This document shows positions 1 through 37,510 of a stretch of 37,510 bases of DNA, piece by piece (position 1 is the stretch's first letter; each line of letters starts with the position of its first letter). The notes below the pieces were generated by a model, which had not been told where the DNA came from, did not search any database, and was given only the letters and a program-made list of their open reading frames with translations. The position numbers and the translations under genes were made by a program. The stretch comes from Bdellovibrionales bacterium (GTDB taxonomy: Bacteria; Bdellovibrionota; UBA1018). Location of the stretch: contig JAEUWC010000011.1 of NCBI GenBank assembly GCA_016786465.1, positions 1 through 37,510 of the forward strand, read 5' to 3'.

Positions 1-708
1 GAAAACCAGTGCACCGATGAAAGCCGACTTCACTTTCAGACGGACCGGGCAAAGCAGCATGTACGTGCCCATCACGAATCCCACGCTGACCAATGCCAGA
101 AGAATCTTGGTTTTAGCCGCGTAATAGAAAAACATTTTCAAACCACTGGGCCACTTTTCCATCCAGTACGGCAATGCTTCTGCGGCGTTCACGATTTCAG
201 TGAACATCAACGTCGAAACAAAAGCTGCGAAAAGTCCAAGCATCGCTGCAGCTAGAACAAACTGCGTGGTGTGCGCGCGGTGATGGTGTTCGTGATCATT
301 TGGAATTCCATTCATCGCGTTTAAAAGTGCGGCAAAAAGACCCACACCCGACCACCCCAGAAGAATGGCGTTCATCCAGCTGGACATCGCCGTCCCCTTG
401 ACGACATCGAACAAGCCTTTTTCAATCCAGTTCTGCATTCCTGGGACAAAGTCTCGCAGGGTTGTGACCACCATCGGTGCCGACACCGCATTATTCGCGT
501 CCCCGATCATTTTGCTGACCAGGTAGACCGAAAACGCCAGAAGCGGGAAAACCGAAAAGATTACGTAGAAAGAAACCGACGCGGCCGATAGCCCCAAGTG
601 CCGGTGCTTGTAATCGGTAAATGCGGAAATCAATGTCGACACCAGTTTTTGCGCGACTTGGTTGGTTCCCTGGATCATCTTGTCTTCGATATTTGAGATT
701 TTGGACAT
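1..708 (-). CDS. YihY/BrkB-family inner-membrane protein (partial, 3' end outside window)
   Basis: The reading frame is open for 236 codons from an ATG at 706-708 to the window edge, so the C-terminus is missing. The product starts MSKISNIEDKMIQG and has several hydrophobic segments, with the early stretch YKHRHLGLSAASVSFYVIFSVFPLLAFSVYL typical in layout of the YihY/BrkB family (A-x-S-x-x-F-Y-x-x-x-S-x-F-P-L). A His-rich cytoplasmic loop (HEHHHRAH) lies in the middle. The family is an integral membrane family once wrongly called ribonuclease BN; its transport role is not firmly known. No Shine-Dalgarno sequence precedes the ATG; a perfect 16-bp palindrome lies 1 nt upstream of it. The gene is divergent from the membrane-protein gene at 771. 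The family call rests on pattern recognition of the translated frame. Confidence 0.8.
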   Translation of the reverse strand, partial: MSKISNIEDKMIQGTNQVAQKLVSTLISAFTDYKHRHLGLSAASVSFYVIFSVFPLLAFSVYLVSKMIGDANNAVSAPMVVTTLRDFVPGMQNWIEKGLFDVVKGTAMSSWMNAILLGWSGVGLFAALLNAMNGIPNDHEHHHRAHTTQFVLAAAMLGLFAAFVSTLMFTEIVNAAEALPYWMEKWPSGLKMFFYYAAKTKILLALVSVGFVMGTYMLLCPVRLKVKSAFIGALVF

Positions 709-729
709 ATAGACCGATCGGTCTAAACG
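701..729 (+). promoter_or_regulatory. Promoter with 16-bp palindromic operator (TetR-type candidate)
   Basis: TAGACCGATCGGTCTA at 710-725 is a perfect palindrome. It sits in the 17-bp spacer between TTGGAC (701-706) and TAAACG (724-729), a weak but correctly spaced -35/-10 pair reading toward the gene at 771. It also lies directly before the start codon of the divergent YihY gene. Its size and symmetry resemble TetR-family operators. No regulator gene is in the window, so the binding protein is inferred. Confidence 0.5.
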
Positions 730-770
730 TGCAGAAGCTTGATCTTTCTGCGGCGAGTCAGGAGCAGGTT

Positions 771-1403
771 TTGCCAAGGCGCAAATTTCAGATTCAGATC
801 GACGGAAGGCCTGAACAGCTAGCGGTCATTCTGGGCTTTTTCAATAAAAAGGCCACCCTTGAAATGGGGGGCGTTACCTTGGGAACCACAGAAAATCTGG
901 ATCAAGGGATCGAATTCAAACTGCGCGACGGAAGCCTTTTGAAGGTTCAGATGAACACCAAAACTTGGCCGCGAGATCTGATCATCCTAAGGGACGGATT
1001 GCCGGTTCCGGGTTCCGATTCTCATCCCAGGACCCAACTGAAGGGCGCGCTTGCAGTGATGATTTTGATCGGTTCCCTGAACGTTGGCATTGGGATCTTC
1101 ACATTCGCAACGGGGTCACTTCGGCTTGCATTGGCGGGCGCAGGTTGGGGCACAGTGATTTTTGGAATCGCGTTTTTCGTTTTGGCGGTGCCCGTGGGCT
1201 ATACTTATCGCACGGGAAAAGCACGGGTTTTGGCTTTGATTGGGCTCAGTCTGGCCATTCTTATTTTCTTGGGTGATGCTGCCGGAACAGTTTACTTAGC
1301 GACCCAAGGAAGTACGACCATGAACCCCGTGGGCTGGGTCATCATGCGTGTCGTGTTGATTGTTCAAATGTGTCGTGCATTGCCGGGGCTAATACGGACA
1401 TGA
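771..1403 (+). CDS. Hypothetical polytopic membrane protein, first gene of a pair
   Basis: I do not recognise a family. The frame is open from 621, but the start is placed at TTG 771 because AGGAG at 760-764 is an ideal ribosome binding site 6 nt upstream, and an earlier start would read through the YihY start region. This gives 210 residues beginning MPRRKFQIQIDGRP. The first ~85 residues are a soluble, beta-rich-looking region (QIQIDGRPEQLAVILGFF..., LGTTENLDQG). The rest has about four hydrophobic segments, roughly residues 90-110, 115-140, 150-165 and 175-195, so it is probably an inner-membrane protein with a cytoplasmic N-terminal domain. Its stop overlaps the next gene's ATG by 4 nt (ATGA), so the two are probably co-translated. 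The palindrome at 710-725 may regulate it. Confidence 0.65.
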   Translation: MPRRKFQIQIDGRPEQLAVILGFFNKKATLEMGGVTLGTTENLDQGIEFKLRDGSLLKVQMNTKTWPRDLIILRDGLPVPGSDSHPRTQLKGALAVMILIGSLNVGIGIFTFATGSLRLALAGAGWGTVIFGIAFFVLAVPVGYTYRTGKARVLALIGLSLAILIFLGDAAGTVYLATQGSTTMNPVGWVIMRVVLIVQMCRALPGLIRT

Positions 1404-1912
1404 AAGCCCCAGCCTTAACCCTTTTCCTGATTCTTTCCGCCTGCGCTAGTCCGCCCGTCAAAGGACCCGACGCGACGAAGGATCCGGTGGGACGATTTGT
1501 TTGGGCACCCTTCACGGTTCTTCTGGAAACCTATGCCGGCTGCCTTAAGGAATCTGAAGTTCGAGTCGAACTTTTTGCCGAAGAAGGTCGGCGAATCGAT
1601 TTCAGCGCACGCCTGGAATTTTCGAAAGTTGAACCTTTTGAACCGACGCTCAAGGAATTTCGGGTCAAGGTCATCAAAGCCACCGACCTAGATCCAAAGG
1701 TCGTCGCCGCAACGTTAGCTTGTTCTGAAGTCACCCAGGATGTGGTGAATCGTCTTTGGAAGAATCACTTTGATCAAATCGCACGTGAAAAACATGGGTT
1801 ACTGGATTCAGACCGCTTCACCGCAACAGGAACGCTTTACCCCGAATTTGACGGCAAGGTCGTCGATTCAGTCGGTTTTACCCGTATCGTTCTTCAACCA
1901 ATCGGCGATTAA
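1400..1912 (+). CDS. Hypothetical lipoprotein, coupled to the upstream membrane protein
   Basis: The 170-residue product begins MKAPALTLFLILSAC, a short signal peptide with a lipobox (L-S-A-C, Cys15), followed by a Pro/Lys/Asp-rich spacer (ASPPVKGPDATKDP). The mature part is soluble and mixed alpha/beta in appearance; I recognise no domain. Two further cysteines lie in the mature part (in YAGCLKE and LACSEV). The start is the ATG at 1400-1402, which overlaps the upstream stop as ATGA; the longer frame start at 1370 would bury the signal peptide. The 3' end overlaps the convergent thioredoxin-like gene by 45 bp (1868-1912), so the two mRNAs have complementary tails. A cell-envelope location is inferred from the signal. 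Confidence 0.7.
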   Translation: MKAPALTLFLILSACASPPVKGPDATKDPVGRFVWAPFTVLLETYAGCLKESEVRVELFAEEGRRIDFSARLEFSKVEPFEPTLKEFRVKVIKATDLDPKVVAATLACSEVTQDVVNRLWKNHFDQIAREKHGLLDSDRFTATGTLYPEFDGKVVDSVGFTRIVLQPIGD

Positions 1913-2452
1913 GCCGCGAATTCGCCCGCTGTTCCAGTCGCGTTCTCCACGCTCAAGCATCAAGACTTCGCCTTTTGAATTCAAAATAGCGGTCAGGGGA
2001 ATCGCGTGCACATCAAAGATTTCGGCAATGTCGCTTTCAGGATCCATCAGAACCGGAAACTTCATTCCCAGATCCGCGGCCATCTTTTCAACACGACCAT
2101 CTTTCTTTTCGTCCAGGTTCACTGCGATCACTTCAAACCCTTGATCTTTGAATTGATTCCAGGTTTGTACGATCGACGGCATTTCAACGACACAGGACGA
2201 ACACCAGGTCGCCCAGAAATTGACCATGATGATTTTCTTGGTCGCAGCCAGTTCAGAAAACCGAAGATCACCACCGCCCATTTTTTTTCCGGCAAAGTCG
2301 GGGACGATTACCCCGACTTTGACCAAAGAATTAGAATCGACGCCTTGGTATTTCTGCCAAAGGAAGAAGACGAAGCTCAGTCCGAAAACCACTAGGGTCA
2401 AGATCAAGACGGGCTTCAAAACCTGCCAAAGCGTGGCCTTCTTCTGTTCCAT
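1868..2452 (-). CDS. Membrane-anchored TlpA/ResA-like thiol-disulfide oxidoreductase
   Basis: The 194-residue protein has one N-terminal membrane anchor (about residues 13-32) and a periplasmic thioredoxin fold. The active site is W80-A-T-W-C84-S-S-C87, and the cis-proline loop is A-I-P152-L-T. The core V-N-F-W-A-T-W-C...E-M-P is typical of the AhpC-TSA/TlpA group. Such proteins reduce periplasmic disulfides, often for cytochrome c maturation or for particular clients; no cytochrome genes are nearby. A perfect TATAAT box lies at 2460-2465 with only 7 nt before the ATG, so the message may be leaderless. It overlaps the convergent lipoprotein gene by 45 bp. The upstream gene on the same strand is another lipoprotein. 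Confidence 0.88.
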   Translation of the reverse strand: MEQKKATLWQVLKPVLILTLVVFGLSFVFFLWQKYQGVDSNSLVKVGVIVPDFAGKKMGGGDLRFSELAATKKIIMVNFWATWCSSCVVEMPSIVQTWNQFKDQGFEVIAVNLDEKKDGRVEKMAADLGMKFPVLMDPESDIAEIFDVHAIPLTAILNSKGEVLMLERGERDWNSGRIRGLIADWLKNDTGKTD

Positions 2453-2465
2453 GCCCCTGATTATA
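2453..2465 (-). promoter_or_regulatory. Consensus -10 box abutting the TlpA-like start codon
   Basis: Read on the minus strand, TATAAT (2465 to 2460) is followed by caggggc and then ATG at 2452. The transcription start expected 6-7 nt after a -10 box falls on or next to the start codon. No good -35 is visible. This predicts a leaderless transcript, although AGGGG just before the ATG could also act as a very close ribosome binding site. Confidence 0.5.
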
Positions 2466-2471
2466 CGCAGG

Positions 2472-3059
2472 TTATCGGATCACGTTCACGTCAAAATTAA
2501 GGCTGGTACGGACTTCTTTCGTCCCCGGATAGAACAGATCGACTTTCAGCGTAAAGGTTTCGCCTTCGCGAACCACCGTAGACGAGCTCTGCATGGACCA
2601 AAGGTCCAGTTTGATGACGGCGTTTTCGCCTTCTTGGTAAATGGGTTGCCCGAAGATCAAGATTCGATCGTCAAAGCCAATGTCCAACTTTCGTCCGGTG
2701 GATTTTTGGATCGCGTAAACGTCCATATCATCGGAATTCGTCGACAAAAGATCGTAGTGGTAAAGGGTCATGTCCAGTTTCACAGGTGTGTGGTGTTCGG
2801 CGGGCAATTGCAGCGCAGTTTCACCCGTGAAAGACATTGGGTCGGACGTGGCGACCTGACCGCTTCCGTGTGAATTCATACCGGGTGCGAAAAGAGCGTT
2901 CGTCAGCGTCATCGATTCGTGAACGCCTAAGCCCGACTGACCCTTTCTATTGGCGCGAAGGCGGGCTTCCACATACGTCGCTTCATCTTGGCAACCGCTT
3001 AAGACCACCAAGCCCGTCACCGCTGCAACCATCGTCATTTTCTGAATCAAAGTTTTCAT
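2472..3059 (-). CDS. Hypothetical lipoprotein
   Basis: The 195-residue product begins MKTLIQKMTMVAAVTGLVVLSGC, a clear type II signal peptide with lipobox L-S-G-C, then QDEATYVEARLRANRKG. The mature part has alternating polar and hydrophobic stretches that suggest a beta-sandwich (LDMTLYHYDLL, AVIKLDLWSM, FTLKVDLFYPG, SLNFDVNVIR), but no family is recognised. The start at ATG 3057-3059 is preferred because GAAGGG lies 7 nt upstream; an ATG two codons earlier (3063-3065) is too close to that site. It probably acts at the envelope. It ends 19 nt before the TlpA-like gene on the same strand. It is divergent from the mini-pilin gene across a 158-bp gap filled with inverted repeats. Confidence 0.72.
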   Translation of the reverse strand: MKTLIQKMTMVAAVTGLVVLSGCQDEATYVEARLRANRKGQSGLGVHESMTLTNALFAPGMNSHGSGQVATSDPMSFTGETALQLPAEHHTPVKLDMTLYHYDLLSTNSDDMDVYAIQKSTGRKLDIGFDDRILIFGQPIYQEGENAVIKLDLWSMQSSSTVVREGETFTLKVDLFYPGTKEVRTSLNFDVNVIR

Positions 3060-3150
3060 TTTCATCCCTTCGTTAGTGCCCCGTTCCCTGTGGGCGTTTG
3101 CTTCTGATGTTTTGGGTATCGTTTGTTTCTGGGCGAGAAACAATGGGGTT

Positions 3151-3210
3151 TGGAACGGGCTGTTCCAGAATTGGAGCGCTCCTTGCTGTTTCTGGAACAG
3201 TCCCTATACT
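3151..3210 (+). promoter_or_regulatory. Promoter with nested TGGAAC/GTTCCA inverted repeats
   Basis: TATACT (3205-3210) with TTGCTG (3183-3188) and a 16-bp spacer forms a promoter reading toward the pilin-like gene. Three half-sites surround it: TGGAAC 3151-3156, GTTCCA 3162-3167 and TGGAAC 3193-3198. The last two belong to an 11-bp perfect inverted repeat, CTGTTCCAGAA (3160-3170) and TTCTGGAACAG (3190-3200). Between them is the palindrome GGAGCGCTCC (3173-3182). One half-site lies inside the promoter spacer, a classic repressor position. The cognate regulator is unknown. Confidence 0.55.
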
Positions 3211-3217
3211 GGTAGGG

Positions 3218-3424
3218 ATGGGTCTTTTGGCGAAAGTTCGAAAAACTGAAGAAGGTCAAGCACTTGTGGAATTCATGCTGACTTTGATGCTGGCGATGCT
3301 GATCGTCGCGGGCATCGGGACCTTGTTTCGAAAATCGCTTTTTAAGTTCTGGACCAGCATTTCAAAGGAAGTTTCCGGCGCTTGCCCGGATTGCACTCCG
3401 GCGCCCGAAATCAAAAACAATTAA
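3218..3424 (+). CDS. Small TadE/Flp-type prepilin-like protein
   Basis: The 68-residue product reads MGLLAKVRKTEEGQALVEF and then a single hydrophobic segment of about 20 residues (LTLMLAMLIVAGIGTLF). G-QALVEF matches the prepilin cleavage signature of Flp pilins and TadE-like pseudopilins: Gly at -1, Glu at +5 and an aromatic at +6. The mature protein would be about 55 residues with a C-terminal tail that contains two cysteines (GACPDC). I see no tad/cpa assembly or prepilin peptidase genes here, so assembly genes must be elsewhere if it is functional. Start choice: ATG 3218 lies 7 nt after a TATACT -10 box, suggesting a leaderless mRNA; TTG 3227 with TAGGGA upstream is an alternative. The stop is 2 nt from the convergent rlmE stop. 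Confidence 0.65.
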   Translation: MGLLAKVRKTEEGQALVEFMLTLMLAMLIVAGIGTLFRKSLFKFWTSISKEVSGACPDCTPAPEIKNN

Positions 3425-3426
3425 CC

Positions 3427-4020
3427 TTAGCCGCGAAATCCCCTGGCGATCAGGAAAATTTCTTTCGATTCTTTTCGAGTACTTTCGGGTCGAAGCACGT
3501 CGACTTTTGAAAACCCTTCACGAAGCTTGGTTCGAAATCCTTCGAACTCGTTGCTGTGAAAAAGTTTGGCGACAAAAGTGCCATCTTTCTTTAAAAACTT
3601 TTTGGCCGTTTCCAGGGCCAATTCGCAAAGTTCCAATGAACGCATCTGATCCTGCATTTTCACGCCCGTGGTTTTTGGCGCCATATCGGACAAAACCACG
3701 TCAAACGGCGGTTCGATCAGCGCGTCTTTCATGATCTGTTCTAAGTTGATGTCGCGCATGTCTGCGGTGATGAAGCGGCAATTGGGCAAAGTGATCTTGA
3801 TCGGCTGCAAATCGATTCCTAAGACGCGACCATTCGTTCCGACTTTTTTCGAAGCGTATTGCGACCAAGACCCCGGAGCAGCGCCCAGGTCCAAAATCTT
3901 TTGATTGCTGAAGATGATCTTCAACCTTTGGTCGATCTCTTGAAGTTTGAAGACCGAACGTGCGGCGAAGTTTTCTTTCTTCGCTTTGTGGAAGAAATAG
4001 TCTTTGGGGTTGTAAGCCAT
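3427..4020 (-). CDS. rlmE: 23S rRNA (uridine-2'-O-)methyltransferase RlmE (FtsJ/RrmJ)
   Basis: The 197-residue product is a full-length RlmE-type methyltransferase, which methylates the 2'-O of U2552 in the 23S rRNA A-loop using S-adenosylmethionine. The SAM site is D44-LGAAPGSWSQ. The catalytic tetrad of the family fits K25, D112 (in SDMAPKTTG), K152 (in VAKLF) and E187 (in SKEIF); the spacing 87/40/35 is close to that of the E. coli enzyme (86/40/35). It starts at ATG 4018-4020. AAAAGGAG upstream could be a somewhat distant ribosome binding site, but it belongs to a short repeat also found at 32009. The gene is single, convergent with the mini-pilin and divergent from the DUF3943 gene. Confidence 0.95.
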   Translation of the reverse strand: MAYNPKDYFFHKAKKENFAARSVFKLQEIDQRLKIIFSNQKILDLGAAPGSWSQYASKKVGTNGRVLGIDLQPIKITLPNCRFITADMRDINLEQIMKDALIEPPFDVVLSDMAPKTTGVKMQDQMRSLELCELALETAKKFLKKDGTFVAKLFHSNEFEGFRTKLREGFSKVDVLRPESTRKESKEIFLIARGFRG

Positions 4021-4023
4021 AAT

Positions 4024-4040
4024 AGGTGCCTGCTCCTTTT
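4024..4040. repeat. 17-bp dispersed intergenic repeat, copy 1
   Basis: AGGTGCCTGCTCCTTTT at 4024-4040 recurs exactly, in inverted orientation, at 32009-32025. Here it lies 3 bp upstream of rlmE and forms an imperfect inverted repeat with GAGCACCT at 4042-4049. A related palindrome beginning AGGTGCCTG follows ftsZ at 30548. All three are intergenic. A REP-like element is possible; in this copy part of it may also serve as the rlmE ribosome binding site. Confidence 0.5.
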
Positions 4041-4181
4041 AGAGCACCTGCGTCATATGAGCAAAGCCTTTTCGCGTGTCTGGGGCTTAGACAGTTGGGT
4101 CAAATTTACCAGTTAATTACAAATAAAATCAAATATTTAGGTCGTGAAATCTGGCCTAAGCATTGCACTTCAACGAAGTAC

Positions 4182-5213
4182 ATGAAGACCCGTTTTCTGA
4201 CCTTCTTGGCGATCTTGTTCAATTCTGCGACCGCCTTCGCACAAATCCCCGGCTATTTGGCGCCCAACGGGGCCATCGCAGTGGTGGTTTCCAAGGATGA
4301 AGTCAAAGTCGCCCCAGGCGATCCTCAGGCGCATATTTGCATCAGCAACGATTGGTTTGATCTGGACATGCGGATTCACCAACTGGTCCGGGTCGAAAAA
4401 GAAACGATCCCGTTTGCGTTCAACGCTGAACTTTCAAAAAGTAATAACGCCTATTGCTTTGATACCCAAAAAATTCCACACGGCCGCGAAGGAACTTTCG
4501 AAGAAATCTTAGCGCGCATTGAAATGCTTTCGAACGACCAAGTGATGGTCCCGGTTTCCAAAGAAACCATCGCTGAAATTCAAAGCGCTCCCGAACCGGA
4601 ACAAACACAAGGCGAAAAGCTTGCACAAGGCTTGATTCCTGCCCAGGTTCCATCCCCTAACCCTTCGCCGACTTTCTATCACCTTCGCAATGAAGACAAA
4701 TCGCTGGGAAGAAAGCTTCTTCGCGCAGAAGCCATCGTCGGCGGCGTCGAAGTTGTCGGAATGGCTTCGCTGATGCTTCTACCGCCATCGATTACGAACT
4801 GGCCAGACAAGCCTTGGCTAAAAGCGGGCGCAAACCTCAAGAAGGCGTGGACGCAACCCCCGCACTTTGACAAGGACCACTGGGCGATCAATTACATCGG
4901 ACATCCTTACTCGGGCGCTCTTTATTACAATTCTTTGCGCAGCCAGCGCGCGACGATTCTGCAATCGTTTCTTTTTTCGGTCGTTGAATCGACGATCTGG
5001 GAATACTTGGTCGAAGCCATTTCGGAACGCCCTTCCATTCAAGATCTTTTCATCACGCCTGTGGTGGGATCGGCCCTAGGTGAACTAACCCACCGTGCGA
5101 CGATGCGCATGCGCCGGGGCGGATTCAAGCCGTTGGAAAAAGCGGCCGTTTTGATTTTGAACCCGACGTACGTCATCAATAACGGATTCAAAGAAAAGAA
5201 GCGCGCGAAGTAA
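4182..5213 (+). CDS. DUF3943-family exported protein
   Basis: The 343-residue product begins with a signal peptide, MKTRFLTFLAILFNSATAFA, with probable cleavage after AFA. Residues 20-150 form a soluble domain with no recognised family, and a Pro-rich linker follows (PAQVPSPNPSPTF). The C-terminal ~150 residues resemble DUF3943: INYIGHPYSGALYYN, then SVVESTIWEYLVEAISERPSIQDLFITPVVGSALGE. That domain has no proven function; it occurs in envelope proteins and contains conserved polar residues in helical, membrane-like segments. The start at ATG 4182 is chosen because the signal peptide begins there; the frame is open from 4026. The 161-bp upstream gap is AT-rich near 4110-4140, but I find no convincing promoter. 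It is convergent with the PilZ gene, 12 bp away. Confidence 0.72.
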   Translation: MKTRFLTFLAILFNSATAFAQIPGYLAPNGAIAVVVSKDEVKVAPGDPQAHICISNDWFDLDMRIHQLVRVEKETIPFAFNAELSKSNNAYCFDTQKIPHGREGTFEEILARIEMLSNDQVMVPVSKETIAEIQSAPEPEQTQGEKLAQGLIPAQVPSPNPSPTFYHLRNEDKSLGRKLLRAEAIVGGVEVVGMASLMLLPPSITNWPDKPWLKAGANLKKAWTQPPHFDKDHWAINYIGHPYSGALYYNSLRSQRATILQSFLFSVVESTIWEYLVEAISERPSIQDLFITPVVGSALGELTHRATMRMRRGGFKPLEKAAVLILNPTYVINNGFKEKKRAK

Positions 5214-5225
5214 TTCGCCGCCAAG

Positions 5226-7026
<1,801 letters not shown>

Positions 7027-7034
7027 TCATCAGA

Positions 7035-7919
7035 TCACCACTTGTAGTGGCGGATGTGTTCACCGCGTTCAGCGATTTGGCTGGCAGATCGAATCCCCAC
7101 TTCCAGGTGAAGATCCGTGTACTTTCTGAAAACAGCCTTAGCGGATTTCTTGGTCTTGATCCCTCCGCGCTTCAGCGGAAGGTCGGAAACCAGAAGAAGT
7201 GCTCCGATGGGAACCTTGCTTGCGAAACCCGCAACAAAAAGGGTCGCAGTTTCCATATCAATTGCCAAGGCCCGTTCTTCGTAAAGGTCTGCTTTAAACC
7301 GGTCGTCAAATTCCCAAAAGCGGTAGTCGGTCGTGTGGACAACCCCGGTGCGGTAGTCCAACCCGGCTTCCACGATGATTTGAGAAATGAATTTCTGAAT
7401 TTTGAAGGTCGGAAGGGCCGGGACCTGCGCTGGCATAAAATGCTGCGAAGCGCCTTCGTCGCGAATTGCCGCGGTAGGCAAAATAAAGTCGCCCACTTTC
7501 AGCGATCGGTGCAAGCCACCGCACATCCCCAGAAGGATCACTGCGGTCGGATTGACCATCGAAACCAATTCGATGATCAAGGCGGCCATCGGTGAACCGA
7601 TTGAAAAGTCGATGATGGAAACGCCGGCACGTTTGCTGTGGACCACGCTGACGGCAGAACCCTTGGTCCTTTCGTCGCCGCAGATGTTGTTAAAGCGTTC
7701 CAGATAGTATTCAAAATTCGTCAAAATGATTTGCTTTTGGAACTTCGAAGCCGGGCTTCCGCTGTATCGCTCGAGCATGTCGGTCGCGATCTTCTGCTTC
7801 GCCTTGTTGGCGTATATCCGATTGGTATTCGGAATCATGAAGGGATTGGTTTGCGCCCCAATGGGCTGATTTTGAAGAGGGGCCCTCTTCGGACTCTTTT
7901 TTGAGCTTTTCTTTGTCAT
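7035..7919 (-). CDS. AMP nucleosidase-like purine phosphorylase-family protein
   Basis: The 294-residue product is a nucleoside phosphorylase (PNP/UDP) superfamily protein. Visible features are GMCGGLHRSLKVGDFILPTAAIRDEGAS, a substrate loop of the family, and A-I-D-M-E-T-A-T-L-F, which binds ribose hydroxyls. Sequence and size suit the short AMP nucleosidase group (AMP + water to adenine + ribose 5-phosphate), which lacks the N-terminal regulatory domain of the E. coli enzyme. The first ~25 residues are a Lys/Ser-rich, probably disordered extension. Substrate is inferred; a 5'-methylthioadenosine or other purine nucleosidase is possible. No Shine-Dalgarno is seen; a -10-like TAAAAC lies 8 nt before ATG 7919. 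It lies divergent to the transglycosylase gene, 56 bp away. Confidence 0.8.
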   Translation of the reverse strand: MTKKSSKKSPKRAPLQNQPIGAQTNPFMIPNTNRIYANKAKQKIATDMLERYSGSPASKFQKQIILTNFEYYLERFNNICGDERTKGSAVSVVHSKRAGVSIIDFSIGSPMAALIIELVSMVNPTAVILLGMCGGLHRSLKVGDFILPTAAIRDEGASQHFMPAQVPALPTFKIQKFISQIIVEAGLDYRTGVVHTTDYRFWEFDDRFKADLYEERALAIDMETATLFVAGFASKVPIGALLLVSDLPLKRGGIKTKKSAKAVFRKYTDLHLEVGIRSASQIAERGEHIRHYKW

Positions 7920-7927
7920 TTCGGTAG

Positions 7928-7956
7928 GTTTTAGCCTTCTAGGCGAACGCGCGCAA
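7928..7956 (-). promoter_or_regulatory. Putative promoter abutting the AMP nucleosidase-like start
   Basis: On the minus strand TTGCGC (7956 to 7951) and TAAAAC (7933 to 7928) are separated by exactly 17 bp, and only 8 nt lie between the -10 and ATG 7919. Both hexamers are weak (3/6 and 4/6 matches), but the spacing is ideal and no ribosome binding site is seen, which fits a nearly leaderless transcript. Confidence 0.35.
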
Positions 7957-7975
7957 GCGTGTTAGTGGATGTTTC

Positions 7976-8848
7976 ATGGTCTTCAATGCTGCACGTCGAC
8001 GAAGGGGCTATTCCAATTGGCTTCTGAATTTGACGCCAGTTCTTTTCGTTTTGAGCCTTTTCACCGTGATGGGTGTTTTTGCGCTGATTTGGTCGGGTTA
8101 CGAGGCCTTCCGCGAAGAATTCCCGGACGTGGGCCGCTTGAAGAAGAACTACCCCGTCATCAAGTACAACGGTCGCGACAAACCCTTTTCGGTCAGTTGG
8201 CATCGCAACAAACCGGATCGATGGGTCGGACTTCAGGAAATTTCGCGCGAAGCCATCGGTGCGGTTCTGGTCAGCGAAGACTGGGCTTTCTTTTCCCATG
8301 ACGGTTACGACGCCAACCAAATCAAAGAAGCGCTGAAGGATTCGATGGAAGAAGGGCACCTGACCCGCGGTGCAAGTACCATCACACAGCAAGTCGTGAA
8401 GAACGTTTTCTTGGCACGGGATCGAAACCTTTGGCGAAAGCTGAAGGAACTGATGCTTGCCGTTCAGTTGGAAGACACCGTTGGTAAGCGAAGAATTTTG
8501 GAAACCTATTTGAACATCGCTGAATGGGGAGAAGGTATTTTCGGAATTGGCGCCGCGGCTTCGTTCTACTTTCACAAAGCCCCATCGCAGTTGACGGCAA
8601 AAGAAGGGGCGTTTCTGGCCATGCTTTTGCCCAGCCCTAAACGGTATTCGCAGTCGTACCGAGACCGCCGTCTGACGGATTACGCTAGGTCAACGATTCG
8701 CGCGATCATGCAAAAAATGGAAAAGGCGAATTATCTTTCGTCTGATGAACGCGCGCGCGCGCAAATCACACCGCTTTGGTTTGAAGATTCCGGAACCGAA
8801 AGTGCCGCAGAAACTTTGGAACCTTCCGAAGAATCGTCAGCGATTTGA
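7976..8848 (+). CDS. mtgA: Monofunctional peptidoglycan glycosyltransferase (GT51)
   Basis: The 290-residue product has one N-terminal membrane anchor (about residues 20-43, after NAARRRRG) and a GT51 domain. Diagnostic motifs are S-E-D-W-A-F-F-S-H-D-G (catalytic Glu in the first motif), R-G-A-S-T-I-T-Q-Q-V-V-K-N, KLKELMLAVQLE, and ILETYLNIAEWGEGIFGIGAAA. It polymerises lipid II into glycan strands at the outer face of the inner membrane. No transpeptidase domain follows, so it is monofunctional; a separate transpeptidase is encoded next. The Ser/Glu-rich tail (last ~25 residues) is probably disordered. It opens the run of cell-wall genes on the plus strand. The symbol is by family; the protein is longer than the ~240-residue MtgA of E. 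coli. Confidence 0.92.
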   Translation: MVFNAARRRRGYSNWLLNLTPVLFVLSLFTVMGVFALIWSGYEAFREEFPDVGRLKKNYPVIKYNGRDKPFSVSWHRNKPDRWVGLQEISREAIGAVLVSEDWAFFSHDGYDANQIKEALKDSMEEGHLTRGASTITQQVVKNVFLARDRNLWRKLKELMLAVQLEDTVGKRRILETYLNIAEWGEGIFGIGAAASFYFHKAPSQLTAKEGAFLAMLLPSPKRYSQSYRDRRLTDYARSTIRAIMQKMEKANYLSSDERARAQITPLWFEDSGTESAAETLEPSEESSAI

Positions 8849-8887
8849 CGTTTGGCTGATCGGGCCGAAATGCGTTGACCCAAGTTC

Positions 8888-8917
8888 TTGACCGATCGTG
8901 CCGTCATCGGACACAAT
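8888..8917 (+). promoter_or_regulatory. Possible promoter upstream of the transpeptidase gene
   Basis: TTGACC (8888-8893) and CACAAT (8912-8917) are spaced 18 bp apart in the 116-bp gap after the GT51 gene. A second TTGACC at 8875 has no partner. The -10 matches only four of six positions, so this is a weak call. Confidence 0.25.
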
Positions 8918-8964
8918 CAAGGTTCGATCCATGATGGGTCGTTGTCGGCCGGAGGCCAATCAAC

Positions 8965-10335
8965 GTGGTCAAGACTACAAACGGGCGAGCAGAAATGCGC
9001 TCGCCCAATCATAACGGGCGAGCAGAAATGCGCTCGAACAAAGAACACGCGCAAGGGCTGATCAAAACCCGTTTGCTGCTTTTCCTGGTCAGTTTCTGTC
9101 TGATCGGCGTCGCTGCGTTCGGCACCTGGTACTGGCTTTACACGCGCGGCCCTGAAAAAAGCATCCTTTCAAAGACTGAAGTCGCCGCCGCTTTGAAATC
9201 CAGCGGGGTTTTTCAAGAATTTCCAACCGAAGTTGAAATGATGGTCGAAGGTAAGCCCGAGAAGGTTCACCTAGACTATTCGTTCGACGAAAGACTTCAG
9301 GGCGAAATGGAATCGTTAATCCAGATGTATCGCCCAGACTATGGCGCATTTGTGGCTGTCGACGCGAACACCGGAAGAATTCTTTCGATGGTCAGCTATT
9401 CCCACCACGCGGACCTGGACGATCACTTGGCCCTACGCGCGACTTTTCCGGCCGCAAGCGTTTTCAAAGTGGTCACGGCTGCCGCAGCGATTGCTGAAGG
9501 AAACATGAACGCCAACACGTCCATGCAGTTCAATGGACGAAATCACACCTTGTATAAAAGCGCAGTTCTGAAAACCAAGATCAATCGTTGGACGCGCACG
9601 ATCACCTTGAAAGAAGCCTTTTCCAGGTCGGTGAACACCGTTTTTGCAAAGCTTGGGATTTTCAACGTGGGTTCCGAAGACCTTCGTGATTATGCTTCGC
9701 GATTTGGTTTCAATCGAATGATCGCGTCTGATCTTCCGATTCAAGAAGGTCGTGCGGTGATTTCCGACAATCTTTGGCAGTTGGCTGAAACTTCGTCTGG
9801 GTTCACCAAAGACACGACCATGAGCCCGCTTCAGGGCGCCTTGATCGCCGCCGCGATTTCTAACGGCGGAAAAATGATGGAACCGTTTGCGGTAGAAAAA
9901 ATCACGCGCGGTACGGACGGATTGAAGCTTTACCAGGCTCAGCCGCAACTTTTTCAAGAAGTGGTTACGCTTCCGGTGGCCAACGAACTGAAGTCCCTGA
10001 TGCGCGAAACAGTTCGCCGCGGAACTTCCAGCGGGTCGTTTCGACGATTCTTCCGCGGTCCTTACGCGCTTTTGGATGTCGGCGGAAAAACGGGATCGCT
10101 GACGGGTTTAGATCCTAAAGGCAAGTACGATTGGTTCGTCGGATACGGCGAATTAGGTCAGTCCAAGATCGCAGTCGCAGCGCTGACGATTTCAGAAAAG
10201 TATTGGAGAGTGAAATCGTCCTACTTGGCGCGCAGATCGTTCGAAACCTATTTCAGATACCAATTGGGGATCGGACCCAAGAACAAAAAGAACCGACCAG
10301 GTTTCCATGCGAGCCATTATTCAACGAGTCCGTGA
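8965..10335 (+). CDS. Penicillin-binding protein, transpeptidase domain only
   Basis: The 456-residue product (from GTG 8965) has a cytoplasmic N-terminus, one membrane anchor (about residues 35-59) and a penicillin-binding transpeptidase domain. The three active-site motifs are S165-VFK168, S222-VN and K375-TG. It resembles the PbpA/FtsI-like D,D-transpeptidases but lacks the dimerisation domain of ordinary class B PBPs, so only ~60 residues separate anchor and catalytic domain. GGAGG at 8951-8955 supports the GTG start. ATGs at 8995 and 9028 are alternatives. The N-terminus contains an 11-residue tandem repeat (NGRAEMRS) made by a DNA duplication. It could work with the adjacent GT51 enzyme as a split class A PBP. 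It overlaps dtd by 29 nt. Confidence 0.85.
   Translation: MVKTTNGRAEMRSPNHNGRAEMRSNKEHAQGLIKTRLLLFLVSFCLIGVAAFGTWYWLYTRGPEKSILSKTEVAAALKSSGVFQEFPTEVEMMVEGKPEKVHLDYSFDERLQGEMESLIQMYRPDYGAFVAVDANTGRILSMVSYSHHADLDDHLALRATFPAASVFKVVTAAAAIAEGNMNANTSMQFNGRNHTLYKSAVLKTKINRWTRTITLKEAFSRSVNTVFAKLGIFNVGSEDLRDYASRFGFNRMIASDLPIQEGRAVISDNLWQLAETSSGFTKDTTMSPLQGALIAAAISNGGKMMEPFAVEKITRGTDGLKLYQAQPQLFQEVVTLPVANELKSLMRETVRRGTSSGSFRRFFRGPYALLDVGGKTGSLTGLDPKGKYDWFVGYGELGQSKIAVAALTISEKYWRVKSSYLARRSFETYFRYQLGIGPKNKKNRPGFHASHYSTSP
8980..9036 (+). repeat. Two 24-bp direct repeats, 33-bp period, first copy a hairpin
   Basis: Identical 24-bp units lie at 8980-9003 and 9013-9036, with a 33-bp period (11 codons, in frame with the PBP gene). 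Unit 1 and its flank form a stem: GGGCGAGC (8983-8990) pairs with GCTCGCCC (8999-9006) around an 8-nt loop that holds the ATG at 8995. In unit 2 the stem shortens to CGAGC/GCTCG. No T-run follows, so this is not a simple terminator. The duplication supplies the NGRAEMRS repeat in the protein. Confidence 0.8.
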
Positions 10336-10765
10336 AGCGGCAGTTGACGTCCAAGATGCGGGTCAGTCCAAGCGCGTGGGTCAGATTGGATCTGGCATTC
10401 TGACTTTGCTGGGTGTGGAAGCCGGCGATACCGAAAAAGACCTGGAATGGGTTTTACAGAAAATTTCCAAGCTTCGAATCTTTGAAGACGCTGAAGGAAA
10501 AATGAATCTTTCGGCTTTGGATTTAAAGAAGGAACATCTTCTGGTCAGCCAGTTCACCCTTTTGGGCGACACGTCCCAGGGCAATCGTCCGGGGTTTTCC
10601 AAGGCCGCGCGGCCCGAAGTCGCCAAGCCGCTTTTTGAAAAGGCCGTCGCTCGTTCCAGAGAATTGGGTTTGAAGACCGAATCCGGGCAGTTTCAGGCTG
10701 AAATGTGGGTCAGTTTGGTGAATGATGGTCCGGTGACCTTCATCATCGAAAGCCCAAAAACTTGA
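10307..10765 (+). CDS. dtd: D-aminoacyl-tRNA deacylase
   Basis: The 152-residue product is full-length DTD, which hydrolyses D-aminoacyl-tRNA and so keeps D-amino acids out of proteins. Family motifs are MRAIIQRV at the N-terminus, S-Q-F-T-L-L-G-D-T (active-site Thr loop) and N-D-G-P-V-T-F-I-I-E-S, which carries the cross-subunit Gly-cisPro-like proofreading segment of the dimer. AGG lies 6 nt before ATG 10307. It begins inside the PBP gene (29-nt overlap), and its TGA overlaps the TTG start of rsmH. In many dcw clusters mraZ is found before rsmH; here dtd takes that place. The placement among wall genes, which use D-Ala and D-Glu, makes functional sense but may be chance. Confidence 0.96.
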   Translation: MRAIIQRVREAAVDVQDAGQSKRVGQIGSGILTLLGVEAGDTEKDLEWVLQKISKLRIFEDAEGKMNLSALDLKKEHLLVSQFTLLGDTSQGNRPGFSKAARPEVAKPLFEKAVARSRELGLKTESGQFQAEMWVSLVNDGPVTFIIESPKT

Positions 10766-11769
10766 AGCCGACGCGCCACGTCCCCATCTTGGTGGGACCT
10801 ATTGTCGAAAATCTAATGGAAGCCTTTCGCGCCCTTCCCGCCGAAGTTTCGGGCTGGATTGTCGACTGTACTTTTGGGGGTGGCGGTCATACCGATTTTC
10901 TTCTTCAGTCGCTTTCAAAGCTTCCCGGCGGTCATCGCCATCGGGTTTTAGGGGTGGATCAAGATCCGATGGCACTGGAACGCGGTCGCCAACGTTTTCA
11001 GAAAGAAATTGCCGAAGGGCGCCTGGTTCTGATTCAGGCGCACTTTTCGGAACATGCAGCGTGGAAGGCAGCGGTATCCGGCCCGATCTTTGGCTTGTTG
11101 GCCGACCTTGGGTTTTCAAGCGACCAGATGGATGACTTGGATCGGGGCTTAAGCTTCCAGTCAGATGGCCCTTTGGACATGCGGATGGACCCAGCCCGAC
11201 CCATGACGGCTGAAAGCCTTCTTCAAGAAATTTCAGAACGCGATTTGGAAAAGATCCTTTCCGAATTCGGGGAAGAACGATTCGCCGGGCGCATTGCGCG
11301 CGCCCTGGTCGAGGATCGAAAGCGCGGAAAGCTTCCGAAGACCCCTAAAGAACTGGGTGAACGCATTCGACAGGCGGTTCCCCCAGATCCCAATTCAAGA
11401 ATTCATCCGGCGACCCGAAGCTTTCAGGCTTTGCGAATCGCGGTCAATCAAGAGCTCGAAGAACTCGACGCCCTGCTTCGAGATGGTATACTGACCCTAG
11501 AACCCGGAGGGAGAGTCGCCATTCTGTCTTTTCATTCTTTGGAAGATCGAAAAGTGAAGGATGTGTTTCGGATTCCTGCAAAAGGAGAAACGGGGGATTT
11601 CAGAAATCTAACCCCGAAACCCATTGTCGCGGACGACGACGAAGTTCGCGCCAATCCAAGGTCTAGAAGCGCAAAGCTTCGGGTGGCCGAACGCTTGGCG
11701 CCAGGTGAAGTCGTGCGGAAGAAAAAAGAATATCCCGCGCATAAACCCAAGAAGAAGGACGACGAATGA
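10762..11769 (+). CDS. rsmH: 16S rRNA m4C1402 methyltransferase RsmH (MraW)
   Basis: The 335-residue product is RsmH, which N4-methylates C1402 of 16S rRNA. Motifs are R-H-V-P-I-L near the start, D-C-T-F-G-G-G-G-H-T (SAM loop), GVDQDPMAL, D-L-G-F-S-S-D-Q-M-D, and the C-terminal N-P-R-S-R-S-A-K-L-R-V. The start is TTG 10762, which overlaps the dtd stop (TTGA); the first in-frame ATG (10816) would remove the conserved His-x-Pro region, so TTG is preferred. A C-terminal basic tail (KKKEYPAHKPKKKDDE) extends it slightly. Its stop overlaps ftsL as ATGA. It marks the 5' end of the canonical dcw genes. Confidence 0.96.
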   Translation: MKPTRHVPILVGPIVENLMEAFRALPAEVSGWIVDCTFGGGGHTDFLLQSLSKLPGGHRHRVLGVDQDPMALERGRQRFQKEIAEGRLVLIQAHFSEHAAWKAAVSGPIFGLLADLGFSSDQMDDLDRGLSFQSDGPLDMRMDPARPMTAESLLQEISERDLEKILSEFGEERFAGRIARALVEDRKRGKLPKTPKELGERIRQAVPPDPNSRIHPATRSFQALRIAVNQELEELDALLRDGILTLEPGGRVAILSFHSLEDRKVKDVFRIPAKGETGDFRNLTPKPIVADDDEVRANPRSRSAKLRVAERLAPGEVVRKKKEYPAHKPKKKDDE

Positions 11770-12038
11770 TCACGCGCTGGCTTCCCGTCTGGGTCATCCC
11801 TGTCGTCGTGGTTTTTTCGCTAGGAACGGTCGCCCTTCGCTTGAATATTGTTCGCATCACTTATTCTTTGGATGAAACCGATCGGATGATCCGAAGTCTT
11901 CAGCAAGCACGCGACAAGGCCGAACTGAAGCTTTCATCCCTTCGTTCACCCCGTCGCTTGGAAATTTTGGCCCGAACCCGATTTAAACTTTCACCCCCAC
12001 AGCCATCGCAGGTGGTTCATTTGAAAGGCGTCCAATGA
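11766..12038 (+). CDS. ftsL: FtsL-like bitopic division protein
   Basis: The 90-residue product has one membrane segment (about residues 5-27) and a periplasmic helix likely to form a coiled coil (TYSLDETDRMIRSLQQARDKAELKLSSL), ending with the conserved-type turn R-R-L-E-I-L-A-R-T-R-F-K-L. FtsL forms the FtsQLB complex and activates FtsWI. Sequence conservation of FtsL is low, so identification rests on size, topology and its place between rsmH and ftsI. ATGA overlaps join it to both neighbours. A separate ftsB is not seen in the window. Confidence 0.85.
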   Translation: MITRWLPVWVIPVVVVFSLGTVALRLNIVRITYSLDETDRMIRSLQQARDKAELKLSSLRSPRRLEILARTRFKLSPPQPSQVVHLKGVQ

Positions 12039-14041
12039 CGAACGCACCTAGGTTGGATCGCCGAATCTTGGCTGTCGCGATGGGGTTTGTCCTGATCGTT
12101 TGCGGAATTTTGGCCCGCGCGGTCAGCCTTCAGCTTTTCCCAAACGCACGTTTGGTTTCGATGGCGAAAAAGCAGTTTCAATCCAAAGTTCTGATTCGCC
12201 CTAGGCGGGGAATGATTGCGGATCGAAACGGAGAACCGCTTGCGATCAATTCCGATGCGCAAAGCTTGGCGGCAAATCCATCGAAGATGGATGGAAAGAC
12301 CAAGGCAAAAGAATCATTGGCAAGGGCACTGGCCAAGGCGTTGGATGTGCCTTTTCCAAAACTGCACGCCAAATTCAAAGAACCCCGTGAATTCATCTGG
12401 GTGAAGCGCAGACTAAGCGAAACGGACCTTCAGCGGCTGAAACGGGTTGGTATTTTAGACGCCGATGGAACCCCAATTTCCGGGTTGTGGCTGGTCAAAG
12501 AAAGTCGACGCATCTATCCACATGGCGAATTGGCTTCACATATTTTGGGTGACGTGAATTTGGATATGGAAGGACTTGAAGGGATCGAACTTCAGGAAAA
12601 CCAGAAGCTTTCAGGAAAAGTCACTTCGGTTTCGGCCGTAAAAGACGCTTTAGGAAGACCCACTTTCATTGATTCAGTAACGGCGGAAAAAGTTCAGGAC
12701 GGCGAAGCTGTTCATTTGACCATTGATGCTTCCCTTCAGTTTTCGGTCGAACAGGAATTAAAGGCCGCCCTTCAGAAAACCGGCGCAAAGTCTGGAACTG
12801 TGATCGTGATGGATTACCGCACGGGCGAAATCCTGGCGATGGCCAATGCGCCAACCTTTGACCCCAACGTCGGGGCCGCTTCACAAAAAAGACGCAATCG
12901 CGCAGTGACCGACGGCTTCGAACCGGGTTCAACGGTCAAGTCGCTGATGTTGGCCTGGGCCCTGAAAAACGGCGCGAAACTTTCGGACACGGTGAATGCT
13001 GAAGGCGGAAGCTTCACGGTTCAGGGTAAGAAAATTTCCGAAGCAGAAAGCCACGAAAAGTTTGGAAACATCAGCCTAAAACGGATGCTTCAAGTTTCAA
13101 GTAACGTGGGCGCAGCGAAACTGGCGCTGAAACTGGGTGCGGAAAAAATCGATCAACTTTTCAAAGCCTTTGAACTGGGAAGTCGCACGGGATTAGGGTT
13201 TCCTGGCGAAATCGCCGGAAGAATCCCCGAACGGGATCGTGCGCACCAAAAAGACTGGCAACAGCTTGCGCTAGCCAACTTTGGCTTTGGTCAGGGAATC
13301 TTGATTACTCCGATCCAAATGCTTCGGGCTTACGCTGCAATCGCAAACGGTGGACTTCTGGTTCGTCCGCGACTGGTCAAATCGCTTTCTAAAGATCTGC
13401 ACGCCGGACCCAAACGAATCTTGGATCAGTCGACCGCGGCCCAAGTTCAGGAAGCTTTGCTTTCAGTCACGCAGACGGGCGGCACGGGTGTGAAGGCCGT
13501 TTATCCGGGAATTCAAGTGGCAGGAAAAACAGGAACCGCGCAGACTGTCGATCCCGCAACCAAGCGCTATTCGCGAACGCGCTTCATTTCTTCTTTCATC
13601 GGGTACCCGGTGCACGAAAAACTGGGTCTTGTGGTTTTCGCATCTTTGGACGAACCCCGGGGCGTGTACTATGCGTCTGAAACGGCGGCCCCACTTTTCC
13701 GAGACGTTTTGGAAGCCATTGTTCACCGGTTTGGAATCCCGATCGAAAATCCTGAACAGGCGCGCGAACAAGCGCGCGAATTGGCAAGCGAACCCGTTCA
13801 GAAGCCGCAGGACCTGCCGAAATCTGAACCGATTCAGTACCAGGGCACTGAACCTTCCCAAGGACATCTTTGGAAGATGCCTTCTTTGGTGGGTCTGACC
13901 CAACGCGAAGTCTTTGAAAAACTTCGGGATCAGGATTTTGAAATCGAAGTTCAGTCGACCGGCGGGTTGGTGCAACGCCACGAACCCCCCGCGGGAAAAG
14001 TCGTTGCCAGCGGCAGCCTGATTCGGCTGTATATGAAATGA
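12035..14041 (+). CDS. ftsI: Division-specific transpeptidase FtsI (PBP3) with PASTA domain
   Basis: The 668-residue product has a membrane anchor (about residues 10-31), a PBP dimerisation/pedestal domain (RPRRGMIADRNGEPLA around 56-70) and a transpeptidase domain. Active-site motifs are S299-TVK302, S355-SN357 and K498-TG500. Residues ~615-668 form one PASTA-like domain (MPSLVGLTQREVFEKLRDQDF...), which E. coli FtsI lacks but SpoVD/PBP2x-type proteins have. A Glu/Gln/Pro-rich linker (about 575-610) precedes it. FtsI cross-links septal peptidoglycan together with FtsW. Its ATG overlaps the ftsL stop and its stop overlaps murE, both as ATGA. Confidence 0.96.
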   Translation: MTNAPRLDRRILAVAMGFVLIVCGILARAVSLQLFPNARLVSMAKKQFQSKVLIRPRRGMIADRNGEPLAINSDAQSLAANPSKMDGKTKAKESLARALAKALDVPFPKLHAKFKEPREFIWVKRRLSETDLQRLKRVGILDADGTPISGLWLVKESRRIYPHGELASHILGDVNLDMEGLEGIELQENQKLSGKVTSVSAVKDALGRPTFIDSVTAEKVQDGEAVHLTIDASLQFSVEQELKAALQKTGAKSGTVIVMDYRTGEILAMANAPTFDPNVGAASQKRRNRAVTDGFEPGSTVKSLMLAWALKNGAKLSDTVNAEGGSFTVQGKKISEAESHEKFGNISLKRMLQVSSNVGAAKLALKLGAEKIDQLFKAFELGSRTGLGFPGEIAGRIPERDRAHQKDWQQLALANFGFGQGILITPIQMLRAYAAIANGGLLVRPRLVKSLSKDLHAGPKRILDQSTAAQVQEALLSVTQTGGTGVKAVYPGIQVAGKTGTAQTVDPATKRYSRTRFISSFIGYPVHEKLGLVVFASLDEPRGVYYASETAAPLFRDVLEAIVHRFGIPIENPEQAREQARELASEPVQKPQDLPKSEPIQYQGTEPSQGHLWKMPSLVGLTQREVFEKLRDQDFEIEVQSTGGLVQRHEPPAGKVVASGSLIRLYMK

Positions 14042-15516
14042 TGGAGAAGGTCCTTGCCGAGCTAGCAAAGGAAATTGGGAAGTATTCCGGCATCACGGCG
14101 GATTCGCGCGAATGCGCGCCTGGTTTTGTTTTCGTTGCGCAGAAAGGAACCCGTCAAGACGGTCACGATTTGGTTGAAGACGCGCTGAAAAAAGGCGCAA
14201 CTTTGATCGTCGTTGAAAAACCCGTAGCGGCCCACCCCGGCGCTGCGAAAATCGTTCAAGTTCCTTCCACACGACGCGCCTTAGGTCATTTGGCTTCGGC
14301 CTTTTACGGATATCCGTCCAAGAAGATGAAAATCGTCGGCGTGACGGGCACCAGCGGGAAAACAACCACCAGCTACATCACGGAAGCCTTGCTGAAAGCC
14401 AAAGGCCATCGCGTAGGAGTCATCGGGACGGTGAACTTTCGCGTGGGTGATCAGATTTTTCCTTCCACCCATACCACGCCCGGTGCCGTCGAACTTCAGA
14501 AGCTTTTCAAATGGATGCTTGAACAAGGTGCCACGGCCGTAGTCATGGAAGTCAGTTCGCATGCGCTGAAACAAGGTCGCGTGATCGGAACGGCGTTTGA
14601 TTCGGTGGGGTTTTTGAACTTAACCCCTGAACACTTGGATTTTCATCCTTCGATGGATGATTACTTTGAAAGCAAGGCGCTTTTGTTTTCAGAAATGGCG
14701 GAAGATTCCCGAAGCTTTGGAAAGAATCCCGCAATGACCATCGGAACGGACGACGACTTCGGAAAAAAACTTTGGAACCGCGTTTCCATGGATGAAGCCG
14801 TTCAAAACAAGAAGTCCGTGTCCATTACACAGACGGATTTTCAGTTTTCGATCGAAGGAATGAAGGGAACCCTGGAAGGAAAGCCCTTTCGGTGCCCACT
14901 GATGGGTTCGTTTAACGGATCGAATCTTTTGATCGCGGCGGGACTGGCTCAGGGTTTGGGTCTGGGCCCGGACGATCTGATTCGGGGCTTAGCGGGATTC
15001 CAGGGTGTGCCAGGGCGACTTGAAAAGGTCGAAGGTTCGGATCAAACGGGAATTCAGGTCTTGGTCGATTACGCTCATAAGCCCGACGCCCTAGAAAAAG
15101 TTCTGGCAGCCCTAAAAGATGTCCCAGGCCGGGGACGAATCATCACCGTCTTTGGATGTGGTGGGGATCGGGATCGCCAGAAGCGACCGGTCATGGGGAA
15201 GATCGCTGCGAGCGCGTCAGACTGGGTCGTGGTGACGTCGGATAACCCCCGCACCGAGAACCCCGACCAAATCATCCAAGAGATCGTGGGAGGCATCCCA
15301 GGTGGGCGTTACGAAGTCGAACCGGATCGCGCAAAAGCGATTCAGAAAGCGATTGCGCAGGCGAAACCCAGGGATCTGGTCCTAATCGCGGGAAAAGGAC
15401 ATGAAGACTACCAGATCCTTGCTGACCCGAGTCAGCCTGGCGGGACGCGAAAAATCCCCTTTGATGACCGCGAAGTGGCGCACGATTTCTTGACATCGCT
15501 TTTTAAAAATCAGTAG
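14038..15516 (+). CDS. murE: UDP-MurNAc-tripeptide synthetase MurE (meso-DAP type)
   Basis: The 492-residue product adds the third residue to UDP-MurNAc-L-Ala-D-Glu in the cytoplasm. Seen motifs: G104-TSGKTTT (ATP loop), T-H-T-T-P-G, E-V-S-S-H-A, the Lys that is normally carbamylated (ESK213ALLF), and D402-NPR. DNPR is the signature of enzymes that use meso-diaminopimelate rather than lysine. The start at 14038 overlaps ftsI by ATGA; a second ATG follows immediately. MurF, which normally follows murE, is absent; mraY starts 9 nt downstream. Confidence 0.97.
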   Translation: MMEKVLAELAKEIGKYSGITADSRECAPGFVFVAQKGTRQDGHDLVEDALKKGATLIVVEKPVAAHPGAAKIVQVPSTRRALGHLASAFYGYPSKKMKIVGVTGTSGKTTTSYITEALLKAKGHRVGVIGTVNFRVGDQIFPSTHTTPGAVELQKLFKWMLEQGATAVVMEVSSHALKQGRVIGTAFDSVGFLNLTPEHLDFHPSMDDYFESKALLFSEMAEDSRSFGKNPAMTIGTDDDFGKKLWNRVSMDEAVQNKKSVSITQTDFQFSIEGMKGTLEGKPFRCPLMGSFNGSNLLIAAGLAQGLGLGPDDLIRGLAGFQGVPGRLEKVEGSDQTGIQVLVDYAHKPDALEKVLAALKDVPGRGRIITVFGCGGDRDRQKRPVMGKIAASASDWVVVTSDNPRTENPDQIIQEIVGGIPGGRYEVEPDRAKAIQKAIAQAKPRDLVLIAGKGHEDYQILADPSQPGGTRKIPFDDREVAHDFLTSLFKNQ

Positions 15517-15525
15517 CATCGCCCC

Positions 15526-16602
15526 ATGCTCTTTCACCTGCTCTACCCGATGCACGTCAACTACAGTGCGTTGAACGTTTTCAAGTACATCACCTTCAGA
15601 ACCTTCGGCGCCGGAATCACTGCAGTGCTATTCAGTCTTCTGTTGGGACCCGGATTCATTCGGTTTCTGCAGCGTAAGCAGATGGGACAAGCGATCCGCG
15701 ATGACGGCCCACAGTCGCACCTTTCGAAAAAAGGTACACCGACCATGGGTGGCGGCTTGATTCTGCTTTCGATCACCATCAGCACGCTGCTTTGGGCAGA
15801 TCTTTCGAATTCTGGAATTTGGATCGCGCTTTTGACGACGCTTTTCACGGGCGTTGTTGGATACATCGATGACTATCGCAAAGTCGTTCAGAAAAATCCC
15901 AAGGGCCTTTCGGCTCGGCAAAAACTTTTAGGGCAGTTTTTGATCGCAGCTGCTGCGGCCTACGCTCTTTATGTTCTTCGCGAAACACCACCGGTTCTGA
16001 AGTTTCCGTTCTTTAAAGAATGGTCATTGGATCTGGGCGTGCTTTTCATCCCCTTTGCGGTCCTGGTCATTGTCGGAGCATCCAATGCCGTCAACCTAAC
16101 CGACGGTCTTGATGGACTGGCGGTCGGTCCTACCATTACTACGTCGGTGACTTTCCTGATTTTGGCCTATTGCGCAGGCCACGCTAAGATTGCGGAATAC
16201 TTGCAGATTCCATACGTACCGGGGTCCGGCGAACTTTCGGTTTTCTTGGCCACCGTGGCCGCCAGCTGCTTGGGGTTTTTATGGTTCAATACCTATCCGG
16301 CCCAGGTTTTCATGGGCGATGTCGGGGCCTTAGCGCTGGGCGCAGCGTTGGGCGTTGTTTCGGTCATTACGAAAAACGAGATCCTGCTTGCACTCTGTGG
16401 CGGGATTTTCGTAGTAGAAGCTCTCTCGGTCATGGCTCAGGTGGCGTCTTTTAAGATGACGGGGAAACGGGTCTTTAAGATGGCCCCGATCCACCACCAC
16501 TTTGAACTTAAAGGGTGGGCTGAACCGAAAGTGATTGTGCGTTTTTGGATTATTTCGATTTTGTTGTCATTAGTGACTTTGTCGACCTTGAAGTTGCGTT
16601 AA
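15526..16602 (+). CDS. mraY: Phospho-MurNAc-pentapeptide transferase MraY
   Basis: The 358-residue polytopic membrane enzyme transfers phospho-MurNAc-pentapeptide to undecaprenyl phosphate to give lipid I. Recognisable parts are the start [12 protein letters not shown], the cytoplasmic [46 protein letters not shown] and P-I-H-H-H-F-E. The Ser of the usual GDVGSLALG is Ala here, which is tolerated in relatives as far as I know. The N-terminus aligns well with E. coli MraY from ATG 15526, although no clear ribosome binding site is seen. About ten membrane segments are expected. It sits between murE and murD. Confidence 0.97.
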
Positions 16603-16613
16603 GGGGAATTTGA

Positions 16614-17996
16614 ATGAGCAAGTATCGTGGCAAAAAAGTTCTCGTCGTCGGCTTCGGACTTTCCGGGGTTTCTGTCGCCAAATTCATGAGCCAAGAGGGT
16701 GCGAAGGTCACCGTCACGGACATGAAACAAAAAAGCGAACTGGCTGAATCCTGTGCCCAGTGCGCGGATCTAAAAATTGAATATGAACTGGGAAAGCATA
16801 ACCCAGCCACTTTTCTTGCTTCTGAATTGATCGTCGTCAGCCCCGGTGTTCCGTTGAACACCAAGCCTTTGGAAGAAGCCCAGAAGGCCGGCATTCCGAT
16901 CACCAACGAAATCGACATCGCCGTTCAAGAAATCGAACAACCCATCGTGGCGATCACGGGCACCAACGGAAAGACCACGGTCACGACCTTGATCGGAGAA
17001 ATGTTTCGCGCTGACAACAAAGAAGCCTTCGTCGGCGGAAACATCGGCAAGCCTTTGTTGGATTACGTGATGATGGAAAAGAAGGCTCAGGTCGTGGTTG
17101 CCGAAGTTTCCAGCTTTCAGCTGGAACTGACCCAGAAGCTGGTTCCGGCTGCAGCAGTCTTCACCAATATTGAACCCGATCACCTGGATCGTTACCCCAG
17201 CTTTGATGCTTACGCTGCGGCAAAGAAGAAGCTTCTGACCGCATGCGATCGCAACAGTTTTGTCATTTTAAACTACGACAACGCGAACGTTGCCCGAATG
17301 GTCACCGAAAATCCGGGCAAACTGATGTGGTTCACCAAAAAGGACCCGATGGCTGTGGACGGGACCTTTGCTGAAAGTTTTGTGGGATCGTATTACAAGG
17401 GCGCGGCTAAGCAGATCGTGGCCCGAATCAACGGTAAGGAAGAAATCTATGATACTTCCCAGTTCAAGCTTTACGGCGAACACAACCGCGAAAACTTGAT
17501 GGCGGCGATCAATGCCGCACGTGCCATGGGTGTCAGCCCACGCGCAATTCAAACGGTGATCAATTCCTTTAAAGGCGTGGTTCATCGTCTAGAATTCGTT
17601 CGTCGCAAAGACGGCGTTTTCTTCTTCAATGATTCCAAGGGCACGAACGTGATGAGCGTTCAAAAAAGCCTATCGGCCTTCAGCTCGAATCCGATCATCT
17701 TGATCGCGGGTGGCAAGGATAAGAACCAAGACTTCACCCCATTGGTGGACTTGGTTCGAAAGAAAGTTAAAATCCTGATCTTGGTCGGCGAAGCGAAGGA
17801 AAAAGTGAATCGCGCCATTGGCGATTTTGCCGAAACCTTCCTGGTGGGAACCTTCGAAGAAGCCGTCTTGTTGTCTTTTCAAAAGTCCCGCAGCGGCGAT
17901 ATCATTCTATTGAGCCCAGGATGCTCAAGCTTCGATATGTTCCGAAACTATGAAGAACGCGGCGACTACTTCAAAAAACTCGTCAACCAGCTCTAA
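16614..17996 (+). CDS. murD: UDP-MurNAc-L-alanine:D-glutamate ligase MurD
   Basis: The 460-residue cytoplasmic ligase adds D-Glu to UDP-MurNAc-L-Ala. The N-terminal Rossmann region reads V-L-V-V-G-F-G-L-S-G-V-S-V-A, the ATP loop is G-T-N-G-K-T-T-V-T-T-L, and N-I-G-K-P plus E-V-S-S-F-Q-L-E are typical of MurD. The C-terminal domain has N-D-S-K-G-T-N and the closing L-S-P-G-C-S-S-F-D-M-F-R-N-Y-E-E-R-G. AAGGGGA lies about 7 nt before ATG 16614, a strong ribosome binding site. Its 3' end overlaps ftsW by 47 nt. Confidence 0.97.
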   Translation: MSKYRGKKVLVVGFGLSGVSVAKFMSQEGAKVTVTDMKQKSELAESCAQCADLKIEYELGKHNPATFLASELIVVSPGVPLNTKPLEEAQKAGIPITNEIDIAVQEIEQPIVAITGTNGKTTVTTLIGEMFRADNKEAFVGGNIGKPLLDYVMMEKKAQVVVAEVSSFQLELTQKLVPAAAVFTNIEPDHLDRYPSFDAYAAAKKKLLTACDRNSFVILNYDNANVARMVTENPGKLMWFTKKDPMAVDGTFAESFVGSYYKGAAKQIVARINGKEEIYDTSQFKLYGEHNRENLMAAINAARAMGVSPRAIQTVINSFKGVVHRLEFVRRKDGVFFFNDSKGTNVMSVQKSLSAFSSNPIILIAGGKDKNQDFTPLVDLVRKKVKILILVGEAKEKVNRAIGDFAETFLVGTFEEAVLLSFQKSRSGDIILLSPGCSSFDMFRNYEERGDYFKKLVNQL

Positions 17997-19143
17997 GCTT
18001 TTTCAAAGCTTAGCCGGCGTAGACGTCCCTTTGCTTTTGATCGTCATCGCGCTTTTGACGTTCGGGCTGGTGATGGTGCTTTCGTCTTCCTATATTTTTG
18101 CGGAAGAACGTTCCGGTGACGGTTTTGCTTTCATTAAAAAGCAGTTTGCCTATTCAATGATGGGCTTGGCTGGGATGTGGGTTGCTGCGCGCGTTCCGCA
18201 TAGAAATTGGCTTAAGTGGGGGTATCCAGTCTTAGGCGTAGCGATCTTGCTATTGGCTTGCGTCTTGATTCCAGGAATCGGCGCGCGTGTGGGCGGCGCC
18301 CAGCGGTGGATTCGCCTGGGGCCAATTGGGTTTCAGCCGGGTGAACTGGCCAAGTTTGCGATGATTTTCTTTGTGATTCGCCAACTAGAAACCAAGAAGG
18401 ATCGACTGGATCGCTTTGGCCCGGGAATTTTGGCGCCGCTTTTGGTGCCGTTGCCAGGGTTGGCACTTTTGCTGCTTCAGCCCGATTTCGGAAGCACGGC
18501 CTTGATCGTGACCATTTCCATGGTGCTGATGTTCTTAGCAGGCGTCCCCAAACGGTACCTTTTCACGATGGTCGCTTTCGCGGGTATGGCGGGTGCCGCG
18601 CTTTTATTAGGTTCCGATTATCGCCGCGCGCGCCTGATGACTTTTTTGGATCCGTGGAGCGATCCAGGCGGCAAAGGGTTTCAAATCATTCAATCCTATC
18701 TGGGGCTTTTTCACGGCGGTTGGTTTGGGGTGGGATTGGGAAACGGAAAAGAAAAACTTTTCTACCTTCCGGAAGCGCATAACGACTTTATCGGCGCTGT
18801 GATTGGTGAAGAATTGGGATTGATCGGGATTGGTGCAGTCGTGTTGGCCTATTCTTTTCTAGTGTATCGGGGGCTTCGAATTGCATACCGCTGCTGGACC
18901 CAAAGTCACGACAGTTACGGAATGCTTCTAGCGTCGGGGATCACTTTGATCTTGGGCCTTCAAGGGTTCATCAATCTTTCGGTGGTGCTGGGGTTGGTTC
19001 CCACCAAGGGACTGACCTTGCCTTTAATCAGTTATGGAGGGTCGGCCTTGATGGTCGATCTTTTCGCTGCGGGCATCTTACTTTCCGTCAGTCGCAGCAC
19101 GGATCTTCATTCAACAGGGAAGTTGTCGAAAGGAAATGGATGA
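17950..19143 (+). CDS. ftsW: Septal peptidoglycan polymerase FtsW
   Basis: The 397-residue SEDS-family protein has about ten membrane segments beginning near residue 26, after a Ser/Thr-rich cytoplasmic N-terminus. Family features are V-M-V-L-S-S-S, G-G-A-Q-R-W-I-R-L-G-P-I-G-F-Q-P-G-E-L-A-K, L-L-Q-P-D-F-G-S-T-A (catalytic-type Asp), Y-L-P-E-A-H-N-D-F-I and the end P-L-I-S-Y-G-G-S. FtsW polymerises septal glycan strands with FtsI. The ATG at 17950 overlaps murD by 47 nt and has no visible ribosome binding site; no better start exists before the first membrane segment. Its TGA overlaps murG (ATGA). Confidence 0.95.
   Translation: MKNAATTSKNSSTSSKLFQSLAGVDVPLLLIVIALLTFGLVMVLSSSYIFAEERSGDGFAFIKKQFAYSMMGLAGMWVAARVPHRNWLKWGYPVLGVAILLLACVLIPGIGARVGGAQRWIRLGPIGFQPGELAKFAMIFFVIRQLETKKDRLDRFGPGILAPLLVPLPGLALLLLQPDFGSTALIVTISMVLMFLAGVPKRYLFTMVAFAGMAGAALLLGSDYRRARLMTFLDPWSDPGGKGFQIIQSYLGLFHGGWFGVGLGNGKEKLFYLPEAHNDFIGAVIGEELGLIGIGAVVLAYSFLVYRGLRIAYRCWTQSHDSYGMLLASGITLILGLQGFINLSVVLGLVPTKGLTLPLISYGGSALMVDLFAAGILLSVSRSTDLHSTGKLSKGNG
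17995..18011. repeat. Inverted repeat at the murD stop/ftsW 5' end
   Basis: AAGCTTTTTCAAAGCTT begins at the second base of the murD stop codon: AAGCTTT and AAAGCTT around a 3-nt centre. It lies inside the ftsW coding region (codons 16-21). As RNA it could form a 7-bp hairpin; it is A/T-rich, so modest in strength, and no terminator T-run follows. Confidence 0.45.
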
Positions 19144-20228
19144 TGGAACAGCCCAGCTTAATCGTCGCCGGTGGCGGCACGGGCGGACATATTTTGGCCG
19201 GGATCGCTATTGCGGAAGCCTGGAAGAAAAAATGGCCTGAAGCGCCGATTCTTTTCGTAGGCGCGCGCGGGGCTTTGGAAGAAAAACTGGTGCCGCGCCA
19301 CGGGATTCCACTTCGCCTTTTGGATCTGGGATCTTTGAATCGCGTTTCATTGGGAAGAAAGCTGAAGACGATGATTCAGCTTCCGCTGGCGCTGATTCTT
19401 TCGATGGTGATTTTGTTGCGGGCACGCCCGCGCTGCGTGATCGGGGTGGGCGGATACGCCAGCGGGCCCTTGGTCCTGATGGCAAGATTGGTGGGTTGGA
19501 TTTGGGGCGCACGTGTGGGGATTTTGGAACAAAACGCGGTGCCGGGGTTCACCAACCGGGTTTTGGGAAAATTTGCTCATCGAATTTTAGCGGCATTTCC
19601 CGGCATCGAAAAACAGTTTCCGGGCGGAAAAGTCACCGTAACCGGAAACCCGACGCGGTCTTCGATGAAGCCTCTGCCTTCGTCGATTGAAAATGCGGAA
19701 CCCTTTACGATCTTTATTTTTGGGGGAAGCCAGGGTGCGCTTGGGATCAATACCTTGGTCTTGGACGCAATTCCCTATTTGGCCGATTTGAAGGGCAAGC
19801 TTCGCTTTGTTCATCAAACGGGTGAAAAGGATTATGAACGCGTCGCTGAAGGGCATCGAAAACTGGGGACTGGTGCCGTGGTTGAAAAATTTATTTACGA
19901 CATGCCCAAGTACTATCAGGAAGCGTCGATCGTGATCTGTCGTGCGGGGTCATCCAGTCTTTCAGAACTAGCTGCAGTCAAACGTGCTTCGATTCTGATT
20001 CCGCTGCCAACGGCGGCGGATGATCACCAGCGAAAGAATGCGGAAATCTTTTCCAATGTGGGGGCTTCCCAGATCCTGGTTCAGACCGGTGCCAAGGGTC
20101 AGGACCTAGCCAAGATGATTCAAGACCTTTACAAGGATCGCGCAAAGATTCAGGCAATGGAAAGCAAGGTCGCCAGTTTCTATCGGCCAGATGCCGCATC
20201 TGAAGTCATCGCCGCGCTGAATTCGTAA
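19140..20228 (+). CDS. murG: UDP-GlcNAc:lipid I GlcNAc transferase MurG
   Basis: The 362-residue GT28 enzyme converts lipid I to lipid II at the inner face of the inner membrane. Motifs are G-G-G-T-G-G-H (11-17), G-V-G-G-Y-A-S-G-P, E-Q-N-A-V-P-G-F-T-N, F-G-G-S-Q-G-A, and C-R-A-G-S-S-S-L-S-E in the UDP-GlcNAc site. The basic/hydrophobic patch around KLKTMIQLPLALILSMVILLRARPR fits membrane association. ATG 19140 overlaps the ftsW stop; ATG 19143 is an alternative. The final 49 nt overlap the convergent phosphatase gene, so the usual murG-murC continuity is broken. Confidence 0.97.
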   Translation: MMEQPSLIVAGGGTGGHILAGIAIAEAWKKKWPEAPILFVGARGALEEKLVPRHGIPLRLLDLGSLNRVSLGRKLKTMIQLPLALILSMVILLRARPRCVIGVGGYASGPLVLMARLVGWIWGARVGILEQNAVPGFTNRVLGKFAHRILAAFPGIEKQFPGGKVTVTGNPTRSSMKPLPSSIENAEPFTIFIFGGSQGALGINTLVLDAIPYLADLKGKLRFVHQTGEKDYERVAEGHRKLGTGAVVEKFIYDMPKYYQEASIVICRAGSSSLSELAAVKRASILIPLPTAADDHQRKNAEIFSNVGASQILVQTGAKGQDLAKMIQDLYKDRAKIQAMESKVASFYRPDAASEVIAALNS

Positions 20229-20908
20229 AACTTTCCGATTTCGCCAAATTTCGAAACCGTCTGCCAGCCCAGAAGTCGCGGACCTTTGCGCGAACGATCG
20301 TCTTCAATCAAGCAAATGGCCAAGTTCCCTTCGGGAAGCCAGACCCCAGTTTCGCAGGAAATCGAATTTTCGTCTTCCAGCGGCTTTTCAACGACCGCGT
20401 GCCCCCGAATGATCTTTTTTCCCTGCCAGTTGGGGTGAACGTAATAGGACCAAAGAAGTTCGTCCAAAGGGACATCTGAAATCTTCTTGTCGAAACTTTT
20501 CTGAACGCCGCCGTGACAGAAAAGCAGGCTTTCCGTTTCGAAATAGGGAAGAAGCGACTGGTAGAAGGGAAGGTGCTTGGGCTTCACTTCGGGATCCAAC
20601 TGGTATTCTTCGAACGCGGTTCTTTCCATCTGGAAAGGGGCCGATTCCGAATTTTCGTGCCAGGCCCTAAGCAACGCTTGTTCGTGGTTACCCATCAAGA
20701 ACTTCCAATGGGGATTCTTTTCGCGTGCATCGATCAGCGCATCGACGGTCAGGATGCTGGATTCGCCACGGTCGCAATAGTCGCCTAAGAAAACCGCGTT
20801 CAGGTGGTTTTCCTGAAGCCATTTGACGGCGCCCATTGCCGCGCGGTGACAGCCATGCAGGTCAGGAATCGCTGCCCAAGTCGTTTTGGAAAATCGTGAA
20901 GCATCCAT
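20180..20908 (-). CDS. PPP-type metallophosphatase, antisense within the dcw cluster
   Basis: The 242-residue product is a calcineurin-like phosphoesterase of the PPP (serine/threonine phosphatase or diadenosine tetraphosphatase) type. Metal-binding motifs are D-L-H-G (16-19), G-D-Y-C-D-R-G (42-48) and G-N-H-E (73-76), followed by F-C-H-G-G and R-G-H-A-V. The arrangement resembles bacterial PrpE/ApaH-like enzymes; substrate cannot be told from sequence. The start is set at ATG 20908, since the family core begins soon after; the frame continues upstream to 20971. It lies on the strand opposite to all its neighbours, overlapping the murG end by 49 bp and divergent from murC. TGC-TAGAAT, an extended -10 box, lies 10 nt before the start. 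Confidence 0.85.
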   Translation of the reverse strand: MDASRFSKTTWAAIPDLHGCHRAAMGAVKWLQENHLNAVFLGDYCDRGESSILTVDALIDAREKNPHWKFLMGNHEQALLRAWHENSESAPFQMERTAFEEYQLDPEVKPKHLPFYQSLLPYFETESLLFCHGGVQKSFDKKISDVPLDELLWSYYVHPNWQGKKIIRGHAVVEKPLEDENSISCETGVWLPEGNLAICLIEDDRSRKGPRLLGWQTVSKFGEIGKFYEFSAAMTSDAASGR

Positions 20909-20918
20909 CAGAAGAATG

Positions 20919-20927
20919 ATTCTAGCA
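20919..20927 (-). promoter_or_regulatory. Extended -10 promoter of the phosphatase gene
   Basis: TGCTAGAAT on the minus strand (20927 to 20919) is a TGn-extended -10 element, followed after 10 nt by ATG 20908. No -35 is apparent, which is usual for extended -10 promoters. The predicted transcript would have only about 4 nt of leader and no ribosome binding site is seen. Confidence 0.45.
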
Positions 20928-20950
20928 CGAATCCCCGGGCCGATTTCCAG

Positions 20951-20980
20951 TTGTTTATCGGACAAAAGCAAAGATAGACT
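20951..20980 (+). promoter_or_regulatory. Putative murC promoter
   Basis: TTGTTT (20951-20956) and TAGACT (20975-20980) are spaced 18 bp apart, and GTG 20991 follows 10 nt later without a visible ribosome binding site. Because the antisense phosphatase gene separates murC from murG, murC needs a promoter of its own and this is the best candidate. Confidence 0.35.
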
Positions 20981-20990
20981 TTCCGCTACT

Positions 20991-22385
20991 GTGACGCGCC
21001 CTAAGACGGAAACTCATCTTCATTTTGTTGGAATTGGTGGAATTGGAATGTCGGGAATTGCCGAGGTTTTTTTGAACCAAGGCTATCGCGTCAGCGGATC
21101 TGACCTTCAAGAATCTGAATCGACACGCCGACTTGCACGACTTGGAGCCAAGATTTTGTTGGGGCATCAAGCTTCGAATGTCCAAGGCGCCCACGTGGTC
21201 GTAATGAGTTCCGCCGTCAAAAAGTCGAACCCCGAAATTCAGGAAGCTGCACGACAAAGAATTCCAGTGATCCCACGTGCCGAAATGTTGGGTGAACTGA
21301 TGCGTGGAAAAACGGGAATCGCAGTCGCAGGTTCGCACGGAAAGACCACGACCACTTCCATGTTGGCCACGGTTTTCACGTTGGCAGGAAAAGACCCAAC
21401 CTTGGTCATCGGCGGACGCGTCGATTCTTTGGGTGGGAACGCGAAGCTGGGACAGGGCCCGTTAGTGATCGCTGAAGCGGATGAAAGCGACGGATCTTTT
21501 CTTCACTTGCCCGCAACCTACGGAATCATCACCAACGTCGATAACGATCACTTAGATCACTTCAAGACGACGACGGCCATTGATCAGGCTTTTGTCGACT
21601 TTGTGGGAAAGATGCCTTTTTACGGTCATGTCGTGGTTTGTGGTGAAGACGCAGGCGTGCGCCGCTGCCTTCAAAGTTTTACCAAGCCTTTTTCGACTTA
21701 CGGAATTTCAGGCGAATACGATTGGATTGCTGAAGGGATTCAGTTCGGACCTTCAGGTTCGGAATTCGACGTGTTTCGAAAGTCAGAATCTGGGCGCGAA
21801 AAGTTAGGTCGACTTAAAATCAATGTTCCGGGGCGCCACAATGTTCTGAATGCGTTGGCAGTCTGCGGCCTTGGGACGCGACTTGGGCTGACTTTTGAAG
21901 AAATCGCACATGGTCTTCGTTCTTTCCACGGCGTGAAGCGCCGGTTTGAAACGCGTTTTGAAGATCAGGCGAAAAAGATTACGGTGATCGACGATTACGG
22001 CCACCATCCGACAGAAATTCAGGCGACCCTTGCGGCAGCCAAAAACTATTGGAAGGGCCGAATCCTGGTGGTTTTTCAACCTCACCGGTATTCCCGAACT
22101 TTGCATTGTTACGATCAGTTTATGAAGGCGTTCACGGGCGCTGATCGCGTCTGGATCACGGATATCTATTCAGCAGGCGAAGACCCGATTGATGGAATCA
22201 GTGGGAAAAAGATGGTTTCTGACCTTAAGGTAAAGAACCCGTCACAGGATTTCTTTCATCTTAGTGATCTTGAAAATGGCGCTACTGAAATTTTGAATGA
22301 AGTGAAGTCCGGTGATTTAGTGCTTTGTCTAGGCGCCGGTTCAATTACAAAACTTCCAGACCGGTTGGCTCAGGGGCTTTCATGA
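20991..22385 (+). CDS. murC: UDP-MurNAc:L-alanine ligase MurC
   Basis: The 464-residue cytoplasmic enzyme joins L-Ala to UDP-MurNAc, the first peptide step. The N-terminus H-L-H-F-V-G-I-G-G-I-G-M-S-G, the ATP loop A-G-S-H-G-K-T-T-T-T, E-A-D-E-S-D-G-S-F and D-D-Y-G-H-H-P-T-E are all typical, as is V-V-F-Q-P-H-R-Y-S-R-T. The start is placed at GTG 20991, nine codons before the conserved core; the open frame begins at 20886, but the earlier part is antisense to the phosphatase gene and lacks family similarity. Ends in an ATGA overlap with murB. Confidence 0.95.
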   Translation: MTRPKTETHLHFVGIGGIGMSGIAEVFLNQGYRVSGSDLQESESTRRLARLGAKILLGHQASNVQGAHVVVMSSAVKKSNPEIQEAARQRIPVIPRAEMLGELMRGKTGIAVAGSHGKTTTTSMLATVFTLAGKDPTLVIGGRVDSLGGNAKLGQGPLVIAEADESDGSFLHLPATYGIITNVDNDHLDHFKTTTAIDQAFVDFVGKMPFYGHVVVCGEDAGVRRCLQSFTKPFSTYGISGEYDWIAEGIQFGPSGSEFDVFRKSESGREKLGRLKINVPGRHNVLNALAVCGLGTRLGLTFEEIAHGLRSFHGVKRRFETRFEDQAKKITVIDDYGHHPTEIQATLAAAKNYWKGRILVVFQPHRYSRTLHCYDQFMKAFTGADRVWITDIYSAGEDPIDGISGKKMVSDLKVKNPSQDFFHLSDLENGATEILNEVKSGDLVLCLGAGSITKLPDRLAQGLS

Positions 22386-23332
22386 CCCCCGGCGGTCCGT
22401 CAGGTCTAGACTGGTTTGGGGAAAAATCCGCGGATTTTCGAGGCGAAATTCTTCGCGACGAACCCTTGGCCAGACATACGTATTATCGAATTGGGGGACC
22501 TGCAAAGCTGATGCTGGTCCCAAAATCGGTTGAAGACCTTTTTTGGATTCATCGTGGCTTGAAAGATTCGGGCGTTTCTTTCGCTGTGCTGGGTGTTGGT
22601 TCGAACACGCTTGCGTCGGATGACGGCTTCAAAGGGGTGGTCATTAAGCTTTCGAAACTGGATCAAAGCATTGAAGATTTGGGCGAAAGCGAAGGCGTTC
22701 GCAGAATTCGTTGTGGGGCTTCTGTTGCGATTTCAACGCTTTTAAAGCGCGCATCGACGGGTGGTTGGGGTTCATTTGATCTTTGGACCGGAATTCCCGG
22801 AAGTGTGGGTGGTGCCGTGGCGATGAACGCGGGGACCCACTTGGGTGAAACTGCCGATATTCTGGAATCCGTTCAGATTTTTGATTTGAAGTCCGGTGCG
22901 CTTACCGAGCTTTCCAGAAAGCAGATCGATTTTTCGTACCGCGTGTGCAAGCAGGTCACTTCGTCGACGCTGGTGGTTTCTGCAGTTTTTAAAACGCGCG
23001 TGGAAGATCCCGCAAAAACTTTAGAAAGAATTCAGGCAACGCTTGCGCGCAGAAAAGCAACACAGCCGATCGATAAGCCTTCTTGCGGCAGTGTCTTTAA
23101 GAATCCGAAGGAAGCGGGGCTTCATGCCTGGCAGGTGATCGAAAAGGTGGGGCTGCGTGGATACCAAGAAGGGCAGGCCCAGTTTTCAGACAAGCACTGC
23201 AACTTTATTGTGAATTTAGGTGGGGCTAAGGCATGGCAGGTTCGGGCGCTGATTGACGAAGCCAAGAAGCGCGCGCATGAAAAGCTTGGGATTGAACTTC
23301 ACGAAGAAGTCAGATCTTTGGGTTTTAAATGA
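22382..23332 (+). CDS. murB: UDP-N-acetylenolpyruvoylglucosamine reductase MurB (type I/IIa-like)
   Basis: The 316-residue FAD enzyme reduces UDP-GlcNAc-enolpyruvate to UDP-MurNAc. Key parts: H-T-Y-Y-R-I-G-G-P-A, G-V-G-S-N-T-L (FAD binding), G-I-P-G-S-V-G-G-A-V-A-M-N-A-G, S-C-G-S-V-F-K-N-P (catalytic Ser) and the C-terminal H-E-E-V-R. The start at ATG 22382 is chosen because it overlaps the murC stop (ATGA) and AGGGG lies 5 nt upstream; the frame is open from 22325. After it, transcription meets three antisense peptidase genes, 7 bp away, so it ends the murC-murB unit. Confidence 0.96.
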   Translation: MTPGGPSGLDWFGEKSADFRGEILRDEPLARHTYYRIGGPAKLMLVPKSVEDLFWIHRGLKDSGVSFAVLGVGSNTLASDDGFKGVVIKLSKLDQSIEDLGESEGVRRIRCGASVAISTLLKRASTGGWGSFDLWTGIPGSVGGAVAMNAGTHLGETADILESVQIFDLKSGALTELSRKQIDFSYRVCKQVTSSTLVVSAVFKTRVEDPAKTLERIQATLARRKATQPIDKPSCGSVFKNPKEAGLHAWQVIEKVGLRGYQEGQAQFSDKHCNFIVNLGGAKAWQVRALIDEAKKRAHEKLGIELHEEVRSLGFK

Positions 23333-23339
23333 ACCTAGG

Positions 23340-24266
23340 CTATTTCAGCCAATCCTGGACCGAAGCTAGGTGCACGGGGTCGACTGCAAAAAGATTTGCA
23401 CGAAGTGCTGCGGCGATTTGGGTCGCCGGGACGGCATAGTTCAGGTCGCTCCAAACTAAAGAACTGGGCGCGCCGACCAAACTGCGAAGGAAGACGGAAT
23501 CCGCAAGCTTTGGATCCGGGGCTGATTTCCCCGCCCAAATGATTCCCATCCAAGTTCCGGTGTTTCGATCAAAAACGGGTGCGCCGGAATCCCCGGGTGA
23601 AGCGTCGCATCCGATCGCCATCGATTCAACCTTCTGCCCTTGGGTCGTTCCGGGTGGAAGAATCGCGCGGAACTTTCCGGAATCTGAAATCAATCGACAG
23701 TCATCGCTTCGATCAAAGGTTAGGACCTGGGTTGGATTGCCTTGCGATCCAAATCCCGCCAAAAGAAGTTCCATACCTGCAACAAAATCAGAAGCCGCAG
23801 TGTTTGGGCGCAGTGAATGGCGCTTGGCCAGGAAATCGACAGCGACGCCCGAATCTAGGTCGCGCGCCTTTCCGATCCAAAGTGTAAAGTCGACCGAAGG
23901 CAAAACCGATACGATCGCCTGACAAGAAAAAGTGACCGGCGCGCCTGTCATCGTGTTTAAGGCATAAAAATTTGCGATCAATTTTGAACAGGCGCCGGAC
24001 TGATTCAAAACGTGGGATGCGGTTCCGAAAAGATCGCTTCCCTGAAACTTTCCCAAATAGACGGCGCTGGCAGACCACCCGGGGAATTCTAGTCGTACGG
24101 GCGAAGCCAGGCGATCCAAGGAAGCTTGGGGAAGCGTCGACCAGGCCTTCTGATCGGCCAAGGTCACGCGTGACCAGTCATCGCCCAGGTGGCCGGCAGA
24201 AGCGGACAAAGCGCTAAACAGACCTGTCGCCGCAACAGATCCGACAATGAATGATCTAAATCCCAT
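23340..24266 (-). CDS. Exported trypsin-like (S1) serine protease
   Basis: The 308-residue product starts with a signal peptide (MGFRSFIVGSVAATGLFSALSASA). A chymotrypsin-type catalytic triad can be assigned: H85 (GTASH), D126 (SVDFTLW) and S227 (G-D-S-G-A-P). Four cysteines in the mature part (93, 115, 190, 220) could make two disulfides. It probably works in the periplasm or outside the cell; substrate unknown. It starts 7 nt after the M16-like gene's stop and is probably the last gene of that operon. TGTAAT lies 6 nt before the ATG, so an internal leaderless start is also possible. It is convergent with murB. Confidence 0.88.
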   Translation of the reverse strand: MGFRSFIVGSVAATGLFSALSASAGHLGDDWSRVTLADQKAWSTLPQASLDRLASPVRLEFPGWSASAVYLGKFQGSDLFGTASHVLNQSGACSKLIANFYALNTMTGAPVTFSCQAIVSVLPSVDFTLWIGKARDLDSGVAVDFLAKRHSLRPNTAASDFVAGMELLLAGFGSQGNPTQVLTFDRSDDCRLISDSGKFRAILPPGTTQGQKVESMAIGCDASPGDSGAPVFDRNTGTWMGIIWAGKSAPDPKLADSVFLRSLVGAPSSLVWSDLNYAVPATQIAAALRANLFAVDPVHLASVQDWLK

Positions 24267-24273
24267 CTAGGGA

Positions 24274-25614
24274 TTACAGTTCCTTCGTGTAAGGAAAAAC
24301 TTCAATGTCTTTTTCTGAAATACCCAGCTTTTCGGTCATGGCTGGCACTAGGTCCTTCGCAGTCCCTACAATAACCACAGCCATTTGGTCAGGTTGCAGA
24401 AAGTCCTTCACGGCACTGTTGACTTCGGAAAGGCTAAGGTTCTTCAGTTCTGCAGCCGTTCTTTCCATAAACCCTTTGGGTAGACCAAAGGCAATTTCAA
24501 GGATTCGGTTTTCCGAGCGTTTCTGAGGAGTGTTGAAGCTGAACCCTGCCGAATTAATCGAACTGCTTTTCGAGAATTCGAATTCAGCTTCAGTGATGCC
24601 ATTATCTTTGAGGCTTTGAACCATGTCGAAAGTCTTCTTCAGGGCTTCGACGGCGTAATCCGACTTAGGGAAAAGTCCATATTGCCAACTTCTGGGCTGG
24701 GTCCCGAATCGAAAGTGGCTTGCGGCTCCGTAACTCCATCCGCGTTTCACGCGAATTTCTTGCATCAAGCGTGAAGTAAATCCCCCGCCCCCAAACGCAT
24801 GGTTTGCCAGGTAAAGTTTGAAATACCTCGGGTCATCGAAACGAATGCCGACTTGGCCCGCTTGGATCTGGACTTGTGTGCGATCAGGCTTATCGATGAT
24901 GACAAATCGCTTCTTGGAAAGATGCTTAGGGGCAGGGATTCCGGCTGTAGCTTTGTCCGCGATATTGTCTTTCAGGCCCGCGGTCAGCTGATCTGCGAAG
25001 TCGCGGATTTCCCCCTGTCCCGCGTCCCCGCTACCGGTGATAAAAAGGTTCTGATCATGAAACCATTTCGAATAATGCTTCTTCAATTGTTCCTGGGTCA
25101 GATCTTCGATGTCTTTCTTGCGTCCCAGGATCGGCTTTGAAAATTCGTGTCCACTGAACAGGACTTCCGAAAAGCGCTGATTGGCCAGTCCCTGGTCACG
25201 GCCTAAGTTTTCAAGAATCGAAGTGACGATTTCCTTTTTCAACTTTCGAGATTCCGCTTCTGGAAAGCTGGGGTCAGTGAGAATTTCACGAACCAGATTC
25301 AAGAATTTCTTTTTCTCGCGGGCCAGGACACTGCCTCGAAAGATCATCATTTCCGCACGAGTTTCGACGTCGAACTGGGCGCCCATTTGGTCCATTTCCA
25401 GATCGATCTGATGTTTGGTCCTGGTCTTGGTTCCTCGGGCCATCAGTTCTCCCAAGAAATTCGTAATTCCATACTGTCCCTTTGGGTCCGATACCGAACC
25501 CGTCTTGAGCACCACAGAAATATGAACTAATGGCAAGTTTGAATCTTTTTCAAATTCGACTGGCATCGCCTGGACTGATTGAATTCCCGCAAAAAGCAAA
25601 AAAGAATAGATCAT
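24274..25614 (-). CDS. Exported M16-family protein, catalytically degenerate subunit
   Basis: The 446-residue product has a signal peptide (MIYSFLLFAGIQSVQA) and the two-lobe M16 metallopeptidase fold. At the place of the zinc motif HxxEH it reads N52-F-L-G-E56, so both His ligands and the catalytic Glu are lost. The second-lobe substrate-binding motif is kept (GGGFTSRLMQEIRVKRGWSYG, with Arg and Tyr). This is the pattern of the non-catalytic partner in M16B heterodimers, where one subunit carries zinc and the other the R/Y pair. It is translated with an ATGA overlap from the active M16 gene just upstream, in keeping with an obligate complex. Confidence 0.9.
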   Translation of the reverse strand: MIYSFLLFAGIQSVQAMPVEFEKDSNLPLVHISVVLKTGSVSDPKGQYGITNFLGELMARGTKTRTKHQIDLEMDQMGAQFDVETRAEMMIFRGSVLAREKKKFLNLVREILTDPSFPEAESRKLKKEIVTSILENLGRDQGLANQRFSEVLFSGHEFSKPILGRKKDIEDLTQEQLKKHYSKWFHDQNLFITGSGDAGQGEIRDFADQLTAGLKDNIADKATAGIPAPKHLSKKRFVIIDKPDRTQVQIQAGQVGIRFDDPRYFKLYLANHAFGGGGFTSRLMQEIRVKRGWSYGAASHFRFGTQPRSWQYGLFPKSDYAVEALKKTFDMVQSLKDNGITEAEFEFSKSSSINSAGFSFNTPQKRSENRILEIAFGLPKGFMERTAAELKNLSLSEVNSAVKDFLQPDQMAVVIVGTAKDLVPAMTEKLGISEKDIEVFPYTKEL

Positions 25615-26960
25615 TTCGAAACTCCCATAAGAACCGTGCGCCCTTCGGGCTTCAGATAGTTTTTTGCTACGCGCATTAAGTCGTCGGCGGTCACTTTTGA
25701 AATCAGGTCGTAGTACTGCATCCCCTTGCTGAAGTTTCCGAACACAATTTCGGATTGACCTATGAAATTGGCCAGTTCAGAAGCCGAATCCAGACCGGAA
25801 TAGAATTCATAGGTCAGCTGATTTTTTGCGCGCGATAATTCGTCATCGCCCACAGGTGTTGTTGAAAGCTTCTTCAGCTCCTTTAGGATCACAGCCTCGG
25901 CTTCAGCGGCACGACGGCCTTTTTGCATATTGGCCATGATCATCAAAAGCGATGGGTCAGCATCATTCATGTTGAAGCTTGCCGTTGAACCACAAAGGCC
26001 CATGTCGACCAAGCTTCGTTGCAAACGGCTGCTTTTTCCCGTGGCCAAAACGGCGCGAAGCACGTCCAAGGCAGGCGCATCCGCATGGGTCATTTCTGGT
26101 GTGTGGAATCCCATCATCAGCTTTTCCACCTGAATGTTCAGCTTCAAAGTCTTACGCCGAACCTCTTTCTGTTCGGGTTCGACTTCGATCTTTGGGTCGT
26201 GGTCGGGTTGCGCCGGAATCGACCCATAATACTTTTTCACGGTGTCGAAGGCTTCCGACGGGTTCACATCACCGACGATGACGATCACGGCCCGGTTCGG
26301 AGCATAATGGCTTTTGTAAAAATCCATTGCGTCTTTCGCGGTCATGCTGGCTAGGTCGGCTTCGTAACCGATTACGGGCCAGCGATATGGGTGCTTCGTG
26401 AAAGCGACGCCAAAAATTTCTTGGTACATGGTGCCGTCGGGACTGTTCTCGTTTCGAAGGCGCCTTTCGTTCTGAACGACTTCGGTTTCAGTCTTCAGGG
26501 CCTTTTCATTCACCAGAAGATTCACCATCCGATCGGATTCCATTTTCGCGATTAGATCCAAGTTCTTTCCGTCAGCCACAGGAAGTTCTTGAACGTAGGC
26601 CGTGTAATCCCGACTGGTGAATGCGTTCATTCCTTCCGCACCCACCTTTTCCAGGGTGCGGTCGAATTCATCGGGCTTCAGATTCTTTGTTTCTTTGAAC
26701 ATCATGTGTTCAAAAAGGTGGGCCAATCCGGTTTTGCCCGGGACTTCGTTTCTTGATCCGACGTTGAACCAAGTCTGGTAAGCAAATGTCGGAGAATCCG
26801 AGTTCTTCACAATCAAAAGTTTCAGACCGTTTGATAGCGAAAAGCGGTGGACCTTGTATTCACCAGCCAAGGGTTCAACTTTTCCTGCAGTCGCACATGA
26901 AGACGCAACGGCCACTGCGGTCGTAAAGACCGACGTCAGAAGAATTCGATGAAGTTTCAT
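25611..26960 (-). CDS. Exported M16-family zinc metallopeptidase, active subunit
   Basis: The 449-residue product has an intact inverted zinc motif H81-LFE84-H85 with the third ligand E160 in TETEVVQNE, as in M16B peptidases. An N-terminal signal (MKLHRILLTSVFTTAVAVASSC) may be a lipoprotein signal ending at Cys22, though the ASSC box is not ideal. It should degrade or process peptides in the periplasm. It is first in an operon with the degenerate M16 gene (ATGA overlap) and the S1 protease. Its ATG lies only 22 bp from the divergent ftsQ start, so the promoters of both must overlap each other or the coding regions. Confidence 0.92.
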   Translation of the reverse strand: MKLHRILLTSVFTTAVAVASSCATAGKVEPLAGEYKVHRFSLSNGLKLLIVKNSDSPTFAYQTWFNVGSRNEVPGKTGLAHLFEHMMFKETKNLKPDEFDRTLEKVGAEGMNAFTSRDYTAYVQELPVADGKNLDLIAKMESDRMVNLLVNEKALKTETEVVQNERRLRNENSPDGTMYQEIFGVAFTKHPYRWPVIGYEADLASMTAKDAMDFYKSHYAPNRAVIVIVGDVNPSEAFDTVKKYYGSIPAQPDHDPKIEVEPEQKEVRRKTLKLNIQVEKLMMGFHTPEMTHADAPALDVLRAVLATGKSSRLQRSLVDMGLCGSTASFNMNDADPSLLMIMANMQKGRRAAEAEAVILKELKKLSTTPVGDDELSRAKNQLTYEFYSGLDSASELANFIGQSEIVFGNFSKGMQYYDLISKVTADDLMRVAKNYLKPEGRTVLMGVSK

Positions 26961-26967
26961 ACGGGCA

Positions 26968-26976
26968 TGTTAGATT
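26968..26976 (+). promoter_or_regulatory. Extended -10 promoter candidate for ftsQ
   Basis: TGtTAGATT at 26968-26976 is a TGn-extended -10, followed after 6 nt by the ftsQ GTG at 26983. No -35 or ribosome binding site is visible. The 22-bp gap to the divergent M16 gene leaves no room for a conventional leader. Confidence 0.4.
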
Positions 26977-26982
26977 TTTATC

Positions 26983-27729
26983 GTGAAGATTTCCACCGTC
27001 GCAGTGATTCTGCTGAATAGCGCTGTCCTGGCATTTTCAGTTTGGGCGATGACCCAGGCCGTCCAATCTCCGCTTTTCACGCTGAAGGTCGTCGAAGTTT
27101 CAGGTACGGGCGAAGATTCGCCTGTCACTGCCGATGAATTGATTCAGGTCGCCGCAGTTCCGGTGGATCGCATCAATTTGTTTTCTTTGGATCTGGACCC
27201 GATCGAAAAGCGACTTTTAACGCATCCATGGATTCGAAAGGTTCATCTTGAAAAGCAGTTTCCTCAGACGCTGGTGATCGTTCCTGAATTTCGCGAAGTC
27301 AAAGCCGTGATCATTTCCATGCAAGGCAAAGTTTCGTATGTCGACGCTACGGGAACGGTCTTTGGGCGCGTGAAGTCGGGTTCAGCGGGTGGCTTCCCTG
27401 TATTTTCAGCGCGGATCCACCAAGGCGGAACCGACTTGATTCGTCGATGCTTGGGGTTGATCGAAGCCTTCGAACAACAGGTCGGTCAGGTGGCAAGAAT
27501 TGAAAGCCTGGAAGAAGAAGGCCCACGGGGAATTCAGGGATGGATCAGTTATCCACTTCAGTCGGATCGCGCCCGCGCTCAGGTCATCTTCCCATCACAG
27601 GATTCATTAGCCGACTTGGGCAAAGTTCGATCGGTCGTCAAGTACCTTTCCGAGCGTCAAATTTCTGTCAGCCAGATCTGGGCGGATCTGGGAAAGAAAA
27701 TAGTTGTTAAAATTGCTCGACGTTTCTAG
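26983..27729 (+). CDS. ftsQ: Division protein FtsQ (POTRA domain)
   Basis: The 248-residue product has one membrane segment (about residues 5-27), a POTRA-type domain (FTLKVVEVSGTG...ELIQVAAVPVDRINLFSLDLDPIEKRLLTHPWIRKVHLEKQFPQTLVI), and a beta domain ending near GKKIVVKIARRF. The phrase HPWIRKVHLEKQFPQTL is characteristic of FtsQ/DivIB. It is a bitopic hub of the divisome that binds FtsL/FtsB. It begins with GTG 26983. It sits before ftsA as expected, but is cut off from murB by 3.6 kb of antisense genes, so it needs an independent promoter. The 66-bp gap to ftsA holds two inverted repeats. Confidence 0.9.
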   Translation: MKISTVAVILLNSAVLAFSVWAMTQAVQSPLFTLKVVEVSGTGEDSPVTADELIQVAAVPVDRINLFSLDLDPIEKRLLTHPWIRKVHLEKQFPQTLVIVPEFREVKAVIISMQGKVSYVDATGTVFGRVKSGSAGGFPVFSARIHQGGTDLIRRCLGLIEAFEQQVGQVARIESLEEEGPRGIQGWISYPLQSDRARAQVIFPSQDSLADLGKVRSVVKYLSERQISVSQIWADLGKKIVVKIARRF

Positions 27730-27741
27730 AATCGTGTCAGC

Positions 27742-27758
27742 ACGGCAAAATTTGCCGT
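27742..27758. promoter_or_regulatory. 17-bp palindrome between ftsQ and ftsA
   Basis: ACGGCAAAATTTGCCGT is a perfect palindrome with 8-bp arms around one central base. It starts 13 nt after the ftsQ stop. It could be a repressor operator or, as RNA, a 6-bp hairpin with a 5-nt loop. No T-run follows, so it is not an intrinsic terminator. Confidence 0.55.
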
Positions 27759-27765
27759 TACACGG

Positions 27766-27783
27766 GGTCCCACGGTCGGGACC
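27766..27783 (+). promoter_or_regulatory. GGTCCC/GGGACC hairpin just before the ftsA ribosome binding site
   Basis: GGTCCC (27766-27771) pairs with GGGACC (27778-27783) over a 6-nt loop; the ftsA ribosome binding site GAGGGAAG starts 2 nt later. CACGG recurs at 27741, 27761 and 27771, and CCGTtacACGG (27755-27765) could form an alternative stem that conflicts with the upstream palindrome. This layout could adjust ftsA translation or transcript stability. Confidence 0.5.
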
Positions 27784-27795
27784 AGAGGGAAGCGA

Positions 27796-29037
27796 ATGAA
27801 GCAGACAAAAAAGGATTTTGTCGTCGGCTTAGACATCGGCACTACGAAAATCTGTGCGATCGTCGGCGAAATTGTTGAAGGCGGCCCTGAACCGATCGTC
27901 GACATTATCGGAATCGGAACGGCTCCGTCGAACGGACTTCGCAAAGGTGTTGTCATCAACATCGATTCGACCGTTGAAAGCATTTCGCAAGCCATTCAAG
28001 AAGCAGAACTGATGGCCGGCGTCGAAATTTCGGGCGTGTTCGCGGGAATCGCGGGCGGCCACATCAAATCTTTCAATTCGACGGGCATCGTCGCCATTAA
28101 AGATAAAGAAGTACGTGAATCCGACGTTCAGCGTGTGATCGACGCAGCAAAAGCCGTTGCGATCCCACTGGACCGCGAAGTGATTCACATCATTCCTCAG
28201 GAATACGTCATTGATAACCAAGACGGAATTCGTGAACCAGTCGGAATGTCGGGTGTTCGCCTTGAAGCCAAGGTCCACATCGTTACCGGTGCAGTTTCTT
28301 CAGCGCAGAACATCATCAAGTGCGCAAACAAGTCGGGCCTGAACGTTTCTGAAATCTGTCTTGAACCGATTGCTTCGGCAGAAGCGGTTCTATCGCAGGA
28401 CGAAAAAGAACTAGGCGTTGTTTTGGTCGATATCGGCGGCGGAACCAGTGACATCGCAATCTTCAAGGAAGGCGCGATTGTTCACACGGGCGTCTTGGCC
28501 ATCGGTGGAAACCACATCACCAACGACATCGCCATCGGACTTCGTACCCCGCAGACTGAAGCGGAACAAATCAAGATCGAACACGGATGCGCGCTGGCTT
28601 CCTTGGTGAAGCCTGACGAAACCATCGAAGTCGCTGGCGTCGGCGGACGGCGCCCACGCGTTCTTTCCAGAAGACTTTTGGCCGAAATCATCGAGCCACG
28701 AGTCGAAGAAATCTTTCAACTGATCCACCGCGAAGTTCAGAAGTCCGGTTACGCCGATCTTCTTTCGGCTGGATTGGTGATCACGGGAGGGTCTTCGCTT
28801 CTAGAAGGAATGCCTGAAATCGCGGAACTGGTTTTTGAAATGCCGGTGAAGCGCGGAATCCCACAAGGAATTGGGGGCCTGCGTGACGTCGTCAACAGTC
28901 CGAAGTTCGCAACCGGCGTAGGGTTACTGAAGTACGGTGCGAAGAATACCGTGAAGAGCAAGTTTCCCATCCGGGATAAGCACATCTACGACAAAGTCCG
29001 TGGATCGATGCGCAGTTGGATCAAAGATTTGTTTTAA
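27796..29037 (+). CDS. ftsA: Cell division protein FtsA
   Basis: The 413-residue actin-like protein tethers FtsZ to the membrane. ATP-site motifs: G-L-D-I-G-T-T-K near residue 10-17, D-I-G-G-G-T-S-D in the middle, and I-T-G-G-S-S-L-L-E-G. The FtsA-specific 1C domain region follows SNGLRKGVVINID. The C-terminus (RGSMRSWIKDLF) is the amphipathic membrane-targeting helix. GAGGGAAG gives a strong ribosome binding site before ATG 27796. It is full length, with ftsZ 24 nt downstream. Confidence 0.97.
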   Translation: MKQTKKDFVVGLDIGTTKICAIVGEIVEGGPEPIVDIIGIGTAPSNGLRKGVVINIDSTVESISQAIQEAELMAGVEISGVFAGIAGGHIKSFNSTGIVAIKDKEVRESDVQRVIDAAKAVAIPLDREVIHIIPQEYVIDNQDGIREPVGMSGVRLEAKVHIVTGAVSSAQNIIKCANKSGLNVSEICLEPIASAEAVLSQDEKELGVVLVDIGGGTSDIAIFKEGAIVHTGVLAIGGNHITNDIAIGLRTPQTEAEQIKIEHGCALASLVKPDETIEVAGVGGRRPRVLSRRLLAEIIEPRVEEIFQLIHREVQKSGYADLLSAGLVITGGSSLLEGMPEIAELVFEMPVKRGIPQGIGGLRDVVNSPKFATGVGLLKYGAKNTVKSKFPIRDKHIYDKVRGSMRSWIKDLF

Positions 29038-29061
29038 CCCGAACCAGGTAAAGGAAGACCT

Positions 29062-30540
29062 ATGTTTGAAATCGAACAAGCAGTGGCACAAGGCGCGAAA
29101 ATCAAAGTGATCGGAGTGGGCGGCAGCGGATGCAACGCCGTTAACACCATGATCAAAATGGGCCTGACCGGAGTCGAATTCATCACCGCGAACACGGATC
29201 GTCAGGCACTTGATGCTTCGTTAGCCCCTGTGAAGCTGGCCATCGGCGGCGAATTGACCAAGGGCTTAGGCGCAGGTGCTAATCCAGAAATCGGCCGCAA
29301 AGCCGCACTAGAAGATTACGCCAAGATCGCTGAAATGATGACTGGCGCTGACATGGTCTTCATTACGGCCGGTATGGGCGGCGGAACCGGAACCGGTGCT
29401 GCACCGATTTTTGCGAAAATCGCCAAAGAAATTGGCGCACTGACGGTTGGCGTGGTGACCAAGCCCTTCATGTTCGAGGGCAAAAAGCGGATGAAACATG
29501 CCGAACAAGGCATGAGCTGGCTTCGTGACAACGTCGACAGCTTGATCACAATCCCGAACCAACGCTTGTTGGCGATTTCGGGTCAGTCGCTTTCCATGCT
29601 CGACGCATTCAAGAAAGCGGATGAAGTTCTTCTAAATGCCGTCCAAGGGATTTCGGACTTGATCAACCACACGGGCTTAATCAACAGCGATTTCGCAGAC
29701 GTGAAGACCATCATGCAAAGCAAGGGTTTGGCCTTGATGGGCATTGGTTATGGCGAAGGCGAACATCGCGCCGTGGAAGCTGCGACAAATGCGATTTCCA
29801 GCCCGCTTTTGGAAGATATTTCCATTAACGGAGCAACGGGCATCATCATCAACATCACGGGTGGATCGAACCTAAAGATCCACGAAGTCAACGAAGCGAC
29901 GACTTTGATCATGGAAGCCGCCCACGAAGATGCCGAAATCATTTTCGGAACCGTGATCGACGACACCATGAACGATCGCGTGAAGGTCACGGTTGTGGCT
30001 ACCGGTCTAGGCGATGCCTATGCTGTGGCCCATCCTGAATCGGTATTGTCGCAGTCGGTCGCCACGGCGACCGTTCAGGCGGCGCAGGCTTTGGCGCAGC
30101 AAGTGGCTCCGGTCCAGGCGCCTGTTCAGACGGCTCCAGCCCCAGTGGTTCAGACACCTGTGGCAGCGGAACCTGCTCTCGAGCAGCATTCTTTCTTCAC
30201 CGAACAGCCTGCTCCGGTTCGCACGACTCCTCCTGCCCCAAGACCAGAAGTTTTGGTTGCGGCCCAGAATGCCAGTGCTCAGCGTTCCTATTCGATGGCG
30301 ACCCAGATCGGCCATGAATTGGATGGAATCAGCGACGGAATCGAAGCCGACGAAGAACAACTAACGCCAAAGGATCCGACTCCGGGATTGTCGTCCGTAG
30401 CCGCCACTCAGGCAGCATCGGGTGCGGAAGCGGGCGAATTGGCTCGGGCTCGTTCGATTGCTCAGCGCTTGGGCGTGACGAATCTAACAGAAGACGAATT
30501 CGATATTCCGACTTACCTTCGCCGCAGCCAAGAGCTGTAG
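29062..30540 (+). CDS. ftsZ: Cell division GTPase FtsZ
   Basis: The 492-residue tubulin homologue forms the Z-ring. The GTP signature is G106-GGTGTG112; the T7 synergy loop is N208-SDFAD213; the N-terminal nucleotide loop is G-V-G-G-S-G-C-N-A. The globular domain ends near residue 320. A long Ala/Val/Pro/Gln-rich linker (about 325-470), longer than the ~50 residues of E. coli, leads to a conserved C-terminal peptide ([10 protein letters not shown]) that binds FtsA and similar tethers. The linker is likely disordered. Ribosome binding site AAGGAAG lies before ATG 29062. It is the last gene of the dcw cluster; a palindrome follows the stop. Confidence 0.98.
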
Positions 30541-30547
30541 AAGGTCA

Positions 30548-30562
30548 AGGTGCCTGGCACCT
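30548..30562. repeat. 15-bp palindrome after ftsZ, related to the dispersed repeat
   Basis: AGGTGCCTGGCACCT has 7-bp arms around one base. It lies in the 24-bp gap between the convergent stops of ftsZ and the repeat lipoprotein gene. It shares AGGTGCCTG with the repeat at 4024. It may act as a weak bidirectional terminator, but no T-run follows on either strand. Confidence 0.5.
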
Positions 30563-30564
30563 AG

Positions 30565-31938
30565 TTAAATCGAATCGCAGAATTCTTTGAACTTCGTGTC
30601 GGGTACGTCTTTGCAGACGCCGTCGATTTCGATCGATGAAACGCCTTTACGACCGGAAGCCATTTTGTTGGGCATCATCGCTAGGCACGCAGCCGCACGA
30701 CCAGGCCCTGGGGCCAGGTATGCGCCGTAACTGATGTCACCCGAACAGTTGTTCGTTTCCGGAAAGACCAGAATCACGCTCGCACCGGCTTTGCTCGTTG
30801 GCGCAGATTTTAAGCAGGCTGAAATGGGGTCCGAAAAGCCCAAGGCGATACAGGCGCCGTTCACACGCACGGAACTGGCAGTGCGCGTGGAAGAAATTTT
30901 CTTTGATGAATGACACTGGGTCATTAGGTCTTGATCAGGAACCAAGATTCCCGATCGACCGATCTTGTGGTTGCAGTCAGCGCCCGCAAAGGTCGTGAAT
31001 TCGGAATGATCCGGATTGTAGAACTTGGGAATTTCGAAGCCGTTGCACGCAAACTTCAACGAAGTGTCGACGATGTTCTGGCAAATACCGTTGACCTTCA
31101 TTGACCAGACAGACTTTCGGCCCTTTCGCCAAGAAATGTCGTCGCATTGTTCGTGAGCGGGTTGCGATGCGTTGAAAGTTTTTGAATACAGCACTTCTCC
31201 GGAACAGAAATCCGAATACTCGAAGAACTGAACCTGCGTCGCCGTGCTAGCCGTCTGTCCCGGAGCATTGAGCGCCGAACATGCGTCCATAACAAAGGTG
31301 TCTACGATGTCTTGGCAGACGCCATTCACGCGAATGCTCCAAGCCCATCGTTTTCCCGTCGTTCCAAGCTGCGCCTTGCACTGAGTGTGCGAATCCGAAC
31401 CCGGCAAAAGCGTGATGTTTCCGGAAGAAGTTCCCGTGCAATTGTCCGAAGCGGAAAAGAATTCGACCACCAGCTGGGACGGTTGTGACGGAACTGTCGG
31501 CGGCGTTGTTTGGGATGGCTTTGGGCTTGGCGTGCCGGGCGATGGCGATGAAGAGGGTCCGGGTGCCGGCGTTCCGCTTGGCGAAGCGGACGGTGATGGA
31601 GCGGGCGCAACCACTGGAGTCACTGCTTCGATCTTTGATTTCAGAAAGCTGCGAAGGCGATCCGCTTCAGCTTGACCGGTGAGCTTCGTCTTTTGATCAG
31701 AACTTTTGCCGGTCACGCAGCTTTCAGCAGCCCACTTTTCTTCGAACTGGTTGATACGCGAAGTGTAGGATTGCAAGGTTCCCAGGGCCGAAGCGTTTCG
31801 AATCCCGGCTTCTAGCTTTTGGATTTCATTGGTGAATTCACCAGTACAGTTGGGCGCGTCTTCGTCCTTTCCGCAGCCGGAAATCGCGACGATAGCCAGG
31901 CCAATCACCCCAAAAAACAATGCCCGAAAAGCTTTCAT
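30565..31938 (-). CDS. Lipoprotein with four tandem four-cysteine repeats
   Basis: The 457-residue product begins MKAFRALFFGVIGLAIVAISGC, a lipoprotein signal (lipobox I-S-G-C, Cys22). Residues ~30-105 look helical (two further Cys at 31 and 74). Then comes a Pro/Ser/Thr linker (about 107-155). The rest is four repeats with Cys at 167/187/208/220, 245/265/286/298, 322/342/363/375 and 398/418/442/454. The spacing C-X19-C-X20-C-X11-C is exact in repeats 1-3; repeat 4 has X23 in the middle gap. Each has V/I-N/D-G-x-C at the third Cys. I recognise no family; two disulfides per repeat are likely in an oxidising periplasm or surface. An ATG at 31950 is an alternative start. Confidence 0.75.
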   Translation of the reverse strand: MKAFRALFFGVIGLAIVAISGCGKDEDAPNCTGEFTNEIQKLEAGIRNASALGTLQSYTSRINQFEEKWAAESCVTGKSSDQKTKLTGQAEADRLRSFLKSKIEAVTPVVAPAPSPSASPSGTPAPGPSSSPSPGTPSPKPSQTTPPTVPSQPSQLVVEFFSASDNCTGTSSGNITLLPGSDSHTQCKAQLGTTGKRWAWSIRVNGVCQDIVDTFVMDACSALNAPGQTASTATQVQFFEYSDFCSGEVLYSKTFNASQPAHEQCDDISWRKGRKSVWSMKVNGICQNIVDTSLKFACNGFEIPKFYNPDHSEFTTFAGADCNHKIGRSGILVPDQDLMTQCHSSKKISSTRTASSVRVNGACIALGFSDPISACLKSAPTSKAGASVILVFPETNNCSGDISYGAYLAPGPGRAAACLAMMPNKMASGRKGVSSIEIDGVCKDVPDTKFKEFCDSI

Positions 31939-32008
31939 GCCCAACGACATAACGCACAGCGCAAGGTCCGGCAACGGGAATTTCGACCCTGTCCGAAATT
32001 CGGATTCC

Positions 32009-32025
32009 AAAAGGAGCAGGCACCT
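32009..32025. repeat. 17-bp dispersed intergenic repeat, copy 2 (inverted)
   Basis: AAAAGGAGCAGGCACCT is the exact reverse complement of the sequence at 4024-4040. It ends 1 bp before the stop-codon end of argR and lies upstream of the repeat lipoprotein gene. No plus-strand gene starts here, so the GGAG is not a ribosome binding site in this copy. Confidence 0.55.
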
Positions 32026-32532
32026 TTAATTTCGGGGATGGCTATCGGGAAAGTTCAGGGACGTTCGGATTTGCCGAACGGTGTCTGTGATTTTGGACAA
32101 TGATTTTGGAGCTACGAAAATCGTGTCATCGCCCGCGATCGTCCCCATCAAGTCGCCAGGGCGATGGGTGTCCAGGTGGCGCGCCAATAACGATGCTGAT
32201 CCCGCCGCCGTCTTGATGATGATCATCGCGCCGTTGTGGCTGATGTCGGTGACCAAATCCGAAAAGGTAGTTTCCACGATCGTCGGAAGCACCGGGGTTT
32301 CCATCAAACGATAGACAGTCTGCCCTGTTTCATCGACTGCCTTAACTGCGCCGATCTTGCGAAGGCTTCTTGAAATCGTGGACTGAGTGACTTCGAAGCC
32401 CATCGAATCCAAACGCTGGCAAATTTCTTCCTGGGTCGTCGCATCGCCTTCTTCCAAAAGACGACGAAGCGCCGTCGCGCGGGCGCGGGCATCGAAGTTC
32501 TTTTTGCTGACGGTGTTTGAAGTCGACGACAT
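32026..32532 (-). CDS. argR: Arginine repressor ArgR
   Basis: The 168-residue product has the ArgR architecture: an N-terminal winged helix-turn-helix (T-T-Q-E-E-I-C-Q-R-L...V-T-Q-S-T-I-S-R-S-L-R-K-I) and a C-terminal arginine-binding, hexamerising domain with G-T-I-A-G-D-D-T-I-F-V. In the presence of arginine, ArgR hexamers bind paired ARG boxes. The start is placed at ATG 32532 because AGGCGA precedes it and the family begins close to here; it starts 7 nt after the argF stop. Being the last gene of argCJBFR, it is probably autoregulated through the operator before argC. Confidence 0.92.
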   Translation of the reverse strand: MSSTSNTVSKKNFDARARATALRRLLEEGDATTQEEICQRLDSMGFEVTQSTISRSLRKIGAVKAVDETGQTVYRLMETPVLPTIVETTFSDLVTDISHNGAMIIIKTAAGSASLLARHLDTHRPGDLMGTIAGDDTIFVAPKSLSKITDTVRQIRTSLNFPDSHPRN

Positions 32533-32539
32533 GATTCGC

Positions 32540-33556
32540 CTAGGCCAACTGGGCCCGACCTCCGGTTGAAGCAGATTTTGCAGAAACGCCCAAGCCAGCC
32601 GAATGGTTCGTATGCGTGGACGCAAGCGCCAAACGATTCAGCAAACCGACGATCAAGGCCTTTTGAACGTGAAGGCGGTTTTCGCTTTGACGGAAAAGAA
32701 CTGAATTTTCATGATCGGCCATCGCATCAGAAATTTCCTTACCGCGAATCATCGGAAGACAGTGCATGACCACTGCGTTCGGTGCGGCCGCTGCATAAAG
32801 TGTTTCATTCACCTGATAGCCTTCAAACGCACGTTCGCGGTCAGATTCCTGCGATTCGAATCCCATGCTGGTCCACACGTCGGTATAGATCGCATTTGCA
32901 CCGGCAACCGCGTCCATCGGTTTATCGAAAGCCTGGATCGATCCGCCGCTGGAACGCGCACGGGCTTTGGCCTTTTTCACGATGAAGCCTGATGGTTCAT
33001 AGCCTTCCGGGCAAGCATAGGTCAGATGCACGCCGATGTAAGGGGCCATCAAAAGCAAGCTATGAAGGATGTTATTGCCGTCACCGATGTACGCAACTTT
33101 CAATCCCGCAAGCTTCCCAAAAGTCTGCTTCAGCGTCATCAAATCCGCCATAATCTGGCAGGGGTGATGAAGTTCTGAAAGGCCGTTGATGACCGGAATC
33201 GATGACTTCGAAGCCATACGTTCCAAGACCGACTGTTCGTGCGTGCGAACCATCACGGCGTGTACGTATCCCGAAAGAACGCGCGCGACGTCTTCGGGTT
33301 CTTCTTTCTTCGAAGTCGAAGAAAGGCTTTCAACCGTGGTGCCACCCAGTTCCTGCATCGCGATCGAAAAGCTCATTCGGGTCCGAAGCGAAGGCTTCTC
33401 AAACAACATCGCCAAATGTTTTCCTACCAGGGGTCGATCTGCGGTTCCGTTGTCCCGCGACGCCTTCAATTCGATTGCGTAATCGATCAGGCCTTCAAGT
33501 TCGGAACGCGACAGTTCGTCGCCAGTCAGAAGATGCTTTGCGGATACTTTAAACAT
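32540..33556 (-). CDS. argF: Ornithine carbamoyltransferase ArgF
   Basis: The 338-residue product makes citrulline from ornithine and carbamoyl phosphate. Signatures: F-E-K-P-S-L-R-T-R-M-S-F (carbamoyl-phosphate loop), H-H-P-C-Q (HPxQ), G-D-G-N-N-I-L-H-S, D-V-W-T-S-M-G and H-C-L-P (ornithine site). The C-terminal ~30 residues (Ser/Thr/Ala-rich) exceed the usual length. ATG 33556 overlaps argB by 8 nt, and GGAG lies 9 nt upstream; the frame is open from 33607. The motif S-L-R-T-R is a common variant, and ordinary OTC rather than N-acetylornithine carbamoyltransferase is favoured because ArgJ regenerates free ornithine. Confidence 0.95.
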   Translation of the reverse strand: MFKVSAKHLLTGDELSRSELEGLIDYAIELKASRDNGTADRPLVGKHLAMLFEKPSLRTRMSFSIAMQELGGTTVESLSSTSKKEEPEDVARVLSGYVHAVMVRTHEQSVLERMASKSSIPVINGLSELHHPCQIMADLMTLKQTFGKLAGLKVAYIGDGNNILHSLLLMAPYIGVHLTYACPEGYEPSGFIVKKAKARARSSGGSIQAFDKPMDAVAGANAIYTDVWTSMGFESQESDRERAFEGYQVNETLYAAAAPNAVVMHCLPMIRGKEISDAMADHENSVLFRQSENRLHVQKALIVGLLNRLALASTHTNHSAGLGVSAKSASTGGRAQLA

Positions 33557-34511
33557 TCGCCGTAGCTCCAGTGGAAGTAGTACTGCTGGTTGAATTCTTC
33601 GCTGCACGAGTCACGCGCTGACGTTTACGGCAAATGGTGCCGACGCCGGCGTTGGTGAAAAGTTCTTCGATCAGGCAATGCATTCGCTTGGCGTTCAGGA
33701 CGTGAAGTTCCAGAACGCCCTTTTTCAGGCAGAAAAGCATGGTCTGAACCTTCGCAAGCATTCCGCCTTTGACGACGCCAGTTTCGATCAAGTTTTCCAA
33801 TTCGCCTGCGTCTAGTTCGGAAATCACGGCCATGTTCTGGTCCAAGATTCCGTTCTGGTCCGTCAGGTAAATCACTTTCTTGATTCCAAGCGCGACGGCA
33901 ATGTTCGAAGCCGCCCAGTCGGCGTTCACGTTGAATGCCTGACCGTTTTTGCCAATCCCTACCGGAGCGATCACAGGAATGATTCCGCTTCCCGCCGAAG
34001 ATTGTGTGTCCAGATACTGCTGGATGATCGCGGGATTCACCGCTTCGATCTGTCCAACCTGGCCTAACTTTGCGCTGGCTTGCTTACAAAAAAGCAGTTT
34101 CGCGTCCGATCCCGAAATTCCCGCGGCTTGAACACCGGCGGCGTTCAAAGTGCGGACAATCTTGCGATTCACGCTTCCGCAAAGCACCATTTCGACGATG
34201 TCCATCATCGCAGGCGTGGTCACGCGTTGGCCATCGATGAATTCCCAGGTGATCCCGTGGGTTGTTAGTTCTTGATTGATCGAAGGTCCGCCGCCGTGAA
34301 CCAGGACGACTTTAACGCCGGCCGCGCGAATCATGGCCAAGTCTTGGCAAAGGCTTTTGACCAGTTCGGGATCGGTCAAAGCCGCCCCGCCGATCTTGAT
34401 CAAGATCGTTTCACCTGTGAATCGCTTCACGTATCCCAGCGTTTCCATCACATTCAGGGCGCTTGGGTTTTTGTTCTGAGAACTTCCAGAACCAGAAACT
34501 GAACCACTCAT
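33549..34511 (-). CDS. argB: N-acetylglutamate kinase ArgB
   Basis: The 320-residue product phosphorylates N-acetylglutamate. Features are I-L-I-K-I-G-G-A-A-L, V-L-V-H-G-G-G-P-S-I-N, D-G-Q-R-V-T, N-V-N-A-D and K-G-G-M-L-A-K. It has a short Ser/Gly/Asn-rich N-terminal extension (first ~20 residues) and a Ser/Thr-rich C-terminal tail (about 35 residues past the usual end), both probably disordered. ATG 34511 overlaps the argJ stop (ATGA). In acetyl-recycling pathways the kinase is commonly arginine-inhibited; an N-terminal helix needed for that in hexameric forms cannot be confirmed here. Confidence 0.95.
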   Translation of the reverse strand: MSGSVSGSGSSQNKNPSALNVMETLGYVKRFTGETILIKIGGAALTDPELVKSLCQDLAMIRAAGVKVVLVHGGGPSINQELTTHGITWEFIDGQRVTTPAMMDIVEMVLCGSVNRKIVRTLNAAGVQAAGISGSDAKLLFCKQASAKLGQVGQIEAVNPAIIQQYLDTQSSAGSGIIPVIAPVGIGKNGQAFNVNADWAASNIAVALGIKKVIYLTDQNGILDQNMAVISELDAGELENLIETGVVKGGMLAKVQTMLFCLKKGVLELHVLNAKRMHCLIEELFTNAGVGTICRKRQRVTRAAKNSTSSTTSTGATANV

Positions 34512-35707
34512 GTGCTGTACTCCGCATTAATGTCCACGTACTTCTTCGAAAGATCGCAACCCCAAGCAACGGCATTTGCTCCGCCAGAATTGAAATCTGC
34601 TTCGATCTTGACCGTGTCGGTCTTCAAAAGGCGCTTCACTTCAGCGCGATCAAATACGGCGGGACCGCCGTTTTCGAAGATCTTCACGCCTTGAATTCGC
34701 AGGCTCATTTTTTCCAAAACATCGCCTGGAACTGATTCAGCGCCCAACCTAGCCAAAATACGGCCCCAGTTTGGATCTTCACCGTGAACTGCAGATTTGA
34801 TCAAAGGGCTTAAAGTGATTCCGCGAGCCGCTTGGCGAGCCATCTTGCTTTCAGGCGCGCCCTTCAGTTCGACTTCGATCAATTTCGTCGCGCCTTCGCC
34901 GTCGCGTGCAATCGATTTCGCTAGCACGATGGAAAGTTCAACCAAGGCGTTGCGGAAAATGCGGACATCGTCTTCGTTTGAAAGCGCAACGCCACTAGCC
35001 CCGTTGGCCATCAAGAAGACGCAGTCGTTCGTCGAAGTGTCACCGTCGACGCTGATCATGTTGAAGGAAAGATCCGTCGATTCGCGAAGCATGGCCTGCG
35101 CCTGATTCACGGTCAGTTCAACGTCCGTGACGATGTAGCCCAGCATGGTGGCCATATTGGGGTGAATCATTCCGCTGCCTTTAGAAACGCCGGTGATCCG
35201 GACGTTTCCGTTGGTCAGTTCGACTTCCGTGGTCACCGTTTTAGGTACCAGGTCCGTCGTCATGATCGAAAGGGCGAAGCCTTCTGCGTTTTCGGTCGCG
35301 CGTTCGACCATTTCAGGCATTGCAGCCGAAATTTTTTCGATATCCAAAGGAACGCCGATGACACCCGTCGAAGCGGTGACCACTTGGTGGGGAAGACATC
35401 CCACGGCTTGCGAAGCCGATAGCGCCATCTGCCAGTTGCGTTCACGGCCCTGAGGACCGGTTGCCGCATTCGCCTGCCCGCTGTTGGTCACGATTGCGCG
35501 GATGTGTTCAGAAGGAAGAATTCCTTGAGAATAAAGCACGGGGGCCGCCTTGCATTCGTTTTGGGTAAAGACCCCTACGGTCACCGCTTCGGTTTCCGAA
35601 ACAATGATCCCTAGATCCGGGCGATACTTTCGGACACCGCTGTTGATGCCGCCGGCGACGAAACCTTTTGGAAGTGGCGTTCTGGAAATTCCTGGTCCTG
35701 GTGTCAT
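34508..35707 (-). CDS. argJ: Glutamate N-acetyltransferase / ornithine acetyltransferase ArgJ
   Basis: The 399-residue product moves the acetyl group from N-acetylornithine to glutamate, closing the acetyl cycle. The autocleavage/nucleophile motif K-G-S-G-M-I-H-P-N-M-A-T-M-L-G is intact (cleavage before the Thr), giving alpha and beta chains. Other parts: F-V-A-G-G-I-N-S-G at the start, T-N-S-G-Q-A-N-A-A-T-G, D-G-D-T-S-T-N-D. Whether it also uses acetyl-CoA (bifunctional) cannot be told; no argA is in the window. ATG 35707 overlaps the argC stop (ATGA). Confidence 0.96.
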   Translation of the reverse strand: MTPGPGISRTPLPKGFVAGGINSGVRKYRPDLGIIVSETEAVTVGVFTQNECKAAPVLYSQGILPSEHIRAIVTNSGQANAATGPQGRERNWQMALSASQAVGCLPHQVVTASTGVIGVPLDIEKISAAMPEMVERATENAEGFALSIMTTDLVPKTVTTEVELTNGNVRITGVSKGSGMIHPNMATMLGYIVTDVELTVNQAQAMLRESTDLSFNMISVDGDTSTNDCVFLMANGASGVALSNEDDVRIFRNALVELSIVLAKSIARDGEGATKLIEVELKGAPESKMARQAARGITLSPLIKSAVHGEDPNWGRILARLGAESVPGDVLEKMSLRIQGVKIFENGGPAVFDRAEVKRLLKTDTVKIEADFNSGGANAVAWGCDLSKKYVDINAEYST

Positions 35708-36795
35708 AGGTTGCCCTCTCTCTGCTCAAGTGAAAAACTGGGATTCTTTCCCAAGTAGACGTTCAAATTTTCAACGGCCTGCGAAGCAGCGCCTTTCATC
35801 AAGTTGTCGATCAATGAAAACAAGAAAAGCTTTTCACCTTGAACGGTGTAAGCGATCTGCGTGCGGGCCGAACCCACCACACGCTTCAAAGAAACCAAGT
35901 GCTTCTTGGTGGCTTCGCCGTGTTCAACCAAGTCGTACGAAGAATAGGCTTCGTCATAAATCTTCGCGATGGTTTCAGCGGTGGTGCCCGGTTTCACACG
36001 ACCGTAAATGGAAGAAATGATCCCGCGGCGGGTCGCCAAAAGATGGGTTGTGAAAAAGGGATCAGTTTTCGCGCCCGAAAACTTTTCGATCGCCCCCGTG
36101 ATTTCAGGAAGGTGCTGATGCTTGCCCACGCGGTAAGGCAGGCATTCGCCGTCCACTTCGGTGAAAAGAAGGTCTTCGGAAGCCTTGCGGCCGGCGCCCG
36201 AAGTTCCTGACTTTGAATCGATGACCAAAGACTGGGGGTCGACAACGCCCGCCTTCAAAAGCGGAATCAGCGCCATCATGACGGAAGTCGCATAGCAGCC
36301 CGGATTCGAAATCAAAGTGGCGTTGCCTTGTTTGCCTTCATGCGATTTTTCAAATGGGCTAAGGCCAAAGACGGCTTCACCCAGAAGGTCGGAAGCTTCG
36401 TGTTTCATGCCGTAAGTTTTTTCAAAGATGGACTGCGGAAGACGAAAGGCCCCGCTTAAATCGATGACGGTTTTTCCGGCCTTGTAAATTTTGTGGGCCA
36501 ATTCAATCGAAGCTTCGGCGGGCGTTGCTAGAAAATAAACTTCAACATCAGATTCGGCCAAAAGAGCAGGAAGTTCTGAAAGGTTTCCCGTTTTGATTTT
36601 TCGAGCCGACTTTTCAGGAAGAAAAGATTCCAAGGACCAGTCATTCTGAGTCGCCAGCGCGAACTTCAAGTCGACCAGCGGATGATTCAAAAGAAGGCGG
36701 GCCAATTCAAGGCCGGAATAACCCCGAGCCCCGATGATCCCAACTTGGATCTTTTGACCTTTTTGGCCGTCTTTTTGAGAAACCTGGTTATGCAT
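35704..36795 (-). CDS. argC: N-acetyl-gamma-glutamyl-phosphate reductase ArgC
   Basis: The 363-residue NADPH-dependent enzyme reduces N-acetylglutamyl phosphate to the semialdehyde. The Rossmann loop is G-I-I-G-A-R-G-Y-S-G, the catalytic Cys is in S-N-P-G-C-Y-A-T, and the His-containing K-H-Q-H-L-P-E and K-S-G-T-S-G-A-G-R are typical of the ~345-residue ArgC group. The start at ATG 36795 is preferred because AGGGG lies 5 nt upstream; the ATG at 36816 would sit inside the ARG box and lacks a ribosome binding site. It is first in the operon argC-argJ-argB-argF-argR, whose junctions overlap or are within 7 nt. Confidence 0.96.
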   Translation of the reverse strand: MHNQVSQKDGQKGQKIQVGIIGARGYSGLELARLLLNHPLVDLKFALATQNDWSLESFLPEKSARKIKTGNLSELPALLAESDVEVYFLATPAEASIELAHKIYKAGKTVIDLSGAFRLPQSIFEKTYGMKHEASDLLGEAVFGLSPFEKSHEGKQGNATLISNPGCYATSVMMALIPLLKAGVVDPQSLVIDSKSGTSGAGRKASEDLLFTEVDGECLPYRVGKHQHLPEITGAIEKFSGAKTDPFFTTHLLATRRGIISSIYGRVKPGTTAETIAKIYDEAYSSYDLVEHGEATKKHLVSLKRVVGSARTQIAYTVQGEKLFLFSLIDNLMKGAASQAVENLNVYLGKNPSFSLEQREGNL

Positions 36796-36811
36796 GAAAT
36801 CCCCTAAAGGC

Positions 36812-36825
36812 TGCATAAATATTCA
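36812..36825. promoter_or_regulatory. ARG box 1 (ArgR operator), over the argC promoter
   Basis: TGCATAAATATTCA matches the TGAAT-N4-ATTCA ARG-box consensus at all but one defined position. It overlaps the candidate argC -10 (TATTTA, 36821 to 36816, minus) which lies 17 bp from TTGACT (36844 to 36839). Binding here would block argC transcription. Confidence 0.65.
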
Positions 36826-36844
36826 GCTAAACCCCTATAGTCAA
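36816..36844 (-). promoter_or_regulatory. argC operon promoter candidate
   Basis: TTGACT (36844 to 36839) and TATTTA (36821 to 36816) with a 17-bp spacer, read on the minus strand. The -10 is weak (3 of 6), but the predicted start falls about 12 nt before the AGGGG ribosome binding site of argC, giving a short leader. Confidence 0.45.
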
Positions 36845-36855
36845 CGTTATTTTCC

Positions 36856-36884
36856 TTGTTTATGCAAAATTATGCGTCTATAGC
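36856..36884 (+). promoter_or_regulatory. argG promoter with ARG box in the spacer
   Basis: TTGTTT (36856-36861) and TATAGC (36879-36884) are exactly 17 bp apart. A second ARG-box-like element, TGCAAAATTATGCG (36863-36876), fills the spacer, so ArgR would compete directly with RNA polymerase. It matches the consensus less well than box 1 (about 7 of 10 defined positions). The predicted start is near 36891, just ahead of the ribosome binding site. Confidence 0.6.
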
Positions 36885-36910
36885 TCAGGGAAAGGAAAGG
36901 GTTTTTTTCA

Positions 36911-37510
36911 ATGGCACAGGCAAAAAAGAACAAAATCTTGTTGGCATTCTCGGGCGGGTTGGACACTTCAGCAATCGTCCCTTGGTTGATGGAAAACTAC
37001 GATGCGGAAGTCATCGCCTACTGTTCGGATCTGGGAAATGCTCCGGACGAAAAATTCCTAGCTGATTGGGCAAAAAAACTGGGCGCGGTCGAATTCATTT
37101 TCGAAGATCTTCGCGACCGTTTGGCCAAAGAATTCGGATTTGCCTGCGTTCGTGCCGGCGCTGTTTATCAAGATGACTACCTTCTGGGTACGGCACTGGG
37201 CCGGCCGTTGATTGCGGAACGAATGGCTTTTTACGCAAAGAAATTTGGCGCAACCGCGATCGCTCACGGCGCTACCGGCAAAGGAAACGACCAGCTTCGT
37301 TTCGAAAAAGCCTGGGCCTATCTTTGCCCGGACGTAAAGGTGATCGCTCCTTGGAAGACCTGGAATTATACCGGTCGCCAAGATCTACTGAAGTATTTGG
37401 CTTCTAAAGGAATCGATTTCCAAACGACCGAAAAGCTTTACAGCGTCGACGTCAATCTTTTCCACCGTTCTTGCGAAGGCGGGATCCTGGAAAACCCAAC
37501 GAAGGAATAC
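36911..37510 (+). CDS. argG: Argininosuccinate synthase ArgG (partial, 3' end outside window)
   Basis: Two hundred codons of ArgG are present and the frame is open at the window end. The enzyme joins citrulline and aspartate with ATP. Visible motifs are the N-type PP-loop L-L-A-F-S-G-G-L-D-T-S, the segment A-I-A-H-G-A-T-G-K-G-N-D-Q-L-R-F-E and the citrulline/Asp-site region A-P-W-K-T-W. GGAAAGGG lies about 10 nt before ATG 36911, a slightly long but acceptable spacing across a run of seven T. It is divergent from argC with a 115-bp gap carrying both ARG boxes. Confidence 0.97.
   Translation, partial: MAQAKKNKILLAFSGGLDTSAIVPWLMENYDAEVIAYCSDLGNAPDEKFLADWAKKLGAVEFIFEDLRDRLAKEFGFACVRAGAVYQDDYLLGTALGRPLIAERMAFYAKKFGATAIAHGATGKGNDQLRFEKAWAYLCPDVKVIAPWKTWNYTGRQDLLKYLASKGIDFQTTEKLYSVDVNLFHRSCEGGILENPTKEY

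Follow-up and report, generated by a model that had tools for sequence, protein, structure and literature searches.

The described proteins that come nearest to the repeats presented here are the betagamma-crystallins (PF00030, Crystall; PF08964, Crystall_3), which in bacteria are stabilised by calcium. The repeats share with them the strand-hairpin signature [VI]-x-[FY]-[FY]-x3-[ND]-x-x-G and a later strand of the type S-[IV]-[RK]-V. They differ from the crystallins in lacking the calcium motif and in having two conserved cysteine pairs; the helices seen in the model, a shorter unit and the tandem setting within lipoproteins are likewise features of the repeats. Similar in size is the SP_1775-like small domain of Streptococcus pneumoniae (PDB 4iaj), which obtained the joint best structural score with the repeat model (Z 4.4, rmsd 3.5, 64 residues), but the aligned identity is 3% and this Z lies far under that of a convincing relationship. 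Another small secreted protein, Bd0675 of B. bacteriovorus (CASP14 target T1074), comes from the same phylum and, with its four invariant cysteines, parallels the four conserved cysteines of the repeat domain; it is set apart by its description, in which helix A leads to beta-strand 1 and Y57, G86, G87 and G91 are invariant (PMC8616854).

The gene encoding the four-repeat lipoprotein occupies positions 30565..31938 on the minus strand of the window, i.e., the whole 37,510-nucleotide stretch of Bdellovibrionales DNA that was analysed; the translation, the ATG start and the relatives define a product of 457 aa, followed by the stop codon. Residues 1-21 (31876..31938; this and all following features are on the minus strand) form a type II signal peptide, MKAFRALFFGVIGLAIVAISGC, in which the I-S-G of the ISGC lipobox precedes Cys22, the residue predicted to be lipidated. 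The mature N-terminal domain (residues 22-105; 31624..31875), delimited by homology and modelling, is predicted to be a three-helix bundle and contains its own cysteine pair, C31 and C74. It is followed by a Pro/Ser-rich linker (residues 106-155; 31474..31623), recognised in the sequence and predicted by the model to be disordered for the most part (pLDDT 40-49). The remaining part consists of four repeats, delimited by cysteine spacing, profile and model: repeat 1 (31261..31473; Cys 167, 187, 208 and 220), repeat 2 (31027..31245; Cys 245, 265, 286 and 298), repeat 3 (30805..31011; Cys 322, 342, 363 and 375), and repeat 4 (30568..30783; Cys 398, 418, 442 and 454). Repeats 3 and 4 do not contain the conserved Trp, and repeat 3 has the poorest score against the family profile. 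The protein has 19 cysteines in total, the last 16 of which form the repeats. The N-terminal helices matched the structure of Borrelia Rev (Z 8.6), a resemblance that may reflect a common helical-bundle arrangement and perhaps nothing more. Within the same genome, this domain is homologous to the N-termini of a paralogue on contig C20 and of a lipoprotein on contig C17. The latter (G000:C17 near 2524-2913; L020:850-1920, minus strand) apparently carries three N-terminal C-x42-C helical domains connected by a long Gly-Thr repeat, and lacks the four-cysteine repeats.

The four-repeat lipoprotein gene is the last in a row of minus-strand genes, with argR upstream on the same strand and ftsZ in convergent orientation. 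At window:26983-36816, ftsQ-ftsA-ftsZ point at it from one side, and arginine genes lie on the other: argC-like, argJ, AA_kinase, ornithine carbamoyltransferase-like and argR. Two M16-family peptidase genes are located side by side at window:24274-26960 (minus strand). A conserved operon was ruled out, as the repeat genes have different neighbours at each locus: ftsZ and arg genes in the window, flagellar genes on C20, a subtilase-like gene in G024, and a ThiF gene in G190. Since the neighbours differ between loci, the genomic context tells nothing about function.

The sequence-only reading had described four units of the form C-x19-C-x20/23-C-x11-C, and the translated sequence contains exactly these 16 cysteines, the gaps being 19-20-11 in repeats 1, 2 and 3 and 19-23-11 in repeat 4. 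The reported period of 76-78 residues agrees with the measured C1-C1 spacings of 78, 77 and 76, and the V/I-N/D-G-x noted ahead of the third cysteine is present in all four repeats (RVNGVC, KVNGIC, RVNGAC and EIDGVC). When 16 cysteines were placed at random 200,000 times, four equal first gaps never coincided with four equal third gaps. A profile built from the repeats of other genomes, leaving out the genome of the window and its two closest relatives, gave the protein a total of 101 bits, the best of 5,000 shuffles reaching 10.6, and matched all four repeats, repeat 3 weakly. The random placements and the result of this independent profile indicate that the cysteine pattern is not due to chance; judged by their sequences, the four repeats are truly homologous to each other and to those of distant relatives. 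The spacing that had been called rigid is so in the window protein but not in the family, where 13 to 22 residues separate C1 from C2 and 16 to 23 separate C2 from C3. The third gap is nearly constant across the relatives, at 11 and rarely 12.

No match covering the repeat domain was found in Pfam, NCBIfam or the PDB sequences, so that the earlier suggestion that it may be undescribed stands. That the domain had not been recognised holds good with regard to curated families, but its divergent members point to the betagamma-crystallins, as discussed below. The NCBIfam PspA and PDB phmmer matches of the full protein were rejected, their source being mainly the Pro-rich linker. Nothing convincing was found in PHROGs: one relative matched one PHROG of unknown function at 3e-5, and one search with this relative used its two repeats in reversed order, creating an artificial junction in the query. 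The viral fold library gave no match to the repeat domain below E 0.2. The genome-contig scan gave no match with the full protein and, with the sub-alignment, only two genomes already known. A phage, plasmid or viral origin was dismissed, as phage and plasmid records and two viral-contig scans contained no match; these phage, plasmid, viral and genome-contig collections make up the scope of the searches beyond the phylum. The repeat domain is real, and undescribed in the libraries searched, and the family should be nameable in Pfam.

With a 57-row alignment, AlphaFold2 gave a confident model of repeat 2 taken singly (pLDDT 93.2, pTM 0.80), with the order beta-beta-alpha-beta-beta-alpha and the elements E2-8, E18-25, H30-36, H39-42, E45-51, E54-62 and H63-69. 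In this model the first hairpin carries C1 (14), the final strand has C3 (55) at its beginning, and the two main helices hold C2 (34) and C4 (67). The model of the full mature protein (pLDDT 81) is composed of the three-helix N-terminal domain, the disordered linker and four similar repeat units, with the order of elements much alike in all four. The small disulfide-locked domain proposed earlier is supported and we regard it as probable, the disulfides themselves being presumed. All four cysteines are kept in 56 of the 57 repeats; in the single exception (the middle repeat of a protein in G003), C2 and C4 are gone and C1 and C3 are kept. The joint loss favours C1-C3 and C2-C4 pairing, and these would be, going by this one repeat, the most likely disulfides. 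The pairing C1-C2 and C3-C4 expected by the sequence-only reading is disfavoured by the same loss and by the model, in which C2 and C4 sit in helices and C1 and C3 by strands. Four near-invariant cysteines per unit could also mean that they bind metal or haem or serve in redox reactions instead of forming structural disulfides; this is highly improbable, since the protein is exported, the spacing contains neither CxxC nor another of the common motifs for metal or haem, the cysteines are distributed over about 54 residues in different structural elements, and C2 and C4 can be lost jointly with C1 and C3 remaining.

The relationship to the betagamma-crystallins was approached along structural, bridging-sequence and direct lines. 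Among the best 50 rows of VIA-align almost all were betagamma-crystallins, whose alignments spanned nearly the entire model with Z 3.0-4.4 and an rmsd of about 3, although a Z of about 4 may possibly represent a common arrangement. The divergent member L098 was picked up by the repeat profile with a per-genome E of 1.5e-6; when its domain is used as the query, its top two Pfam families are Crystall, with 16.3 bits and E 0.011, and Crystall_3, with E 0.17, and Crystall_3 is the single Pfam match of both L109 (E 0.028) and L111 (E 0.014). These scores do not reach the Pfam cut-offs, with 16.3 bits against 25 for Crystall and 15-16 bits against 27.3 for Crystall_3, and as the three members are mutually related their crystallin matches are not independent. 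On a bacterial crystallin HMM, L098 scored 15.7 bits, and the best of 2,440 shuffles 11.2. In hhalign the whole family aligned to the crystallins in the Greek-key register with P 0.016, which is not significant, as 12 of 300 column-permuted nulls equalled it; the three-row divergent subset gave P 1.2e-4, a value without a permutation null of its own. The sequence similarity is confined to the first Greek-key half, and we know of no crystallin counterpart of the C-terminal helix bearing C4. The calcium motif [ND][ND]xx[ST]S is absent from all 57 repeats and present in 13 of 13 control segments of bacterial crystallins, and the repeats of the window protein have no Pfam crystallin match.

An independent fold, invented within the Bdellovibrionota lineage and resembling crystallins by convergence on a strand rich in aromatic residues, a tight hairpin and a Ser-hydrophobic strand, would agree with the outcome of the permutation test, with the absence of any Foldseek match to the repeat model in the PDB below E 1.9, and with the lack of a PF00030 match among 144 genomes of the phylum. 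Against it speak the first rank of a crystallin family in Pfam for the three divergent members, obtained with domain-only queries, and the predominance of crystallins in the VIA-align rows, and we consider such an origin possible, yet the less probable one. As the three lines agree and none is decisive, the repeat family is called related to or derived from the crystallin families, and not a member of them. Most likely, the repeat domain represents a known class of fold in a new, divergent and calcium-free form, and not a categorically new kind.

The explanation that we favour, and hold to be somewhat probable, is that of an envelope lipoprotein whose crystallin-derived repeats, each with two disulfides and having lost the calcium site, form an array for multivalent binding or a coat. 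According to this explanation, the signal peptide and a lipid-anchored cysteine would be followed by the small helical domain, the linker and the four repeats in tandem. The repeat probably descends from a Greek-key unit of the betagamma-crystallin type, which would have lost its calcium site and gained two disulfides per repeat, these taking over the stabilising role of calcium. The disordered Pro/Ser linker would keep the array off the membrane, and the array itself, a series of small and presumably very stable domains, would most likely bind multivalently or form a coat, either in the periplasm or at the surface of the cell, a putative role read from the anatomy of the module. The exposure at the surface and the binding to wall, polysaccharide or another cell that the sequence-only reading had suggested are likewise putative, whereas the lipobox and the linker are visible in the sequence. 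The narrower statement that this is an undescribed, disulfide-locked family of the phylum of predatory bacteria with a crystallin-type fold, in which two disulfides replaced calcium, forming a multivalent prey- or surface-binding array, appears rather doubtful when taken in all its parts. Were the favoured explanation correct, the repeats would offer a possible natural example of a calcium-dependent fold rebuilt around disulfides. The model also supplies a predicted fold for a hitherto uncharacterised part of the envelope proteins of Bdellovibrionota, apparently including one in B. bacteriovorus HD100.

In the profile search the repeat domain was found in 25 of the 369 genomes and 19 of the 182 genera of the phylum, and judging from these hits the family is known so far from Bdellovibrionota. 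The relatives carry one to four copies, usually C-terminal, behind N-terminal regions unrelated to each other, and nearly all complete ones start with a lipobox or a signal-peptide-like N-terminus. Two relatives come from metagenome-assembled genomes, one of them labelled Bdellovibrionales. The genome G190 (a single contig of 3,782,950 bases), which we take to be that of B. bacteriovorus HD100, encodes a three-repeat protein at about 2,253,722-2,254,558. The ThiF-family gene two genes downstream is probably Bd2354 (PMC12546842), and the three-repeat protein is likely to be about Bd2352, a tag derived from this neighbour. A literature search yielded no description of the repeat domain, and the tag Bd2352 was absent from the main texts searched. 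The occurrence of a repeat protein in this genome, together with the lipid anchor, the long linker and the tandem copies on unrelated N-termini, would suit a lectin or adhesin for prey or substrate ligands, with the array acting multivalently in predation or attachment, an explanation that fits either origin of the fold. However, in g89, the genus of G190, the repeat was matched in 4 of the 24 genomes, which argues that the protein is accessory and not core to predation, and no known lectin or adhesin family was matched; we therefore treat an adhesive role as a tentative option.

The C20 paralogue in the genome of the window has the same architecture as the four-repeat lipoprotein, 38% identity to it, and lies beside flagellar genes. 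In the repeat tree, which is poorly resolved, the first repeats of the window protein and the paralogue cluster together, as do their fourth repeats; from these groupings, the four-unit array appears to predate the split of the two paralogues. The linker of the paralogue (L005:7563-9005) consists of TATPSP repeated in tandem almost without fault, and its gene stands directly after a flagellar run whose genes are, by eye, flgK-, flgL- and fliW-like. It is also worth noting that the three-repeat gene of a relative at G146:C18:4828-5463 seems to be broken by in-frame stops in its first repeat, due to decay or to an assembly error in a fragmented genome, and that in L096 and L097 (from G261 and G262) a standard four-cysteine unit is followed by a second unit with a long insertion.
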